Shown here piece after piece: positions 1 to 64,000 of a DNA stretch of 64,000 nucleotides; positions within the stretch are counted from its first letter, which is position 1; each line of letters starts with the position of its first letter. Below the pieces are notes generated by a model. That model did not search any database. It saw only the letters and a list, made by a program, of their open reading frames with translations, and was not told where the DNA came from. This stretch comes from Lentimicrobium sp. L6. Lineage in GTDB: Bacteria; Bacteroidota; Bacteroidia; Bacteroidales; UBA12170. The stretch spans positions 1 to 64,000 of the forward strand of contig NZ_JABKCA010000015.1 of assembly GCF_013166655.1 (NCBI RefSeq), in the 5' to 3' direction. The position numbers and the translations under genes are program-made.

Positions 1-90
1 AGTCTAAACTGTGATAATTATTGATGAATACAAAATCAATTCCCCCAGAATTTTGCCTTGACCTGTAGAACATCTCTCAAATATAAACAA

Positions 91-124
91 AAAAAGCTAT
101 AAAACTTTACGTTTTGTAGCTTTT
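91..124 (-). terminator. Terminator of the tRNA operon
   Basis: A hairpin pairs 92-105 with 111-124 around a 5-base loop, with one mismatch in minus-strand RNA. A run of A on the plus strand just below 96 gives a U-tract on the minus strand. It lies right after the last tRNA of the minus-strand tRNA operon. Confidence 0.7.
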
Positions 125-126
125 AG

Positions 127-211
127 TACTCAAGGCGGGACTTGAACCCGCACGATCGCGATGATCATTGGATTTTAAGTCCAACGTGTCTACCAATTCC
201 ACCACTTGAGC
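127..211 (-). tRNA. tRNA-Leu (anticodon TAA), copy A
   Basis: An 85-base class II tRNA with a long variable arm. The anticodon loop reads CTTAAAA on the minus strand, giving anticodon TAA. The T arm (GTGCGGGTTCAAGTCCCGC) is intact. The acceptor stem is GCTCAAG paired with CTTGAGT, discriminator A, and CCA is not encoded. It differs from copy B (403-487) only in two compensated acceptor-stem base pairs. It is the last gene of a Gly-Leu-Gly-Leu operon. Confidence 0.96.
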
Positions 212-296
212 ATCGAGAATCTAAAATGAAAACCTGTAGACCTGTTTCCATTATATTTAAAGAACGTATTCTAGAGTTTTTACTCTAAAAAATAAA

Positions 297-318
297 AGCT
301 TTTGTTGATACAAAAGCT
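297..318. other. Hairpin between tRNA genes
   Basis: A perfect 9-bp stem (297-305 with 310-318) around a 4-base loop sits next to the 3' end of tRNA-Gly copy A. It may be an RNA-processing signal or attenuator inside the tRNA operon. A smaller 6-bp hairpin lies at 272-287. Confidence 0.4.
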
Positions 319-323
319 CTGAG

Positions 324-396
324 AGCGAAAGACGGGATTCGAACCCGCGACCCTGACCTTGGCAAGGTCATGCTCTACCAGCTGAGCTACTTTCGC
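324..396 (-). tRNA. tRNA-Gly (anticodon GCC), copy A
   Basis: A 73-base tRNA on the minus strand. The acceptor stem is GCGAAAG paired with CTTTCGC, the D arm contains AGCTCAGCTGG, the anticodon arm gives GCC, and the T arm GCGGGTTCGAATCCCGT is intact. It is identical in sequence to the copy at 609-681. Confidence 0.97.
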
Positions 397-402
397 AGTG
401 TG

Positions 403-487
403 TACCCAGGGCGGGACTTGAACCCGCACGATCGCGATGATCATTGGATTTTAAGTCCAACGTGTCTACCAATTCCACCACCTGGGC
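403..487 (-). tRNA. tRNA-Leu (anticodon TAA), copy B
   Basis: An 85-base tRNA-Leu with the same anticodon TAA, variable arm and T arm as the copy at 127-211. The acceptor stem is GCCCAGG/CCTGGGT instead of GCTCAAG/CTTGAGT, two base-pair changes that keep pairing. It lies 6 bases upstream of tRNA-Gly copy A in transcription order. Confidence 0.96.
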
Positions 488-526
488 ATTAGATTTAACC
501 TGTGTGGTGGGAGCTCGTAAACTCGG

Positions 527-543
527 TTCCACCACCTGGGCAT
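527..543 (-). repeat. 17-base fragment of the tRNA-Leu 5' end
   Basis: Bases 527-543 exactly repeat 473-489, which is the 5' acceptor stem and start of the D arm of tRNA-Leu copy B. The rest of the tRNA is missing, so this is a remnant and not a functional gene. It probably dates from the duplication that built the operon. Confidence 0.75.
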
Positions 544-558
544 CTACCTTTATATTCT

Positions 559-584
559 GATGGAATCGGTAAACTTATTCCATC
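559..584. other. Hairpin in the tRNA-Gly/tRNA-Leu spacer
   Basis: A perfect 8-bp inverted repeat (GATGGAAT 559-566, ATTCCATC 577-584) separates tRNA-Gly copy B from the tRNA-Leu fragment. It has no T-tract, so a processing site is more likely than a terminator. Confidence 0.4.
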
Positions 585-608
585 TAAGGCCATATAAAAG
601 AACTTTTG

Positions 609-681
609 AGCGAAAGACGGGATTCGAACCCGCGACCCTGACCTTGGCAAGGTCATGCTCTACCAGCTGAGCTACTTTCGC
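609..681 (-). tRNA. tRNA-Gly (anticodon GCC), copy B
   Basis: A 73-base tRNA identical to the copy at 324-396, anticodon GCC. It is the first gene of the minus-strand tRNA operon and begins about 12 bases after a good promoter -7 box. Confidence 0.97.
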
Positions 682-693
682 GTTTTGCGGTTG

Positions 694-725
694 CAAATAT
701 ACATAATATTTTATTTAGTAAACAA
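694..725 (-). promoter_or_regulatory. Promoter of the tRNA operon
   Basis: On the minus strand, TTG (723-725) is followed after 21 bases by TATATTTG (694-701). This fits the Bacteroidota TTG/TAnnTTTG consensus and lies 12 bases before the first tRNA-Gly. Confidence 0.65.
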
Positions 726-739
726 GAAAAAATGAGCAA

Positions 740-3358
740 TTAATTTCCTAAAAGCTTTTTGATCTCATTTAGCTTCATAAGGGCTTCCACTGGGGTTAAC
801 GTATTAATGTCCGTCTTTAAGATGTCTTCTTTAATTTGGTATAATAACGGGTCGTCCAATTGTATGAAACTGAGTTGATAATCGTCTTTCTTCTTTTTCT
901 TGTTTGCCAATTTCTTGCTCGTACTCTCTAATGCTCCTTGTTTTCTGGTCTCCTCTAGCTGTTCTAAAATTTCATGACTTCGGTCTAAAACCCAGGTTGG
1001 CATTCCAGCCATTCTAGCTACATGTATTCCAAAACTATGCTCACTACCTCCTTTTTTCAGCTTCCTCAAGAATAAAACCGTGTTCTGAACTTCTTTTACA
1101 GTCACGTGAAAATTCTTGATTCTTTTCATGGTATTGGCCATTTCATTCAGTTCATGATAATGGGTGGCAAATAAAACCTTTGGATGATATAGCGGATGTT
1201 CGTGTAGGAATTCCGTAATAGCCCAAGCTATACTGATTCCATCATAGGTGCTGGTTCCGCGGCCAATCTCATCGAGCAAAATCAGGCTTCTATTACTGAT
1301 ATTATTCAAGATGCTAGCGGTTTCGTTCATTTCCACCATAAATGTAGATTCTCCCGATGAAATATTATCGGAAGCGCCAACACGTGTAAATATTTTATCT
1401 ACCAAACCAATATTAGCAGCCTTTGCAGGAACAAAACTGCCAATTTGAGCCATTAAGACTATAAGCGCAGTTTGTCGCAAGAATGCTGATTTACCACTCA
1501 TATTTGGCCCAGTGATGATCATGATTTGTTCACTCTCATGGTCTAGATAAACATCGTTAGAAATATAATCAACACCGGGTTCTAATTGTTGCTCAATCAC
1601 CGGGTGCCGACCTTCCTTGATATCAATGTTAAGAGAATTATCAATAACAGGTTTGCTATAATTATTCTCATCTGCAATTTGAGCAAAGGCTAATAAAACA
1701 TCTAGTTGGGCCAGAAGAAAAGCATTATTTTGTATGGGTTGAATATAATCGTGTAGCGCAAGAACAAGATTATGATAGAGCTTGAATTCAATGGCTAAGA
1801 TTTTCTCTTGTGCAGAAAGAATTTTTTGTTCTAATACTTTTAATTCTTCGGTAATATAGCGCTCCGCATTGGTTAAAGTTTGCTTTCGATGCCATTCCTC
1901 TGGAACTTTGTCTTTATGCGCGTGAGTGACCTCTAAATAATAACCAAACACATTATTGAAACCGATTTTCAAACTCGTGATACCCGTTCGCTCACATTCT
2001 CTTTCTTGAATGCCTTTGAGGATGTCTTTGCTTTTAAAAGCCAACTGGCGATATTCATCGAGCTCCTCACTAACGCCATCTGCAATGACATTCCCTTTGA
2101 TAATAAGTGCAGAAGGATCGTCTTTTATTTCTGTTTCTATCCTAGTTCTTAGGTTAGGACAAAAGTTAAGCTGTTCTCGAGTTTTCTCCAATGCTGGAAT
2201 CGGAATTTCTTTAATCAGTTCTTGGATTTTCTCCACTATAATTAAACCATTTCTAAGCTGTAAAACCTCTCTGGGATTTATTTTCCCTGTGGCCGCTTTT
2301 CCTACTAATCTTTCTAAATCACCTAATTGATTGACTTCATGAAATAAACGGTCTCTGAGTTTCTGATTATTATAAAAATAATCAACTATTTCTAAACGCT
2401 CCTCAATCGGTTGCTGATTTTTCAAAGGAAGAACTACCCAACGTTTGAGCATTCTGGAGCCCATGGGAGAAACAGTTCTGTCAATAACATCGAGTAAGGT
2501 TTTAGCATTTTCGTGAGGAGAATGTATCAATTCAAGGTTTCTAATGGTGAACCTATCTAGCCAGACATAGTGGTCTTCCTCTATTCTAGTGACCTTATTA
2601 ATGTGTTCCACCTCTCGGTGATGGGTTTCGAAAAGATAATGCATAGCCGCTCCAGCAGCAATGATTCCATGGGCCATATTTTCTATACCAAAACCTTTGA
2701 AAGAAGTTATTTTGAAATGTTTGAGCAAAATATCGTTGGCAAAATCTTGAGAAAAAACCCAATCATCAAAGGTAGTAGAGTAATACTTACTACCAAAAAG
2801 TCCGTTAAACTCGGTCAGCTTATTTTTCTGAACGATGATTTCATTGGGTTGAAATCCTTGAAGTAATTTATCGATATATTCATTATTTCCTTGAGCGATA
2901 AAAAACTCACCAGTACTCACATCGAGAAAGGAGATACCACTAGTCTTCTTATGGAAATCGATGGAAGCCAAGAAATTATTTTTCTTGTTTTCTAGAACCT
3001 GGTCATTATAAGAAACGCCAGGAGTAACGAGTTCTGTAACGCCTCTTTTTACGATGGTTTTGGTGGTTTTTGGGTCTTCAAGTTGGTCGCAAATGGCGAC
3101 TCTTTCACCAGCTTTCACCAGTTTTGGTAAATAAGTATCTAAAGAATGATGTGGGAAGCCAGCTAAGTCCACATAAGCCGCTTTTCCATTGGCTCTTTTG
3201 GTAAGAACAATGCCAAGAATTTTGGAAGCTCTTACTGCATCCTCATTAAAAGTTTCGTAAAAATCGCCCACACGAAAAAGTAATAAAGCCTTTGGGTATT
3301 TCGCTTTTATGGCATTATATTGTTTCATTAATGGTGTTTCTGCAACTTTCTTCGACAC
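740..3358 (-). CDS. mutS: DNA mismatch repair protein MutS
   Basis: MutS recognises mispaired and looped bases and starts methyl-independent mismatch repair with MutL. The mismatch-wedge motif GDFYETF is near the N-terminus. Connector, lever and clamp domains follow. The C-terminal ABC ATPase has Walker A GPNMSGKS and Walker B LILLDEIGRGTS, and the tail is Lys-rich. The open frame runs up to a TTG at 3415. I prefer the GTG at 3358 because GGAGG lies 4 bases upstream (3363-3367) and because family members begin just before the motif TPLMKQYNAIK. That gives 872 residues, a normal length. It is divergent from the cyclase gene. No mutL is nearby. Confidence 0.97.
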   Translation of the reverse strand: MSKKVAETPLMKQYNAIKAKYPKALLLFRVGDFYETFNEDAVRASKILGIVLTKRANGKAAYVDLAGFPHHSLDTYLPKLVKAGERVAICDQLEDPKTTKTIVKRGVTELVTPGVSYNDQVLENKKNNFLASIDFHKKTSGISFLDVSTGEFFIAQGNNEYIDKLLQGFQPNEIIVQKNKLTEFNGLFGSKYYSTTFDDWVFSQDFANDILLKHFKITSFKGFGIENMAHGIIAAGAAMHYLFETHHREVEHINKVTRIEEDHYVWLDRFTIRNLELIHSPHENAKTLLDVIDRTVSPMGSRMLKRWVVLPLKNQQPIEERLEIVDYFYNNQKLRDRLFHEVNQLGDLERLVGKAATGKINPREVLQLRNGLIIVEKIQELIKEIPIPALEKTREQLNFCPNLRTRIETEIKDDPSALIIKGNVIADGVSEELDEYRQLAFKSKDILKGIQERECERTGITSLKIGFNNVFGYYLEVTHAHKDKVPEEWHRKQTLTNAERYITEELKVLEQKILSAQEKILAIEFKLYHNLVLALHDYIQPIQNNAFLLAQLDVLLAFAQIADENNYSKPVIDNSLNIDIKEGRHPVIEQQLEPGVDYISNDVYLDHESEQIMIITGPNMSGKSAFLRQTALIVLMAQIGSFVPAKAANIGLVDKIFTRVGASDNISSGESTFMVEMNETASILNNISNRSLILLDEIGRGTSTYDGISIAWAITEFLHEHPLYHPKVLFATHYHELNEMANTMKRIKNFHVTVKEVQNTVLFLRKLKKGGSEHSFGIHVARMAGMPTWVLDRSHEILEQLEETRKQGALESTSKKLANKKKKKDDYQLSFIQLDDPLLYQIKEDILKTDINTLTPVEALMKLNEIKKLLGN

Positions 3359-3429
3359 TTTTCCTCCGTTTTTTTTAATAGCCGATAAAATTACAGAATT
3401 GTTATGGAATAGCAATCTTTAAATTGTCA

Positions 3430-3437
3430 TACATTTG
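3430..3437 (+). promoter_or_regulatory. -7 box for the cyclase gene
   Basis: TACATTTG fits TAnnTTTG and ends 18 bases before the start codon at 3456. No TTG lies at the expected distance upstream, so this is a half-supported promoter. Confidence 0.45.
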
Positions 3438-3455
3438 TGGCAAATAATTAGAAAA

Positions 3456-4094
3456 ATGCATATCATAGACTTAAGTCATAAGATTGAGAATGGAATGCCT
3501 GTATTTCCAGGGACTCCTGAAGTAAAGATTGAGCAATTATATAGTGTGGAAAAAGATGGCTTTGCAGAAAAAGCTTTAGGCTTGGTCACCCATGTGGGAA
3601 CACATATGGATGCACCTGCGCATATGATTGGAGGAGGGAAGACCTTAGACGATTACCCCATTTCTAAATTCTCTGGTAAAGCTTGTCTCATTCCTTTTTC
3701 TTGGGAGGATATAGATGAACAAGCTCAGGATGAGTATTTGAGTGAATTTGAGTCTATTATTAGAGATTGTGACTTTGTTATTCTTAATACTGGCTGGTCG
3801 GAGAAGTGGGGAAGTCCAGCGTATTTTAAAAAATATCCAGCATTAGATATAAAAGGCGCCGAATATTTATCAGGTTTTAGACTAGGTGGAATCGGAATTG
3901 ATGCTATTTCTATTGATCAAGAAGAGAATACGAAGTACGAAGTTCATCATGAAGTTTTAGGAAATGATATCGTTATTATTGAAAACCTTTGTCACTTAGA
4001 TACCATTAGGTCTCAAATATTTCGTTTTAGTGCTTTTCCACTTTTTATTAGCGATGCTGATGGTTCTCCGGTTCGTGCAATTGCTGAGTATTAG
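3456..4094 (+). CDS. Cyclase family protein (kynurenine formamidase-like)
   Basis: A metal-dependent hydrolase of the cyclase/arylformamidase fold (KynB type). The metal-binding signature HxGTHxDxPxH is visible as HVGTHMDAPAH around residue 45, after the typical N-terminal DLSHKIENGMPVFPGTP. At 212 residues it matches the family. The ATG at 3456 is chosen over an upstream TTG because family members begin with (I)IDLSH. The gene stands alone, divergent from mutS, with no kynurenine-pathway genes beside it, so the substrate is not known; formylkynurenine or another amide or lactone are the family options. There is no signal peptide, so it is cytoplasmic. Confidence 0.88.
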   Translation: MHIIDLSHKIENGMPVFPGTPEVKIEQLYSVEKDGFAEKALGLVTHVGTHMDAPAHMIGGGKTLDDYPISKFSGKACLIPFSWEDIDEQAQDEYLSEFESIIRDCDFVILNTGWSEKWGSPAYFKKYPALDIKGAEYLSGFRLGGIGIDAISIDQEENTKYEVHHEVLGNDIVIIENLCHLDTIRSQIFRFSAFPLFISDADGSPVRAIAEY

Positions 4095-4541
4095 GGTGTT
4101 TAATGATTGAATGATAGAATGATAAAATAGTTTGTTTCTTCTTCGATTTGATATTTCTGCCATTCCTTAGACTTTCGTCCTATTTTGTTTAGATTGATGT
4201 TTTTTTTGCTCCCTTTAGGGTCGGGGCAAACAAAAAAAAATAATAAACAGGGTTTTGCAATTAATTAATTCGATTTAATTTAAGTATTATTTGAACACCT
4301 CAAAATAATTTTTAGCACGCTATTGATATTTTACAATTCTTTCCTACCCTTTACAATTTCTTACAACACTTTACTTCTTTTCCTTTGCTTGGCCATTTCA
4401 AGCTCGAAGAAGGTGTTCTTTTTCAATTTGTAGATTCCTAAAATACGTTAAATCCAGATTTATTTTTGATTCCCATTAAACTTTTCTCTTTCATCTTTAT
4501 CAAAGAAGCAAATAAAAAAACAACATTAAAAAATTGATAAT
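4095..4541. other. 447-base intergenic region with a palindromic element
   Basis: I see no credible coding region here. The notable item is an imperfect palindrome at 4205-4230: TTTGCTCC pairs with GGGGCAAA and an inner CCCTTTAGGG forms a second small stem. It is flanked by T-runs on the left and A-runs on the right. It could end transcription of the cyclase gene or be a REP-like dispersed repeat. The rest is AT-rich, with no clear promoter for the gene at 4542. Confidence 0.5.
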
Positions 4542-5039
4542 ATGAAAACAAGAAAATTAATTGCCCCCGTATTAGTACTTTTAATCTTTGCTGGGAGTTT
4601 CCAAGTATTTGCTCAGAATGGAAATAGAGATGGAAATAGAGATGGAAATAGAGATGGCAGAAATTACAGAAATGCAGATCGTCTAGCCTGTTTAGATTTA
4701 ACAGCAGAACAAGATGAACAAGCAAAGGCTATTTTCACAGGCATCATGGATAAAACAACACCTATTAACGCCGAAGTAAAAGTAAAGCAAGCTGAATTGG
4801 ACAAATTGATGATTGCTGATAGTCCAAATGAAAAAGCCATTTATGCTAAAGTTGATGAAATTAGTCAGCTAAGAACAGAGGTGCAGAAACTTAGAATTGA
4901 AGGCAAGCTAAAAGTGAGAACTATTTTAGATGATGAGCAAAAAGCGAAATTCGATGCCAATCAGGTAAGAGGAAAAAAAGGAAATAAAGGCAAAGGTCAA
5001 AGGTCTTCAAGGGGCCAAAGAGCAGAATGTAAAAGGTAG
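4542..5039 (+). CDS. Spy/CpxP-like periplasmic protein
   Basis: A 165-residue exported protein. The signal peptide (about 1-24) ends at VFAQ. Next comes a low-complexity GNRD segment repeated three times, encoded by an exact 12-base tandem repeat at 4620-4655. The helical core carries an LTxxQ-like motif (LTAEQ, about residue 52) and a second DDEQKAKF motif, as in periplasmic chaperones and metal-stress proteins of the Spy/CpxP/LTXXQ group. The tail is Lys/Arg/Gly-rich. A role in envelope stress is inferred from the fold only. It converges on the TPR gene at 5069, with a hairpin in the overlap of their 3' ends. Confidence 0.7.
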   Translation: MKTRKLIAPVLVLLIFAGSFQVFAQNGNRDGNRDGNRDGRNYRNADRLACLDLTAEQDEQAKAIFTGIMDKTTPINAEVKVKQAELDKLMIADSPNEKAIYAKVDEISQLRTEVQKLRIEGKLKVRTILDDEQKAKFDANQVRGKKGNKGKGQRSSRGQRAECKR

Positions 5040-5057
5040 ATTTTAGGATGATGAGAT

Positions 5058-5086
5058 GATGCGGTATTCTATAAAGAATCCGCATC
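5058..5086. terminator. Possible shared hairpin between convergent genes
   Basis: A 12-bp stem with one bulged base (5058-5070 with 5075-5086, loop of 4) overlaps the 3' end of the minus-strand TPR gene and lies 19 bases after the plus-strand gene. No T-tract follows, so termination is uncertain. Confidence 0.35.
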
Positions 5087-6970
5087 CTCGTTTAAAGGAA
5101 AATCATTACGCAAGGTTCGGAATATTTTTCTAGCCTCATTGGTATAAATACTCGCTGGATAATCGGTGAGTATTTTTTTATACCATTCACTTGCCTTTTC
5201 TTCATTATTAAAATGAGACCATTCAATATCTGCTAAAGCCCATATCGCATCGTCGGCCAGCAATCCATCAGGATATTGGTCAATAATCTTTTCTAGAAGT
5301 TCTTTGGCTTCCTCGTATTTGTATGAAGCTAAGAGAATCTCAGATTGACGCATCCAAACATTATCAAAAATATCATGATATAGGCTGAGCATAAAAATGC
5401 TATCTAGTGTTTGCAGAGCCAAGCTGTCTTTTTTCCTTAAATAGAGAAGGTCAGCTTTTCCATAATATTCTAAAGCTCTAGTACTGCTATCGGCATCTAA
5501 ATTCTCAGCAATGAAAAGTGATAAATTCATCGCATCGTTGGCAATTCTTTTTCCAGTGGCCGCTTTTAAAATATCCAATTGTGCCTTTGACCAATCAAAC
5601 TCTCCAATATAAAAAGAAAGTTTGGCATTTTTTAGTCTGGCATCGAAACCAATTTCATCGTTTTTAAAATCCTTTTCCACCTGAGAAAAGAGGAGGGTAG
5701 CCTCCCAAGGATTGTCGTTTAATAAATAAATATCACCTAATAATAATTTCACTGGAGCCTTTTCGGCCTTATTGAGGCCAGGATGTTCAACAAGTATATT
5801 GAGTTCTTCAATCGCTTTTTCGGCTTCGTCTTGATAATAGGTGAGTAGTTCCGCATAATTCATCACCATGGGTATGGTAAATCTAAATCTACCCATATCA
5901 TCTAATGTACTTAAGAATTCTTGGCTTAGTTTGTCAACTTCTTCATCACTAGGATTGTTTTTAGATCTCAAATCGCCATATTTAGCAGATAAAAGAGACT
6001 GTCTGGCTTCTGGATAATAAACTTGATCTTTAGCTCCTGTTCTTGAAACGATATAATCTAAAGCTGAAATACTTTGTGTATAGGCTCCATTATTCATCAT
6101 CACCTTTGCTAAATCGAAAACTCTGAAATACTCTCCGCCATCTCGTCTATCTAAAGCTTTGGCTTGTATTACTGCTATATTAAAATCTTTTCGTTGGATA
6201 CTTAACCATAATAGGAGCTCACTATATTGATTGGCATCCTCATTCTTTTTAATCCTTGTCAGTAATTCTTGTTTTAAATATGGATAGATTTGGTCCTCTT
6301 TATCTCTTCTAAAAGCGGTTTGAATGCGGTATTGAACAATTTTCATTTGCTCGGGCTTTATCTCTAGAAGATCGAGATAAGCATCGGTCATTTTATCGTA
6401 TTGTTCCAAATAATAGTAAAGATATCCCAGTTCACTTTCGAAGCCATATTCTTCTCCTAGCAATTTTTGTCCAGCAAAATAGGTTTCTTCAGTCAAATCA
6501 GATTGTCCTCTGCTTCTGAAATCATTGGCAAGTTGTAGGATGGCTCCTTTGTTGGCTGGTAATTCTTTAATGGCTTTAGCAAATAGCTTATTGGCTTTTT
6601 CTACATTGCCCTTTTTTTGCTCAATATAACCCATATCTGAAAACTCTTTATAGGCTTTACCGCTTTCTTTTTTGGCCGTTTTAACTAAACGTTCTGCCTT
6701 ACGGAACTCTTCTAATTGCACATAACAATAGAGTAGGTATCTGTAATAATAATCGCTGGGGTTTTCTTCGTAGAGCTCCTCAAAAACCTGAGTTGCTTTA
6801 TTGTATTCTCCATCTATATAAAACTCTGTAGCTAGTTTTTGTTTGGTCTTTTTAGGTTTTTTCTGACCACTAGTGGCAGGATCAAAAAGTTTTAATTCTT
6901 GGCTATAGGATTCTATATTTATTCCCATGAGGAACAAAACAAGAAAAGTGATATATAATGCGTTTTTCAT
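5069..6970 (-). CDS. Secreted tetratricopeptide-repeat protein
   Basis: A 633-residue protein with a signal peptide (about 1-24, ending SYSQ), so probably periplasmic or membrane-attached. The mature part consists of degenerate helical TPR units along its length, for example around residues 50-150, 390-450 and 540-625. The C-terminal units resemble the DEAIWALADIEW type seen in BamD/YbgF-like scaffolds. TPR arrays bind other proteins; the partner cannot be read from the sequence. It is divergent from pyrH. The start ATG at 6970 lies only 7 bases after a TAAATTTG -7 box, so the mRNA may be almost leaderless. Confidence 0.8.
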   Translation of the reverse strand: MKNALYITFLVLFLMGINIESYSQELKLFDPATSGQKKPKKTKQKLATEFYIDGEYNKATQVFEELYEENPSDYYYRYLLYCYVQLEEFRKAERLVKTAKKESGKAYKEFSDMGYIEQKKGNVEKANKLFAKAIKELPANKGAILQLANDFRSRGQSDLTEETYFAGQKLLGEEYGFESELGYLYYYLEQYDKMTDAYLDLLEIKPEQMKIVQYRIQTAFRRDKEDQIYPYLKQELLTRIKKNEDANQYSELLLWLSIQRKDFNIAVIQAKALDRRDGGEYFRVFDLAKVMMNNGAYTQSISALDYIVSRTGAKDQVYYPEARQSLLSAKYGDLRSKNNPSDEEVDKLSQEFLSTLDDMGRFRFTIPMVMNYAELLTYYQDEAEKAIEELNILVEHPGLNKAEKAPVKLLLGDIYLLNDNPWEATLLFSQVEKDFKNDEIGFDARLKNAKLSFYIGEFDWSKAQLDILKAATGKRIANDAMNLSLFIAENLDADSSTRALEYYGKADLLYLRKKDSLALQTLDSIFMLSLYHDIFDNVWMRQSEILLASYKYEEAKELLEKIIDQYPDGLLADDAIWALADIEWSHFNNEEKASEWYKKILTDYPASIYTNEARKIFRTLRNDFPLNEDADSL

Positions 6971-6977
6971 CTGAATG

Positions 6978-6985
6978 CAAATTTA
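6978..6985 (-). promoter_or_regulatory. -7 box next to the TPR gene start
   Basis: TAAATTTG on the minus strand, 7 bases before the ATG at 6970. No clear TTG is seen upstream. Confidence 0.45.
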
Positions 6986-7121
6986 ATCATATGTTTGAAT
7001 CCATTGACTTTTTAAAATCATTTAGCATTTCGGAAAGGAGACTGTATATGAATGCTAATTATTTAGGTAGAAATAAAAAAAATGACTATTTTTATTCTTC
7101 GGAAATACAAAATACAACTAT

Positions 7122-7826
7122 ATGAAATTCAATAGAATACTTTTAAAATTAAGTGGTGAAGCATTGATGGGTGAGCAGCAATATGGTATCGACCCTCTTC
7201 GTTTAGGCGAATATGCTTCAGAGATAAAAGAAGTGGTAGATGCTGGAAAAGAAGTTGGAATTGTAATTGGAGGAGGTAATATTTACCGCGGATTACAAGG
7301 TGCTGGTGAAGGAATGGATAGAGTTCAAGGTGATTATATGGGGATGCTGGCTACGGTTATCAATTCCATGGCATTACAAGGTGCTTTAGAAAAAACAGGA
7401 TTAAAAGTGAAATTGCTTTCTACATTAACTTTGAAACCCATGGCGGAGGCCATGAGCCGAAAAATTGCCGTTGATTATTTAAAACAGGGCTATGTGGTAG
7501 TGATTGCTGGAGGGACTGGAAATCCATTTTTTACCACTGATACCGCTAGTGCATTAAGAGCAGTAGAGATAGAAGCCGATGTGATTATGAAAGGAACGCG
7601 TGTAGATGGCATTTATACTGCCGATCCAGAAAAAGATCCAACCGCCACAAAATACAGTGAGATTTCATTTGATGAAGCCTATGAAAAAGGATTAAAAATT
7701 ATGGATTTAACCGCTTTTACCCTCTGTAAAGAGAATAGTCTTCCTATCTATGTTTTCGATATGAATACCAAAGGCAATTTATTGAAAATTGTAAATGGTG
7801 AGCATTTGGGAACTATTGTGAGGTAG
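7122..7826 (+). CDS. pyrH: UMP kinase
   Basis: Phosphorylates UMP to UDP in pyrimidine nucleotide synthesis, in the cytoplasm. It belongs to the amino-acid kinase fold. The N-terminal LLKLSGEALMG motif, the glycine loop VIGGGNIYRG and the nucleotide-binding stretch GTGNPFFTTDTASALRA are all present. At 234 residues it has the standard bacterial length. The gene is monocistronic here, with a strong bidirectional terminator 25 bases after the stop. The frr gene, its usual neighbour in many bacteria, is absent. Confidence 0.97.
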   Translation: MKFNRILLKLSGEALMGEQQYGIDPLRLGEYASEIKEVVDAGKEVGIVIGGGNIYRGLQGAGEGMDRVQGDYMGMLATVINSMALQGALEKTGLKVKLLSTLTLKPMAEAMSRKIAVDYLKQGYVVVIAGGTGNPFFTTDTASALRAVEIEADVIMKGTRVDGIYTADPEKDPTATKYSEISFDEAYEKGLKIMDLTAFTLCKENSLPIYVFDMNTKGNLLKIVNGEHLGTIVR

Positions 7827-7845
7827 CTGGTTTAACTGAAGAATA

Positions 7846-7887
7846 AAAAAAGGATGTTATCACTTCATGTGATGACATCCCTTTTTT
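7846..7887. terminator. Bidirectional terminator between pyrH and the glutaminyl cyclase-like gene
   Basis: A 12-bp stem (7852-7863 with 7869-7880, one G-T pair) around TTCAT, with an A-run on the left and a T-run on the right. It suits both convergent genes. Confidence 0.88.
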
Positions 7888-7896
7888 ATTTCTTCA

Positions 7897-8955
7897 TCAC
7901 TTCAGTTTAATTTCGAACATCTTAGGCCAATTTTTACCTGTGATAATGAAAGTCTCATTTTTGTGATGATAAGCGATGCCATTTAATACACCGTGGCTTT
8001 TATAAGGTTCACAAATATCCTTTAAGTTAATGATACCCAATACTGCACCATTTTTAGGATTAATCTTAATTATTTTATCAGATTCCAAGATATTGGCATA
8101 GATATAATTGTCAACATACTCCAATTCATTTAAGAAGTTATATACTTTTTTATAGCCTAAGACTTCTGTTTTTCTGGATACTTTTGATAAACTTTCTTCT
8201 TCAATGAAATAGATTATATGACTACCATCGGATAGGATTAGTTGCGTCCCATTTGTTGTTAAGCCCCAACCTTGTTTGATCTGCTCTGGGTATAAAAACT
8301 CTCTAGTTTTCTCAAATGAACTTTTCTCATAAATAAACCCTTTTCGATTGAGCCATGTTAACTGATATATCCTTCCATTTAAACTAGCAACACCTTCACC
8401 AAAATAGTTATCTGATAATTTTACCTCCTTAATATTGGCTTCACTTCCTAAATTATACTCAAGCAATTTGGAAGCTCCAAATTCACCTGTACTTTCAATT
8501 ATATTGCCTTCTTTGTTACATATTAGGCCTTGGGTGAAATGTGATGGGTCATGAGGGTATTCGTTTATAATTTCATATTCAATATCTTCTTCCATAGTGG
8601 AAGGATGAATAGTTATAACACTTCTATAGGTAATATTTCTATTGCGATAGTCTTTTGTAAAATAGACTTTTTGAATGATTCTGTTTTTTCCATATTTAAG
8701 ATCAGTTGAATCAAGTAGTATATTTAGTGGACCAGAAATTCTTTTGTTTCCTATTTTGGTGACTATGGAGTCAATCGTATATGGAGAATTTGTATTTATT
8801 TTCAGAGAGTCTCCAAAATGATATATTTCATTAGTGATGCTATCGAAATTGGAACTTAAATTTTTTGTACTTTTTTCTGAACATGAGAACTGAAATAGCA
8901 AAATAGTCAAGATCAACACTAAGGTTTTTATTTTCTCTAGTATCTGTTTTTTCAT
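7897..8955 (-). CDS. Glutaminyl cyclase-like lipoprotein
   Basis: A 352-residue lipoprotein: a hydrophobic signal segment runs to the lipobox cysteine at residue 25 (LFQFSC). The C-terminal two thirds match the five-bladed propeller of the glutamine cyclotransferase family, which converts N-terminal glutamine of peptides to pyroglutamate. Recognisable stretches are HDPSHFTQGL, ESTGEFGASKL, GEGVASL, LSDGSH, NELEYV and NGIAYH. The first about 130 residues form an extra beta-rich domain. It converges with pyrH. Export and lipidation suggest action on secreted proteins, perhaps T9SS or SPII products with N-terminal Gln, which is an inference. Confidence 0.87.
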   Translation of the reverse strand: MKKQILEKIKTLVLILTILLFQFSCSEKSTKNLSSNFDSITNEIYHFGDSLKINTNSPYTIDSIVTKIGNKRISGPLNILLDSTDLKYGKNRIIQKVYFTKDYRNRNITYRSVITIHPSTMEEDIEYEIINEYPHDPSHFTQGLICNKEGNIIESTGEFGASKLLEYNLGSEANIKEVKLSDNYFGEGVASLNGRIYQLTWLNRKGFIYEKSSFEKTREFLYPEQIKQGWGLTTNGTQLILSDGSHIIYFIEEESLSKVSRKTEVLGYKKVYNFLNELEYVDNYIYANILESDKIIKINPKNGAVLGIINLKDICEPYKSHGVLNGIAYHHKNETFIITGKNWPKMFEIKLK

Positions 8956-9010
8956 ATTTACTTAAATTGGATTAATACCTAAGGATTAAGTATGTTATCA
9001 ATCGCTTCCA

Positions 9011-9018
9011 CAAATATA
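9011..9018 (-). promoter_or_regulatory. -7 box for the glutaminyl cyclase-like gene
   Basis: TATATTTG on the minus strand, about 55 bases upstream of the ATG at 8955. No TTG is seen at the right spacing. Confidence 0.4.
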
Positions 9019-9053
9019 TTGAAAGAATTTTAGAAAGGAAGAAAAGGAAATAG

Positions 9054-9096
9054 AAAAAAAGGATGACATCACTATAAGTGTTGCCATCCTTTTTTA
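9054..9096. terminator. Terminator after lysS
   Basis: A 13-bp stem with two mismatches (9061-9073 with 9077-9089), flanked by seven A on the left and seven T on the right. It is similar in sequence to the terminator at 7852-7880. Confidence 0.85.
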
Positions 9097-9113
9097 TATT
9101 TCTTAGAAAGCAA

Positions 9114-10814
9114 TTATCCTAAAAACTCAATGTTCAAGCCGTCATCAGTTTTAGTGACTTTAGCTAGTTTGTTTTTGGTGAGTCCTTTGATAGCGGTATC
9201 CCACTTTTTATTACTTAAACCAGTTTTCCCTTTTAAGTCAGCTAGTTCTACTGGAGATTTAGCTTTCAATAAATCAAAAACGATTTTTTCTTCTTCAGTC
9301 AATTCTACTTTTTTCTTCTCTGGTTTCATCTGAGGGAAGAATAATACTTCTTGAATAGAAGAATTATCGGTCATAAACATCACCAAACGGTCGATTCCAA
9401 TTCCCATTCCCGATGTAGGAGGCATACCATATTCCAAAGAACGAACAAAATCCATATCAATAAACATGGCTTCATCATCACCTCTTTCGGCTAGTTTGTT
9501 TTGGTCTTCGAATCTTTCTAACTGGTCAATGGGGTCGTTCAATTCAGAATAAGCATTGGCCAATTCTTTACCGTTTACCATCAACTCGAAACGCTCAGTT
9601 AAACTCTCATCATCTCTATGTCTTTTACAAAGAGGAGACATCTCAACAGGGTAATCAGTTATAAAAGTAGGCTGAATATAAGTATGCTCACATTTCTCTC
9701 CGAATATTTCGTCTATGAGTTTTCCTTTGCCCATATAATCATCTACAGCGATTCCCATTTCACGAGCAGCTTCGCGAATTTCATCCTCAGTTTTACCATT
9801 TAAATCATGGCCTGTATGGGTTTTAATGGCTTCTAAAATAGGTACACGAGCATAAGGAGCCTTAAAGTTGATATCGTTTTCACCAAATTTTACTGTTGAT
9901 TTACCATGCACATCATTGGCAATGGTTTCCAACATTTTTTCGGTGAAATTCATCATCCACTTATAATCTTTATAAGAAACATAAATCTCCATTTGTGTAA
10001 ACTCAGGATTATGTGTTCTGTCCATTCCCTCGTTTCTGAAGTCTTTGGCAAACTCAAAAACACCTTCGAAACCACCAACGATGAGTCTCTTTAAGTAGAG
10101 TTCATTGGCAACTCTCAAATACATTGGAATGTCGAGAGAGTTGTGGTGAGTGATAAAAGGACGAGCCGATGCGCCACCTGGAATAACTTGTAAAATTGGG
10201 GTCTCTACTTCTAAATATCCATGAGAGGTAATGAAATTACGCATGCTCTGGATAATCTGACTTCTTTTGATAAAGACATCACTTACCTGGTCGTTTACAA
10301 TTAAATCTACATAACGCTGGCGGTATCTTAATTCAGGGTCGGTAAAAGCATCATAAGTTTTTCCATCTTTTTCCTTAACAATAGGAAGTGGTCTTAAAGC
10401 TTTAGATAAAAAGGTAAATTCACTGGCATGAATACTAATTTCACCCATTTTAGTGATGAAAACACGACCTTTAACTCCAACAAAGTCACCAATATCAGAA
10501 TACTTCTTAAACACGTCATTATAAAGAGATTTGTCATCTTCTTTACAAATTTCATCACGTTTTAAATAGACTTGAATTCTAGAGGTGGAATCTTTTAACT
10601 CAATAAAAGAAGCTGCTCCCATGATTCTGCGGCCCATAATTCTACCGGCCAAACTTATATCTTGAAATAAGCTATTATCATTAGGGAATTTTTCTTTTAT
10701 TTCAGCTGCGGTTGCATTCACTGGAAATTCTTCTGCAGGGTAAGGATTTATTCCAAGCTTCCTCAACTCATTCAACGAATTACGTCTTATTTGTTCTTGT
10801 TCGCTCAGTGCCAT
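9114..10814 (-). CDS. lysS: Lysyl-tRNA synthetase (class II)
   Basis: Charges tRNA-Lys with lysine. The N-terminal OB-fold anticodon-binding domain spans about residues 50-160. The class II catalytic core shows motif 2 around FAKDFRNEGMDRTHNPEF and motif 3 GMGIGIDRLVMF. Beyond residue about 490 an extra helical tail of about 75 residues (starting near KKKVELTEEE) is present, as is usual in Bacteroidota enzymes. At 566 residues it is full length for that group. It is transcribed alone, with a TATCTTTG box upstream and a hairpin terminator downstream. Confidence 0.97.
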   Translation of the reverse strand: MALSEQEQIRRNSLNELRKLGINPYPAEEFPVNATAAEIKEKFPNDNSLFQDISLAGRIMGRRIMGAASFIELKDSTSRIQVYLKRDEICKEDDKSLYNDVFKKYSDIGDFVGVKGRVFITKMGEISIHASEFTFLSKALRPLPIVKEKDGKTYDAFTDPELRYRQRYVDLIVNDQVSDVFIKRSQIIQSMRNFITSHGYLEVETPILQVIPGGASARPFITHHNSLDIPMYLRVANELYLKRLIVGGFEGVFEFAKDFRNEGMDRTHNPEFTQMEIYVSYKDYKWMMNFTEKMLETIANDVHGKSTVKFGENDINFKAPYARVPILEAIKTHTGHDLNGKTEDEIREAAREMGIAVDDYMGKGKLIDEIFGEKCEHTYIQPTFITDYPVEMSPLCKRHRDDESLTERFELMVNGKELANAYSELNDPIDQLERFEDQNKLAERGDDEAMFIDMDFVRSLEYGMPPTSGMGIGIDRLVMFMTDNSSIQEVLFFPQMKPEKKKVELTEEEKIVFDLLKAKSPVELADLKGKTGLSNKKWDTAIKGLTKNKLAKVTKTDDGLNIEFLG

Positions 10815-10848
10815 ATATTTTAGTTTTTATCGTTTTCAAAAATTTTTG

Positions 10849-10856
10849 CAAAGATA
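10849..10856 (-). promoter_or_regulatory. -7 box for lysS
   Basis: TATCTTTG on the minus strand, 34 bases upstream of the lysS start. No clear TTG partner is seen. Confidence 0.45.
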
Positions 10857-11006
10857 GTTTTTATTCTCATTTGACTGAGCTTCATCGAGTAACATTTCTA
10901 ATGTAACCAAATTTCAATAAAATAGTATAATAGCACTAAGTATAAGTATGTTATATTAGAATTGCCTTTTTTGATGAATTGAATATGAAGAATTAAAAAT
11001 AAAAAT

Positions 11007-12524
11007 ATGAAACGATTATTTCCCTTTTTGTTAGCTTTATTGAGTTTGTGGGCATCAGCGCAGGCTCCCGAAGGTATAAACTATCAAACGATTGTTAGAG
11101 CTGAGGATGGCTCAGTGATCAGCTTTCAGAGTATGGACTTTAAGGTTTCCATATTACTAGGAAGTACAAGTGGTACTGCGGTTTATTCCGAAGAACATAG
11201 TGTAGCTACTAATGCGAATGGACTAGCCTCTTTCAGAATTGGTAAAGGTGAGGTTTTAACAGGAAGTTTTTCTGATATTAGCTGGGGTAGTGATGCTCAT
11301 TTTGTAAAGCTGGAAGCTCGACAAACGGGAACCAGTACTTATAATTTGATGGGAATTGAAGAATTTGCATCGGTTCCTTATGCTTTCTATGCTGAAACTA
11401 CTGCAGCAAGTGAGGGTATGTGGCAGCAAAATGGAAACGACATTTATTTTATGGATGGTAATGTGGGCATTAAAACAGATGAACCTACTGAAGCTTTAAC
11501 TATTGGTACTAATAATAGAATCCAGCTGAGCACGGTGAAAAATTCCTTGACTTATGGTGCAGTGATGAATTTAAGATGGAATAGCCCAGATGCTAAGCCA
11601 GGAATACATTTTCAGGATGCTAGCGGGGATTCCAAAATTGCATTATCAGCCTATGAGTATGAGACTTATCCAAGCGATCAGGCCCGAAAATTTAGCATTG
11701 CAACAAGCAATCTTTCAGGAGACTTGGTAGAGCGGTTTAATGTGCCTTTTGGTGAGAATGAAGTGGACATTAGTATCACTGATGCCAATTTGAAACTCAT
11801 GGATGGAAATACTTTCCAAGTGGGAACAGAATCGAATAGTGGATTAGCACTATACTATAGCGATGTTTTTATTCATGGAACCAAAAAAATGGGAATAGGG
11901 GATAAAGATTGGGAAGAAGAAGGAACATGGGAAAATGCCCAGCTTGAAATATATCGTGCCAATAGCAATGTAGAATTGTTAATTCATGATGATGCAGGTA
12001 CCAATGATATTGGTCTTCACTTAAGAAATGGAGAAAATGATTGGAAAATGACTCATGATGGTGACTTTAATATTATTCATGAATCCTCTAATTTCTTTAA
12101 AATTACTGGTGATGGTGATGTGGGAATTGATGTGGATGAACCTATTGCTAAATTAGATGTGAATGGAAATATTAATGTTTCCAGTGGTTTTGCCTATTTG
12201 GTAGGTGGTGAAGGAAAAGGTTCATATTTACCTGTAAACGATGATGTCACCAATGGCGATGTACTAGGTTTGAATCCTAGCACTGGTCAGTTAAGAAAAT
12301 TTGAAAGTGGCGATATATACATGGGAATTGCAAGCGCTAAAGCAGGTTTTGTGAGTAATTATGAGAAAGGCCGTGAGGAGGACTCCGGATTTGCATTGGT
12401 GGTTTCAAAAGGACAAATAGAAGCAAATTTAACACAGCTTCAGGTGAATGGTAGAATGGTTTTCACAGTTGATGGAGAGTCGATTGGAGTGCTATTAGCA
12501 AATGGAAAATTATATTTAAAATAG
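11007..12524 (+). CDS. Secreted protein, paralogue of the next gene
   Basis: A 505-residue exported protein with a signal peptide ending at about residue 19 (ASAQ). An N-terminal domain of about 115 residues (PEGINYQTIVR to SVPYAFYAETT) is of a kind often seen at the start of Bacteroidota secreted fibre-like proteins. The middle has tail-fibre-style phrases such as GNVGIKTDEPTEALTIG and GDVGIDVDEPIAKLDVNG. The C-terminus (about 430-505) ends GVLLANGKLYLK and is not a T9SS sorting domain. The function is not recognised; a surface adhesin or fibre is possible. The next gene follows after 6 bases and shares the layout end to end. Confidence 0.75.
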   Translation: MKRLFPFLLALLSLWASAQAPEGINYQTIVRAEDGSVISFQSMDFKVSILLGSTSGTAVYSEEHSVATNANGLASFRIGKGEVLTGSFSDISWGSDAHFVKLEARQTGTSTYNLMGIEEFASVPYAFYAETTAASEGMWQQNGNDIYFMDGNVGIKTDEPTEALTIGTNNRIQLSTVKNSLTYGAVMNLRWNSPDAKPGIHFQDASGDSKIALSAYEYETYPSDQARKFSIATSNLSGDLVERFNVPFGENEVDISITDANLKLMDGNTFQVGTESNSGLALYYSDVFIHGTKKMGIGDKDWEEEGTWENAQLEIYRANSNVELLIHDDAGTNDIGLHLRNGENDWKMTHDGDFNIIHESSNFFKITGDGDVGIDVDEPIAKLDVNGNINVSSGFAYLVGGEGKGSYLPVNDDVTNGDVLGLNPSTGQLRKFESGDIYMGIASAKAGFVSNYEKGREEDSGFALVVSKGQIEANLTQLQVNGRMVFTVDGESIGVLLANGKLYLK

Positions 12525-12530
12525 AGAGCT

Positions 12531-14042
12531 ATGAGACGACTATTATTAATAAGTCTGTTCTTTTGCGCTATAATAAGCGTATGGGCTCAGGCACCAGAAA
12601 AAATAAACTTCCAGACGGTATTGCATTATACTGAAGGTTCAGTGATTCCAAATCAAGAAGTGAAACTGATTGTGAATATTCTGGCTGAGGAGCCAGATGG
12701 AGATATCGTGTATCGTGAAGAACATAGCATAGAAAGCAATGATTATGGATTAATAAATCTAAAAATTGGGGATGGTGAAGTGCTTTATGGTCAGTGGTCT
12801 GATATTGCTTGGAGTGAGGAAGATCAGTTTATCATGTTAGAATTAGATAGCTCCGGAACTGGCTCGTCCTTTATGGATATGGGAGTGACCAAAATGCTTT
12901 CTGTACCCTATGCTTTATATGCTGAAACAAGTACTGTCAACGATATCTGGAATGAAAACGACTTAGGTGTTGATTTCGATGGAGATATGGGGATTCATAC
13001 AGACAACCCTTCGGAAGGTATTGAATTGGGAGAGGATTCTGAGATATTTGTTTCTTCTGATATGACTAATTTGCTGGATAACGATTTAATAAAAATTGGG
13101 ATGAATGCAGATTCTGCTCAAGCCAATATCAATTGGAGAAGTGCAGATGAAGAATTTGGAGCAGCTTTATCGGCTCGTGAATACACCACCGATCCACTTA
13201 CATTGAGAAAACATTTTTTGATATCTACGGCTGATGAGAATTCCTCTCGTAATTATAGAATGGAAATAAAGTATGATGAGGATATTGCAGATATTCTTTT
13301 TAATAATAGTAATTTAATTATAGATGGAGATTTTATTGTGGGTGATGAATCTCAAAGTCCTAAAACTATTTATTGGTCACATAATTGGGTAAAAAATGAA
13401 CATGTGTTTGGTTTGGGGGATAAAAACTGGGAAACGATGGGTGTATACGGTGATGCATCAGCAGAGATATATTCCATGGCCTCCTCAAATTTTGTGCTAT
13501 TACACTCTGCAAGTGAATTAAAGAGAGCTCAATTAAAGTTGCGAAGAGGAAATTCGGAGTGGATTGCTGGAGTGGAAGATATTTTTTACTTCAAGCGTAA
13601 TGATTCCAAGAAAATGAAAATAATGCCTGATGGGAAAGTGAAAATTGGTTCTAACGATCCTAATTATAAGCTCGATGTTTATGGCGATATTAATATTCCA
13701 CTGGGATATTCCTATTTGATCGGAGGAGGGAAAAGTAATAAGTATGCGGAGTATTTTGAGTCGGAAGAGCAAATAGAAATAGGTGAACTAGTAGGAATTA
13801 ATCCTGAAACTGGTTTAGCAAGAATATATCAAAATAATGATGTTTTAGTTGGTATAGCTTGTGAGTCAGAGGGTTTTGTTGGGAACGCTGAGTATGCGAA
13901 ATATGACAATTATACATTGGTAGGCCTTGAAGGCATGATGGATTTTAAATCCAATAAGGTACAAAGAAGCGGTGTAAAAGTTTATACCCATGATGGACAA
14001 TTTATAGGAGCCATCATGAATAATCAGATTTATATAAAATAA
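12531..14042 (+). CDS. Secreted protein, paralogue of the preceding gene
   Basis: A 503-residue paralogue of the protein at 11007-12524. The signal peptide ends near SVWAQ, followed by the same N-terminal domain (PEKINFQTVLH to SVPYALYAETS). The middle has matching GDMGIHTDNPSEGIELG and GLGDKNWETMG segments, and the C-terminus ends GAIMNNQIYIK. Overall identity is moderate, so the duplication is old. The two genes form an operon with a 6-base gap and a strong hairpin terminator about 57 bases downstream. The function is not known. Secretion presumably uses Sec only, because no CTD is visible. Confidence 0.75.
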   Translation: MRRLLLISLFFCAIISVWAQAPEKINFQTVLHYTEGSVIPNQEVKLIVNILAEEPDGDIVYREEHSIESNDYGLINLKIGDGEVLYGQWSDIAWSEEDQFIMLELDSSGTGSSFMDMGVTKMLSVPYALYAETSTVNDIWNENDLGVDFDGDMGIHTDNPSEGIELGEDSEIFVSSDMTNLLDNDLIKIGMNADSAQANINWRSADEEFGAALSAREYTTDPLTLRKHFLISTADENSSRNYRMEIKYDEDIADILFNNSNLIIDGDFIVGDESQSPKTIYWSHNWVKNEHVFGLGDKNWETMGVYGDASAEIYSMASSNFVLLHSASELKRAQLKLRRGNSEWIAGVEDIFYFKRNDSKKMKIMPDGKVKIGSNDPNYKLDVYGDINIPLGYSYLIGGGKSNKYAEYFESEEQIEIGELVGINPETGLARIYQNNDVLVGIACESEGFVGNAEYAKYDNYTLVGLEGMMDFKSNKVQRSGVKVYTHDGQFIGAIMNNQIYIK

Positions 14043-14098
14043 GATATTTTGTGCTCTTTAGGAGCATTTAATAAATTGAGAAAAGTGCAAAGGCAAAG

Positions 14099-14127
14099 AA
14101 CCTGGAATTAATTTCCAGGTTTTTTGT
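14099..14127 (+). terminator. Terminator of the paralogous secreted-protein operon
   Basis: A perfect 9-bp stem AACCTGGAA/TTCCAGGTT (14099-14107, 14113-14121) followed by a T-run. The stem overlaps the last codons of nhaA on the other strand. Confidence 0.85.
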
Positions 14128-15418
14128 TTTTACTGCTTAAGCTCAATAATGTTAATCCTAAAATGGCAGAAATAAATGAAGCGGCAAAAATTCCGATTTT
14201 AGCAGTTTGAATAACATCTTTATCGTCAAAGGCTAATTCTGCCACAAAAATACTCATGGTAAATCCAATACCCGCCATCATAGAAGCTCCAATAAGTTCT
14301 TTCCATCCGCTGCCTTCTGGTAGTCGAGCTAATTTGAATTTAATGGCAATCCATGAAAATCCAGTAATACCAATGGTTTTACCTAAAACTAATCCTGCCA
14401 TAATTCCTAGTGAAACAGGGCTAAATAGTAAATCTACTAAGCTACCTTCTATTTTAATTCCTGCATTAGCCAGTGCAAATAGCGGAAGGATGAAGAAAGA
14501 AGTGATAGGGTGGAGGTGATGTTCCAATTTTTGCAATGGGGTATGTGCGTCCTGGGATACGGTATCAATATCCTCAATACAATGAGCTTGTTTTGCAGTG
14601 AGTAAAGAATTGTCATTCGCAAGTTGCTGTTCAAATTTATTAATTTTCATTTTTACTTTAGCCACAAATTCTTTTTCATCGATTTTTGGTCGGGCAGGAA
14701 TGGTTAAGGCAATGAGAACACCAGCAATAGTGGCATGTACTCCTGAGAATAAGAAAGAGGTCCAAACTCCAAATAATCCAACAAGGGCGTAGAACGCTGT
14801 TCTTCTAACTCCCATTTTATTAGCTATAGTAAGTATACTTAAGAAAACGCCAGCATTAATTAGTTCATTTAAATTAATATTTTCAGTATAGAAAACAGCA
14901 ATAACTAAAATAGCTCCCAAATCGTCTGCAATGGCTAAGGCTGTTAAGAAAATCTTAATATTTATATTGACTTTATCTCCCAATAAGGCCATTAATCCTA
15001 ATGCAAAAGCGATGTCGGTAGCCATAGGAACACCCCAGCCAGAGCTATATTCGGGATTGGAACCATTAATAAAAAAGTAGAAAAGAGCAGGAATCATCAT
15101 TCCGCCAACTGCTGCTATGATGGGTAAAGAAGCTTTTTTCATGGAAGAAAGCTCACCTCCCATAATCTCCCTCTTAATCTCTAATCCGATGGTAAAGAAG
15201 AATATAGCCATTAAGCCATCATTTATCCAATGTCCAATACTGTGTTTAATATTAAAGTCACCTGCTGTGAAACCCACATATATCTCATGCCAAAAATGAT
15301 GATAAGAATCTGAATTATTCGCCCAGATGACAGCAATAACAGTGGATAAGATAAGTAGTATTCCTCCAAGGCTTTCTTGCTTAATGAAATGCGATATTTT
15401 AAAATTGCTAGTCTTCAT
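14108..15418 (-). CDS. nhaA: Na+/H+ antiporter NhaA
   Basis: An inner-membrane antiporter that exports Na+ in exchange for H+. It has about 12 hydrophobic segments in 436 residues. The ion-binding aspartate pair is visible in ALAIADDLGAILVIAVF, and the pH-responsive N-terminal region (IGLEIKREIMGGELS) is present. A hydrophilic loop of about 60 residues in the middle (KIDEKEFVAKVKMK to LEHHLHPI) makes it longer than the E. coli protein, a common feature in this phylum. It is divergent from the DUF4136-like gene. Its function fits the Na+ pump and NhaC elsewhere in the window. Confidence 0.96.
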   Translation of the reverse strand: MKTSNFKISHFIKQESLGGILLILSTVIAVIWANNSDSYHHFWHEIYVGFTAGDFNIKHSIGHWINDGLMAIFFFTIGLEIKREIMGGELSSMKKASLPIIAAVGGMMIPALFYFFINGSNPEYSSGWGVPMATDIAFALGLMALLGDKVNINIKIFLTALAIADDLGAILVIAVFYTENINLNELINAGVFLSILTIANKMGVRRTAFYALVGLFGVWTSFLFSGVHATIAGVLIALTIPARPKIDEKEFVAKVKMKINKFEQQLANDNSLLTAKQAHCIEDIDTVSQDAHTPLQKLEHHLHPITSFFILPLFALANAGIKIEGSLVDLLFSPVSLGIMAGLVLGKTIGITGFSWIAIKFKLARLPEGSGWKELIGASMMAGIGFTMSIFVAELAFDDKDVIQTAKIGIFAASFISAILGLTLLSLSSKNKKPGN

Positions 15419-15446
15419 AATGATTCGTTTCTAAACTATAAATTGC

Positions 15447-15454
15447 TACTTTTG
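15447..15454 (+). promoter_or_regulatory. -7 box for the DUF4136-like operon
   Basis: TACTTTTG, ending 25 bases before the ATG at 15480. The same 8-mer precedes thiL, the C69 dipeptidase gene, mce and the TPR lipoprotein gene. Confidence 0.5.
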
Positions 15455-15479
15455 TAAAAAAAAACAAAAATAAGAAACT

Positions 15480-16214
15480 ATGAGAACAAAATGGTTAATC
15501 CTTTTTGTTATATCACTAAGTTTAGTGTTAACTTCTTGTTATAAGCAACAAGAAACGGCTACCTTAGAGGAATATGACATTACTTTTACTAATTACGATA
15601 CGGAATTTGATTTTAATAGCTACAGCACTTTCTTTGTTCGAGATTCAGTGATGCTATACTCTGATTATCTTGAAGATGAAGAGATTGAAGAATTCTATAC
15701 AAATGGCACATCTGATGAAATTAGAGAGGTTATTATTAATAAATTTAAATCATTGGGTTATACTGAGGCTGCTGATTTGGAGTCTTCGGACTTTTTAATT
15801 AATCCTTCTATTTTAATGAATACACAAACCACTGTAACTTATTACCCATATTATTGGTGGGGATACCCAGGTTATTGGGGATGGTATGGTGGATACTGGA
15901 AGAATACTAATGTAGATAAGGGCACTGATTATTACCCTTATTATGGTTGGTATCCAAGTTGGGGAGCTAGCTATTATAGTTATAATACCGGATCTATGGT
16001 TATGGATATGGCTGATGGTGAATCTGTAATGGATTATCGTACTTGGTTAGAAAATGCTGGTCCTAATCCAGATCCTAATGATGCTCCTGCTGTTGTATTC
16101 CGTTGGACTGCCAAAATAGATGGAATCTTAAGTAACGATGCAAGTTATAATGGCTCCAGAGCTGTAAGAGGATTCAATGAAGCTTTTGAACAATCACCAT
16201 ATTTACAGAAATAA
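15480..16214 (+). CDS. DUF4136-like lipoprotein
   Basis: A 244-residue lipoprotein with its lipobox cysteine at residue 20 (LVLTSC). After the anchor comes a DUF4136-type domain: FDFNSYSTFFV, a helix IREVIINKFKSLGY, and the SDFLINPSI strand. It is interrupted by a striking Tyr/Trp/Gly-rich stretch at about residues 120-165. The C-terminal part (VVFRWTAKIDGIL) completes the fold. Such proteins are envelope lipoproteins of unknown biochemical role. An outer-membrane barrel gene starts 16 bases downstream, so the two are probably co-expressed and may act together at the outer membrane. Confidence 0.75.
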   Translation: MRTKWLILFVISLSLVLTSCYKQQETATLEEYDITFTNYDTEFDFNSYSTFFVRDSVMLYSDYLEDEEIEEFYTNGTSDEIREVIINKFKSLGYTEAADLESSDFLINPSILMNTQTTVTYYPYYWWGYPGYWGWYGGYWKNTNVDKGTDYYPYYGWYPSWGASYYSYNTGSMVMDMADGESVMDYRTWLENAGPNPDPNDAPAVVFRWTAKIDGILSNDASYNGSRAVRGFNEAFEQSPYLQK

Positions 16215-16230
16215 CCTAAAAAAACAGAAA

Positions 16231-16884
16231 ATGATGAAAAGATTATTTATAGTCGCAATACTATTTGCTTTTTTAGGTCTTTCTAATCAAGCAAGTGCTC
16301 AAAAACCTGATGCAACAGGATTTATTAAAACTTATGCTCAACCTGGTGGAATGTTGACTTTCGATTGGATTATCGGTGTTCCAGTAGGCCAAATGAGTGA
16401 TAAGTTCATTAGTAAAACATCTACTAGAGGTTTTGCTATGGAATATAGATATTTATTTAACGACCCTATTTCTGTGGGTGGTGGATTTAGCTGGCAAGGA
16501 TTCTCTGAAAAATTTGACCGTTCCACATATGAAATGGAAGGTGCCGCGATTACTTCGACTCGATTTAATTATCTATATACCTTCCCTCTTTATGTGAATT
16601 TCCATTATTATCCATTGAAAAACAATTATATATATCCCTTTATTGGTGTTAATGCTGGAATGTTTAACATCGAGAAGCAAGATCAGATTGGTCAGTACTA
16701 TGTAGAAGATAAAAGCTGGCAGTTTGGTTTCCAACCTGAAATTGGAGCTTTATTCCAATTAAACCCAGGTTCTGGATTTGGATTTATTGTTAAAGGAAAG
16801 TATACACATATTCTTTATAATAAAGGAGAATATAATAGTTTGTCTCATTTTGATATTCATATTGGTGCAACATTTGTATTTTAA
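16231..16884 (+). CDS. Outer-membrane beta-barrel protein
   Basis: A 217-residue protein with a signal peptide (about 1-24, ending ASAQ). The mature chain has alternating aromatic/polar strands such as FAMEYRYLF, ISVGGGFSWQGF, FPLYVNFHYYP and FGFQPEIGALFQL, and ends ...HIGATFVF with the terminal Phe typical of barrel proteins. It belongs to the small OmpA/OprF-like barrel group. No substrate can be inferred. The ATG at 16231 is chosen because the signal peptide starts there; the open frame extends 18 codons further up into the preceding gene. It is the second gene of an operon with the DUF4136-like lipoprotein. Confidence 0.78.
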   Translation: MMKRLFIVAILFAFLGLSNQASAQKPDATGFIKTYAQPGGMLTFDWIIGVPVGQMSDKFISKTSTRGFAMEYRYLFNDPISVGGGFSWQGFSEKFDRSTYEMEGAAITSTRFNYLYTFPLYVNFHYYPLKNNYIYPFIGVNAGMFNIEKQDQIGQYYVEDKSWQFGFQPEIGALFQLNPGSGFGFIVKGKYTHILYNKGEYNSLSHFDIHIGATFVF

Positions 16885-16907
16885 TGAAGAGTAGAGAATG
16901 ATAAAAA

Positions 16908-16938
16908 AGCGAAAACCAATAGTTTTCGCTTTTTTTTT
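16908..16938 (+). terminator. Terminator after the barrel gene
   Basis: A perfect 9-bp stem AGCGAAAAC/GTTTTCGCT (16908-16916, 16922-16930) with a 5-base loop, followed by nine T. Confidence 0.9.
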
Positions 16939-17004
16939 GGCAAAGAAATTGCTTGATGTCATTGGTTTTAAATATATAGTGAATAAAGAAATAGGTGAGA
17001 TATT

Positions 17005-17031
17005 TTGATGTCACTAGTTTTGTTAAATTTG
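17005..17031 (+). promoter_or_regulatory. Promoter of the histidine kinase gene
   Basis: TTG (17005-17007) and TAAATTTG (17024-17031) are 16 bases apart, slightly short for the consensus. The -7 box ends 6 bases before the ATG at 17038, so transcription would start at or next to the start codon. Confidence 0.45.
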
Positions 17032-17037
17032 TGTTTT

Positions 17038-20000
17038 ATGAAGATGATCCTGAAGAAATATATGCTCCTGATAAATATTTCACTGCTATTGCTAGTGACT
17101 GTCGCTTATGTTATTTTAGGGAATAATAAGTCTGAATCTATTACCAATGTTGCTCAGCAAATTCAAAGTCAAGTTCAGTCGGATCAGGTTCTTTTAGATG
17201 GGATTTTATTAGAATTACAAGAGGTATTAATCCTCAATGGAAAAGAAGCATTTGAGATTAAGGCTTTATCCTATCAGGCTAAATATAAAAATAGATTTGC
17301 TTTTGCTTTATATGAGGATCAGCAGCTAGAATTATGGACTGAAAACCATATTGTGTTTTCTGAAAGCTTTAATGAAATTGATAAACCAGGGCTTCAGCAT
17401 TTGGGCTCTTACCAAGTTGTGCTTCGCTATAAACAAGTTCAGCAATTTTCGATTGTTGGAGTTCAGATCATAAAAATCCAATACCCTTGGGAAAATGAAT
17501 ATTTAATGAGCCATCTGGCTAGCTATTTTAGTATTTCAAAGAAATTGATTGTAAGTGATACCAAGGGCTTTCTTGTGGAGGGAAATAAAGGAGAAGAACT
17601 TTTTTATATTGATTCTGCTGAGAATAACTCTTTAGGAAAATTGAAATTGCTCCCCTTCTTCTTGTTTATCTTCTCATTTTACTTTTTGGCTCAGATTCTG
17701 CAAAAGCTATTAAAGAAATTATCTAAAGAGAAAGAATTAATAGCATTAAGTATTTTTAGTTTAGTCATTTTTACTTGGTATGGAATCCATTTATTCTTTG
17801 GGGTGCCAGAGTTTATATTTCAGAGTGAATTGTTTTCTCCTGGCCTTTATGCTCATTTCTGGATTTATAATACTATTGGAAACTTATTCTTTATTAGCTT
17901 GATGTTAATGGTAGTAGTGATTTATTATTTTAATCACGTAAAAACTCGCCAACTCAATGTCTTGTTCATCCATATTTACCTTGTTTTTATTTTCCTCCTC
18001 TATTATATCTTGGTCATTTTAATCAGGAGTTTGATTTTCGATTCCCAAATTGGTCTAGATTTGTTTCAGCTAGCCTCATTAAATATATATAGCTATTTAG
18101 TAATATTGATTATCTTTATTCTGCAGTTTTCTTTATTTTTTGCTGTTTATCGTTGGTTGGGACATTTCATCAATTGCAAAAAAGTAGAATATCATATATG
18201 GATCTTTCTTTTAGGAATAGGCGTTTTACCTCTTGTCACCTCAAGCGATTTTTTAATCTCTTTTTGGTTGATACATCTTTCTATTAGTGCCATTATTATT
18301 TTGACCTTTTATTGGCAAAGAAGAAACACAGGTAACAGAAAGCTTGGTGAAGTTTTGTTTTTTCTGGTATTTTTTACTTTCCTAACCACTTTTTATCTCA
18401 ATTACTTAAACGATCAGAAGGAAGGTCTTATCAGAGAAACATCAGCATTAACCTTAGATTTAGAAAATGATCCTTTTTTAGAAGAACAGTTTATTTCTTC
18501 TATTGAGAAAATTCAAAATGATGAGTTTCTTATTGAACTCACAAAGGGACAGCAGATTATTGATAATGATGACAGTCTCCTCAACTTTATTTCGGAAAAG
18601 TACTTTGAATCTTTTATGCAGTTATATCATATCAACCTGATACACTGCGATGAGGAAAGTATGATTATGATTATGCCTGATAATTTCGAAACATCATGTT
18701 ATCAGTATTTTAGTGAAAGGATAAAAAATAGCAAATCAATTATTCGAGAGGATACTTTGTATTTGATTCAAAGTTCATTTCAGTACAGGAATTATATTGG
18801 AAGAGTTCCTTATCAGTTAGATTCGGTTCATAAATCTTGTATTTTTATTGAATTTGTATCTAAAGTAAAACCTAAAGAAATGGGACTTCCTGCGATATTA
18901 GAGAAATCCCATATTTATCAATCAACTTTATTAAGAAATTATTCCTACGCAGTATATGGTGATGGAGATTTAACTGATGTTTATGGTAAGTTTGATTATA
19001 AGCAAAAGCTGGAAGATTATAGATTGACTTCTTATCATGATACTTATTTCGATAAAAATAATTATCAGCATTATATTTATTCCAAGAACAAAGAAAATGT
19101 ATTGATCATTAGCTTAGAAAAACCAGGCTGGTTGCAGCGGTTAGCTTCTTTCGCATTTATTTTCTTGTTCTATAGCTTATTCACTTTCTTGCTTTACTTT
19201 CTGTTTAATACTGCTTCATTACAAAATTCGGTAAGTAGTTTCCAAGGTAGACTTCAATATTCCATGATCATACTCCTCTTATTTTCGTTTATTCTAATAG
19301 GAGTTTCTAGTTTATATTATATCATATATCTGAATCAGGCAAAAAATGCTGATAGTTTGATGGAAAAAGCCCATTCCGTTTTAATAGAATTAGAGCATAA
19401 ATTGAGTGGTATGGAGGAGTTCACATCTGCAGATCATCAGTATGTAGAAAGTTTGTTGATGAAATTCGCAGAAGTATTTTTTACCGATATCACCTTGTAT
19501 AACAAGAAAGGCGAGTTGTTAGCAAGCAGTAGACCAGAAATGTTTAGTGCCGCATTATTATCGAATAGGATGGAAGCCAATGCTTATTATGAATTGAAAT
19601 TTCTTAAGAACTCTTTCTTCATTCAGGAAGAAAAAATTGGCTCTCAAAACTATTTATCGGCTTACCTTCCATTTAGGAATCAAGACAATCATTCTGTTGC
19701 CTATCTGAATCTGCCATACTTTGCCAAGCAGTACGAATTGGAAGAGGAGGTCTCTGGATTCATCGTAGCTTTCTTAAATATCTATTTATTCCTATTGTTT
19801 ATTACTGTAGTGATAACCCTTGTGGTCTCTCGATATTTGAGTAAACCTTTGCAAATGATTAAAGAAAAAATGGGGAAGCTAGATTTGCAAGATACTAATG
19901 AGAAGATTGAGTGGAATAAGGATGACGAGATTGGTGAGTTAGTTAAAGAGTATAATAGAATGGTGGAAGAATTGAGTTTAAGTGCTCAGAAATTAGCCAT

Positions 20001-20673
20001 TACCCAAAGGGAATCGGCTTGGCGTGAAATGGCTCAGCAAATTGCTCATGAGATTAAAAATCCACTCACACCCATGAAACTCAATGTGCAGTATTTAGAA
20101 AGGGCTTGGGACGATCAGGTGGAGGATTTTGAAGTGAGGATGAAGAGGATTACCAAAGGATTACAAGAGCAAATTGACGTGCTAAGTGAGATTGCTGGAC
20201 AGTTTAGTACCTTTGCAGCAATTGATAAAATCCAAGCTCAACAATTAGATATCAAGAGCATTATTATAGACGTGGAAAGCATTTTTAAGGGCAATGATCA
20301 TGTGGCCTTCTCCCATGAATTTATGGAGGAAGATATATTAGTTTCGGCCGATAAAAATCAATTGATTAGAGTATTTAATAATCTGTATAAAAATGCGGTT
20401 CAAGCCATAGGACAAAACTCATCGGGCGCTATTCATACTAAATTAACAAGGGTGAGTGAAAGCCTAGAGATTCGAATTAGTGATGATGGCTGTGGCATTG
20501 CTGATAGCGAACTTACTCATATTTTTGAACCACGATTTACCACAAAAACTAGTGGAATGGGACTAGGCTTGGCATTGGTAAAAAAGATGATAGAGAATAT
20601 CGGAGGAACTATTCGAGTGGAAACCATCCTCAAAAAAGGGACTAGTTTTATTATTAAAATTCCTATTGTTTAA
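17038..20673 (+). CDS. Large NtrY-like sensor histidine kinase
   Basis: A membrane sensor kinase of 1211 residues, unusually long. One N-terminal TM helix is followed by about 8 TM segments (about 205-460), an extracytoplasmic domain (about 460-700), two TM helices (about 700-766), a second extracytoplasmic domain and a last TM (about 905-930). A HAMP domain (SRYLSKPLQMIKEKM), the H-box AHEIKNPLTPMKLN with the phospho-acceptor His near 1004, and the ATPase domain follow. The ATPase shows N box NNLYKNAVQAI, G1 DDGCGI, F box FEPRFTTK and G2 GMGLGLAL. The H-box context is NtrY-like. No response regulator lies beside it; the next gene is HigA-like, 14 bases away. The start is at 17038, after a -7 box. 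Confidence 0.9.
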   Translation: MKMILKKYMLLINISLLLLVTVAYVILGNNKSESITNVAQQIQSQVQSDQVLLDGILLELQEVLILNGKEAFEIKALSYQAKYKNRFAFALYEDQQLELWTENHIVFSESFNEIDKPGLQHLGSYQVVLRYKQVQQFSIVGVQIIKIQYPWENEYLMSHLASYFSISKKLIVSDTKGFLVEGNKGEELFYIDSAENNSLGKLKLLPFFLFIFSFYFLAQILQKLLKKLSKEKELIALSIFSLVIFTWYGIHLFFGVPEFIFQSELFSPGLYAHFWIYNTIGNLFFISLMLMVVVIYYFNHVKTRQLNVLFIHIYLVFIFLLYYILVILIRSLIFDSQIGLDLFQLASLNIYSYLVILIIFILQFSLFFAVYRWLGHFINCKKVEYHIWIFLLGIGVLPLVTSSDFLISFWLIHLSISAIIILTFYWQRRNTGNRKLGEVLFFLVFFTFLTTFYLNYLNDQKEGLIRETSALTLDLENDPFLEEQFISSIEKIQNDEFLIELTKGQQIIDNDDSLLNFISEKYFESFMQLYHINLIHCDEESMIMIMPDNFETSCYQYFSERIKNSKSIIREDTLYLIQSSFQYRNYIGRVPYQLDSVHKSCIFIEFVSKVKPKEMGLPAILEKSHIYQSTLLRNYSYAVYGDGDLTDVYGKFDYKQKLEDYRLTSYHDTYFDKNNYQHYIYSKNKENVLIISLEKPGWLQRLASFAFIFLFYSLFTFLLYFLFNTASLQNSVSSFQGRLQYSMIILLLFSFILIGVSSLYYIIYLNQAKNADSLMEKAHSVLIELEHKLSGMEEFTSADHQYVESLLMKFAEVFFTDITLYNKKGELLASSRPEMFSAALLSNRMEANAYYELKFLKNSFFIQEEKIGSQNYLSAYLPFRNQDNHSVAYLNLPYFAKQYELEEEVSGFIVAFLNIYLFLLFITVVITLVVSRYLSKPLQMIKEKMGKLDLQDTNEKIEWNKDDEIGELVKEYNRMVEELSLSAQKLAITQRESAWREMAQQIAHEIKNPLTPMKLNVQYLERAWDDQVEDFEVRMKRITKGLQEQIDVLSEIAGQFSTFAAIDKIQAQQLDIKSIIIDVESIFKGNDHVAFSHEFMEEDILVSADKNQLIRVFNNLYKNAVQAIGQNSSGAIHTKLTRVSESLEIRISDDGCGIADSELTHIFEPRFTTKTSGMGLGLALVKKMIENIGGTIRVETILKKGTSFIIKIPIV

Positions 20674-20687
20674 AAGAATAGTAAAAT

Positions 20688-21155
20688 ATGAGGACTAAAA
20701 TATTAAAAACGGAGAAAGATTATAATGACGCCTGTGAGCGTATTTATATACTTATTCACAGCAATGAAAATGCAATTGAACCAGCAAGTAGCGAAGGCGA
20801 GGAGATAGAATTATTGTCTCTACTTATTGAAAAATATGAGCAAGAGCATTTTTCAATTCAAGCTCCAAGTCCTATTGAAGCCATTAGATTTAGAATGGAT
20901 CAGATGAATTTAAAGCAAGCAGACCTTGCACCTTTGTTTGGTGGGAAAACACGAATTTCGGAAGTTCTAAATGGAAAAAGACCATTAACTTTGAAAATGA
21001 TAACATTATTAAACAGATATCTGGGAATTCCCTTAGAATCATTGGTTAATGGTAATAAAGATATAAAACTAGATCCTGAAAAGAGAGAGAAAATATTGAG
21101 TATAGATTCCATCAAAGATTATTTTACAAAAAGTGGTAGAGTGGCAGTCTTATAA
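20688..21155 (+). CDS. HigA-like helix-turn-helix regulator
   Basis: A 155-residue protein of the HigA antitoxin/XRE type. An N-terminal helical region of about 60 residues (KTEKDYNDACERIYIL, SEGEEIELLSLLIEKYE) precedes an HTH at about 64-118. The HTH has the family phrase MNLKQADLAPLFGGKTRISEVLNGKR, here split by the recognition helix, and then LTLKMITLLNRYLGIP. HigA partners normally pair with a HigB toxin gene, and none is adjacent. Upstream is the histidine kinase (14-base gap), downstream a convergent helicase gene. It may be an orphan antitoxin or a plain repressor, possibly co-transcribed with the kinase. Confidence 0.8.
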   Translation: MRTKILKTEKDYNDACERIYILIHSNENAIEPASSEGEEIELLSLLIEKYEQEHFSIQAPSPIEAIRFRMDQMNLKQADLAPLFGGKTRISEVLNGKRPLTLKMITLLNRYLGIPLESLVNGNKDIKLDPEKREKILSIDSIKDYFTKSGRVAVL

Positions 21156-21175
21156 GTTTTTAGGATTGTCAAAGG

Positions 21176-22597
21176 CTAGTCCTGATAATATTCCTCTTTA
21201 AAATTCACCAAGTATAGTTTTTTAGTAGCACGAGTAATGGCAGTATAGAGCCAACGACCAAACTCCACATCCATTTTATCATCGGGAAGCCAAGGTTGCT
21301 CCAAAAATACCACATCCCATTGCCCGCCTTGGGTTTTATGACAGGTTAAAGCATTGGCAAATTTTACCTGTAAGGCATTAAAATGGCGGTTGTTTTTTAC
21401 CGCATCTACTCTGGCTTTCTTGCTACTTAAATCGTAATAATCTTTCATCACCTCCTGAAATAGCCTATTGTTTTCTTCATAGGTTAAGGAAGGACTCTCA
21501 GAAGTTAAGGTATCCAATAGTATCAAAACATCAAAGCTAGGTTCATCAGGGTAATCAATCATTTGCACTTCTACTTCAGCAAATTCAAAGCCATATAAAT
21601 CAGAATATCTTTTCAATTGTACTATTTCTACTATATCTCCATTTGCTATAAAACCCGCTTGTGATTTTTCCTCTAACCAATAGTAATTATTTCTCACCAC
21701 CATTAATAAATCGCCACCTTCAATGCGGTTCTCTTTATAAAGAATTCTGTTCCTAACTTCGCGATTATATATATTGGCTCTTTTATTACTTCGAGTAATA
21801 ATCACCACATTTTCTTCTCCAAATTCAGAAAAAGCATCTGACAATTCATCAGCTAATTCCATACCTCCAATTCTATAAACATCTTTAAAATCACTAATGG
21901 AAAAAATGGGGTTCTCTATACTTCCTTCACCGATGAGATTACGGATGTGAGTAGCATTATATAAAATTCCAGATTCAGCAGCTTGTCTAACCACCTCTTT
22001 AAGTTCATATTTAAAAATATCGAAAGGATAATAACTTTTTAAGCCTTCAGGACTCAAAGCAGGACTTATTTCTAATCCCACTGGAGGAAGCTGAGCCAGA
22101 TCGCCAATCAGCATTAACTGACAATGGTCACCTGAATAAACATAGGTGATCAGGTCGGCGAGTAAATCTTGATGGGAAAAATGAGCATCCGAAGTAGAGC
22201 CAGAAATCATGGAAGCTTCATCAACAATAAACAGGGTGTTCACATGGAGATTTTCTTTCAATCGACTTTCCATATACCCACTTTTATCCATACTGGTGAA
22301 ATATATTTTCTTATGTATGGTGAGGGCTTTTTTATGGGCATAGGCCGAAAGGACCTTGGCAGCTCTTCCTGTAGGAGCCAAAAGTACTGTTCGCTTTCTG
22401 ATACCAGGTAGAGTAGAAACAATGGATTGCACAAAACTGGTTTTTCCGGTTCCTGCATAGCCTTTCAAGAGGAATACTTTTTCTATAGAATCGTATGCTA
22501 GAAACTTTACAAATTCCTCAAATAGCAATTCCTGATCAGTAGTTGGCTGATGCGGAAATTTTTCCTTTAATATTTTTAAAACTGGTTCAGGGTTCAT
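21176..22597 (-). CDS. RecD/Pif1-like superfamily 1 DNA helicase
   Basis: A 473-residue ATP-dependent helicase. Walker A is GYAGTGKT (residues 46-53), Walker B LFIVDEASM, motif III LIGDLAQLPPVG. The UvrD_C_2-type C-terminus is ALTCHKTQGGQWDVVF followed by YTAITRATKKLYL. The arrangement matches the short RecD2/Dda-type helicases of Bacteroidota, often annotated ATP-dependent endonuclease or exoDNAse V alpha-like. There is no RecB or RecC beside it. The frame extends to an ATG at 22630. I prefer 22597 because a near-consensus TAAATTGC lies upstream at a better distance and the product then starts like its relatives. Confidence 0.85.
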   Translation of the reverse strand: MNPEPVLKILKEKFPHQPTTDQELLFEEFVKFLAYDSIEKVFLLKGYAGTGKTSFVQSIVSTLPGIRKRTVLLAPTGRAAKVLSAYAHKKALTIHKKIYFTSMDKSGYMESRLKENLHVNTLFIVDEASMISGSTSDAHFSHQDLLADLITYVYSGDHCQLMLIGDLAQLPPVGLEISPALSPEGLKSYYPFDIFKYELKEVVRQAAESGILYNATHIRNLIGEGSIENPIFSISDFKDVYRIGGMELADELSDAFSEFGEENVVIITRSNKRANIYNREVRNRILYKENRIEGGDLLMVVRNNYYWLEEKSQAGFIANGDIVEIVQLKRYSDLYGFEFAEVEVQMIDYPDEPSFDVLILLDTLTSESPSLTYEENNRLFQEVMKDYYDLSSKKARVDAVKNNRHFNALQVKFANALTCHKTQGGQWDVVFLEQPWLPDDKMDVEFGRWLYTAITRATKKLYLVNFKEEYYQD

Positions 22598-22826
22598 AAA
22601 ATGAATTAGGTGATGCTTTTTTAAAGACATCGCAATTTAGAGAATATAAGTTGAAATAATGAAGAAAATTAAGCTGAACAAAAGACAATAGGATTTATTT
22701 ATTAACAATTCCTCAAAATTGGGATTAAAAGCTTTAAACCCATAATAAAATCAAGATGTGAAAAGAGTTACTATGTTCTAGTATTTGCTTTTTTTCGTAT
22801 CTTGTGGTCATAGAAATAGAAAGCAT

Positions 22827-23360
22827 ATGCAAGTACAAATTAAGAGGGAAAAACCAAAGGATATTGAAGAGGTTAATTTGTTGTTTAATTTGGCTTTTCA
22901 AAAGGAAGATGTTAACGCCTTGATTAAAGATTTTAGAAAAACGAATCACTTTATTCCAGAGTTATCTCGTGTAGCACGAATAAATGACCAAATTATTGGT
23001 ATTATTATGTATGCAAAAGCCGAGATAGTTAAAGGTAGAAAGAATGTCCCTAGTATTATTATGGCCACCATTGCAGTATTACCTTCCTACCAAGGTTTAG
23101 GAATTGGACAGGAACTGATAGCTAATTCTTTTCAAAAAGCTCGTGATTTAGGTTATGTTTCAGTATTGGTTGTTGGTCAAGAGGAATATTTCCCACGCTT
23201 CGGCTTTAAACCAGCATCTGAGTTTGATATTACCACAAGCCTAGAAGTTTCTGAAGAAGAATTTTTAGCCATAGAATTAGTTCCTGATGGATTAAAAAAT
23301 GCCTCGGGTAAACTTAAAAATCAAGAGCTTTTACCTGAATTAGTAAAATATAGTATTTAG
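22827..23360 (+). CDS. GNAT family N-acetyltransferase
   Basis: A 177-residue acetyl-CoA-dependent acyltransferase. The acetyl-CoA loop is QGLGIGQELI (motif A, preceded by IAVLPSY). It is followed by ARDLGYVSVLVVGQEEYFPRFGF, given here in two parts as helix and strand, typical of the YhbS subgroup. The substrate is not predictable. The ATG at 22827 starts the conserved domain; the upstream frame with MLFFVSCG is unlikely because it would overlap the promoter region. It converges on ppk1 with only 3 bases between the stops. Confidence 0.85.
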   Translation: MQVQIKREKPKDIEEVNLLFNLAFQKEDVNALIKDFRKTNHFIPELSRVARINDQIIGIIMYAKAEIVKGRKNVPSIIMATIAVLPSYQGLGIGQELIANSFQKARDLGYVSVLVVGQEEYFPRFGFKPASEFDITTSLEVSEEEFLAIELVPDGLKNASGKLKNQELLPELVKYSI

Positions 23361-23363
23361 ATA

Positions 23364-25412
23364 CTACTTTTCTTCTTTAGCTTTCAAATATTTGTAAGTT
23401 TCTAACTGTGATTGATGGAGTATTCCATCTTGTGGAATTAGGTATTTATTAATATCCCTACCCTGTAAATTCCTTGCTTTCATATTGTCTTGGAGCTGAA
23501 TGTCGATTAAATCTTGGATTTCTTTTTGATGTTCTGGAGAGTGTATAGGGCAAACTACTTCCACACGGTGGTCAAGGTTTCTAGACATTAAATCAGCAGA
23601 TGAGATATAATACTTTCTGTCTCCTCCATTAGCGAAAATAAAAATCCTACTGTGCTCTAGGTATCTATCTACAACACCAATGGCTTCAATATTTTCATGA
23701 GTAAAGTTCTCTCTCAAAACACAGATCCCTCTGATGATCAGCTTGAATTTCACTCCCGCATCTGCAGCTTTGTAAATCTTTTTGATGATACCCATATCTA
23801 CAAGGTTATTAATCTTGATGATACAAAATGCTTCTTTACCTTCTAAGGCATTATGGGTCTCAATTTCAATTCGCTTATAGATAAAATCTCTGATTTTGAA
23901 AGGTGCGACTTTTAAGGCTTTAAAAGTGGGGCGATTGAACTTGGTTTCAAATAATTGAAAAACATTATTTACATCTTTACAAATATCGTGATTGCTGGTC
24001 ATTAAACTGGTGTCGCTATATACTCTGGCTGTGGCTTCATGGAAATTCCCAGTACTCACATTGCTATAATACACGTTTGCCCCTGCTTCTTTTCTACGAA
24101 TGAGGATTAGCTTGCAGTGAACTTTAAACCCTGGTATAGTGGGGATGATTTTTACACCTTCCTCTTGTAAGCGCTCTGCCCAATAAATATTATCCTCTTC
24201 ATCAAACCTAGCTTGGAGTTCCATGAAAACGGTAACAGCTTTTCCGTTTCTAGCCGCATTTATCAATCCTTTCATAAGAGAGCTATTTCTAGAAACTCGA
24301 TAGAAAGTCATTTTAATGGCTCTTACATTTGGATCAACGGCAGCTTCCCATATTAAACTAATGGTACTTTTAAAGGAATGATATGGATAATGAAGTAAAA
24401 TATCTTTTCTTCGAAGAATATCAAATTTGCTTTTGTTTGCTGGCAATTCAGGATGAATAAAAGGCTGAATAGGTTTGTAAAAAAGTTCTGGATCTAAAGA
24501 AGGAAAGTCCATAAAGTCTTTTAGATTATGATATCTTCCACCAGCTCTCAGGTTATCATTGCTTTTAATTCCAAAGGTATTTAAAACTACCTTTAGGAGC
24601 TTTGGAGAGATGGACCTATCGTATACAAAACGAATAGGAGGTGCTTTCTTTCTTTTCTTCACACTATCACTCATGAGTTCTAAAAAACTTTTTAAAACGT
24701 CATTATCAATATCCAGCTCAGCTTCTCGAGTTAGCTTAACCATATGAGCTACAAAAATATCATAACCTAAAATAGAAAATATAGCATGGAGATTAAACCT
24801 CACCACATCATCTAAAAACATGATGTATTTCTTGTCGCCAACAGTAGGGAGTTTCACAAAACGAGAGAGAATGTTGGTTGGCATTTCAATAAGAGCATAT
24901 CTATCTTTGAGGATTTTTTTGGAATCTTTCATCTCAATAGCTAAATAGACTGTTTTGTCTTTGAAATTTTTGTATTTCTGATTGTCGCCTAACATTAGAG
25001 GAAATACATGTTTTCTTACTTCTTCGTCAAAATATTGACTAATATATTCTTTCTGTGATTCGTTGATCTCATTTTCATCTATCAAGAAAACATTATTCTC
25101 TCTTGCTTCTGCAATAAGTGAATGATAGGTTTCATTATAAATCTCTTCTTGATGTGCTACTTTCTGCTGAAGTTCTAAAAAGGTATTGGTCAGGCTTTTC
25201 TTTACAGCATCAGTCACCTTTTTGTGAATCCTCATTCTGTTAATGGTAGCAACCCGAACTCTAAAAAATTCATCTTTATTATTGGAAAATATACCAAGAT
25301 ATTTAAAACGTTCTAATATGGGGTTCTTTTTATCAATGGCTTCTTGTAGCACACGGTAATTAAAATCAAGCCAACTTAATTCCCTATTGATATATTTTAT
25401 TTCATTTTCCAT
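23364..25412 (-). CDS. ppk1: Polyphosphate kinase 1
   Basis: Reversibly polymerises the terminal phosphate of ATP into inorganic polyphosphate. It has the N-terminal domain (YINRELSWLDFNYRVLQEA), the head domain, and two phospholipase D-like catalytic domains. The phospho-histidine region reads GFKVHCKLILIRR, and the second catalytic domain holds YISSADLMSRNLDHRVEV. At 682 residues it is standard. It begins 2 bases after the stop of the LptF/G-like permease gene, so the two form an operon. No ppx exopolyphosphatase gene is in the window. Confidence 0.96.
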   Translation of the reverse strand: MENEIKYINRELSWLDFNYRVLQEAIDKKNPILERFKYLGIFSNNKDEFFRVRVATINRMRIHKKVTDAVKKSLTNTFLELQQKVAHQEEIYNETYHSLIAEARENNVFLIDENEINESQKEYISQYFDEEVRKHVFPLMLGDNQKYKNFKDKTVYLAIEMKDSKKILKDRYALIEMPTNILSRFVKLPTVGDKKYIMFLDDVVRFNLHAIFSILGYDIFVAHMVKLTREAELDIDNDVLKSFLELMSDSVKKRKKAPPIRFVYDRSISPKLLKVVLNTFGIKSNDNLRAGGRYHNLKDFMDFPSLDPELFYKPIQPFIHPELPANKSKFDILRRKDILLHYPYHSFKSTISLIWEAAVDPNVRAIKMTFYRVSRNSSLMKGLINAARNGKAVTVFMELQARFDEEDNIYWAERLQEEGVKIIPTIPGFKVHCKLILIRRKEAGANVYYSNVSTGNFHEATARVYSDTSLMTSNHDICKDVNNVFQLFETKFNRPTFKALKVAPFKIRDFIYKRIEIETHNALEGKEAFCIIKINNLVDMGIIKKIYKAADAGVKFKLIIRGICVLRENFTHENIEAIGVVDRYLEHSRIFIFANGGDRKYYISSADLMSRNLDHRVEVVCPIHSPEHQKEIQDLIDIQLQDNMKARNLQGRDINKYLIPQDGILHQSQLETYKYLKAKEEK

Positions 25413-25414
25413 TA

Positions 25415-26863
25415 CTACTGAATTGATTTTGATTCTTTGCGTTTAAATATTTTTTCAAACATTTTTTTATAAGTATCAGCATCAAACAATGGTGCATCGG
25501 AAGTAGCTTTTAGGGTAAGGAAAATCCCAATCGGTAAAAATATAGCAGAGGCCATCCAAACCCCAATCCAAAGGTTCATAGAACCTGCTTTTACTGCTCT
25601 TTCCCCTGTCATGGTTAGAATATGATAGGCAATAAAGAATAGGGTAGACATGACCACCGGTAATCCCAATCCACCTTTTCTGATGATGGCTCCCAATGGG
25701 GCACCTACAAAAAACAAGATGAGGCATGCAATTGAAAGTGTAAATTTTTTGTGATAGGCAATATCGTGTTTTCTAATAGTATTCTCTCTATTTGTATTTT
25801 CATCATTCATGCCTACCACGCTTTCCTTTATATTTCGAGTTCTATTCAAAGCGCTTTCGATTATCTTGTTCCTATCGAGTACATGTAAATCAAAAAGGAT
25901 ACTGGTGTATTCAGAAACCATTAAGGTGTCTGAATACAACTGCTTATTAAGTTTGAGTGAGTCTACTCTATGGTAGTTTTTGTATTTTCTGATGAGGTTT
26001 TGACCAAAATCAGTATTTCTTCTCTTTAATAAAATATTTAGGGAGTCTTTTGATTTGGTCAACTGACTTAAATCCATCATATGATAACTGTGTTTGAACA
26101 GGTTTTCATCAGTTCTACTGAGTCCATTATCGATGGTGAATCGTATTCTTTCTTCAGAAAACTGAGTGGTTTGGAATGGTCTAGTAACTCTATAGTTTTT
26201 TTGATCTGTTTTCTCTTCATAGTTATACCCATTGAAAAGGGTAAATTCAATAGCATCGCCACTAAGGCTTTGTTTCATAGTCCCCGATTCCGCTACACTC
26301 ACCTTGGTATTCCCATTTCTTCCAGAATGGTCGTAAATCATTACATCGTAAATAGTTTCCCCATCTTCGGCTCTCCCACCAATCCGTAAGGTGTAATCTC
26401 CTAAATCTTTATTGAAAATACCTTCTTTTATCTTGAAGGCTAGTTTTTTCTGCTGAACGTCGTATAGGAGGCTTCTGAATTTTAAATTAGCCACTGGTAA
26501 TACATTATTAGAAAAAAGAAAAGCCAAGCCACTAATAAATATAGATAGAATGATTAATGGTTTCATGATTCTTTTCAATGAAATGCCTGATGCTTTTAGG
26601 GCTACCAGTTCATAATGTTCACCCAGATTGCCAAAGGTCATCAAGGAGCTTAATAAGATAGCAAGTGGCAGAGCCATAGGAACAAAAGTGGAGGAGGCAT
26701 AGAAAAGCAATCGAAGAAGGACGTGCCATTCCAATCCTTTACCCACTAAATCATCCACGTATAACCAAAGAAATTGCATCAATAAAATAAACAATGCAAT
26801 AAAAAAGGTTAATATCAATGGCCCTAGATAGGAGCGAATTATAAAAAGGTCTACTTTTTTCAA
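25415..26863 (-). CDS. LptF/LptG family permease
   Basis: An inner-membrane subunit of the LPS export ABC transporter (LptB2FG). Three N-terminal TM helices (about 10-120) are followed by a periplasmic jellyroll domain of about 240 residues and three C-terminal TM helices (about 375-460). The N-terminus LFIIRSYLGPLILTFF and the loop LVALKASGISLKRIMKPL, the coupling helix region, are typical. The start is TTG at 26863; no ATG fits before the first TM helix. At 482 residues it is a little longer than the E. coli proteins. It is followed by ppk1. Whether it is LptF or LptG cannot be told. Confidence 0.9.
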   Translation of the reverse strand: MKKVDLFIIRSYLGPLILTFFIALFILLMQFLWLYVDDLVGKGLEWHVLLRLLFYASSTFVPMALPLAILLSSLMTFGNLGEHYELVALKASGISLKRIMKPLIILSIFISGLAFLFSNNVLPVANLKFRSLLYDVQQKKLAFKIKEGIFNKDLGDYTLRIGGRAEDGETIYDVMIYDHSGRNGNTKVSVAESGTMKQSLSGDAIEFTLFNGYNYEEKTDQKNYRVTRPFQTTQFSEERIRFTIDNGLSRTDENLFKHSYHMMDLSQLTKSKDSLNILLKRRNTDFGQNLIRKYKNYHRVDSLKLNKQLYSDTLMVSEYTSILFDLHVLDRNKIIESALNRTRNIKESVVGMNDENTNRENTIRKHDIAYHKKFTLSIACLILFFVGAPLGAIIRKGGLGLPVVMSTLFFIAYHILTMTGERAVKAGSMNLWIGVWMASAIFLPIGIFLTLKATSDAPLFDADTYKKMFEKIFKRKESKSIQ

Positions 26864-26880
26864 AGAATTCTATTTTTTAG

Positions 26881-26888
26881 CAAAGATA
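26881..26888 (-). promoter_or_regulatory. -7 box for the permease-ppk1 operon
   Basis: TATCTTTG on the minus strand, 17 bases before the TTG start at 26863. Confidence 0.45.
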
Positions 26889-26965
26889 AGATATTAGCAA
26901 TTTTGAAGACTTAAAAAATGCTAATTTTAGAGGATTCCTTTTTATCAGGAATTCAGGTGTTAATA

Positions 26966-28411
26966 TCAGTTGTGAATAAGCTTAAATACTTGCGTTTGCT
27001 CATCTGCTATTTTAACGAAAATAACTCCTTTATTTGTATTTTCAAGATCAATGTGTATATAATTTAGTCCATCATTTAGTGTGATAGACTCCTCCCGTAG
27101 TATATTCCCGTTAGAGTTGTAAATTAACATTTTAGCTTCTTTCATTTTTCCGCTATAGTAGTATTCCAATATACTATAATCTATGGCGGGATTAGGGAAA
27201 ATAATAGATTCCTGTTCTATTGATTCTGACTTCAAATGGCTTCGCCCTTTTCCGTTTACAATCACCATTTGTGATCTTGCCTTAACTCCGGTGATATCCG
27301 CGTTAACAAGGTAATGTCCACTTGAAACATGATCGAAATAATAATCACCATTAGAATCTGTAGATTTGTAATCGATGAGTTCTTCTTGAGTATTATAAAG
27401 ATAGACCATAGGATTTCCCTCTATGTTTTCAGTGTTGAGAATATCAAAAATAGAACCAGAAATTTCTGCTGTGCCTGATTTATTATCTTTTTTCTCAACC
27501 ATACTTAGGTCTTCTCGGAATTTATCCTGTGCTAGATTAATAATTTCTGCTTCGTCCCATTGAGTTGTATTTCCAACATAGGTAGGTGCGTATTGCCTGC
27601 TATGATTAGAATTTTCAGTAAAATGGGTTTTAATGATATAATAGGATTTCAATTTTGCAGCAAACCAAAAATATCCAAAATCCACAAAATAATTGGTATC
27701 AATAGGGATGATGTTATTCTTATCCATTCTGTACAAATAGGCGATTCCTGTATCTCCAGTTGGGTAGGGGTTATTCATTAACGAATCACCAAAAAACACT
27801 TGTCCGCCTAAATTATAATATTCTGAAGTAGTTAGTCCTTGACAGGTTATTTTTTGTATGGTAGATGTATCATTGAAATAATATTTTGCTGTTAAACAAA
27901 CTTGATAATCAGTGTCTTGGTATGTGTAGCTATGTGTTGTATCTTCCACATTTGTTAATACACCTTCGCCAAAATCCCATAATAAGTAATCATAACTTCC
28001 TTCAATTTCACTTGCAAAATGGAAGGTGTTTGGAATGTGGTAATTACTATCGAGCTTAAAAGTAAAACTGATTTCCAATGGGACTTCTATGTTTACTTCT
28101 TTACTGATTTCATCTTGCGTAAATTCATTTGAAATACTTAAGGTCACAATAAAGTTCCCTGCTTCTGGAAAATAGTGAAAAGGATTACTTGCATTACTAG
28201 TGCTGCCATCTCCAAAGTTCCACAAGTAATCAGTAGGGTTTCCTGTTGATAAGTCTTTAAATTGAATAACACTAGGTTTCCCTATGGTTATAGATTCTTC
28301 AAAGGAGAAATTAGCGACACATAAGGTATCTCTTTGTGCAATCGTTATTTGGCTTATGATAGCCAAGAATCCGATAAGTATAAGTCTGAAGGCTTTTTCT
28401 ATCTTTTTCAT
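26966..28411 (-). CDS. PKD-domain T9SS surface protein, third gene of sigma cassette 1
   Basis: A 481-residue secreted protein. Signal peptide (about 1-25, ITIAQ), then two PKD-like repeats (about 30-190; the first has YLWNFGDGSTSNASNP, the second LLWDFGEGVLTN). Next comes a region (about 195-395) homologous to the product at 31101-32078 (shared GGQVFF, WDEAEIINL, ISGSIFDI, NGDYYFDHV). It ends in a T9SS type A sorting domain (about 405-481, SIIFPNPAIDYSILEY). It starts 4 bases after the barrel gene, so it is part of a sigma-barrel-surface protein operon. It could be the surface ligand or cargo of the cassette, which is an inference. Confidence 0.85.
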   Translation of the reverse strand: MKKIEKAFRLILIGFLAIISQITIAQRDTLCVANFSFEESITIGKPSVIQFKDLSTGNPTDYLWNFGDGSTSNASNPFHYFPEAGNFIVTLSISNEFTQDEISKEVNIEVPLEISFTFKLDSNYHIPNTFHFASEIEGSYDYLLWDFGEGVLTNVEDTTHSYTYQDTDYQVCLTAKYYFNDTSTIQKITCQGLTTSEYYNLGGQVFFGDSLMNNPYPTGDTGIAYLYRMDKNNIIPIDTNYFVDFGYFWFAAKLKSYYIIKTHFTENSNHSRQYAPTYVGNTTQWDEAEIINLAQDKFREDLSMVEKKDNKSGTAEISGSIFDILNTENIEGNPMVYLYNTQEELIDYKSTDSNGDYYFDHVSSGHYLVNADITGVKARSQMVIVNGKGRSHLKSESIEQESIIFPNPAIDYSILEYYYSGKMKEAKMLIYNSNGNILREESITLNDGLNYIHIDLENTNKGVIFVKIADEQTQVFKLIHN

Positions 28412-28415
28412 AGGG

Positions 28416-29903
28416 CTATCTATTAAATTTGTATTTAATCCCTATTTGCAATCCAAATGCAAATGGGCCATTATTGGAGTTTCCTTTTATTTCGTAAGGG
28501 CTTTTAACATAATAGTTGAGCCTTGGTTCTGCATAAATCCACCAATTTGGTAAAATACTAAAGTTATTTTCCAAACCTATTCCCACTTGTAGATAGGTGT
28601 CGTTATGCTTTATTGTAATATTCTCTAATTGATAATATCCTGCTAGGGCACTGGACATATTATTGCTTTCGGTATAATTTGACCATCCCAAATTAGCAGA
28701 TACTTTTGCCATTAATTCATACTTTGGCTTTCGATAAAGTCGATAAGAGAAGTCTATTGGGATAAATATCCATCTTCTTTTTTGGTCTGGGCCTTGAACT
28801 TCAGATTGATTATCAATGGAGTCGAAAAGGCTTCTTATAGTATAGTGAATGATAATAGAGTCTGAGGAATTTGGTGCTTGTTCGTAATAATCAATATCAT
28901 AAAAGAATCCAACGCTATCGTAAGTGGAATAATGAGCCATAAACCGGCTTGGAGTTTTTTCTGTTTTTACTCCAATACCAATACTCATAGACCATTTTTT
29001 ATACTCTATACCAGCCTTAACTCCAAGTTGGTGATTGTTTACATACATCTCTTCGGAAGAAATAGGCCATTCTGGAGTATAATTTGCTCCCACAAACCAA
29101 GTCAGATTTGTTGGCTCTTCATCAGCTAAATCCTTTATTTCATCATCAGTAATGACTGGAGCAATTATTTTTTGATGTTTAGAGGATGTTTCACTATTTA
29201 GTTCTTCCTTATTTGCTGGAGCTGGCTCAGACTTAGTGTTTTCTTCTTTTGTATTTTGAGTAGCCGTTTTTTCTTGAGCTACCGGAGTAGTTGTTAAGCC
29301 ATATTCTGTAGTTGAATTTGAATTTTCATCAGAAATATTATCTATGGATTCAGCTTTGTTTTCATCAATATCATCTGTACTATTAGACTCGTTTTCTTTA
29401 GGTTCTATATTTGAAACTGGAGCAGAAATGTCAGTTACAGGATTGGGTTCGATTTCCTTGTTTTGTACTTTACTCTTTTTTCTAATAATAGAAGCTTTAG
29501 TAATGTCTTGTTCTTTATCTATTTCATCAATGGGTTCCAATTCTGTAATAATCTCAGTTTCTGCACTAGAATTCACCTCGTCTTCAGTGAGTTGGTAAGT
29601 TTCCTTCTGGTCAGCTTTTACTTCTTCGGTATTAGATGCAATGATGACTTCAGTAGTCTTAGGCGTTTCAGAGGGAGAATCTTCTTGGTTCATTTGGTAG
29701 ATGGTAAATCCTGCGAATGCGGTTACGGCAGCTACACCTGTGTATAGCCAAGACTTTCCGATATTCGAAAAGTTTAATCTGATGAGTTCTAATAGGATCA
29801 ATTTTTTGGAAACTCCTTTCCAAACATTTTTAGAGGGAGCCATCTCTAGATTACCTAGAGAGTCTCTCAAAAAATTGTCCATATTTTGTTTTTCTTTTGC
29901 CAT
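28416..29903 (-). CDS. Predicted envelope-spanning anti-sigma/beta-barrel hybrid, cassette 1
   Basis: A 495-residue protein encoded directly after an ECF sigma factor with a TAATG overlap. A 50-residue N-terminal segment (FLRDSLGNLEMAPSKNVWKG) matches the motif in the cassette 2 protein. One TM helix follows (about 51-70), then an acidic Glu/Thr/Ser/Asn-rich linker (about 71-268). A C-terminal outer-membrane barrel-like domain (about 269-495) starts WFVGANYTPEW and ends GLQIGIKYKFNR. The position suggests that the N-terminus binds the sigma factor, but no classical zinc anti-sigma motif is seen. If both membrane parts are real, one chain spans the periplasm. Alternatively the helix is a late signal peptide. 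Confidence 0.7.
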   Translation of the reverse strand: MAKEKQNMDNFLRDSLGNLEMAPSKNVWKGVSKKLILLELIRLNFSNIGKSWLYTGVAAVTAFAGFTIYQMNQEDSPSETPKTTEVIIASNTEEVKADQKETYQLTEDEVNSSAETEIITELEPIDEIDKEQDITKASIIRKKSKVQNKEIEPNPVTDISAPVSNIEPKENESNSTDDIDENKAESIDNISDENSNSTTEYGLTTTPVAQEKTATQNTKEENTKSEPAPANKEELNSETSSKHQKIIAPVITDDEIKDLADEEPTNLTWFVGANYTPEWPISSEEMYVNNHQLGVKAGIEYKKWSMSIGIGVKTEKTPSRFMAHYSTYDSVGFFYDIDYYEQAPNSSDSIIIHYTIRSLFDSIDNQSEVQGPDQKRRWIFIPIDFSYRLYRKPKYELMAKVSANLGWSNYTESNNMSSALAGYYQLENITIKHNDTYLQVGIGLENNFSILPNWWIYAEPRLNYYVKSPYEIKGNSNNGPFAFGLQIGIKYKFNR

Positions 29904-30454
29904 TAATCAGTGGGGCCTATTTGGCGGTTAAAAAATTCCTTCTTAAGTTTCTTTCTTGCTTTCAATAATTGCGTTTTCGATGTGTTCACAGAAATATTTA
30001 ACTCTTCAGCTATCTCTTTATGTGAGAATCCATCAAAAACATATAAGTTCAAAACCATCCTATATCCTTCAGGAAGTTCTTGAACAGATTTTAATACCAT
30101 TTCGGGTGAAACATGAGGCAAATATTCACTTTGCTCTTCTTCACCATCAACAATTTGTATATCATCAATGTCCTGACTATAATAATGCTTCAGGTTTTTA
30201 TGATAAGAGTTGATAGCTGTATTTATCATAATGCGTTTCATCCACGGTTCTAACGAACTCGATTTTTCTAATGATTTAATCTTATTAAATATTTTAATAA
30301 AACCCTCTTGCAGAATATCTTCTGCTTCGTCTCTGGATTTACTATATCTCATGCACAGCCCTAATAGACTAGAAGCGTACTTTTTATAAAGCACAGCTTG
30401 TGCCTTACGCTTGCCTATTTTGCAGTCGTGTATGAGGTCATCCAAAGCTTTCAT
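29903..30454 (-). CDS. ECF sigma factor, cassette 1
   Basis: A 183-residue sigma-70 family extracytoplasmic-function sigma factor. Region 2 (about 15-85) includes RDEAEDILQEGFIKIFNKI and the -10 recognition helix WMKRIMINTAINSYHK. Region 4 (about 120-175) has LPEGYRMVLNLYVFDGFSHK and the HTH IAEELNISVNTSKTQLLKAR. Its stop codon overlaps the next start by one base (TAATG), implying coupled translation. It is paralogous to the sigma factor at 33470-33997. No TAnnTTTG box precedes it, so autoregulation through its own promoter type is possible. Confidence 0.93.
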   Translation of the reverse strand: MKALDDLIHDCKIGKRKAQAVLYKKYASSLLGLCMRYSKSRDEAEDILQEGFIKIFNKIKSLEKSSSLEPWMKRIMINTAINSYHKNLKHYYSQDIDDIQIVDGEEEQSEYLPHVSPEMVLKSVQELPEGYRMVLNLYVFDGFSHKEIAEELNISVNTSKTQLLKARKKLKKEFFNRQIGPTD

Positions 30455-30600
30455 TCAATCAAATTCGTTTGTAAGACAGCATATATGAAATGTGGTTGCC
30501 TATTGTTTTAATGAAGGATAAAATTACATATTTAATAAATACTAGTAGATATATAATCTACAGAAATCTAATTATTTATATGTTTTATTTATAATGTAAA

Positions 30601-30630
30601 AGGGCAGCTTTAATTTTTAAAGCTACCCTT
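30601..30630 (-). terminator. Terminator after the Tat-signal gene
   Basis: A stem of about 13 bp with one mismatch (30601-30613 with 30617-30630) on the 3' side of the minus-strand gene ending at 30652. A weak U-tract on the minus strand follows (30598-30600 and beyond). Confidence 0.5.
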
Positions 30631-30651
30631 GGTATGTGTTTGAATTTCAGG

Positions 30652-31011
30652 TTAGAAAGTCTGATCGATTTCTGCAGTAAGCTTTTTTGAAATTCTTAAG
30701 TAGTCTTTTAAAAAACCAGGATCACTAAAGCGGTTCTTAAATTTGGGCATCATTTCTTCCATTTGGGCTGGAAGATGAACTAGAGCATCATTATCTTTAA
30801 ATTCTCTTCCCAATTCTTTCTCAGCATTAATCTCTTTGATATAGGATTCCACCCATTCATTAAAGTCCTTAAGCAATTCTTTATTTGATAAATGATCCCA
30901 ATTTTCTTCGTTTAAACTATTGGAAAATAATGGTTTGCTTGCACCAAGTACTGGGATAGCAGCAGCGGTAACTACCGTTTTTTTAAGAAAGTTTCTTCTA
31001 GAGTTGCTCAT
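30652..31011 (-). CDS. Small Tat-signal protein of unknown function
   Basis: A 119-residue protein beginning with a twin-arginine signal (SRRNFLKK followed by the hydrophobic stretch TVVTAAAIPVLGASKP), so it is predicted to be exported folded. The mature part of about 90 residues is helical and charged, without cysteines or a recognisable cofactor motif. It sits between the two sigma cassettes, on the same strand, with its own TAATTTTG box at 31027-31034 and a hairpin downstream. I do not recognise the family. A link to the cassettes is only positional. Confidence 0.65.
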   Translation of the reverse strand: MSNSRRNFLKKTVVTAAAIPVLGASKPLFSNSLNEENWDHLSNKELLKDFNEWVESYIKEINAEKELGREFKDNDALVHLPAQMEEMMPKFKNRFSDPGFLKDYLRISKKLTAEIDQTF

Positions 31012-31026
31012 GATTTTATTTTAGGT

Positions 31027-31034
31027 CAAAATTA
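31027..31034 (-). promoter_or_regulatory. -7 box for the Tat-signal gene
   Basis: TAATTTTG on the minus strand, 15 bases before the ATG at 31011. Confidence 0.4.
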
Positions 31035-31100
31035 GGATTGTTCCACTTAAGAAAAAAACAGTTAGACCTAAAAAGTGTGAATCAAATGTTAAGAAAATAA

Positions 31101-32078
31101 TTAGTGGCTAATCACTAATTTTTGAGTACTGGCAAGTGATCCATCAATCAGAATCTCTAGGATATAATATCCATTTTGCCAATCTCCAACTGTTAAGGTA
31201 TTTGAATAATCGCTAGAAGTCAGTTTAGCCGATTCTTCAAAAACAACCCTACCACTAAGGTCTGATATTCTAGTTTGAATATTTTTGTTTCCACTGGTAT
31301 TGAATTGAATATTGATAAGACTAGAAGCAGGATTTGGGAAAAATCTAAAAGATTCTTCGCTAATCAATGCTTCATTAATGGAACTACTGATATAGCCATC
31401 TTCTATACTGATTTCTATTTCCTGGTGCACCGCATGCTCAGGACTAATTATTATTTCAATTGGGTTGGTAGTCATACCAATAATTTGAGGAAATAGTACA
31501 TAGGTACCATATTCTAGATTTTCAAAATTAAATTGTCCAAATTCATTTGTTGGGTAATGAACTACTGATTCCATGTTTTCATCAAAAATGATAACATCAA
31601 CATCAGCTACAAATGGTTTCCCACTAATTTGGAATATAGTACCACTTATTTTCCCGGGTCCATTGGGAGAACCTTCAGATTGTTGAACAACCATATCAAT
31701 ATCATATTCCCAGGATGTTTCGGTAAGATGAATAACTTCTGCTTCTTGCCAAAATGCATTATTTGGATAGTAGGTAGATGAAAATGCGCTAAAATTTGGA
31801 TCTTCAGGAAGTAATCTTGCTAAAACAAGGTAGTCGCCAGCAGGTTTTCTATAAAAATAATAATAACCTAAGGTATCTATATTGGCATCATCAAGTCTTT
31901 CATTTGTTAAGGCATTATATAAAACAGCTTGACCTATTTTGATCGGGAAATCTTTGGTAAACACATGTCCACCAAAGCTATACCTTTCTTTAGCTTGTTC
32001 AGCTTTTTGTGCCATGATATCTTCCGAAAAAGAAATCAAGCTCAGTAAAAAACCAATGACAAGTATATATTTTTTCAT
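31101..32078 (-). CDS. T9SS surface protein, third gene of sigma cassette 2
   Basis: A 325-residue secreted protein. Signal peptide (about 1-24, IMAQ), then two carboxypeptidase-regulatory-like beta domains (about 32-240: YSFGGHVF, WQEAEVIHL, ISGTIFQISG, FGQFNFENLEYGTYVLFP), and a T9SS type A sorting domain (about 248-325, FRFFPNPASSLINIQF). It is homologous to the middle of the protein at 26966-28411 but lacks that protein's PKD repeats. It begins 9 bases after the barrel gene of cassette 2. The role is unknown; a secreted partner of the cassette is the simplest reading. Confidence 0.85.
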   Translation of the reverse strand: MKKYILVIGFLLSLISFSEDIMAQKAEQAKERYSFGGHVFTKDFPIKIGQAVLYNALTNERLDDANIDTLGYYYFYRKPAGDYLVLARLLPEDPNFSAFSSTYYPNNAFWQEAEVIHLTETSWEYDIDMVVQQSEGSPNGPGKISGTIFQISGKPFVADVDVIIFDENMESVVHYPTNEFGQFNFENLEYGTYVLFPQIIGMTTNPIEIIISPEHAVHQEIEISIEDGYISSSINEALISEESFRFFPNPASSLINIQFNTSGNKNIQTRISDLSGRVVFEESAKLTSSDYSNTLTVGDWQNGYYILEILIDGSLASTQKLVISH

Positions 32079-32087
32079 TTTATTCCT

Positions 32088-33470
32088 TTATTTTAAAACG
32101 TATTTAAAACCAATTTTCACTCCCAAACCATAAGGGTTTCCGCTGTTGTTACTCTCTACCAATGACTTGATATAATATCTAGCATTGGGTTCTAAACCGA
32201 ATCTGAAATTTTCAGTAATGTGATAATTAATGCCCACATTAATTTGTGCTTGTAAATTCCAATCGGTTCTTTGATGGTAAAGAGGAGTAGTTTTAATAAT
32301 GGTATTCAATTCTCCTTCAATGCTTGGAGTTGGAATATCTTGATAAATTAAGATACTTGCATTCAAGCCCGTTTTGGCATAGAAACTAAATTTCTTTCCA
32401 AGAGGAGTATAGTAACCAATATTAATCGGTATGTTTAAATAAGCGTAAGTATTTTTATTTTCTGTTATTGTTGCCTTGTCGAGGGTATCGTATATATTGA
32501 CCAATTTTGTGTAATATGTAGGAACTGGAGTTCCGCCTGAAGTATCAAAGGTCACATTATAAACATCTTGATAGGAGCCTTTAAAAACTGCTTCTTGATA
32601 ATCTACATGATAGATTCCATCATCTTTACTTAATGATGCACCAAGTCCTGTTTCTAAGAATAATTTACCAATATGATATTTAGCAGATAGATCTAAACCA
32701 TAAGATTGGATATTATTGTTGTTATCTGGAATAGTCACCCATTCAGGAGAAAATTCTAAACCTAATTCCCAATATTTCTCCTGACGGTGTCCTTGAGTCA
32801 TATCATCAAGAGCGTCCTCGTCGAAGAAGTCATAGCCAGCTTTTGTTGGCTCTGTATTAGAGATCTCTTTATTAATATTTGTTTCAATAGGAGTATTGTT
32901 ACTGATTGCTTTACCTTCTTTAGATACTATTTCTTCAGCAACTTCAACTTGTTCTTCTGTTTCTACTTCTATATGCACTTCTACAATAATAAAATTTTCT
33001 TGTAATTGGCTTTTGATTTCTTGATTAGACTCCTCTATGAGTTGTTCTTCTTTTTCTTCTGTTTTATCTATTTCACTGTTCGATTTTTCTTCAATAGGTA
33101 GTTCCTTTTCTATTTCAGAAATGATTTCCTCTTCTGTAAGATCTAAGTCCTTCTCAAAAGAAGGGGAGGCCATATTAATAGGCTTTGTTGTAGAATTAGA
33201 TTCGTTATAAGGAGTTGTAGGAGCTACTGGAGTAGATTCGTCTATCGAATTAAACTCGTCGTCTCCTAAATAGAAATATCCAGCTGTACTCAGAAGTAGA
33301 CCCAATAAAGAAGCAGCAGCCCACCATCTCCATTGAGATGATTTGCCGGCAGCGCCGCTCAATGCTTCCGCTTGAACGCCAGTCCAGATATGTGCAGGTG
33401 GTGCCACTTCATGATTCTGAAGCTTATCCCTGAAAATCTGGTCAAATTCCTTATGTGTATTATCTTCCAT
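32088..33470 (-). CDS. Predicted envelope-spanning anti-sigma/beta-barrel hybrid, cassette 2
   Basis: A 460-residue paralogue of the protein at 28416-29903. The N-terminal segment IFRDKLQNHEVAPPAHIWTG aligns with the cassette 1 motif. One TM helix lies at about 49-68. The linker (about 70-220) is strongly Glu-rich (for example EEIISEIEKELPIEEKSN). The C-terminal barrel-like part starts near YWELGLEFSPEW and ends GLGVKIGFKYVLK. Start and sigma stop overlap as TAATG. A signalling link from the outer membrane to the cytoplasmic sigma factor is inferred. Experimental topology is the open question, since barrel proteins normally lose their signal peptide. Confidence 0.7.
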   Translation of the reverse strand: MEDNTHKEFDQIFRDKLQNHEVAPPAHIWTGVQAEALSGAAGKSSQWRWWAAASLLGLLLSTAGYFYLGDDEFNSIDESTPVAPTTPYNESNSTTKPINMASPSFEKDLDLTEEEIISEIEKELPIEEKSNSEIDKTEEKEEQLIEESNQEIKSQLQENFIIVEVHIEVETEEQVEVAEEIVSKEGKAISNNTPIETNINKEISNTEPTKAGYDFFDEDALDDMTQGHRQEKYWELGLEFSPEWVTIPDNNNNIQSYGLDLSAKYHIGKLFLETGLGASLSKDDGIYHVDYQEAVFKGSYQDVYNVTFDTSGGTPVPTYYTKLVNIYDTLDKATITENKNTYAYLNIPINIGYYTPLGKKFSFYAKTGLNASILIYQDIPTPSIEGELNTIIKTTPLYHQRTDWNLQAQINVGINYHITENFRFGLEPNARYYIKSLVESNNSGNPYGLGVKIGFKYVLK

Positions 33471-33997
33471 TATTTTTTTACTACTCTTTTTTGCAAATAT
33501 GCTCTGGCTCTCGCCAATTGCGATTTACTTGTGTTTTCTGATATATTTAGCATGTCGCCAATTTCTCGATGGGTATATCCTTCAATAACATTGAGGTTGA
33601 ATACCGTTCTATATCCATCGGGTAACTTGCTGATAATCCCTAAAAGCTCATTTTCTGACATCTGATCAATGACAGAAACGGTATCGCTTTTTTCAAAAAT
33701 CATTACAGTATCTAAATCATTATAATTTCTATGCTTTAGATTTTTTTTGTAATAATTGATAGCGGTGTTGACAATGGTTCTTCTAATCCATCCTTCGAGG
33801 CTTCCTTCGTTTCTATAGGATGCTAAATTTGAGAAGACTTTTACAAATCCTTCTTGAAGGATATCATTGGCTTCATCTACATCTTTAGCAAACCTTAAAG
33901 ATACAGAATACATTTTCGATGCGTATTGATCGTAAAATGCTTTTTGAGCTCTAGGATTTCCTTGAATAACCTTTTTTATAAGTTTATCTTGTTGCAT
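33470..33997 (-). CDS. ECF sigma factor, cassette 2
   Basis: A 175-residue ECF sigma factor, paralogous to that at 29903-30454. Region 2 contains VDEANDILQEGFVKVFSNL and GWIRRTIVNTAINYYKKN. Region 4 contains LPDGYRTVFNLNVIEGYTHR and the HTH IGDMLNISENTSKSQLARAR. It is coupled to the next gene by TAATG, exactly as in cassette 1. No TAnnTTTG promoter is seen; the 9-mer TATTGTTTT occurs upstream of both sigma genes (34016-34024 here) at different distances. Confidence 0.93.
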   Translation of the reverse strand: MQQDKLIKKVIQGNPRAQKAFYDQYASKMYSVSLRFAKDVDEANDILQEGFVKVFSNLASYRNEGSLEGWIRRTIVNTAINYYKKNLKHRNYNDLDTVMIFEKSDTVSVIDQMSENELLGIISKLPDGYRTVFNLNVIEGYTHREIGDMLNISENTSKSQLARARAYLQKRVVKK

Positions 33998-34407
33998 ATA
34001 GATTGTAAATGCCCGTATTGTTTTCGTGCGGTAAATTTAGAAATATATTTCACTAACGAAAAGCAGAACTGAAAATCTATGCAGAATAAATATAAATATG
34101 TCAAATTATCATGCTAAATAATTCAAAGAACGATATGCGATTAAATCAAAAGAGAATAATGGTCTGTGATGCAAAATATATAGACAAAAATGTGTCCAAA
34201 ATAGTTGCATAGGTTCATTATAATTTTTGATTAAAAATCGCTTTGTTTTAATTTAAAGGAATAGATCCTCTTGATGTTGACTAAGAGACCATTATATGAT
34301 CAATAAGGTTGCGTGGAAGATGGAAAAAAACACTAATTTAGAAGGTCACATATTTAACGTGCTTCGGAAAGGGTTAAGTTGCATTAAATCAAGGTTTAGT
34401 AGTTTTT
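33998..34407. other. 410-base intergenic region upstream of sigma cassette 2
   Basis: No credible gene is seen. A perfect 10-base inverted repeat ATAATGGTCT (34156-34165)/AGACCATTAT (34286-34295) encloses 120 bases. The part next to 33997 must hold the promoter of sigma cassette 2, but no standard -7 box is clear. Confidence 0.4.
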
Positions 34408-34869
34408 TTAAGGCTTTGTCTTTCTAGCTGAAAGATTAAAACCAACAATACCAAAGTTATCGGTATGTTGTGAATGAAGAATGATTTTGATTTTTAATAA
34501 TCCGTCGCTTTTTATTTTAAGGTCTTGCTTAAATGTCACAGGAAGTTCAAAACCATTATCTGCCTTTTTTCCCAAGGCTTGATATTCAAAATCAAGAATT
34601 CTTATGGTTTTGTCTTCCAATCTTTTTCCACCTTCAGGCAGGTATAGGTAAAACCCAAGTTCCATTTTCCTATTTTTATAGTTGGAATCAGTGATAATAG
34701 TTCCATCGAAACTATAGTTTTGACCAGCATCTACTTCAATTTCATAATTAAATTCATCAAATTTAAACCAGTTGTTGTCTTCGAATCTCTGTTGGGTTTC
34801 AAAAACAGTAGAATTAGTACAAGAGTAGGCTATAATAGATAATAAAAATATGAAGATTGTGTTTTTCAT
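34408..34869 (-). CDS. GldH-like lipoprotein
   Basis: A 153-residue lipoprotein with its lipobox cysteine at residue 17 (IIAYSC). The mature part resembles gliding-motility lipoprotein GldH: VFETQQRFEDNNWFKFDE near the anchor, a GFYLYLPEGGKRLEDKTI segment, FEYQALGKKADNGFELPV, and a C-terminal IVGFNLSARK strand. GldH is linked to gliding and T9SS assembly in Bacteroidota; here the similarity is by eye only. The ATG at 34869 begins the signal peptide; the longer frame is spurious. A TATCTTTG box lies upstream. The large T9SS gene upstream on the same strand ends in a terminator. Confidence 0.6.
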   Translation of the reverse strand: MKNTIFIFLLSIIAYSCTNSTVFETQQRFEDNNWFKFDEFNYEIEVDAGQNYSFDGTIITDSNYKNRKMELGFYLYLPEGGKRLEDKTIRILDFEYQALGKKADNGFELPVTFKQDLKIKSDGLLKIKIILHSQHTDNFGIVGFNLSARKTKP

Positions 34870-34890
34870 TGTAATTATAATATTAAAATG

Positions 34891-34898
34891 CAAAGATA
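34891..34898 (-). promoter_or_regulatory. -7 box for the GldH-like gene
   Basis: TATCTTTG on the minus strand, 21 bases before the ATG at 34869. It overlaps the T-tract of the preceding terminator. Confidence 0.45.
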
Positions 34899-34904
34899 AA
34901 AAAA

Positions 34905-34929
34905 GACGGATTGGTGGGGCCAATCCGTC
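34905..34929 (-). terminator. Terminator after the BNR-repeat T9SS gene
   Basis: A perfect 10-bp stem GACGGATTGG/CCAATCCGTC (34905-34914, 34920-34929) followed on the minus strand by seven T. Confidence 0.9.
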
Positions 34930-34952
34930 AATGAACAAAGCAGATAAATATT

Positions 34953-37661
34953 TTATTGTATACTTATCTTGCTTGAATAATATTTACTTGAAGTCTTTAG
35001 TTTTAAGACATAGCTTCCAGTAGAATAGTTGCTTAGGTCAACAAAATTATTTTTTAGGGATGTTGAGGATTCAAAAACCAAATCCCCCTTCATGTTAAAA
35101 AGTTGTAATTGCTTTATTGTGCTTTCGTTGTCAGGAAGAACAATGTTAATCTTGCCGTTTGAAGGATTTGGATAAACAGTGAAGCTTTCCGTGTTTTCCA
35201 ATTCATTTTGTCCTACTGATAATAAATCATATGTACAAGTATATAGACCTCTACCATGTGAGGCGGCGATTACTTTTTTATCACTTTCTCTTATTCTTAG
35301 CATATCAACTCTTACGTTGGCCATCCCCTGAATAGCAGGAGACCAGCTTGGGTTATTTGCACTTAAATCAGAGGCTTGCCATACGCCTAGCTCAGTTGCG
35401 AGAAGTGCTTGTTTACTTGAGTTTGGATGGTATAGCGCCCATCTGATTGGCATATCTGGTAGGTTTCCTTCAATTTCTTGCCAGTTATTACCTCCATTAT
35501 AGGTTTGCCAAACCGAACTCACTCCATAGTTACTGAATGTTACTAATAAGGTATCTTCCGAACCTCCGATAGCAATACAGCTAATGGCTCCCGTTGGGAA
35601 GTCTGAGCTTCCTATTTCAGTTGTATTTGCTATAGCTTGTGCATTACTAATTTTAAACAAATGCCCCGCATTGGAGCCCATAAATATGGTAGAACTTCCT
35701 AGCTCAGCATAAGGAGAATTTGTAACTGCAGTAAACCATGTGTTTATATTTGTACCTGCATCTATTAATTGTTCTGTTGGGTTGTTGGGCAGGTTTTTCA
35801 CTCTAAACATTTTGTTTGCATCTTGTCCAAAAAAACCAACTCCATTTGCAAATAGAATATTGTTTTCGGAATCAAGATCCGCAGGACAAAGAAATGTTCC
35901 AGTACTATTATTTCCAACCCAAGCCACTTGATTATCTCCATTAAACACGGTGTATCTATTATAATAATAGGATGCTAATGAGATGTTTGGCTCATTTTTA
36001 TCATAGAAGCAATAAGCACCATCTCCTCCAACAATCATATCGAATATAGTTAAGTCATTGCCTGTATATTTTAATGTTCCATTATCTTGAAGACCACCTA
36101 AATATTGATCTTCTCCAGTACTAGGATGAATGTCGCAGGTGTAAAATTGTAAACTTGAATAATGATTATTTCTTTCTTGAAAAACTGGGTTGGAAGCGCT
36201 TGCATTATTTGTATAAAAGACGCCGCCATCTGTTCCAAAAATAACTTCATCAGAAGAACCAGGTTTGAATTTTATCACATGTTGGTCAGCGTGAATATAA
36301 TAATCCCCACCACCACTATACATAGCTGCCCAATCGCTTACATGAAAGTAAGTAGAGCCTTCGTTCAATGAATGATATTGGTCTAGGCCTCCAATATAGA
36401 AATGGTTTACTTCCACTGGATCAACAGCTATAGAGAAAGCATGCCAGCTTAAGCTAGCCCATGTTGGATCGTTATTTGGAATGTTTAACTCTTCCCAATC
36501 TTCACCACTATTATAAGATTTTAATACGAAATTCCCATGATAATAACCAAATCCGTTTTCGTATCCAGCTCCGATTATTGCATATACTTCAGAGTTATCT
36601 GATGCGGATGTTCCAAGCATCACTCTACCAGGTAAGCTATATTCACCAATTCCATCTTCAATAATTTCCTGGTAATCATCATTCTCTACCCAGGAACCAC
36701 TAGTTCCCAAATCAGAGTATAGAATAACGGCGCCACCTTCTCCATCAATATTTCTCATGGTTCCTATATAAATTCTTCCATCAGGACCAATTTCAATATC
36801 TGCAGGTGTATATGGAATCTCATTTGAAATATATGGTAGCACTTGTTCCCATGAGTCTCCACCATTATCGGAGCGATATAATCCATCAGAAGGAAGTGAA
36901 ACATGATCGGCTCCCATATATTGGCCCGAAGCCACACCGGCATAAATAACTGATATACCTTCTTCATCTCTTACTTCTATATCGGTGATGTAGGCAAAGT
37001 TTTGACTAGACTCAATAATGCTCCAAGTACTACCTCCGTCTTCTGATTTCCAAATACCAACACCTCTACCAGAGGATTCTCTATAGGTGATTATGGCAGT
37101 TTGCGCTTCACCAGTTCCTGCATAGAAGGTTTGAGTTTCGTTAGGATCGTAGGTCAAACAACTGATAGATAAGGAAGCCATAAAATCATCAACAGGATGC
37201 CATTCAGAATTATAATCTGTGATGTCTTCGTTATACCAAATACCACCAGTAACGGAGCCTGCCCAAACTCTGTTGCCAGTATTACTGTTAGGATCCCACA
37301 TTAATGCTCTGGTTCTTCCACCCATATTGCTATTAATATTCTCCCATTCTAATTCTTGAGAATTCTTGAAACTTGAAGCTTCTAAGATTGCTTTAGTCTC
37401 CTTATTAGCTTTTACAAGTCTTTCTTGTGGTACTCGTTTTTCTACAGGATCCATTACCTGATAATATTCTTGTAGGGCTGCCATATCAGGTTGCCCAAGT
37501 GCCTTTTCATCAGTGGACTCCTCAGGTAAGCTTTTTTGAAAAGCCATGAGTTCTTTATTGATGGAATTAGCGTATGTGTCACGCGGATTTTTATTCTCGA
37601 ATATAAAGACAATTGCAATTAGCACAATAATTGCGATAAATGGGAGTAAATAGTTTTTCAT
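34953..37661 (-). CDS. BNR/sortilin-like repeat T9SS surface protein
   Basis: A 902-residue secreted protein. An N-terminal hydrophobic segment (about 4-22) targets Sec export. The body is a beta-propeller of BNR/Asp-box or VPS10-like repeats: GVGIWKSEDGGSTWSIIESS, GLYRSDNGGDSWEQVLP, VLKSYNSGEDWEELNIP and TYNGGNNWQEIEGNLP are separate units. The last about 75 residues (FTVYPNPSNGKINIVL to KLKTSSKYYSSKISIQ) are a T9SS type A sorting domain. The fold is shared with sialidase-like and xyloglucanase-like propellers, but no catalytic set is evident. It is probably an adhesin or glycan-binding surface protein. It has a good promoter upstream and its own terminator. Confidence 0.85.
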   Translation of the reverse strand: MKNYLLPFIAIIVLIAIVFIFENKNPRDTYANSINKELMAFQKSLPEESTDEKALGQPDMAALQEYYQVMDPVEKRVPQERLVKANKETKAILEASSFKNSQELEWENINSNMGGRTRALMWDPNSNTGNRVWAGSVTGGIWYNEDITDYNSEWHPVDDFMASLSISCLTYDPNETQTFYAGTGEAQTAIITYRESSGRGVGIWKSEDGGSTWSIIESSQNFAYITDIEVRDEEGISVIYAGVASGQYMGADHVSLPSDGLYRSDNGGDSWEQVLPYISNEIPYTPADIEIGPDGRIYIGTMRNIDGEGGAVILYSDLGTSGSWVENDDYQEIIEDGIGEYSLPGRVMLGTSASDNSEVYAIIGAGYENGFGYYHGNFVLKSYNSGEDWEELNIPNNDPTWASLSWHAFSIAVDPVEVNHFYIGGLDQYHSLNEGSTYFHVSDWAAMYSGGGDYYIHADQHVIKFKPGSSDEVIFGTDGGVFYTNNASASNPVFQERNNHYSSLQFYTCDIHPSTGEDQYLGGLQDNGTLKYTGNDLTIFDMIVGGDGAYCFYDKNEPNISLASYYYNRYTVFNGDNQVAWVGNNSTGTFLCPADLDSENNILFANGVGFFGQDANKMFRVKNLPNNPTEQLIDAGTNINTWFTAVTNSPYAELGSSTIFMGSNAGHLFKISNAQAIANTTEIGSSDFPTGAISCIAIGGSEDTLLVTFSNYGVSSVWQTYNGGNNWQEIEGNLPDMPIRWALYHPNSSKQALLATELGVWQASDLSANNPSWSPAIQGMANVRVDMLRIRESDKKVIAASHGRGLYTCTYDLLSVGQNELENTESFTVYPNPSNGKINIVLPDNESTIKQLQLFNMKGDLVFESSTSLKNNFVDLSNYSTGSYVLKLKTSSKYYSSKISIQ

Positions 37662-37683
37662 GATTATGATTTTTATTTAAGGA

Positions 37684-37714
37684 CAAAGCTATTTATATTA
37701 TGGTTGTTTTACAA
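37684..37714 (-). promoter_or_regulatory. Promoter of the BNR-repeat T9SS gene
   Basis: On the minus strand, TTG (37712-37714) is followed after 20 bases by TAGCTTTG (37684-37691), 22 bases before the ATG at 37661. This is a full Bacteroidota-type promoter. Confidence 0.65.
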
Positions 37715-37741
37715 CTCATAGTTTTTAGATATAAAATAAGA

Positions 37742-37769
37742 AGCCCCAACTAAATAAGTAGCTGGGGCT
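37742..37769 (-). terminator. Terminator of the Na+-decarboxylase operon
   Basis: A 7-bp GC-rich stem AGCCCCA/TGGGGCT (37742-37748, 37763-37769) with an inner ACT/AGT pairing lies about 20 bases after the mmdB stop on the minus strand. Confidence 0.7.
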
Positions 37770-37790
37770 GTAATTATATTTTGAGATGGC

Positions 37791-39140
37791 TTATGCCAAA
37801 AAGCTCAATAGGATACCAGCGGCTACGGCAGAACCAATAACACCACTTACATTGGGGGCCATGGCATGCATAAGAAGGTGGTTGGTCGGATCGTATTTTA
37901 AACCTTCGTGTTGTACTACACGAGCACTATCTGGAACAGCACTAACACCAGCTGCACCTACTAGAGGGTTGATTTTTTCTCCATCTTTCAAGAATATATT
38001 CATGAATTTTGCAAAAAGGATTCCTCCTGCGGTTGCAATGATAAATGAAGCAGCTCCTAGTCCGAAAATCATTAAAGAAGTTCCTTTTAAGAATACAGTA
38101 GCTTGAGTAGAAGCTCCTACAGTGATACCCAAAAGAATAGTTACGATATCGATCATTGGATTTCGAGCAGTATCAGCTAATCGTTTAGTTCTTCCACTTT
38201 CTTTTAGCAAGTTACCAAAGAATAGCATACCTAATAATGGTAATGAACTTGGAGAAATAAAACCTGTTAGCAATAGTCCAATAATAGGGAACATAATTTT
38301 CTCTAATTTAGGAACAACTCTAGGAGGTTTCATTCTAATAACACGCTCTTTATCATTCGTTAATAAACGCATGATTGGAGGTTGGATTACAGGTACTAGG
38401 GCCATGTATGAATAAGCAGCAATGGCAATAGGGCCAATTAAGTTTAATACAGTCTCTCCGTTATATAAGTTAATACCATTTGCTAATTTAGACGAAAGAA
38501 AAATCGCGGTAGGGCCATCTGCTCCACCAATAATTCCAATAGCACCAGCTTCTGGTGGATTAAATCCTAAAGCAATAGCTCCAAGGAAAGTAAGGAAGAT
38601 ACCAATTTGAGCAGCAGCTCCTAAAAGCATCAATTTGGGATTAGAGATTAATGAAGAGAAATCTGTCATGGCTCCAATTCCTAAGAAAATTAGAGGAGGG
38701 TATATACCAAGTGTTACACCATAATATAGATAATTCATAACACTACCTTCCTCATAAATACCTAATTTTAAACCTGCTCCTTCCATAAAGGGGATGTTGC
38801 CTATTATGATACCAATTCCTATAGGAATTAAAAGCAAGGGTTCGTAATCGTATTTAATGGCTAGGAAGATAAAGAATAATCCGACGAAAAGCATCACAAG
38901 GTGACCTGTTGTAACATTATTAAAGCCAGAGTATTCGTAAAACTTCATTACTCCGCCCATTCCAGACATTCCTGTTACGCTTTCTTCATCGTGTCCCATA
39001 TCGGAAGTGACTCCGGTACTTTTCTCTACTTGAGAAGTTTGCTCAACATCAGTTGCTTTTTCATACAGTTTGAAGCTGCTTGAAACCAATGCTATAATGG
39101 CAATTGCTCCTATTATTGTTAATAGTTTTCTTATCGCCAT
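37791..39140 (-). CDS. mmdB: Na+-translocating decarboxylase beta subunit (MmdB/OadB type)
   Basis: The membrane subunit that removes CO2 from carboxybiotin and pumps Na+ outward. About 10 TM segments are seen in 449 residues, with conserved stretches such as GAMTDFSSLISNPKL, GIIGGADGPTAIF, MLFFGNLLKESG and GAAGVSAVPDSARVV. Before the usual family start (near YEYSGFNNVTTGHLVMLFVG) there is an N-terminal addition of about 68 residues: one hydrophobic helix and a polar Gly/Met/Ser-rich linker. It is the last gene of the operon mce-mmdA-oadG-like-mmdC-mmdB, 2 bases after the biotin carrier gene. Decarboxylation of methylmalonyl-CoA to propionyl-CoA would power Na+ export. Confidence 0.95.
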   Translation of the reverse strand: MAIRKLLTIIGAIAIIALVSSSFKLYEKATDVEQTSQVEKSTGVTSDMGHDEESVTGMSGMGGVMKFYEYSGFNNVTTGHLVMLFVGLFFIFLAIKYDYEPLLLIPIGIGIIIGNIPFMEGAGLKLGIYEEGSVMNYLYYGVTLGIYPPLIFLGIGAMTDFSSLISNPKLMLLGAAAQIGIFLTFLGAIALGFNPPEAGAIGIIGGADGPTAIFLSSKLANGINLYNGETVLNLIGPIAIAAYSYMALVPVIQPPIMRLLTNDKERVIRMKPPRVVPKLEKIMFPIIGLLLTGFISPSSLPLLGMLFFGNLLKESGRTKRLADTARNPMIDIVTILLGITVGASTQATVFLKGTSLMIFGLGAASFIIATAGGILFAKFMNIFLKDGEKINPLVGAAGVSAVPDSARVVQHEGLKYDPTNHLLMHAMAPNVSGVIGSAVAAGILLSFLA

Positions 39141-39142
39141 TT

Positions 39143-39559
39143 TTATTTCATTTCAAGTAAAACATGATCTTGAAGAACGGCCTCACCCACTTGAACTTTA
39201 ATAGAGGTGATGACTCCATCTTTTTCTGCTAATACTGTGTTTTCCATTTTCATGGCTTCGTACATCAGTAAAGTATCACCTTTTTTAACTTGGGCTTTTT
39301 CTTTTACTAAAATACTCATGATATTACCAGGAAGAGGGCATTTAACCTTAATTATTGCACCATCTCCTTTTTTCTTAATTGTTTTGTGAGTTGGTACAGC
39401 CTGTCTTACCATGGTTGGTGTTTTGGACTGACTCACTTCGCGGTCAAGTTCTACTTGGTAGGAAGTACCATTTACTTCAATATCGAAAAGATTACCTTCG
39501 GTACTTTTTATATCTACTTCGTATTCGTTGCCTCGTATTTTGAATTTATATGATTTCAT
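39143..39559 (-). CDS. mmdC: Biotin carboxyl carrier subunit
   Basis: A 138-residue biotin/lipoyl-domain protein. Residues about 70-138 form the biotinyl domain, with the lysine in AMKMEN (the biotinylation site) and the flanking PLPGNIMSILV and GEAVLQDHVLLEM. The N-terminal about 60 residues form a small beta-rich domain, and the linker contains Pro/Thr/Lys. It carries the carboxyl group from MmdA to MmdB. The gene lies between mmdB (2-base gap) and the gamma/delta subunit gene (10-base gap). Confidence 0.93.
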   Translation of the reverse strand: MKSYKFKIRGNEYEVDIKSTEGNLFDIEVNGTSYQVELDREVSQSKTPTMVRQAVPTHKTIKKKGDGAIIKVKCPLPGNIMSILVKEKAQVKKGDTLLMYEAMKMENTVLAEKDGVITSIKVQVGEAVLQDHVLLEMK

Positions 39560-39569
39560 TGTTCAATTT

Positions 39570-39938
39570 TTAAAATCTTGAATTTAAACCTCCCTGAATG
39601 GTGTATATCTTAGAACTCCATGGAGAATATCGTTTTGACAATTTTTTAGCTGTGATTTTACCACTTTCAATATCATGCTTTTCGTTCATGCAAAGATATA
39701 TAGCCATACTAATAGCCGCATTTACTTCTCCTGAATGACCAATTGTACTTTCTTCTGCATCTTTTTTACCAGCTCTTCTCATTCTAGAACGTGTATACAT
39801 ATCTAATAATTTGGGTATTAGTAAGTATACTAGGAATAAGAAAATAAGTGCAGAAAGAACAATTAGATATCCAATTAAAGTAACTGTGATTCCGAAGTCC
39901 ATGGTGCTATTAAGCAATATTAAATTTAGATGTTCCAT
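39570..39938 (-). CDS. OadG-family subunit of the Na+ decarboxylase
   Basis: A 122-residue single-span membrane protein. One TM helix (about 16-44, ITVTLIGYLIVLSALIFLFL) precedes a basic stretch and a cytoplasmic tail. The tail has the HSGEVNAAISMAIYLCM segment and ends SPWSSKIYTIQGGLNSRF, as in the gamma (OadG) or delta (MmdD) subunits that tether the soluble transferase to the pump. The gene sits 10 bases from both neighbours in the operon. Confidence 0.88.
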   Translation of the reverse strand: MEHLNLILLNSTMDFGITVTLIGYLIVLSALIFLFLVYLLIPKLLDMYTRSRMRRAGKKDAEESTIGHSGEVNAAISMAIYLCMNEKHDIESGKITAKKLSKRYSPWSSKIYTIQGGLNSRF

Positions 39939-39948
39939 TTTCTTTTCT

Positions 39949-41505
39949 TTACAAAGGAATGTTTCCGTGTTTCTTTGGAGGATTCATATCCTTCTTGTTT
40001 GTTAATGTTCTGAAAGCTCTAACAATTCTAAATCTAGTATTTCTAGGCTCAATGACATCGTCAATATAGCCATATCTTGCTGCATTATAGGGATTAGCGA
40101 ATTGTTCTTTGTATTCGTCCTCTTTTATAACGGCATATTTAGTAGCTTCTTCAGGAGTCATAGTCGACATTTTTCTGCCTTCTAATACTTCGATAGCACC
40201 TTTGGCGCCCATTACAGCGATTTCTGCAGTTGGCCACGCGTAATTAACGTCTCCTCTTAATTGTTTAGAGCTCATTACATCATGTGCACCACCGTAGGAT
40301 TTACGGATTGTAATTGTTACTTTTGGAACTGTAGCTTCACCATAAGCAAACATTAACTTAGCACCATGAGTAATAATTCCGTTATGCTCTTGTTTGCTAC
40401 CAGGTAAGAAACCAGGAACATCAACCAATGTTAAGATAGGAATATTGAAAGCATCGCAGAAACGTACAAAGCGAGCAGCTTTTCTACTGGCGTTGATATC
40501 TAGTACACCAGCTAAATAATTAGGTTGATTGGCAACAACTGCAGTTGGATTGCCATTTAATTTAATAAAACCTGTGATGATGTTTTTAGCAAAATGTCTT
40601 TGGAACTCAAAGAATTCATTATTATCTGCTAAACTCCAAATGATGTCCTTCATTTCATAAGGCTGATTTGGGTTTTCTGGAATGATTTCATTTAATACAT
40701 CATCAATACGATCAAGAGGGTCGTTACAAGTAGTTTGAATGGGGTCTTCCATATTATTGTTAGGAAGATATTCCATCAGTTTTCTAATTAACATTAAACC
40801 TTCTTCTTCATTTTCTGCTTTGTAGTGAGCAACACCTGATTTGGAAGTATGAACATCTGCACCACCAAGGTCTTCGGTAGTGATATCTTCTCCAGTTACT
40901 GTTTTTGTTACTTTAGGGCCAGTAACAAACATATAACTAGATTCTTCACTCATGATGACAACATCAGTAAGAGCTGGAGAATATACGGCTCCACCAGCAC
41001 AAGGACCAAAAATTGCAGAGATTTGAGGAATAACTCCTGAAGCCATAATGTTTCTTTGGAAGATCTCAGCATAACCAGCTAAACTATTTACACCTTCTTG
41101 AATACGTGCTCCTCCGCTATCATTGATGCCGATAACAGGTGCTCCTACTTTCATAGCCATGTCCATTACTTTACAAATTTTCTCAGCGAAAGTTTCTGAT
41201 AAAGAACCTCCAAATACCGTGAAGTCTTGAGAGTAAACGTAAACAATGCGACCATCTATTGTTCCATGACCTGTCACTACACCATCTCCTAAGAAATGCT
41301 GCTTATCCATGCCAAAGTTAGTACATCTGTGAGTTACAAACATATCAAACTCTTCGAAACTGCCCTCGTCGAGTAAGATGTCAATTCGCTCACGGGCTGT
41401 GAATTTCCCTTTGGCGTGCTGGGAGGCTATTCTTTTTTCTCCTCCGCCAAGGGCTGCTTCTTCCCGTTTTTTGATGAGCAAGTCTATTTTATCTTGTATT
41501 GCCAT
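39949..41505 (-). CDS. mmdA: Methylmalonyl-CoA decarboxylase alpha subunit (carboxyltransferase)
   Basis: Transfers the carboxyl group of (S)-methylmalonyl-CoA to biotin; the same fold as the propionyl-CoA carboxylase beta chain. It has 518 residues with two crotonase-like halves. The N-half carries [17 protein letters not shown] and [12 protein letters not shown]; the C-half carries [28 protein letters not shown] and the C-terminal [11 protein letters not shown]. In this operon with a beta pump subunit and no biotin carboxylase gene, decarboxylase is the likely direction. The small carrier and membrane genes follow. It starts 28 bases after mce. Confidence 0.95.
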
Positions 41506-41533
41506 TATATATAATTATTACAAATGAATGTTA

Positions 41534-41938
41534 TTATTTTTTACCACAAAACTCTGTAAGAACCCCACCTGTTGATTTAGGATGGAGGAATCCGATTCTT
41601 AAACCTTCAGCACCGCCACGAGGTTCTTTATCAATCAAACGTACGCCTTTTGCTTCGGCATCATTTAAGGCAGTAGTTACATCATCCATTGCAAAAGCTA
41701 TATGGTGAACGCCAGGGCCTTTTTTATCTAGAAATTTAGCAACTGGGCTATCATCAGCAGTAGCTTCTAATAATTCGAGTTTTGTTTGACCTACCATAAA
41801 AAAAGCTGTTTTTACTTTCTGGTCTGTAACTTCTTCAACAGCATAGCATTCTAATCCTAAAACTTCCTCGTAGTATTTAATGCTCTCTTCAAGGTTGCTA
41901 ACTGCAATTCCTATGTGCTCTATGTGGGTTGGTTTCAT
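41534..41938 (-). CDS. mce: Methylmalonyl-CoA epimerase
   Basis: Interconverts (R)- and (S)-methylmalonyl-CoA. A 134-residue glyoxalase/VOC-fold protein with two beta-alpha-beta-beta-beta halves: IEHIGIAVSNLEESIKYYEE at the start with the first metal His, KKGPGVHHIAFAMDD with the second metal His, and FLHPKSTGGVLTEFCGK with the metal Glu. It is the first gene of the decarboxylase operon, which places it between methylmalonyl-CoA mutase (not in the window) and MmdA in the succinate-to-propionate route. A TACTTTTG box lies 38 bases upstream. Confidence 0.95.
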   Translation of the reverse strand: MKPTHIEHIGIAVSNLEESIKYYEEVLGLECYAVEEVTDQKVKTAFFMVGQTKLELLEATADDSPVAKFLDKKGPGVHHIAFAMDDVTTALNDAEAKGVRLIDKEPRGGAEGLRIGFLHPKSTGGVLTEFCGKK

Positions 41939-41976
41939 ATATTGAAATTTATTATTATTACTTGAAAATATTACTG

Positions 41977-41984
41977 CAAAAGTA
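41977..41984 (-). promoter_or_regulatory. -7 box for the mce-mmd operon
   Basis: TACTTTTG on the minus strand, 38 bases upstream of the mce start. The nearest upstream TTG (42009-42011) is 24 bases away, a little far. Confidence 0.5.
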
Positions 41985-42213
41985 TTTGTTTAGCTGTTAA
42001 CTAAAAAACAATAAAAGCAAAAAATATCACCGTATTTTTTGCTTAAACCTAAAGTTTTTGTAAATATGGAATCGCCTGATATAGAGAATTATACAAAATT
42101 AATTTGAACAAGTTTTAAATAAAATCAGTGCAGATTAGATTTTGTTAAACTAAATAGGGCATATTTATTTATGCTTGCATAATAATTGCATGAGTGAAAT
42201 GGTCGTATTCTCA

Positions 42214-42411
42214 TTATTTTGTTGAGAGTTTTCTTTTTTTATTGTCTTTGGGTTTTGCCGTTAAAATCACTACTACACCAATTGCAGGTGTTAAAAACAC
42301 GCTTAAAATAAAAACACCCCAGAAACCAAGTTTTGTGTTTTTACCAATCAAACCAAAAACAATGGCTAGCATGAGGTATGTAGACCAAAAATATATACTA
42401 TAATTTTCCAT
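42214..42411 (-). CDS. Small two-span membrane protein
   Basis: A 65-residue protein with two hydrophobic helices (about 5-22 and 28-50) joined by IGKNTKLGFWG, and a basic tail KPKDNKKRKLSTK. The GFWG.F.LS.FLTP.IG.. pattern is one I know from small Bacteroidota membrane proteins next to phospholipase D-nuclease-like PLDc_N domains. The function is not known. ATG at 42411 is chosen; the frame runs 14 codons further up. It stands alone between the mce and thiL promoters. Confidence 0.6.
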   Translation of the reverse strand: MENYSIYFWSTYLMLAIVFGLIGKNTKLGFWGVFILSVFLTPAIGVVVILTAKPKDNKKRKLSTK

Positions 42412-42541
42412 AATATTATTGTTTAGGCTAAAATAATAAAAAAATGACTTCAATCAACGTCTTTAATTCTTCTATTTTAAAGCTGATCTAATATTAATTG
42501 ATTCAAGAAATAATCATCACCCATATGTGCTATTCATTTTG

Positions 42542-42549
42542 TACTTTTG
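42542..42549 (+). promoter_or_regulatory. -7 box for the thiL operon
   Basis: TACTTTTG, ending 17 bases before the thiL ATG at 42567. No TTG is found at the right spacing. Confidence 0.5.
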
Positions 42550-42566
42550 CAAAAAAATAATACAGC

Positions 42567-43619
42567 ATGTTCGAAGAGAGAAAGAAAAGAACCGAAATAT
42601 CCGAATTAGGTGAGTTTAGATTGATAGAAATTTTAACTAAAGATTTTGAGATTAAACAAGAGAGTACTCTCACAGGAATTGGTGATGATGCCGCTATTCT
42701 TGGTTTTAAGGAGGATGAAAAAGTATTGGTTTCTACCGATTTATTAGTGGAAGGAATTCATTTTCACTTGTCATATGTTCCATTAAAACATTTGGGTTAT
42801 AAAGCTGCTATTGTAAATTTTTCTGATATGGCTGCTATGAATGCACTTCCTACTCAGATAACTGTTGGAATAGCATTAAGTAATCGCTTTTCTTTAGAGG
42901 CTGTGCAAGAAATATATGAGGGGATAAAGCTTGCTTGCGACAAGTATAATGTTGACTTAGTGGGTGGCGATACTACTAGCAGCACTAGTGGTTTGGTGAT
43001 TTCAATAACTGTTATTGGAAAAGCAAAAGAGGAGCGTATTGTTAAAAGATCTGGAGCCAAGGAAAAAGACTTGTTGGTTACAACTGGCGATTTAGGAGCA
43101 GCATATGCTGGGCTTTTATTGCTGGAAAGAGAAAGGAAAGTGTTTGAAAAAACACCTGAAGTACAACCCGAGTTTTCTGGTTTTGAATATGTTATAGAGC
43201 GTCAGTTAAAGCCAGAGGCGAGAGTGGATATTGTGAAAAAGTTAGAGGAGTTAGATGTTATTCCAACATCAATGATAGACATTAGCGATGGCTTAGGTTC
43301 TGAAATTCTTCACCTTTGTAAAGCTTCAAAATTGGGCTGTCATCTCTATGAAAATAAAATTCCTTTGGATGTTCAAACCCATCAGGTTTCTGATGACTTT
43401 GGGATTCATCCGGCGACCTTAGCATTAAATGGGGGGGAAGATTATCAGCTTTTGTTTACCATCTCTCAAGATGATTATGAGAAAATTAAGGATGATGATT
43501 CTTTTATCATTATTGGTCATATGATGGATGAAGGGACAGGAGCACAGATGATTACTGAAATTGATAAGGCCATTCCTATTAGAGCTCAAGGTTGGGATGG
43601 CTTAAAAGCTGAACAATAG
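42567..43619 (+). CDS. thiL: Thiamine-monophosphate kinase
   Basis: Phosphorylates thiamine monophosphate to the active cofactor thiamine diphosphate. It has the AIR-synthase-like fold. N-terminal GDDAAILGF and STDLLVEGIHFHL (metal and substrate binding), FSDMAAMNALP, GGDTTSS and VTTGDLGAAYAGLLL are visible, and the C-terminal half has MIDISDGLGSEILHL and GGEDYQLLFT. At 350 residues it is normal. It is the first gene of an operon with uvrC (8-base gap) and a dehydrogenase gene. Its product, thiamine diphosphate, is the cofactor of DXS encoded nearby. Confidence 0.95.
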   Translation: MFEERKKRTEISELGEFRLIEILTKDFEIKQESTLTGIGDDAAILGFKEDEKVLVSTDLLVEGIHFHLSYVPLKHLGYKAAIVNFSDMAAMNALPTQITVGIALSNRFSLEAVQEIYEGIKLACDKYNVDLVGGDTTSSTSGLVISITVIGKAKEERIVKRSGAKEKDLLVTTGDLGAAYAGLLLLERERKVFEKTPEVQPEFSGFEYVIERQLKPEARVDIVKKLEELDVIPTSMIDISDGLGSEILHLCKASKLGCHLYENKIPLDVQTHQVSDDFGIHPATLALNGGEDYQLLFTISQDDYEKIKDDDSFIIIGHMMDEGTGAQMITEIDKAIPIRAQGWDGLKAEQ

Positions 43620-43627
43620 TTTTTTCT

Positions 43628-45433
43628 ATGAATGAAGCTCATGAAGCCATAAAGAAGCAGATTAGAACTTTGCCTCACCAGCCAGGGGTTTATCAATATT
43701 TTGATAAAAATGAGCAGATCATTTATGTAGGTAAAGCCAAAAACCTAAAGAAACGCGTTTCTTCTTATTTTGCTGGGCTACAAAATCATAGCGGAAAATT
43801 AAAGGTTTTAGTCAAAAAAATAGTAAGCCTTAAATTTATAGTGGTGGAGACAGAGGTGGATGCGCTTTTATTGGAGAATAATCTTATCAAAAAGTACCAG
43901 CCTCGTTATAATATCCTCCTCAAAGATGATAAGACATTCCCATGGATTTGTATTAAAAATGAAGCGTTTCCTAGAGTCTTTTCTACGCGTAAAAAAATTG
44001 ATGATGGTTCTCAGTATTTTGGCCCTTATGCTTCTGGTAAGATGATGAAAACCATATTGGAACTGATTCGTCAATTATATCCCATTCGTACTTGTGCTCA
44101 TCATCTTTCACAAAAGAATATAGAAGCTGGTAAATTTAAAGTTTGTCTCGATTACCATCTTGGTAATTGTCTGGGGCCGTGTGTTGGAAAACAACGCACA
44201 GAGGATTATGATGGAAATATAAAAGAGATAGCAAGGATTTTAAAAGGAAACATAGCCAGTTTAATTCAAGAGTTGAAACAAAAGATGATGAGCTATGCCG
44301 AAGCAATGGAATTTGAAAAGGCACAAATGCTTAAAGAAAGGTTAGAAGTTTTAACTAGCTATAGAAGTAAATCTATGGTGGTGAATCCAAATATAAAAAA
44401 TGTGGATGTATTTTCCTTTTTTGAAGACGAGGAAGCTGCTTATATCAATTTTATGAAGGTGATTGATGGGGCCATTGTTCAAACCCATACTCTCGAGTTA
44501 AAGAAAAAATTAGAGGAAAGTCCTGTACAATTATTAGAAATGGGAATAGCTGAGATTAGGCAGACTTATGGATTGGAAGCTGAAGAGATGTTATTGCCAT
44601 TTGAAATAAGTTTAGCATTCGATAATATCTATATCACTATCCCGAAAATTGGTGATAAGAAGCATCTTTTAGAATTAAGTGAGCGTAATGCTAAGTATTA
44701 TCAGTTGGATAAGAAAAAGAAAAAAGATTTAATAGATCCAGAACGTCACGTAAAAAGAATACTCGATAAAATGAAAGAGGAATTGAGGATGAATGAACTT
44801 CCTCGTCATATTGAGTGTTTCGATAATTCCAATTTTCAAGGAGATTATCCAGTTGCTGCCATGGTGATGTTTAAAAACACCAAACCTTATAAAAAAGGAT
44901 ACAGACATTATAATATAAAGACTGTTGTTGGTCCCGATGATTTTGCCTCCATGGCCGAAGTCATATACCGACGCTATAAAAGATTGCAAGAAGAAAATGC
45001 CGATTTACCTCAACTGATAGTTGTGGATGGAGGTAAAGGACAATTGAGTGCTGCTGTTTCAAGTCTTGATAGGTTAGGGCTTCGCGGAAAAATCACCATT
45101 GTTGGGATTGCCAAAAAGTTGGAGGAAATCTATTTCCCTGGTGATTCTTTACCTTTGTATATTGATAAAAAATCGGAGACATTAAAAATCATACAGCATA
45201 CAAGAGATGAGGCGCACAGGTTTGGAATTACGCATCATCGAAGCAAAAGAGATAAAGGAACATTAAAAACTTCATTAACTGAAATTAAAGGTATTGGTCC
45301 ACAGACCACCGAATTATTGCTGAAGAAATTTAAATCGGTTAAGAAAATTAAAGAGCAAGATTTAAAGACCTTAGAAAAAGAGGTGGGTTTATCAAAAGCT
45401 CAATTATTGATAGAATATTTTAAAACTCATTAA
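43628..45433 (+). CDS. uvrC: Excinuclease ABC subunit C
   Basis: Makes both incisions in nucleotide excision repair after UvrAB load on damage. The GIY-YIG nuclease domain (about 12-95) has PGVYQYF and IIYVGKAKNLKKRV. A zinc-free Cys cluster region lies near CLDYHLGNCLGPCVG, followed by the UVR motif (about 205-240, YAEAMEFEKAQMLKERL), the RNase H-like nuclease domain (IECFDNSNFQGDYPVAAMV, LIVVDGGKGQLSAA) and helix-hairpin-helix motifs at the end (LTEIKGIGPQTTELLLKKF). 601 residues. The next gene starts right after its stop codon. Confidence 0.97.
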   Translation: MNEAHEAIKKQIRTLPHQPGVYQYFDKNEQIIYVGKAKNLKKRVSSYFAGLQNHSGKLKVLVKKIVSLKFIVVETEVDALLLENNLIKKYQPRYNILLKDDKTFPWICIKNEAFPRVFSTRKKIDDGSQYFGPYASGKMMKTILELIRQLYPIRTCAHHLSQKNIEAGKFKVCLDYHLGNCLGPCVGKQRTEDYDGNIKEIARILKGNIASLIQELKQKMMSYAEAMEFEKAQMLKERLEVLTSYRSKSMVVNPNIKNVDVFSFFEDEEAAYINFMKVIDGAIVQTHTLELKKKLEESPVQLLEMGIAEIRQTYGLEAEEMLLPFEISLAFDNIYITIPKIGDKKHLLELSERNAKYYQLDKKKKKDLIDPERHVKRILDKMKEELRMNELPRHIECFDNSNFQGDYPVAAMVMFKNTKPYKKGYRHYNIKTVVGPDDFASMAEVIYRRYKRLQEENADLPQLIVVDGGKGQLSAAVSSLDRLGLRGKITIVGIAKKLEEIYFPGDSLPLYIDKKSETLKIIQHTRDEAHRFGITHHRSKRDKGTLKTSLTEIKGIGPQTTELLLKKFKSVKKIKEQDLKTLEKEVGLSKAQLLIEYFKTH

Positions 45434-46375
45434 ATGAAAGTTTTATTTATAGATACTACTCATGAAATCCTGCCTCAAGAACTAGAGGAAATGGGCTTTC
45501 AATGCGATTATTTTGATGATTATAAATATCAGGATTATCTAAATTGTATTGCTGATTATGATGGAGTAGTGATTCGTAGTAAAATTAAAATGGACAAGCA
45601 TATTCTGAAACAAGCCAAAAAACTAAAGTTTATTGGTAGAGTTGGAGCGGGAATGGAAAATATTGATGTAGAATTTGCCCAATCTTTAGGAATCGCTTGC
45701 CTCAATTCTCCTGAAGGAAACCGCGATGCTGTTGCTGAACATGCCTTAGGAATGATTCTCGCCTTAAGAAATCATTTGGTTAGAGTTAATCAGGAAGTTA
45801 GAAATGGCATCTGGATAAGAGAAGAAAACCGAGGCTTTGAGCTAAAAGGAAAAACATTGGCTATAATCGGATATGGAAATATGGGAAGAGCTTTTGCCCA
45901 AAGACTTCTAGGTTTTGAGATGAAGGTGATTGCCTACGATAAATATAAAAGCAATTTTTCTGATGAATATGCCCAAGAAGTAGCTTTAGAGGAGGTTTTT
46001 AAACAAGCTGATGTCATCAGTTATCATGTGCCTTTAACCGAAGAAACTCGCTATATGTTCAATGATGAATTTATTTCGCAAATGAACAAACCATTCTATC
46101 TCATCAATACGGCTCGTGGACCAGTTGTAAACACAGCTGATTTAATGAAAGGGATAGAAGCTGGACAAGTATTGGGAGCAGCATTAGATGTTTTGGAGTT
46201 TGAAGGTGTGTCTTTTGAGAAGCTAAAAGAAGAAGATTTACCCGAAAGTTTCCAAAAATTAATCTCCTCCGATCAGGTTTTATTGAGCCCTCATATTGCT
46301 GGTTGGACCATGGAATCTAATATAAAACTATCCTCTTTTATTGTGGAGAAGATAGCAGCTTTAAACCTACTATAG
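45434..46375 (+). CDS. NAD-dependent 2-hydroxyacid dehydrogenase
   Basis: A 313-residue D-isomer-specific 2-hydroxyacid dehydrogenase of the phosphoglycerate dehydrogenase group, without an ACT domain. The Rossmann glycine motif is IIGYGNMGRAFAQRL (about 145). Substrate and catalytic residues appear in GRVGAGMENIDVE, NSPEGNRDAVAEHALGM, NTARGPVVN and the catalytic His in LLSPHIAGWTMES. SerA (3-phosphoglycerate to phosphohydroxypyruvate) is one option; other hydroxyacids fit as well. Its ATG follows the uvrC stop codon directly, so it is co-transcribed with uvrC. Confidence 0.9.
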   Translation: MKVLFIDTTHEILPQELEEMGFQCDYFDDYKYQDYLNCIADYDGVVIRSKIKMDKHILKQAKKLKFIGRVGAGMENIDVEFAQSLGIACLNSPEGNRDAVAEHALGMILALRNHLVRVNQEVRNGIWIREENRGFELKGKTLAIIGYGNMGRAFAQRLLGFEMKVIAYDKYKSNFSDEYAQEVALEEVFKQADVISYHVPLTEETRYMFNDEFISQMNKPFYLINTARGPVVNTADLMKGIEAGQVLGAALDVLEFEGVSFEKLKEEDLPESFQKLISSDQVLLSPHIAGWTMESNIKLSSFIVEKIAALNLL

Positions 46376-46458
46376 GTTCGAGAATACCCATATAAAATCC
46401 TTTATTTATCCTTGATTGTACTAATTTTAAATAGCGTTCAAGCCTGTCTTTAGCATCC

Positions 46459-46488
46459 TTGTATATTTCCCCAAAAAACTTACTTTTG
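46459..46488 (+). promoter_or_regulatory. Promoter of the C69 dipeptidase gene
   Basis: TTG (46459-46461), 19 bases, then TACTTTTG (46481-46488). This is the best match in the window to the Bacteroidota consensus. The ATG at 46524 lies 35 bases after the box. Confidence 0.7.
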
Positions 46489-46523
46489 TGCTTCGTCAAT
46501 TATATATTTAAAATACAATACTT

Positions 46524-48257
46524 ATGAAGAAGATATTAGTGCTTGTACTAGTGGCTTTCACGGTGGTCTTTTCAAGCCATCAAGCTTCCGCTTGTACCAA
46601 TTATTTGATTACTAAAGGTGCATCTACTGATGGTTCTACCATGATTAGTTATGCCGCCGATAGTCATGTATTATATGGTGAATTATATCACTGGCCTGCT
46701 ACAACATGGGCAAAGGATGCGATGTTAGATGTTTATGAATGGGATACAGGAAAGTATCTTGGAGAGATTAAGCAAGCTGCCAAAACTTATAATGTGGTTG
46801 GTAATATGAATGAATTTCAGTTGGCCATAGGAGAAACAACTTATGGTGGACGTTCAGAATTGCGTGATCCAAAAGGAATCATGGATTATGGTAGTTTAAT
46901 ATATATCACCTTACAAAGAGCAAAAAATGCTCGTGAAGCGATTAAAACTATCGCTGGTTTAATGGCTGAATATGGATATTATAGTTCTGGTGAATCTTTT
47001 TCTATTTCTGATCCTAATGAGGTTTGGATTATGGAATTGATTAGCAAGGGACCTGATAATAAAGGTGCCGTTTGGGTAGCACGTCGTATTCCTGATGGAT
47101 ATGTTTCTGGTCATGCCAATCAAGCTCGTATTACTACTTTCCCTTTAAGTGATGGAAAAACTTCTATTTCTTCTGATGAAATGGATAAGATTTTCAATAA
47201 AGAAGTAGAAAATGTTTATGCTGCTGACGTTATCACTTTTGCTCGTGAAAAAGGATATTTCTCCGGTGCAGATAAAAACTTTAGTTTCTCAGATTCTTAT
47301 GCTCCAGTTGATTTTGGAGGGGCGCGTTTCTGTGAAATTCGCGTTTGGTCTATGTTTAATGAAATTACTGATGATGCCAATAACTATTGGGAATATGTAA
47401 AAGGTAATATTGAGCATGGTAAGAAATTAGCCAATGGTGATGAGAATAAAGATCATTACCCAACCAATCGTATGCCTTTATGGGTGAAGCCTAACAGAAA
47501 AATATCTGTTCAAGATATGATGTTCTTTATGAGAAATCATTTAGAAGGAACAGAATTAGATATGAGTAAAGATATGGGAGCTGGTGCTTTTGAAAATCCA
47601 TACCGTTGGAGACCATTGACATGGAAAGTAGATGGCGAAACTTATTGTAACGAGCGTGCTACTGCTACTCAACAAACAGGTTTTTCTTTTATTTCTCAAA
47701 GTCGTTCTTGGTTGCCAGATCCAGTTGGTGGAATTATTTGGTTTGGAGTTGATGATGCCTCTAGCTGTGTTTATGTTCCTTTGTATTCTAGTATTACCAA
47801 AGCCCCACGTACTTTAGAAAGAGGAAATGGTAAAATGATGGTTTGGTCTGATGATGCTGCTTTCTGGGTATTTAATCAAGTGACAAACTTGGCCTATACT
47901 CGTTATAATGAAATTCATCCAGAAGTTGAAAAGAAACAACAAATGTTTGAAGATCAATTTGTGATGCACACTGATATGGTTGACCAACGTGCTGTAGCTC
48001 TTTATGAAAAGAATCCTCATTCTGCTGCTGAATATTTAACTCATTATTCTTGTTCACAAGCTGATATGGTTACTTATGCATGGAAAGATTTTTATAAATA
48101 CTTATTTATGAAATACATGGATGGTAATATCAAGACTGCTAATCCTGGACATCAAAACCCAAATATGAAACAGCCAGGTTATGGTGATAAGTGGTATAAG
48201 AAAATCGCAGATGAGACAGGTGATAAACTAAAAATGCCTGCTAGCGGAGGTCATTAA
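46524..48257 (+). CDS. C69 family dipeptidase (exported)
   Basis: A 577-residue N-terminal-nucleophile peptidase of the PepD/C69 family, which cleaves dipeptides. The signal peptide ends at about residue 23, and the next residue, Cys24 (QASACTNYL), is the expected catalytic nucleophile, so signal cleavage may itself expose the active site. Family stretches: GASTDGSTMISYAADSH, NEFQLAIGETTYGGR, GYYSSGESFSISDPNEVWIMEL in parts, and YRWRPLTW. The C-terminus (about 470-577) is helical. It is monocistronic, with a strong promoter and a strong terminator. It probably acts in the periplasm in peptide use, fitting an amino-acid or peptide-fermenting lifestyle. Confidence 0.93.
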   Translation: MKKILVLVLVAFTVVFSSHQASACTNYLITKGASTDGSTMISYAADSHVLYGELYHWPATTWAKDAMLDVYEWDTGKYLGEIKQAAKTYNVVGNMNEFQLAIGETTYGGRSELRDPKGIMDYGSLIYITLQRAKNAREAIKTIAGLMAEYGYYSSGESFSISDPNEVWIMELISKGPDNKGAVWVARRIPDGYVSGHANQARITTFPLSDGKTSISSDEMDKIFNKEVENVYAADVITFAREKGYFSGADKNFSFSDSYAPVDFGGARFCEIRVWSMFNEITDDANNYWEYVKGNIEHGKKLANGDENKDHYPTNRMPLWVKPNRKISVQDMMFFMRNHLEGTELDMSKDMGAGAFENPYRWRPLTWKVDGETYCNERATATQQTGFSFISQSRSWLPDPVGGIIWFGVDDASSCVYVPLYSSITKAPRTLERGNGKMMVWSDDAAFWVFNQVTNLAYTRYNEIHPEVEKKQQMFEDQFVMHTDMVDQRAVALYEKNPHSAAEYLTHYSCSQADMVTYAWKDFYKYLFMKYMDGNIKTANPGHQNPNMKQPGYGDKWYKKIADETGDKLKMPASGGH

Positions 48258-48280
48258 TTATCATTTAATTAAATAATAAA

Positions 48281-48311
48281 AGAGGCTCAAATTTATTTTG
48301 AGCCTCTTTTG
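48281..48311 (+). terminator. Terminator after the C69 dipeptidase gene
   Basis: A perfect 11-bp stem AGAGGCTCAAA/TTTGAGCCTCT (48281-48291, 48297-48307) followed by TTTTG. Confidence 0.9.
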
Positions 48312-48480
48312 TTATATTAAGTTTTGTATGATAAAGAATCAGGTCCCCTTAATTATCATCTTAAATGCCTTGTTTGATTATAACATATTCCTATTGAATT
48401 GGAGAACAGCATTTTTATAAAATAATTAAATGATATTGGATTTTATTCTCAAAAACTGACTTATGGATGCAATAAAAATC

Positions 48481-48488
48481 TAATTTTG
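48481..48488 (+). promoter_or_regulatory. -7 box next to the dxs start
   Basis: TAATTTTG, 6 bases before the ATG at 48495. No TTG is seen at the expected upstream distance. Confidence 0.45.
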
Positions 48489-48494
48489 CGAATT

Positions 48495-50393
48495 ATGCAA
48501 AACCAATTTGGCAAAATATTATCAAAGGTTAATTTACCTACAGATTTAAAGAATCTTACAGAAGAAGAATTGCAAGTATTAGCTTCTGATGTTAGAAGAT
48601 GTATTATTGATGTGGTAGCAACTAATCACGGCCATCTGGCTTCTAGTTTGGGGGTTGTCGAATTAAGTATTGCTTTACATTATGTATTCGATACTCCTTA
48701 TGATAAATTAGTTTGGGATGTTGGTCATCAAGCCTATCCGCATAAAATATTAACAGGCCGAAAAAGCGAATTTCATACCAATAGAAAGCTATATGGGATT
48801 TCTGGTTTCCCAAAAATCAGTGAAAGTGAATATGATGCTTTTGGTGTAGGACATTCCTCTACTAGTATTTCTGCTGCTTTAGGTATGGCAGAAGCTTCGC
48901 GTTTAAAAGGCGAAATTGATAGGCAGCATATTGCAATCATTGGTGATGGCTCCATGACGGCTGGTATGGCTATGGAGGCACTTAATAATGCTGGTGTTAG
49001 CAATTCTAATATCCTTGTCATTCTAAATGATAATGGAATCGCCATAGATCCAAGTGTGGGTGCTATCCATAAATACCTAACTGATGTTTCAACCTCCAAG
49101 ACTTATAATAGATTGAAGGATGATATCTGGAATATGTTGGGGAAGATGGATAAATTAGGTCTGGCTTCTCAGAAAATTGCAAGTAAAATAGATTCAGCCA
49201 TTAAAACTACCCTCCTCAAGAGTAGTAATATGTTTGAATCGATGAACTTTAGATATTTTGGTCCGGTGAATGGTCATAATTTGCCAAGATTGGTTAAGGT
49301 ATTATCTGATTTAAAAGATATTCCTGGCCCCAAAGTATTGCATATCATAACGAAGAAAGGTAAAGGGTTAGCTACCGCGGAGCAAGATCCAATTACTTTT
49401 CATGCTCCAGGTACTTTCGATAGCAGGACAGGAGAATTGATAAAAAGTATAGAGGTAGCTGACAGTATCCCGCCCAAATTTCAAGATGTTTTTGGGAAAA
49501 CATTACTGGAGTTAGCTGAAATAGATGAAAAAATCGTTGGGATAACCCCTGCTATGCCCACCGGTTCTTCATTTAATTTTATGATGGAGAAATATCCTGA
49601 GAGAGTATTTGACGTTGGGATTGCAGAACAGCATGCTGTTACTTTTGCTGCTGGATTAGCTATTTCTGGAATGAAACCATTTTGTAATATTTATTCTTCT
49701 TTTATGCAAAGGGCTTATGACCAGGTGGTTCATGATGTAGCTTTACAAAAGTTACCTGTAGTTTTTTGTTTGGATAGAGCAGGCTTGGTAGGAGAGGATG
49801 GGCCAACCCATCATGGTGTCTTTGATTTAGCTTATTTTAGAGGAATCCCAAATATGATTGTCGCAGCTCCACTTGATGAATGGGAGTTACGGTATATGAT
49901 GAATACCGCTAAAGATTATAAAGAAGGTCCATTCTCTATCCGTTTTCCAAGAGGACGTGGTTCACATGTGGATTGGGCTTGTGAATTGGAAAAAGTAGAA
50001 ATTGGTAGAGGTCGTCAATTAAGAGATGGAGAAGATTTAGCAATTTTGAGTATTGGAACTGTTGGTGTAGAAGTTTTGAAAGCTATTGAAAAAATTGAGT
50101 CGGACAAGAAGCCTGCAGTTTATGATTTACGTTTTCTCAAGCCTTTAGATGAAGAATTGGTCAAGGAGGTTTTTGAGCGTTTCGATAAAATTATTACCAT
50201 AGAAGATGGTGCTTTAATAGGTGGTCTTGCTTCGGCAATTTCCGAACTAAAAAATAAATTACAGTTTAAAGGGGAAATCAAAAACCTTGGAATTGCTGAT
50301 GAATTTATTGAACATGGAAAACCTGAGGAATTAAAAGCTATTTGTGGTTATGATTCTTCCGGAATTATAGCTTGCATCCAGTCTTTTTATTAA
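48495..50393 (+). CDS. dxs: 1-deoxy-D-xylulose-5-phosphate synthase
   Basis: The first enzyme of the MEP isoprenoid pathway; joins pyruvate and glyceraldehyde 3-phosphate using thiamine diphosphate. The TPP motif is GDGSMTAGMAMEALNNAG with NDNGIAI. The early conserved NHGHLASSLGVVELSIALHY stretch and DVGHQAYPHKILTGR are present. The transketolase-like middle has DVGIAEQHAVTFAAGLA and GEDGPTHHGVFDLAY. 632 residues. ATG at 48495 is chosen over the TTG three codons earlier because the TTG lies inside the -7 box. nhaC follows after 20 bases. Confidence 0.97.
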   Translation: MQNQFGKILSKVNLPTDLKNLTEEELQVLASDVRRCIIDVVATNHGHLASSLGVVELSIALHYVFDTPYDKLVWDVGHQAYPHKILTGRKSEFHTNRKLYGISGFPKISESEYDAFGVGHSSTSISAALGMAEASRLKGEIDRQHIAIIGDGSMTAGMAMEALNNAGVSNSNILVILNDNGIAIDPSVGAIHKYLTDVSTSKTYNRLKDDIWNMLGKMDKLGLASQKIASKIDSAIKTTLLKSSNMFESMNFRYFGPVNGHNLPRLVKVLSDLKDIPGPKVLHIITKKGKGLATAEQDPITFHAPGTFDSRTGELIKSIEVADSIPPKFQDVFGKTLLELAEIDEKIVGITPAMPTGSSFNFMMEKYPERVFDVGIAEQHAVTFAAGLAISGMKPFCNIYSSFMQRAYDQVVHDVALQKLPVVFCLDRAGLVGEDGPTHHGVFDLAYFRGIPNMIVAAPLDEWELRYMMNTAKDYKEGPFSIRFPRGRGSHVDWACELEKVEIGRGRQLRDGEDLAILSIGTVGVEVLKAIEKIESDKKPAVYDLRFLKPLDEELVKEVFERFDKIITIEDGALIGGLASAISELKNKLQFKGEIKNLGIADEFIEHGKPEELKAICGYDSSGIIACIQSFY

Positions 50394-50413
50394 ATTCGCC
50401 CTAAACTTTTAGG

Positions 50414-52321
50414 ATGAATCCAATTAAATATTCAAGTTTAGTCTTTTTATTTGCCCTATTCTTTCTTTTAGTGGGAAAAGTTGAGTCCGTTTCTTCTCAA
50501 GAAACTACAGCTTGGTCTGTTGAGAAACCACTCATCATAATGCAGGGAATTGAACTAGATTTTCCTATAAAAGTAAATGCTTCAGATTCTTTTCTTGATG
50601 TTTATGTAAATGGGAAAGCTGAAACACTGGAAATCATAGATGGATATGCATACCTACCCATTAAAATTGATGTGGAATCTATTATTAAGCTTGAATCCAC
50701 CCACGGTGTTATTGAAGTAAAAGTTAATCCGATACCACTTTGGTTTAGTATTATCCCTCCCCTTGTAGCCATCTTTGTGGCTTTAGTTTTTAAGGAAGTT
50801 TTTACTGCTTTATTTATGGGGATATTTATTGGAACCACTACCATTCAATTTTTCTATGGAGAGTCTTTCTTTGCTGCTATTTATAAAGGCTTTTTCAGTA
50901 TTATAACTGATTATATTATTGGAGCCTTAAATGATCCAGGGCATCTTTCAATTATTGTCTTTTCTATGCTTATAGGGGGGATGGTGCATATTATTACCAA
51001 AAATGGAGGAATGGCGGGAGTAGTAGCTTTTCTGAGTAAATATGCTAAAACTAGAAAATCTGGACAGTTTATCACTTGGTTGCTAGGAATATCAATATTT
51101 TTCGATGATTATGCCAATACTTTGGTGGTCGGGAATACCATGCGTCCGGTAACAGATCGTTTAAAGGTTTCGCGAGAGAAACTAGCTTATTTGGTTGATT
51201 CTACTGCAGCTCCAATTGCTTCAATAGCCTTAATTACAACATGGGTAGGGGCTGAGTTAAGCTATATTCAGGATGGGATAAAACAATTAAATATACACGA
51301 GACTCCATATGTAGTTTTCCTTAATTCTTTACAATATTCCTTTTATCCCATATTTACTCTTGGGTTTGTTTTGATGGTTATCTTTACAGGTCGCGATTTT
51401 GGTCCTATGAGGAAGGCTGAAATAAAGATCAAACATATAGTGCTGAAGGAAATCGAAAAAGAAACCCCGCTTGATGATTCTTATCAGCCTAAAAAAGGAG
51501 TGAAACCTCACGCTTTTAATGCATTAATTCCTGTTCTTGTTGTAGTTTTTGGTACTATCGCTGGTTTAGTGATCACAGGATTAGAATCCTCTACTTGGTC
51601 GAGTGAATTGAGCTTCTATCGTAATTTGAGTGGTGTCATTGGTAATGCAGATTCCTATGTAGCTTTGTTATGGTCATCTTTGGCTGGTGTTTTTATTGCG
51701 GTAATCCTTAGTGTTTCTCAAAGGTTATTAAACCTTAAAGAATCTATGGATAGTATGGTTGATGGCTTTAGGATCATGCTCACTGCTATTTTAATTTTAA
51801 CTTTGGCTTGGGCTTTGGCAGCATTGACAGAGAATATTCATACTGCTGAATTTATTTCAGGTAGTTTAATCGATTTACAGATTAGTCCATATTTAATCCC
51901 TGCTTTGGCATTTGTTTTAGCTGCCTTGGTAGCTTTCTCTACTGGTTCTTCTTGGGGAACGATGGCTATTTTGTATCCATTAATGCTTCCTGCAATTTGG
52001 TTGTTAGCAACAGAAGCAGGATTATCCTATGATGAATCTATTGTCCTTTTCCATAATGTCGTCTCTGTAATTCTTGCTGGTTCTGTCATGGGTGATCATT
52101 GTAGTCCAATCTCCGATACAACTATTATGAGCTCCTTAGCTAGTCAATGTAATCATATTGAACATGTTAGGACGCAATTACCTTATGCGCTTTCTGTAGG
52201 AGGGGTTTCTTTATTACTAGGGACACTTCCCGTGGCTTTTGGCTTTCCTATTATACTTTCTTATATTTTGGGTTTTGGCTTGTTGTTCATGGTCATTAGG
52301 TATTTCGGCAAAACCACCTAA
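50414..52321 (+). CDS. NhaC family Na+/H+ antiporter with N-terminal exported domain
   Basis: A 635-residue antiporter. The C-terminal about 520 residues are the NhaC-type transporter with about 11 TM helices (GIFIGTTTIQFFYG, ISIFFDDYANTLVVGNTMRPV, STAAPIASIALITTWVG, STGSSWGTMAILYPLM, VMGDHCSPISDTTIMSS). Ahead of it, a signal-peptide-like helix (about 5-26) and an Ig-like extracytoplasmic stretch of about 85 residues (about 28-112) form an unusual N-terminal addition. It is co-transcribed with dxs. With NhaA and the Na+ decarboxylase it indicates active sodium cycling. Malate/lactate exchange (MleN type) is a less likely alternative. Confidence 0.9.
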   Translation: MNPIKYSSLVFLFALFFLLVGKVESVSSQETTAWSVEKPLIIMQGIELDFPIKVNASDSFLDVYVNGKAETLEIIDGYAYLPIKIDVESIIKLESTHGVIEVKVNPIPLWFSIIPPLVAIFVALVFKEVFTALFMGIFIGTTTIQFFYGESFFAAIYKGFFSIITDYIIGALNDPGHLSIIVFSMLIGGMVHIITKNGGMAGVVAFLSKYAKTRKSGQFITWLLGISIFFDDYANTLVVGNTMRPVTDRLKVSREKLAYLVDSTAAPIASIALITTWVGAELSYIQDGIKQLNIHETPYVVFLNSLQYSFYPIFTLGFVLMVIFTGRDFGPMRKAEIKIKHIVLKEIEKETPLDDSYQPKKGVKPHAFNALIPVLVVVFGTIAGLVITGLESSTWSSELSFYRNLSGVIGNADSYVALLWSSLAGVFIAVILSVSQRLLNLKESMDSMVDGFRIMLTAILILTLAWALAALTENIHTAEFISGSLIDLQISPYLIPALAFVLAALVAFSTGSSWGTMAILYPLMLPAIWLLATEAGLSYDESIVLFHNVVSVILAGSVMGDHCSPISDTTIMSSLASQCNHIEHVRTQLPYALSVGGVSLLLGTLPVAFGFPIILSYILGFGLLFMVIRYFGKTT

Positions 52322-52407
52322 TCATAGCATCTTATATATTTGAATATCTTTCTAAAATTCATGAATATATGAGGTAACCTTAATATCAAAGATAAATGAA
52401 AGACTAT

Positions 52408-52923
52408 TTACAAAGCAGGCCCGTAATTCTGTATTCCTATTAAAACTCCTACCAATATGATTAAAATAATAATGAATATCTTATACCATAATATGACGTT
52501 TCCCTTTTTATCGGCTCTAATGTGATTACAAATATTGCCAAGAAGGTGATTGATTCTAATAAGAGCGGTATCTCCTTTAATTACGTAATCGTAGGCACCA
52601 TTTTTCATCGTCTCAATGGCTACATTAATATCGTCTGATGCTGTGAGGAAAATATTTTGTGTACTAGGACTAATTTGCTTAATTTTTTTTAAAACATCTA
52701 GTCCAGTGGTTTTGCCTCCCAAATGATAATCCAATAAACTAATATCGGGTTTCTTTTCTTTAACAGCTTCTATGATGTCTTTAGCGTTACTAAATGAGCG
52801 TACATTTTTATATCCCTGTTTTTCTAAATCATGAGATACCACTTTTAAATAGATTAAATCGTCATCAACAAAATAGATCAATGTATTTTCGTTAGCCCTA
52901 TTCTTTAAATTGTTCGGTTCCAT
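52408..52923 (-). CDS. Response regulator with a C-terminal membrane anchor
   Basis: A 171-residue protein. Residues about 13-135 form a CheY-like receiver domain: acidic pocket VDDD (19-22), phospho-acceptor Asp65 in LLDYHLGG, conserved Thr in IFLTASDD and Lys in YVIKGD. Instead of a DNA-binding domain, residues about 143-166 (ILWYKIFIIILIILVGVLIG) form one hydrophobic helix. The receiver would thus be held at the inner membrane. No kinase gene is adjacent; the nearest is the large NtrY-like kinase 32 kb away. The output is unknown; protein-protein interaction or phosphate sink are possible. Confidence 0.85.
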   Translation of the reverse strand: MEPNNLKNRANENTLIYFVDDDLIYLKVVSHDLEKQGYKNVRSFSNAKDIIEAVKEKKPDISLLDYHLGGKTTGLDVLKKIKQISPSTQNIFLTASDDINVAIETMKNGAYDYVIKGDTALIRINHLLGNICNHIRADKKGNVILWYKIFIIILIILVGVLIGIQNYGPAL

Positions 52924-53127
52924 ATCAATCTTTTTTATGTAAATATAATAAAACTATTTTTTATAAGCTAGTCTAAAATAAAAAAAAGAGTCTTGAAATG
53001 CAATTGTTTAGATTGGAAAAGTATAGAAATATTACAGTTTATAAATCGTTTATTCGATAAGATCCATAGTTTATTCAATATGTCCACACGTTTGTTCATT
53101 GGTAGTGACAAAACTAAATGAATCTAT

Positions 53128-53135
53128 TAAATTTG
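53128..53135 (+). promoter_or_regulatory. -7 box for the candidate small RNA
   Basis: TAAATTTG on the plus strand. The nearest TTG upstream (53099-53101) is 26 bases away, longer than ideal. No plus-strand protein gene follows. Confidence 0.35.
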
Positions 53136-53139
53136 TTGC

Positions 53140-53246
53140 TGAAAGTGATTCCTATATCACTTTATCCTTATTGATGTAACACAAAGGAATAAATCTCATC
53201 TTCCATTCCTTAGCAAGCTTTTCCTCAAAGAGCTTGCTTTTTTTTG
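53140..53246 (+). ncRNA. Candidate small RNA of about 100 bases
   Basis: After the -7 box, three hairpins follow in order: AGTGAT/ATCACT (53144-53149, 53156-53161), AAGGAAT/ATTCCTT (53184-53190, 53205-53211), and AGCAAGCT/AGCTTGCT (53212-53219, 53231-53238). The last ends in eight T, a proper intrinsic terminator. No plus-strand gene lies upstream that would need this terminator, because both neighbours are on the minus strand. It does not match an RNA family I can recognise. Expression is not shown by sequence alone. Confidence 0.45.
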
Positions 53247-53546
53247 CTTTAAAATTAGCTAGTGAAAATTATTTAATTTTGTTTATTGTTGTCGTTTCAA
53301 CAGTAACATAGAATGATCAAAAATTACGTTTATTCAATGAATGGTTACTTTTAAACATGTATATCGAACGTTTATTTGAGGATTGTTTTGTGGTGTTATT
53401 TAGTGCCAGGGATTCATTGAAATCTCTCTGTTCTGTCTCACAAGAAATCGATGATAATAATATTTTTGGTCTACTGAGGGTTAGATAAATGAATTCTAAT
53501 ATAATGAGAGTTTGGTTATAGTATTTGAAAGGTCTATTAAAATGAA

Positions 53547-53580
53547 AAAAACCATTCTTACATAGGTAAGAATGGTTTTT
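53547..53580 (-). terminator. Terminator of the rplM-rpsI-rpsB-tsf operon
   Basis: A perfect 15-bp stem (53547-53561 with 53566-53580), loop ATAG, rich in A/T at its base, 20 bases after the tsf stop. Confidence 0.88.
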
Positions 53581-53599
53581 ATATAAAAAAACACTTAGT

Positions 53600-54430
53600 T
53601 TAGGCTAAAGCAAAACGTAAGAAATTAGATACAGTTAAATCTTTGTCTAAATTCTTAGCATAAGTTTCAACATCTATCTTAGAATCTTTAATGAAAGCTT
53701 GGCTTAATAAAGTATTTTCCTTGAAGAATTTGTTTAGTTTACCAGTAGCAATTTTTTCGAGCATGGCTTCTGGTTTACCTTCTTGGCGTATTTGATCTTT
53801 AGCAACTTCTAGTTCTCTTTCGATAACAGTTTTGTCCACTAAATCTTTATTTAAAGCAACAGGGTTCATAGCAGCAACTTGCATAGCTATATCCTTACTT
53901 ACTTCATCAACACCATCAACGTTCTTAGACATTGCTACTACGGTAGCAAGCCTATTACCTGGGTGGATATATGTTTTAACATAAGCACCATTAAGGCTTG
54001 CAAATTTACCGATCTCAATTTTCTCACCAATTTTACCAACTTGGTCAAGAATTAATGCTTCGATTGTTTGACCACCAATAGTTAAAGTTTTTAAATCTTC
54101 AACTGTAGTAGTCTTGTTTTCAATTGCAACATCTAAAATTGATTTAGCAAAAGCAACAAAGTCGTCATTTTTCGCAACGAAATCAGTTTCACAGTTAATC
54201 ATAACAACAGCACCAAAAGAGTTATCAGCATTTGTTCCTGATAGAATAGCACCTTCAGCCGCGTCACGATCAGAACGCTTTGCAGCTACTTTTTGTCCTT
54301 TTTTGCGCAGGTAATCAATTGCTTTTTCGATATCACCATCGTTTTCAACTAGGGCGTTCTTGCAATCCATCATACCAGCTCCGGTTTGCTTTCTAAGCTT
54401 ATTTACTTCAGCAGCAGTAATCTTTGCCAT
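53600..54430 (-). CDS. tsf: Translation elongation factor Ts
   Basis: The nucleotide exchange factor for EF-Tu. The N-terminal UBA-like domain begins MAKITAAEVNKLRKQTGAGM and continues DCKNALVENDGDIEKA. The core contains the EF-Tu contact motif INCETDFVAKNDDF and two repeats with IHPGNRLATVVAM and AAMNPVALNKD. 276 residues, normal for this phylum. ATG at 54430 starts the conserved domain; the open frame extends 29 codons upstream into the spacer. It follows rpsB in the ribosomal operon. Confidence 0.97.
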   Translation of the reverse strand: MAKITAAEVNKLRKQTGAGMMDCKNALVENDGDIEKAIDYLRKKGQKVAAKRSDRDAAEGAILSGTNADNSFGAVVMINCETDFVAKNDDFVAFAKSILDVAIENKTTTVEDLKTLTIGGQTIEALILDQVGKIGEKIEIGKFASLNGAYVKTYIHPGNRLATVVAMSKNVDGVDEVSKDIAMQVAAMNPVALNKDLVDKTVIERELEVAKDQIRQEGKPEAMLEKIATGKLNKFFKENTLLSQAFIKDSKIDVETYAKNLDKDLTVSNFLRFALA

Positions 54431-54473
54431 CTTTTTTCTTATTAAAATATTATTAATTTTATTACGCTTCAGA

Positions 54474-55304
54474 CTATTTAGAAAGTCTTTTTCTTGGTTT
54501 TTTCTCACCAGAATCATCGCCTTCAGCTTTTTCAGTAGCTTCTTCAGAAGTTACTTTTTCAGCTTTCTTGCTTTGTTTTGCTGCTTTTTCATCAGCTTGA
54601 TTCTTTTCTCTTTCCATTTTTCTTTCTGTAAGACCTTCTTCAATGCTCTTTGTCAAATATTCAACAATAGTAGAGATTGATTTTGAAGCATCGTCATTAC
54701 CAGGAATTGGAAAATCGATAAGAGTAGGGTCTGTGTTGGTATCAACAATTGCGAAAGTGGGTATGTTCAATTTTCTAGCTTCTGCAACAGCAATGTGCTC
54801 TTTGTTGATATCAACGATAAATACCGCTGAAGGTAATTTGTTTAAATCTTGTATGCTACCAAAGTTTTTTTCTAACTTCTCTCTTTCACGAGTGATTTGA
54901 AGTCTTTCTCTTTTTGATAAGTTCTTGTACTGTGGAGTACTAGCCATCTTATCAATAGTCACCATTTTCTTAACCGCTTTACGAATGGTAACAAAGTTTG
55001 TTAACATTCCACCGGGCCAACGCTCAGTAACGTAAGGCATGTTAGTTTTTTTAACGTGCTCAGCTACTATTTCTTTAGCTTGTTTTTTGGTAGCTACGAA
55101 AAGAATTCTCTTTCCGCTTTTGGCAATTTGTTTCATGGCATGAGCTGCCTCTTCTAATTTTGCCTGTGTTTTGTAAAGGTCGATGATATGGATACCATTC
55201 TTTTCCATAAAGATATATGGAGCCATACTTGGGTTCCACTTTCTTCTAAGGTGTCCAAAATGAACACCAGCATCGAGTAATTGATCAAAAGATACTTTTT
55301 CCAT
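54474..55304 (-). CDS. rpsB: 30S ribosomal protein S2
   Basis: A structural protein of the small subunit. The N-terminus FDQLLDAGVHFGHLRRKWNP is diagnostic, and WPGGMLTNF and PTFAIVDTNTDPTLIDFPIPGNDDA (in parts) follow. The last about 50 residues are a charged Lys/Glu-rich tail (starting near ERKMEREKNQ), common in Bacteroidota S2. ATG at 55304 starts the conserved protein, giving 276 residues. Spacing to rpsI is 96 bases, to tsf 43 bases. Confidence 0.98.
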   Translation of the reverse strand: MEKVSFDQLLDAGVHFGHLRRKWNPSMAPYIFMEKNGIHIIDLYKTQAKLEEAAHAMKQIAKSGKRILFVATKKQAKEIVAEHVKKTNMPYVTERWPGGMLTNFVTIRKAVKKMVTIDKMASTPQYKNLSKRERLQITREREKLEKNFGSIQDLNKLPSAVFIVDINKEHIAVAEARKLNIPTFAIVDTNTDPTLIDFPIPGNDDASKSISTIVEYLTKSIEEGLTERKMEREKNQADEKAAKQSKKAEKVTSEEATEKAEGDDSGEKKPRKRLSK

Positions 55305-55400
55305 CTTTAATTTTTGTTTACATTCTTTAATTCTCAATCAAAAAGTAGTCCTCTGAGGAGTCTAATTGATTTAGATACTAAACAATATTTGATAATAATA

Positions 55401-55787
55401 TTAACGTTTACTGAACTGGAATTTCTTACGAGCTTTAGGCTGACCTGGCTTCTTACGTTCCACCATACGAGGGTCTCTAGTCATTAAGCTCTTAGTTTTC
55501 AATTTAGCACGGTTTTCTTCGTCGAATTTAACCAATGCACGAGCAATACCTAAACGTAAGGCTTCTGCTTGACCATTGATTCCACCACCATCTAAATTAG
55601 CAACTACGTCAAATCTATCAGCTAATTCTGTAAGTTCCAAAGCCTGACGAACTACATACTGTAGTGTACCAGTTGGGAAATATTGTTTGTAATCTCTTTT
55701 GTTAACAGTAATTTGTCCATTACCTTCTTTGAGATATACTCTTGCGATAGCTTTTTTTCTTCTACCTAGTGAATTAATAATTTCCAT
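55401..55787 (-). CDS. rpsI: 30S ribosomal protein S9
   Basis: A small-subunit protein of 128 residues. It starts EIINSLGRRKKAIARVYL, contains GNGQITVNKRDYKQYF and GGGINGQAEALRLGIARAL, and ends in the basic tail KKPGQPKARKKFQFSKR, whose final Lys-Arg contacts P-site tRNA. It begins 2 bases after rplM. Confidence 0.98.
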   Translation of the reverse strand: MEIINSLGRRKKAIARVYLKEGNGQITVNKRDYKQYFPTGTLQYVVRQALELTELADRFDVVANLDGGGINGQAEALRLGIARALVKFDEENRAKLKTKSLMTRDPRMVERKKPGQPKARKKFQFSKR

Positions 55788-55789
55788 GG

Positions 55790-56245
55790 CTACAGAATTT
55801 CATTTAAATTAATAGTTCTGGGGTTTTGTCCTGCATGAGGATGTTCAGTTCCAACATATACATTAAGATTCCTGTATTGTTGTGCTCCCAGTTTATTTTT
55901 CATTAACATACCTTTAACGGCTTTTTCAACCATGAAAAATGGCTTTTTTTCCATCATTTCTTTGGCTTTCATAACAGTTTGACCACCTGGATATCCTGAG
56001 TGACGGATATAGGTTTTTTGATCCCACTTTTTACCGTTTAAAATAAATTTATCTGCGTTGATAATGATAATATTATCACCACAATCTACATGAGGAGTGT
56101 AATTAACTTTGTGTTTACCTTTTAAAAGGTAAGCTACTTTTGAAGCTAATCTTCCCAAAACCTCATTCTCTGCATCAATGAGAAGCCATTCTTTAGTAAC
56201 GGTCTCTTTGTTTGCACTTACTGTTTTGTAACTTAAAGTATTCAT
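55790..56245 (-). CDS. rplM: 50S ribosomal protein L13
   Basis: A large-subunit protein of 151 residues. Conserved stretches: WLLIDAENEVLGRLASKVAY, GDNIIIINADKF, YIRHSGYPGGQ, AVKGMLMKNKLG and the C-terminal GTEHPHAGQNP. It is the first gene of the rplM-rpsI-rpsB-tsf operon and has a full consensus promoter about 50 bases upstream. Confidence 0.98.
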   Translation of the reverse strand: MNTLSYKTVSANKETVTKEWLLIDAENEVLGRLASKVAYLLKGKHKVNYTPHVDCGDNIIIINADKFILNGKKWDQKTYIRHSGYPGGQTVMKAKEMMEKKPFFMVEKAVKGMLMKNKLGAQQYRNLNVYVGTEHPHAGQNPRTINLNEIL

Positions 56246-56293
56246 TTACAATTGTTTTACTTAATTGAACATATCCATTTTCAAAATGGGCTG

Positions 56294-56324
56294 CAAAAAT
56301 AGAAACAATTTCTTGTTTAACCAA
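56294..56324 (-). promoter_or_regulatory. Promoter of the rplM operon
   Basis: On the minus strand, TTG (56322-56324), 20 bases, then TATTTTTG (56294-56301). A leader of about 45 bases follows to the rplM start, long enough for a ribosomal-protein control site, although no L13-binding structure is obvious. Confidence 0.65.
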
Positions 56325-56527
56325 ATTTATATCAAGCTTTTAGACAATTGGTGTGAAGCTTTCCAATTTGCCTTTTGATATCTTTGTTTTGTGAAGCACC
56401 GTCAAATAACGGATATGGTCAGGGTTCTAATTAATAATTTTAACAAATTAATAATCAGGGGTGTTGTTGTACTAAGGGCGGCAAAATTACGCTTTATTTT
56501 AATATCACAAAGCGAAAAAAAGAATTT

Positions 56528-58459
56528 CTATTGAAGATTGTTGAAAAGACCATAACGGATTGGATTATTAGCCCTAGTAGAGACTTCTATATTATGTATT
56601 TTGAAGCTTTCTTTATCTTTATTCCAAATATAGAGGTTCAAGATACTGTTGTTCCAATCATTTTTGGTTACCAGTATCTTTGAATCGAGAGTTTGGATTG
56701 CTTTATAGTGGTTCTTTTTTGATGTAGAGATTAAAGACATAGGTGCGCCACGCCATATGGTTTCGCCTGAGGTGGTCTGGATTGTACCTACTAATAATGA
56801 ATTAAGGTCATTTGTATCGCATATAACTTCAGCAATTACTTCAATTATGACTCCATGTTTTATTTTAAGTTTGCTGATGGAATCGGAATAACTTAATCCC
56901 CACTCGTCTTTCTCCTTAAACTCATAGGCCGAATTAGCCAAGCTGTCTTCTACGAATCGTGCATCATTAAACTTCCAACCTGTTTTGTTAGATTCCTCTG
57001 AGAATGTTGTTATTTCTTGATTTTTTAAGATATTGGGAATGCGTGATTTACTAAAAAGATAGTTTTCTACTGTATATCCATCGACTCTTTTAGTCAAGTT
57101 TGGATAATACTGTTGTATGATGGGAATGTAATTGCTTGGAACTCCACTAGCTAATATGAAGTCTTCTTTTCTTGCACTGATTATCTGACTAAATTCTTTG
57201 GAACTTATTTCCTCTTTATAAACATTAAAATATGCTGGGTTTTTAATTTCGTATTTGGCGAAATAGAAAGTCTGGTAATCTTCTATAGTGTTGAAAATAA
57301 TGAATGTCTCGCCCTCTGTTAAATTGTTATTCTCATTGAGCATCTGAGCTGTGATATCAAATGGTTGTTTAAAAATGATTTCGTAATGTTTTCTGTTTTC
57401 TATTAAATTAAATGTATTCAGAATAATAATAAGGAGAATGCTAGGATAAAAAGACCACCATTTCATTTTTTCAATACCTGAGCCAATTAATAATAATAAA
57501 TAGGGGAAGCTATATATTAGCATAGAGTATTGTATCACTGGGTTAATGTAAAGTGAATATCCTAGTCCGATAGTTATAGGCAGTAAAAACCAAGAAATGA
57601 GGAGGGTGTTTTTTGTAGTTTTTCTAGTCGATATAGTGCTTTTGTCTCCGAAAATAGAATAAGCAAAGAAAGCTGCGACGAGTATGAGGATAGTGCTTGA
57701 GAATTGAAATGCCCAATCAATAAATTCTAGTGGGAAACTGTAATTGGGTTTGTTGAGCCAAAGTCCTTCTCCACCAATTCCACCAATACCTAGTTGATGA
57801 ATGAAAACGGGCATATGAGGAAGGTATAAGGTAAATATTAAAATACCAGATATAATATATTCTTTCACTTGACTTTTATGAATAGTAAAGAGGCCTGAGA
57901 ACCCTATGATTGCAGCAAATAACAAGCTAAAATGATGATTATAGGCAGAAAGAGCCGCAAATATGATAAATCCAGCTAGAAATTTCTTCGAAGGATTTTG
58001 AAACATATATAAACTCCAATAATGAACCATCATTAAAGTTAAAAACAATCCACTAATATAAGGACGGGCAACAGGACTATACAATACAAAAAACTGTAAA
58101 GTGGCCATGAAACTTGCTGCTAGAACTCCACTTTTATCTCCAAACCAAGTTTGGCCGATTTTAAAAATTAAATAGATAGATGCCAATCCCATGAGATTGA
58201 ATGGAAGTTTAACTATCCATTCTGTTCTGCCAAATAGGAGGGTCCAATAATATAAGAATACTTGCACGCCGGCTGGGTGACCATCGGGTTTTACGCCTTT
58301 CTCTATGAGCTCTGAAAAGCTATTGAACTGCAGTCGGCTTATGGCGCTTAGTTCGTCCCACATATAGGGGAGCGTGAAAAAATTATAGAAGCGTAGAGTA
58401 GCGGCTATTATTAAAATAATAGTTAGGCCAAATTGATATTGATGTTTCTGAAGCCACAT
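56528..58459 (-). CDS. GT-C family glycosyltransferase (ArnT/PMT-like)
   Basis: A 643-residue membrane protein of the glycosyltransferase family 39 type. An acidic motif in the first periplasmic loop (MWDELSAI, about residue 35) and KPDGHPAGVQVFLYYW follow the first TM helix. About 11 TM helices occupy residues 10-345. A soluble periplasmic domain of about 290 residues follows, ending in a beta-rich section. Such enzymes transfer sugars from polyprenyl-phosphate carriers to lipids or proteins outside the cytoplasmic membrane. The acceptor is unknown. ATG at 58459 lies 4 bases after a TACATTTG box. Confidence 0.8.
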   Translation of the reverse strand: MWLQKHQYQFGLTIILIIAATLRFYNFFTLPYMWDELSAISRLQFNSFSELIEKGVKPDGHPAGVQVFLYYWTLLFGRTEWIVKLPFNLMGLASIYLIFKIGQTWFGDKSGVLAASFMATLQFFVLYSPVARPYISGLFLTLMMVHYWSLYMFQNPSKKFLAGFIIFAALSAYNHHFSLLFAAIIGFSGLFTIHKSQVKEYIISGILIFTLYLPHMPVFIHQLGIGGIGGEGLWLNKPNYSFPLEFIDWAFQFSSTILILVAAFFAYSIFGDKSTISTRKTTKNTLLISWFLLPITIGLGYSLYINPVIQYSMLIYSFPYLLLLIGSGIEKMKWWSFYPSILLIIILNTFNLIENRKHYEIIFKQPFDITAQMLNENNNLTEGETFIIFNTIEDYQTFYFAKYEIKNPAYFNVYKEEISSKEFSQIISARKEDFILASGVPSNYIPIIQQYYPNLTKRVDGYTVENYLFSKSRIPNILKNQEITTFSEESNKTGWKFNDARFVEDSLANSAYEFKEKDEWGLSYSDSISKLKIKHGVIIEVIAEVICDTNDLNSLLVGTIQTTSGETIWRGAPMSLISTSKKNHYKAIQTLDSKILVTKNDWNNSILNLYIWNKDKESFKIHNIEVSTRANNPIRYGLFNNLQ

Positions 58460-58463
58460 AATG

Positions 58464-58471
58464 CAAATGTA
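58464..58471 (-). promoter_or_regulatory. -7 box next to the glycosyltransferase start
   Basis: TACATTTG on the minus strand, only 4 bases before the ATG at 58459. The A/T-run that follows serves as the tail of the preceding terminator. Confidence 0.4.
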
Positions 58472-58505
58472 AAATAAAAAAAAGGAGAAGGCTGTCAGCT
58501 TCTCC
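58472..58505 (-). terminator. Terminator after the coiled-coil gene
   Basis: A perfect 7-bp stem GGAGAAG/CTTCTCC (58484-58490, 58499-58505) followed on the minus strand by a U-rich tract (58472-58483). Confidence 0.8.
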
Positions 58506-58531
58506 TAGATTTTCTTTATTGCTATTTTCGT

Positions 58532-59464
58532 TTAGTTGAGTTCCAAGCTTGTACTTCCAATTTCTTCACCATTAGCAAATACTGTAATTTCATAAACTCC
58601 AGCTTGCATTTCAATGTTTTCATATTTCTTTAACCAACGAAGACATAATGGGCGAGCTTCATTATCATATTCTACATTCTCAAAAATAGAATATTGAATT
58701 TGTTCTCCTTTATAATCGAATACATAATCTTCGGCTACACCAGGTGTTAGGATTTTGTGATCAGGACGGGCGATTCTAACATAAACCTCTTTTTGTCCTG
58801 GCTCTATAACCACATTTTTCCCAAGGGTGAAACATACTTCAATAATGTCTGTTCTACGTGCTTTATCACTAGGCTTTTCTTTGCCTGTTTTTTTTAGGTA
58901 GACCGCGCTGGCTGTCATATTGTAAGCTTTTAAAACACTTGCTTCAACTATTTTGTCACTAAGTTGAGCTTTTTCCTTATTTAGGTTTTTATTAATGGCT
59001 TTCTCTTCATTATAACGTGCTTTAATCTCTTTGTTTTCTACTACAAGTTCATTGTTTACAGTATAAAGTGAATCCATTTGGCCTACATAGGTCCTGGCTA
59101 CCACTCTAAGTTTATCTAGTTTTTTCTTAACTTTATAAAATTCCCATTTATAGTTTAGTAAGTCTTTGATTTCTTTCGCGTTAGCAATGATAAGGCTGTC
59201 TTTGATAGAAAGGCTATCACTTAATTCACCATATTCTGCTTTTATTCTATCATGCTCCACCATTAAGGTTTCTAGTTCTCCTTCAAGTTCAGCCTTCATT
59301 ATCGCTTTTTCTTGTTCAAGTTGATCTAAGTCTGCTTTCACGGTACTGTTATTCCATGCAAAGTATGCAGCAGCTGCAATAGCGATTACCGCTAAGGCTA
59401 TCCAAACAAATTTCATTTTGTTGGTTCCTTTTTGTGTTGGGGTTGGTGTGTTTTGCGCCTCCAT
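58532..59464 (-). CDS. Membrane-anchored coiled-coil protein
   Basis: A 310-residue protein. A short cytoplasmic N-terminus with Thr/Pro repeats (TPTPTQKG) and one TM helix (about 18-38, FVWIALAVIAIAAAAYFAW) precede a long coiled coil (about 45-180, rich in Glu, Lys and Leu, for example DLDQLEQEKAIMKAELEGEL). A C-terminal beta-rich domain (about 205-310) starts ARRTDIIEVCFTLGKN and ends EEIGSTSLELN. The type is widespread in Bacteroidota and of unknown function. The C-terminal domain lies in the periplasm. It has its own promoter box and terminator. Confidence 0.75.
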   Translation of the reverse strand: MEAQNTPTPTQKGTNKMKFVWIALAVIAIAAAAYFAWNNSTVKADLDQLEQEKAIMKAELEGELETLMVEHDRIKAEYGELSDSLSIKDSLIIANAKEIKDLLNYKWEFYKVKKKLDKLRVVARTYVGQMDSLYTVNNELVVENKEIKARYNEEKAINKNLNKEKAQLSDKIVEASVLKAYNMTASAVYLKKTGKEKPSDKARRTDIIEVCFTLGKNVVIEPGQKEVYVRIARPDHKILTPGVAEDYVFDYKGEQIQYSIFENVEYDNEARPLCLRWLKKYENIEMQAGVYEITVFANGEEIGSTSLELN

Positions 59465-59520
59465 ATGGTGTTATTTATAATTCCTTATTTATAAAACTAA
59501 TTCTTGTTTATTTTATTTTG

Positions 59521-59528
59521 CAAAGATA
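59521..59528 (-). promoter_or_regulatory. -7 box for the coiled-coil gene
   Basis: TATCTTTG on the minus strand, 56 bases upstream of the ATG at 59464. Confidence 0.45.
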
Positions 59529-59564
59529 CTGATCCTTAACAAATTTTATCATTTTAATTTTTAA

Positions 59565-60914
59565 TTAGCCAATTCTTAGTCCTTGGTCTAGAAGTATGCG
59601 GTAAGCAGCAATAAAGACGAGAGCAAAAATGACAATACGATATGATAATTTGATTTTTATTTCTCCTTCTTCAAAATAATATTCTTGATAGTATTTATTT
59701 AAAATAAGAATAGGGAGAATCATGAATATCATAGAAATGTTGATTAAGGTATCGTACCGCATGACTTCTGGTTGTGAAATCAACCAAATGAGAAATGTTC
59801 CTACGACATAGGGTATGAATACTTGGCTGATTATGAATAGAGGTCTGTTATATGGTTTGGAGTAATTATAATAAGAATTGGCCGACATGATCCAGTATTT
59901 GGTTGAAACTGTCCCTACTATTACTGAACTCATAATGATAAGTAGTGACATGATAAGCTTACCTGTATCGGAATAGTACATATACATGATCACATAACCA
60001 AGGCCTTTTCCTAATAGGTTGCCAATTAATATTCCTCCAATAAGCTGATTGGCTCCATGAAGAATTGCCCAAAGGAGGAGGGTTTTTAATACTCCTGTTT
60101 CTAAATAGACAATGCTATATATAATAAGACTCAATACTGCAATGATAAAAGAGACAATAGGGCCTGTAGCAAAAATAGTTTTTATGGAGTCGGCATACCA
60201 AGCATCGTAATCCACCAAAAATTCAATATTATAATAATAAACCACTGTCTTATAGTCGAAAAGTAATGAGGTAGTAGCCATGCTTAAATTTGAGAAAAGC
60301 TCAATAAAGAAATAACTCATTAAAAACATCATGAGTGACTGAGTAGAAATAGTCAGCTGATCTTTTTTAGAGATTTGCAACCAAAGAGAAGGGCCTTTCT
60401 TTTTTCGAGGAGGTAATCCTTTCCCTTTTAGAAAATTGACAATAATAGTTCTGTTTTTTTTAAGAACGAATTTATAAAGTCTTCTCTTACGATATTTTTG
60501 AAAAGCTTTTTCTTTTTTCTTACGTGCTATGAGTTCTATCTGTCTGGGGTGTTTGGCTTTTCTTTTGAAGAAACCTTTGAAGTAGACCTTGTATAAACGG
60601 TTTTTCTTCCTTCTGCGCCAATCGTCAAGTTTCTTTTGTTCTGCAATGGCAGCTTTGGCTCGTTGACTTATTTTTCCTCGTTTAACAAAACTTCTTGCAA
60701 CAACTTTTATTTTTCTCCATCGTTTTCTTCTTCTGAATCTCTTTTCCTTATTGCGCTCCTCTTTTTTCTTGTTCTTTTGATTCTTTTCCTCTTGCTTTCT
60801 TTTTCTTTTCGCTCTCTTCAGGAATTTGTATATTCTCCACAGCCTTTTCCATAGTGGGTAGGTGATTTTCTTTTCTGATGAAAACTGCAGAATAGACAGA
60901 TCTAGTTGAAGCAT
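59565..60914 (-). CDS. Membrane protein with an extremely basic N-terminal region
   Basis: A protein of about 449 residues in two parts. The first (about 25-165) is very rich in Lys and Arg: by my count 63 of 133 residues in its densest part, with runs such as KRKQEEKNQKNKKKEERNK. The second (about 185-449) has about 7 TM helices (for example MMFLMSYFFIELFSN, GPIVSFIIAVLSLIIYSIVY, IMSLLIIMSSVIVGTVS), resembling the Yip1/DUF1282 fold in layout. The basic part would lie in the cytoplasm and could bind RNA, DNA, polyphosphate or anionic lipid. ATG at 60914 is preferred; a TTG at 60965 would add 17 residues. I do not recognise a function. Confidence 0.7.
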   Translation of the reverse strand: MLQLDLSILQFSSEKKITYPLWKRLWRIYKFLKRAKRKRKQEEKNQKNKKKEERNKEKRFRRRKRWRKIKVVARSFVKRGKISQRAKAAIAEQKKLDDWRRRKKNRLYKVYFKGFFKRKAKHPRQIELIARKKKEKAFQKYRKRRLYKFVLKKNRTIIVNFLKGKGLPPRKKKGPSLWLQISKKDQLTISTQSLMMFLMSYFFIELFSNLSMATTSLLFDYKTVVYYYNIEFLVDYDAWYADSIKTIFATGPIVSFIIAVLSLIIYSIVYLETGVLKTLLLWAILHGANQLIGGILIGNLLGKGLGYVIMYMYYSDTGKLIMSLLIIMSSVIVGTVSTKYWIMSANSYYNYSKPYNRPLFIISQVFIPYVVGTFLIWLISQPEVMRYDTLINISMIFMILPILILNKYYQEYYFEEGEIKIKLSYRIVIFALVFIAAYRILLDQGLRIG

Positions 60915-60987
60915 TCCAATAAATTGGATGCATAAATAGGAGTATGAAATGCTAAATGGGTTCAAGGAAAATTTTATTGCGAATTTA

Positions 60988-61023
60988 TAAAAAAGCTCGT
61001 AATAATCGAATTACGAGCTTTTT
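60988..61023 (-). terminator. Terminator of the alpha-oxoamine synthase gene
   Basis: A stem of about 14 bp AAAAAGCTCGTAAT/ATTACGAGCTTTTT at 60990-61022, followed by a T-run on the minus strand. It also ends in T on the plus strand, so it can act both ways. Confidence 0.85.
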
Positions 61024-61066
61024 AAATTATGTTGGGTTTAAAACAAATTATTTTGTGTTGTTTATA

Positions 61067-61138
61067 AAGTCCGACTTCTTGGTTACGCTTGCCCTATAAT
61101 TGGTCATTTACACAAGTAAACTCCCAATTATCGGACTT
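61067..61138. other. Nested inverted-repeat element
   Basis: Three nested pairings: AAGTCCGA (61067-61074) with TCGGACTT (61131-61138), ATAATTGG (61096-61103) with CCAATTAT (61124-61131), and TTTAC (61107-61111) with GTAAA (61116-61120). It lies in the 3' untranslated part of the alpha-oxoamine synthase transcript, before the terminator. Confidence 0.5.
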
Positions 61139-61191
61139 CACAAGCCTCGAATTCAAACTTTCTGAATAAACATATAAGTTCTAGGCTGCCT

Positions 61192-62439
61192 TTACTCTGC
61201 AGTCATTGTTTTAAATGTCATTTCATAAACACCAGTTTCAAGTTTGTGTTTCACTTCGCTAAAACACTTGATAGTATATTCAACATCTTCCAAAGTATGC
61301 ACTGCTGTTGGAATTAATCGTAATAATATCATTCCTTTAGGAATAACTGGATAAGCAACAATAGAGCAGAAAATACCGTAATTCTCTCTTAAGTCAGCTG
61401 TGATTTGTGTGGCTTCAGGAACTCCACCTTTTAACATTACTGGAGTTACAGGAGATTCTGTATCACCTAAATCAAATCCTTTTTCTTTTAATCCTTTTTG
61501 TAAAGCATTCACGATAACCCAAAGTTTATCTTTGTGCTCTTGGCTTTCTTTAATCATATCTAATCGCTTAATAGCTCCAATAACCATTGGCATTGGAAGA
61601 GATTTGGCGAAAATCTGAGAACGCATATTATACTTTAAAAATTTGATCATTTTAGCATTACCAGCAACAAAACCACCAATTCCTGCCATAGATTTAGCGA
61701 AAGTACCAAAGTAAACATCAATCTCGTCTTGACATCCTAAATGCTCACCTGTTCCAGCTCCTGTTGCTCCCATAGTACCAAAACCATGTGCATCATCAAC
61801 TAATAAACGGAATTGATATTTTTTCTTCAACTCAGCAATTTCTTTCAATTTACCAAGATCACCAGCCATACCGTAGACACCTTCGGTAATCACGAGGATT
61901 CCTCCCTTGTTTTTATCTGCTAATTTAGTGGCGCGTTGTAATTGCTTCTCTAAGTTCTCTATATTGTTGTGTGGATAAACAAATCTTTTACCCACTTGCA
62001 TTCTCATACCATCTAAGATACAAGCATGAGCTTCGCTATCATAAACAATAACATCGTGGCGATCCACTAATGTATCGATGATAGAAACCATACCTTGGTA
62101 TCCAAAATTTAATAAATAACCAGCTTCTTTATCTACGAAAGTAGCTAAATCTTGCTCTAATTTTTCATGATACTCCGTTTGCCCAGACATCATTCTAGCA
62201 CCCATTGGGTAGGCCATTCCCCACTCAGCAGCGGCGTCGGCATCAGCTTTTCTAACTTCAGGATGGTTTCCCAATCCTAAATAGTTATTTAAAGACCAAA
62301 CTAAAACATCTTTTCCTTGAAATTTCATTCTATTGGAAAGTTCACCCTCTAATTTGGGGAACATATAATATCCTTCGGCTTTTTGAGCATATTGACCCAA
62401 AGGGCCTAAGTTTACTTCAGTTTTATCAAATAAATCCAT
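61192..62439 (-). CDS. Alpha-oxoamine synthase (KBL/SPT/AONS-like, PLP-dependent)
   Basis: A 415-residue PLP enzyme that condenses an amino acid with an acyl-CoA. Family features: SLNNYLGLGNHPEV, the substrate loop GARMMSGQTEYHEKLE, the aromatic-stacking DSEAHACILDGMRM, the PLP aspartate in LLVDDAHGFGTMG, and the PLP lysine in FGTFAKSMAGIGGFV. The set includes glycine C-acetyltransferase (kbl), serine palmitoyltransferase, cysteate acyltransferase for sulfonolipids and 8-amino-7-oxononanoate synthase. The tail VYEMTFKTMTAE is typical of a Bacteroidota-specific clade, and no tdh or bio genes are adjacent. A sphingolipid or sulfonolipid role is therefore plausible but unproven. Promoter box TAAATTTG at 62466-62473. 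Confidence 0.88.
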   Translation of the reverse strand: MDLFDKTEVNLGPLGQYAQKAEGYYMFPKLEGELSNRMKFQGKDVLVWSLNNYLGLGNHPEVRKADADAAAEWGMAYPMGARMMSGQTEYHEKLEQDLATFVDKEAGYLLNFGYQGMVSIIDTLVDRHDVIVYDSEAHACILDGMRMQVGKRFVYPHNNIENLEKQLQRATKLADKNKGGILVITEGVYGMAGDLGKLKEIAELKKKYQFRLLVDDAHGFGTMGATGAGTGEHLGCQDEIDVYFGTFAKSMAGIGGFVAGNAKMIKFLKYNMRSQIFAKSLPMPMVIGAIKRLDMIKESQEHKDKLWVIVNALQKGLKEKGFDLGDTESPVTPVMLKGGVPEATQITADLRENYGIFCSIVAYPVIPKGMILLRLIPTAVHTLEDVEYTIKCFSEVKHKLETGVYEMTFKTMTAE

Positions 62440-62465
62440 ATTGTAGGCTGTTTTATTAAGGTTTG

Positions 62466-62473
62466 CAAATTTA
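62466..62473 (-). promoter_or_regulatory. -7 box for the alpha-oxoamine synthase gene
   Basis: TAAATTTG on the minus strand, 26 bases before the ATG at 62439. Confidence 0.45.
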
Positions 62474-62576
62474 TAAAATAATATCAGATGAAGTAATAAT
62501 TAACCTATAATAAGTGTTTTATGTAAAAGTATTATAAAGATCAAGATTTTACAGTATGTGCGCTTAAAGATTTTTA

Positions 62577-62584
62577 TACTTTTG
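62577..62584 (+). promoter_or_regulatory. -7 box for the TPR lipoprotein gene
   Basis: TACTTTTG on the plus strand, 76 bases before the ATG at 62661. The divergent alpha-oxoamine synthase promoter lies about 105 bases to the left. Confidence 0.45.
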
Positions 62585-62660
62585 CCGACTAATTTTTTGA
62601 GCAAAAGAAAAGGTCCGTTTGAAAATGGTCTTGAATACTCAGATGACAAATGAAGAAGCC

Positions 62661-63548
62661 ATGAAAAGAAATATTTTCTATTATTTACTACTTATAACTG
62701 TGATTTTTACTGCTTGTGGAACCCCAAAGCAAACTATCGATTATCAACAATTGGCCATGACTTCTTATGAAGGTGGAGCTTATCAACAATCCATAGATCA
62801 ATGGAATACCTATATCCAAGAGCAAGAAACCAAAGTGCTAGAAGTAAATCCTAAGGCCTATGCTGAGATAGCCAAAGCACAATTTGCTATGGAGCAATAT
62901 GAGAAAGCGGAGCAAAACTTTGATAAAGCTAGGCATAAAGAATATGCTGATGCCGACATGTATGTGATGATGGTTGAGCGATACAGAATGATTGATAATT
63001 TAAGCAAAGAGCTTACCGCTTTAGAATATTATAAAGACCACTTCGCGGATCAAAAAGACAGTACTCCAATGAGAAACCGTTTGTTTGAAACCTATATGGA
63101 AGCCGATAATTATGAGGCTGTCACTGAGACTTGGCAAAAAATGGATAATGAATCAAAATCTGAGGAGGTTTATGTTCAATTATATTTCGATTTAAATAAG
63201 GAATTGGAGCAGACAGAAAAATGCGATGAGTTGGCTGAGCAATTATTAGTTTTTAATGGGGAGAACGAAGAGGCTTTAATTTGGTTGGCCAAGAAATATT
63301 ATAACAGAGCAGAGAATCGCTACCAAACTCAAATGGATAAATACAATAAGAATAGAAGCAACAAACAGTATAATATCCTTTTGAAGCAATTAGATATAGT
63401 AACTGCGGATTTCAAAAAATCCTTAAAGTATTTTGAGCCCCTTTGGAATATGGAAGACGGTAAAAAGTATGCCAGTTATATGGCCAATATCTATGGCCGC
63501 TTCGATGATAAAAAGAAATCTCAGTATTATAAGTCTTTTATTAAGTAA
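62661..63548 (+). CDS. TPR-repeat lipoprotein
   Basis: A 295-residue lipoprotein with its lipobox cysteine at residue 19 (VIFTAC). The mature part is helical with TPR-like units (about 30-105: YEGGAYQQSIDQWNTYI, YAEIAKAQFAMEQYEKAEQN), a middle helical stretch, and a C-terminal unit with IWLAKKYYNRAENRYQTQM. The layout resembles small assembly scaffolds of the outer membrane. The partner is unknown. ATG at 62661 is chosen because the signal peptide begins there; an upstream ATG at 62625 and a TTG at 62619 are in the same frame. Confidence 0.78.
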   Translation: MKRNIFYYLLLITVIFTACGTPKQTIDYQQLAMTSYEGGAYQQSIDQWNTYIQEQETKVLEVNPKAYAEIAKAQFAMEQYEKAEQNFDKARHKEYADADMYVMMVERYRMIDNLSKELTALEYYKDHFADQKDSTPMRNRLFETYMEADNYEAVTETWQKMDNESKSEEVYVQLYFDLNKELEQTEKCDELAEQLLVFNGENEEALIWLAKKYYNRAENRYQTQMDKYNKNRSNKQYNILLKQLDIVTADFKKSLKYFEPLWNMEDGKKYASYMANIYGRFDDKKKSQYYKSFIK

Positions 63549-63718
63549 TTCTTTTTCTCATCTTTTTAAATTCTATTTCATCTAATTGATTGTAAATCAG
63601 ATTCATAGTTCGTTGAGTTTGTTTTCGTGGATAGATTGATGAATTTTTTTTATTTCTTCAGGCACCCTAGGCTCATTGATATACGACTTAACATATATAA
63701 CCAATTAAATGTTTTGTC

Positions 63719-64000
63719 ATGAAAAAAGCTATACTTCCTATTTTATTCGTTTTCTTATTCACAAATTTAGCAACCTCCCAAGGCTGTTTCCCCGATGGTA
63801 TTACTTTTAGTAGTCAGGAACAGGTTGATCAGTTTCCAATAAATTATCCTGAGTGTAGCATTATTGAGGGAAGTTTAATTATTTCCGGTGATAATATTGT
63901 GAATTTGGATAGCTTGTATCAAATCACCGAAATTGAAGGTGACTTGCAGGTTAATAATTGTCATGAATTGACTAGTGTGTCAGGCTTGTCTAACATTGAA
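63719..64000 (+). CDS. Start of a secreted receptor L-domain/leucine-rich surface protein (truncated by window end)
   Basis: The first 94 codons of an open frame that continues past the window. The signal peptide spans about 1-20 (LATSQ). The mature start has GCFPDGITFSSQEQVDQF, then CSIIEGSLIISGDNIVNL and EIEGDLQVNNCHELTSVSGL. This is the strand-and-turn pattern of receptor L-domain or leucine-rich repeats, as in many Bacteroidota surface proteins that end in a T9SS sorting domain. Whether this one does cannot be seen. No -7 box is clear in the 170-base gap upstream. Confidence 0.7.
   Translation, partial: MKKAILPILFVFLFTNLATSQGCFPDGITFSSQEQVDQFPINYPECSIIEGSLIISGDNIVNLDSLYQITEIEGDLQVNNCHELTSVSGLSNIE

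Follow-up and report, generated by a model that had tools for sequence, protein, structure and literature searches.

Within a 64,000-nucleotide stretch of the Lentimicrobium sp. L6 genome (contig NZ_JABKCA010000015.1, positions 1 to 64,000; here called the window), a tandem pair of paralogous three-gene operons occupies positions 26966-33997 of the minus strand. Cassette A begins with an ECF sigma factor of 175 residues (33470..33997; TIGR02937 89.6 bits, cut-off 42.9), followed by a 460-residue protein predicted from profile and structural model to be a Dma-family anti-sigma and beta-barrel protein (P0002; 32088..33470), and by a 325-residue T9SS cargo (P0003; 31101..32078) made up of a signal-like helix, the domains MID1 and MID2, and a sorting domain. 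Cassette B repeats this order with an ECF sigma factor of 183 residues (29903..30454; recognised by Pfam and by pairwise alignment with sigma A), a 495-residue protein predicted by sequence comparison to be of the same Dma barrel type (28416..29903), and a 481-residue T9SS cargo with PKD, MID and sorting domains (26966..28411). Neighbouring genes within each trio have either a 1-base overlap or a gap of 4-9 bases. An open reading frame of 119 residues with a Tat-like signal (30652-31011) sits between the two trios. Both sigma factors contain sigma-70 regions 2 and 4 according to Pfam. Between cassettes, the sigma factors align over 158 residues with 44% identity (E 2e-47), the barrel hybrids over 507 columns with 21% identity (E 4e-15) and the T9SS proteins over 278 columns with 27% identity (E 4e-18). 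The coordinates of the six genes and these three alignments agree with an earlier note on this DNA, which had described two tandem operons of the same order with paralogous products.

The barrel hybrid had been taken for a surface-linked protein through which the sigma factor is controlled. By architecture and sequence, the hybrid is itself predicted to be the anti-sigma factor, a member of the Dma (dual membrane-spanning anti-sigma) family. The P0002 model has the Dma arrangement of N-terminal region, single transmembrane helix, disordered tether and C-terminal barrel, and an ECF sigma gene adjoins the barrel gene in both cassettes. Helices are modelled at residues 6-17 and 26-38 of the predicted anti-sigma region (residues 1-45; 33336..33470) and at 46-73, the putative inner-membrane helix (33252..33335). 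The periplasmic tether (residues 74-230; 32781..33251) has pLDDT values mostly below 50, as seen across residues 77-214, and the barrel (residues 231-460; 32091..32780) is modelled as eight long strands with 10-residue pLDDT means of 90-98. A long hairpin at residues 281-340 (32451..32630) is predicted to be extracellular and is a candidate docking surface. Every Pfam outer-membrane barrel match in the two proteins fell below its curated cut-off; the top Foldseek matches of P0002 are Ail, OmpA and NspA (E 3e-8 to 4e-7), with loose superposition (rmsd about 11-20). A Dma profile, iterated from Dma-like open reading frames of the fetched loci, matches the barrel gene in the sigma-Dma-DUF4943 operons of two Bacteroides-like genomes (G385 and G059; E 5e-19 and 3e-16), these Dma2-type operons having been recognised by gene order alone, and the sigma profile matches their sigma genes (4e-58 and 7e-59).

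In Bacteroidales the product of the third gene is a T9SS cargo in which a conserved module of two domains, MID, stands immediately N-terminal to the sorting domain, and this cargo appears to be the new part of the cassette. In cassette A, MID1 is a transthyretin-like domain (residues 33-132; 31683..31982), MID2 a CnaB or carboxypeptidase-regulatory-like domain (residues 140-228; 31395..31661), and the C-terminal sorting domain comprises residues 235-325 (31104..31376); the MID module of the cassette B cargo lies at 27242..27820. The two T9SS proteins match Por_Secre_tail (52.6 and 35.4 bits, cut-off 27) and TIGR04183, T9SS type A (36.9 and 29.8, cut-off 23), and the cassette A sorting domain has the CTD fold (PorU CTD, Z 11.4, rmsd 2.2 over 88). 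The genome also encodes the T9SS translocon protein SprA (SprA_N 590 bits), so that the sorting domain and the secretion system that mark a type A cargo are both present. By Foldseek and VIA, the MID protein resembles transthyretin, CnaB and pilin-like folds, which indicate no function. MID showed no similarity to the third-gene product of Dma2-type operons: the DUF4943 proteins of those operons gave no MID match. Our literature searches, incomplete in coverage and so no proof of absence, returned no report of a T9SS partner for a Dma anti-sigma factor, and the available portions of PMC8999054, PMC12596196 and PMC12045153 held nothing further on a third gene.

The A-then-B tandem is present in five genomes, that of the window and four relatives (L051, L052, L054 and L059). 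In trees of the sigma factor, N-terminus, barrel and MID, the cassettes of these genomes group by type and not by genome, and a recent local duplication was rejected on this ground; in the sigma tree, support for the split uniting all A cassettes is only 0.43. Numerous families of Bacteroidales have the trio, as does one genome that does not belong to this order. Among strong MID proteins (at least 150 bits, n=58, two present twice being counted from the fuller copy), 48 lie behind a sigma-Dma pair, two have Dma alone in view, four are cut off and four have neither gene. Below 150 bits, MID proteins with neither gene outnumber those with both (33 versus 19), which counts against a cognate partner. 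Linkage of the three families in most genomes, on which the earlier note had staked the unit, thus holds for strong MID homologues, whereas weaker ones more often occur without the cassette. Seen from the sigma gene, Dma and then MID follow downstream in 57 of 69 cases, in loci that had been chosen by Dma or MID matches; linkage counted from the Dma side is biased, since the Dma of the window itself served as seed for the order-wide search. MID failed as a phylum-wide marker (64 of 395 genomes at E 1e-10), and the 20 loci fetched from 15 of the 63 other MID-matching genomes included one full trio (L228) and one locus with sigma and Dma directly after MID (L227). Barrel and MID are retained in relatives whose inner side is rewired, either by a split Dma or by FecR plus an STN-like barrel; in L160, L163 and L165 the barrel and MID protein stand behind a real FecR, with an STN domain above cut-off in one of them.

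A promoter-like motif, GCAAC-N16-18-GTCT, stands upstream of 32 of 68 sigma genes, compared with a background of 7 of 646 other open reading frames. It is also found upstream of 8 of the 36 MID genes without a cassette (neither sigma nor Dma in view, and not cut off) and of four of the eight MID genes placed behind another MID gene. On the minus strand of the window, cassette A has TGCAAC, an 18-base spacer and GTCT (34181..34209), with 183 nt between the end of the motif and sigma A, and cassette B has AGGCAAC, a 17-base spacer and GTCT (30473..30500), with only 18 nt between the motif and sigma B. We also considered and discarded the idea that a structured leader RNA precedes sigma A: this stretch of the window has no Rfam match, and in an alignment of 11 cassettes the stretch from motif to start (193-239 nt including the first sigma codons) shows, to the eye, little conservation. 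As a guess, a second, housekeeping-type promoter may lie between the cassette A motif and the start of sigma A.

Distance-matrix coevolution across 55 trios, a sample whose low sequence identity limits any partner reading, singles out two pairings: the sigma factor with the Dma N-terminus (partial correlation 0.47-0.50), and the long hairpin of the barrel with MID1. Barrel and MID correlate with r 0.64, against 0.43 for the barrel and the N-terminus of the same chain, and the signal localises to hairpin residues 281-340 and P0003 residues 33-93. The partial correlation with MID1 is 0.48 for the hairpin and -0.08 for the rest of the barrel, and the hairpin value stays at 0.37-0.54 on dropping any one of six clusters. 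After partial correction, MID1 is the part with which the hairpin correlates; MID2, the sorting domain and the sigma factor show no such correlation. Other values count against a partner: a partial correlation of 0.36 remains between the rest of the barrel and the sigma factor, unexpected under a simple contact chain; at the hairpin there is also a slight rise for sigma region 4 (0.40-0.46) and for the N-terminus (0.35-0.39); and the margin of barrel-MID over barrel-sigma is narrow (bootstrap 0.056). For ten of the eleven pairs, at most 2 of 1000 shuffles of partners within genomes reached the observed value, a breadth that points to general co-inheritance and not to contact.

Neighbourhood, coevolution and promoter evidence favour the original suggestion that the trio is a conserved, cooperating unit. 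Gene order, Dma homology, the T9SS sorting domain, promoter enrichment and the coevolution pattern are computed observations, and alongside them we consider it somewhat probable that each trio forms a sigma switch of the Dma type that reaches across the envelope and has a T9SS-exported surface partner of its own. By predicted binding, the Dma N-terminus would retain the ECF sigma factor on the cytoplasmic side; a single helix would span the inner membrane and the disordered tether the periplasm, and the eight-stranded barrel would sit in the outer membrane with its long hairpin facing outward. The third-gene product would be exported by the T9SS, and its MID1 would dock on the hairpin. A change in docking, by arrival, loss, or target capture by the domains ahead of MID, could then act through the tether to free the sigma factor, and from GCAAC-N16-18-GTCT promoters this factor would transcribe both its own operon and other MID-bearing T9SS genes. 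What we infer in this scheme is that the anti-sigma region binds the sigma factor, that MID docks and that the hairpin faces outward, as well as which way signalling runs and with what sign. If the scheme is true, T9SS export would be coupled to gene control via one envelope-spanning protein. More tentatively, and with slightly less than even confidence, we suggest that barrel and MID-bearing T9SS partner form a portable Bacteroidales surface-sensing module with at least three sigma wirings (tethered anti-sigma, split anti-sigma, and FecR via an STN-like domain), in which the T9SS protein serves as cognate ligand and the sigma factor responds by raising production of that protein family through dedicated promoters. 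With such a ligand, the sigma factor would read the export of a surface protein and what that protein had met.

A rather unlikely alternative holds that the stimulus for sigma-Dma is general stress on the outer membrane or LPS, and that the T9SS gene simply comes first in the regulon and stays in the operon so as to be co-expressed, its product making no contact with the barrel. A similar pair in Phocaeicola vulgatus, with the same kind of anti-sigma factor and an outer-membrane barrel, is probably triggered by envelope stress according to its authors (PMC9308784, available in part). MID genes without a cassette bear the promoter motif, as expected of regulon members; the third place in Dma2-type operons belongs to a DUF4943 protein; and sigma-Dma pairs without MID occur (L079, L086, L087 and L088), which also counts against a partner. 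So do the Dma A N-terminus, modelled with pLDDT of only 58-79, and a Bacteroides thetaiotaomicron mutant in which deleting the genes downstream of dma2, members of other protein families, left vesiculation unaltered (available part of PMC13088901). An output gene of this kind, however, predicts neither the correlation specific to hairpin and MID1 nor the staying together of related barrel and MID where FecR replaces the anti-sigma part. It is improbable that the barrel is mainly a PorP-like surface anchor or secretion aid for the T9SS partner, with sigma coupling adjusting supply. Precedent exists in the PorP-PG1035 and SprF-SprB complexes, where an outer-membrane barrel binds its own T9SS cargo, but in the accessible portion of PMC9143113 these are type B CTD proteins with 14-stranded barrels of the FadL family and no sigma factor, whereas here the sorting domain is TIGR04183 type A and eight long strands make up the barrel; anchoring alone would also leave the anti-sigma N-terminus unexplained. 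That these are unrelated neighbours, adjacent and similar through one recent duplication and without shared function, would suit the low identity of the two barrel proteins and is scarcely credible, being already contradicted by neighbourhood, tree and MID-context counts: the trio recurs well beyond this genome, and its A and B cassettes cluster by type.

The favoured trans-envelope switch with its own surface partner can be set beside known systems. In FecIR and TonB-dependent signalling, an outer-membrane receptor informs a sigma factor. Here, receptor and anti-sigma factor are a single chain with a small barrel, and the six window proteins gave no match to the FecR domain; the contrast with FecIR drawn earlier therefore stands for the window and softens among the relatives, three of which combine FecR with barrel and MID. 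PorA-PorXY-SigP of Porphyromonas gingivalis likewise places a CTD-bearing surface protein upstream of an ECF sigma factor, but through a two-component relay, and the available text of PMC7712824 describes no barrel anti-sigma factor; nor is a T9SS partner described for the P. vulgatus pair in what was available of PMC9308784. Also close are Dma1-3 of the B. thetaiotaomicron Dma/Das systems, in which, as far as the accessible sections of PMC13088901 go, an ECF sigma gene is followed by an anti-sigma factor with a sigma-binding N-terminus, one transmembrane helix, a disordered tether and a barrel, and the dma2 operon has a third gene. That gene encodes a DUF4943 protein, in contrast to the MID-bearing T9SS cargo here, and the present loci further differ in their tandem cassettes, their two kinds of promoter, and relatives with a split barrel or FecR coupling. 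The authors of that work hypothesise that Dma2 senses an as yet unknown glycan at the outer-membrane surface (PMC13088901, same sections). For the cassettes described here, the candidates are a named protein, a surface (hairpin 281-340 with P0003 residues 33-93) and a promoter motif, which makes the question of what Dma proteins sense directly testable.

The six open reading frames in window 26966-33997 form, as the earlier note described, two minus-strand trios, cassettes A and B, each encoding an ECF sigma factor, a barrel protein and a T9SS cargo. Pairwise BLAST confirmed that all three products are paralogous between cassettes, with identities of 44% for the sigma factors (158 aa), 21% for the barrel proteins (507 columns) and 27% for the T9SS proteins (278 columns). 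Pfam searches identified sigma-70 regions 2 and 4 in the sigmas and Por_Secre_tail in the T9SS proteins; the barrel proteins gave sub-threshold matches only. The A-then-B tandem recurs in L051, L052, L054 and L059 from other genomes, each bearing a different family label, and the A cassettes fall together, with no B among them, in trees of the sigma, N-terminus, barrel and conserved cargo module (MID), with support of 0.43, 0.72, 0.99 and 0.87, respectively. The A-B pair is thus old. A third trio lies on contig C51 of the same genome. Nearby on the minus strand are a 119-aa reading frame with a Tat-like signal between the cassettes (30652-31011), for which Pfam gave no family above cut-off, and a GldH-like lipoprotein upstream of cassette A (34408-34938; 24.4 bits, cut-off 27).

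An AlphaFold model of P0002, the cassette A barrel protein, built on a 45-sequence alignment (mean pLDDT 74.0, pTM 0.53), starts with two short helices (residues 6-17 and 26-38). A long helix follows at 46-73, then residues 77-214, mostly below pLDDT 50, and finally a barrel (231-460; 10-residue pLDDT means 90-98) with a long hairpin (strands 270-309 and 316-357). Ail, OmpA and NspA were the top Foldseek matches by E-value, superposing loosely (rmsd about 11-20). Because the tether comes in from the periplasm, strand counting would place the hairpin on the outer side of the cell. The layout matches that given in PMC13088901 for the dual membrane-spanning anti-sigma (Dma) family: an anti-sigma domain at the N-terminus, then a TM helix, a disordered tether and a barrel, with an adjoining ECF sigma gene. 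Two genomes from the same taxonomic order, sharing a family label, have genes for a sigma, a barrel protein, a DUF4943 protein and a fourth product in a row, the arrangement published for the dma2 operon; in these genomes our Dma profile matched the barrel proteins (E 5e-19 and 3e-16) and the sigma profile matched the sigmas (4e-58 and 7e-59). Hence, by layout and homology, the "barrel hybrid" of the earlier note is the predicted anti-sigma factor. DUF4943 proteins also occur in L207, L208, L209 and L210, with no sigma-Dma pair adjoining within the stretch obtained.

In the model of P0003, the 325-aa cassette A cargo (mean pLDDT 91.2), a signal-like helix is followed by two domains and then the sorting domain. 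By structural alignment, MID1 (33-132) resembles carboxypeptidase N (Z 9.5, rmsd 1.9, 77 aligned), MID2 (140-228) CnaB2 (Z 11.1, rmsd 2.4, 88 aligned) and the C-terminus (235-325) the PorU CTD (Z 11.4, rmsd 2.2, 88 aligned). SprA is among the proteins encoded by the genome, which therefore has a T9SS translocon. As a minimal cargo, P0003 suggests that MID alone suffices for export and docking; longer partners, which reach 2236 aa, could carry an extra head for sensing or adhesion, and the cassette B cargo has PKD domains (Pfam) at its front. MID also occurs outside cassettes in this genome, in large T9SS-type proteins on contigs C5, C58, C16 and C30 (L191, L192, L194 and L151) with open frames of up to 5990 aa.

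The earlier note proposed the trio as a conserved unit, and a neighbourhood search bears this out for close homologues. P0002 had 98 match rows in 60 of the order's 149 genomes. The 39 regions examined cover roughly half of these rows, chiefly the strongest matches; most of them, taken together with one further locus from the window's own genome, contain the sigma-Dma-MID/T9SS trio. In the reverse direction, a search at E 1e-20 with a 44-sequence MID alignment, scoring no more than 22 first-look candidates per genome, gave matches in at least 51 of the 148 genomes. Adding the places listed by this search and removing duplicates left 124 MID reading frames above 70 bits. Of those scoring 150 bits or more (n=58), 48 lie downstream of sigma and Dma, 2 follow Dma only (both where the contig or locus ends), 4 are cut off and 4 have neither; the corresponding counts are 3, 1, 3 and 3 at 130-150 bits (n=10), 8, 2, 1 and 10 at 100-130 (n=21), and 8, 0, 7 and 20 at 70-100 (n=35). 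Linkage is therefore tight for strong MID homologues but progressively looser for weaker ones. From the sigma side, 57 of 69 genes are followed by Dma and MID, a figure biased upward since loci were picked by Dma or MID matches; 6 are followed by Dma with MID not next, and 6 lack a direct Dma, 3 of these being a FecR variant. Outside the order, 20 MID loci from 15 genomes include the trio once (L228) and, once, sigma and Dma just downstream of the MID gene (L227).

A GCAAC/GTCT dyad lies upstream of 27 of 54 sigma genes; in one shuffled set, counted by the same method, no dyad exceeded 14. One kind, TGCAAC with an 18-base spacer, starts 215-261 nt before the start codon in 11 A cassettes and 41-58 nt in others. 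The second has AGGCAAC and a spacer of 17 bases (16 in one case), sits 35-52 nt upstream in most instances and occurs in four of five B cassettes; it was not found for that of L059. GCAAC-N16-18-GTCT precedes 32 of 68 sigma genes, a circular count as the motif was derived from them, and 7 of 646 other reading frames. Against this background it is enriched before MID genes behind another MID gene (4/8, Fisher 3e-6) and those without a cassette in view (8/36, 1e-7). Directly behind Dma it precedes 3 of 63 MID genes (p 0.05), as expected since these sit inside the operon. The window has 4 matches against 0.68 expected, two preceding the two sigma genes. A stricter form gave 15 matches in the genome and 3 in a reversed control; 6 of the 15 lie inside reading frames, several others by eye before secreted proteins, and none on C30, C5, C58 or C16, the contigs of the non-cassette MID genes. 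On the minus strand, 183 nt (33998-34180) separate the A motif from sigma A, a distance comparably long in the other ten motif-bearing A cassettes, and another GCAAC-N18-GTCT match (34286-34312) precedes the A motif by about 80 nt.

On the simplest reading, each trio forms a three-step sigma switch: the sigma would be held to the Dma N-terminus (a predicted contact), the tether would cross the periplasm, and the barrel hairpin would meet MID1 outside the cell (a predicted docking). The main competing explanation treats the T9SS protein purely as output. Distance correlations over 55 trios from 35 genomes favour docking: the highest raw values are barrel-MID (0.64) and sigma-N-terminus (0.60), compared with 0.43 for N-terminus and barrel, which share one chain, 0.43 for barrel-tail (the tail being the sorting domain) and 0.44 for MID-tail. 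The share of 1000 bootstraps in which barrel-MID failed to exceed another pair was 0.002 for barrel-N-terminus, 0.000 for barrel-tail, 0.005 for MID-tail, 0.000 for MID-sigma and 0.056, which is not decisive, for barrel-sigma. Scanning the barrel against MID1 gave a peak at 281-340 (0.58-0.64; elsewhere 0.22-0.50), absent against MID2, tail and sigma region 2; sigma region 4 and the N-terminus gave slight rises at the hairpin, reaching 0.46 and 0.39, respectively. The reverse scan peaked at P0003 33-93 (0.55-0.64; later windows 0.19-0.32). Partial correlations on seven variables were 0.48 for hairpin-MID1 (0.37-0.54 on omitting any one of six clusters), 0.50 for sigma-N-terminus, and -0.08 for both rest of barrel-MID1 and hairpin-sigma; the 0.36 for rest of barrel-sigma is unpredicted by a simple contact chain. 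When partners were shuffled only within genomes, none of 1000 trials reached the hairpin-MID1 value of the real data, but nearly all of the ten other pairs behaved alike (nine reached at most 2 times, hairpin-MID2 40), so this indicates inheritance of the cassette as a unit rather than contact.

Rewired relatives also favour docking over an output-only cargo. L160, L163 and L165 (two family labels) encode sigma, FecR, barrel protein and MID protein, and in each the FecR match exceeds its cut-off. An STN domain passes its cut-off of 28.4 bits in L163, at 28.9; the search detected none in L160 and L165, whose N-termini look similar by eye. In L179 (305-1570) and L183 (7356-8603), one protein combines sigma with an anti-sigma-like region, TM and tether, and a separate barrel protein and MID follow, resembling Dma3 as presented in PMC13088901. 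L153 has tether and barrel on split proteins. Thus barrel and MID are kept together while the inner part varies. In a single case, L071, a second sigma precedes a 191-aa protein with a Dma-like N-terminus, TM and MID1-like half domain, the barrel being absent. By eye, DTV/DTI-rich repeated stretches lie near the split-tether ends of the L153, L160, L179 and L183 barrel/tether proteins; these might pair with one another.

The apparently new element, within a literature search that found no report of a T9SS partner of a Dma anti-sigma among the matches listed and whose reach stopped short of the founding PNAS paper, is such a partner. Already published are Dma systems themselves (PMC13088901), a similar pair for which envelope stress is the presumed trigger (PMC9308784), signalling from a CTD protein to SigP (PMC7712824) and pairs of a barrel with its cargo (PMC9143113).
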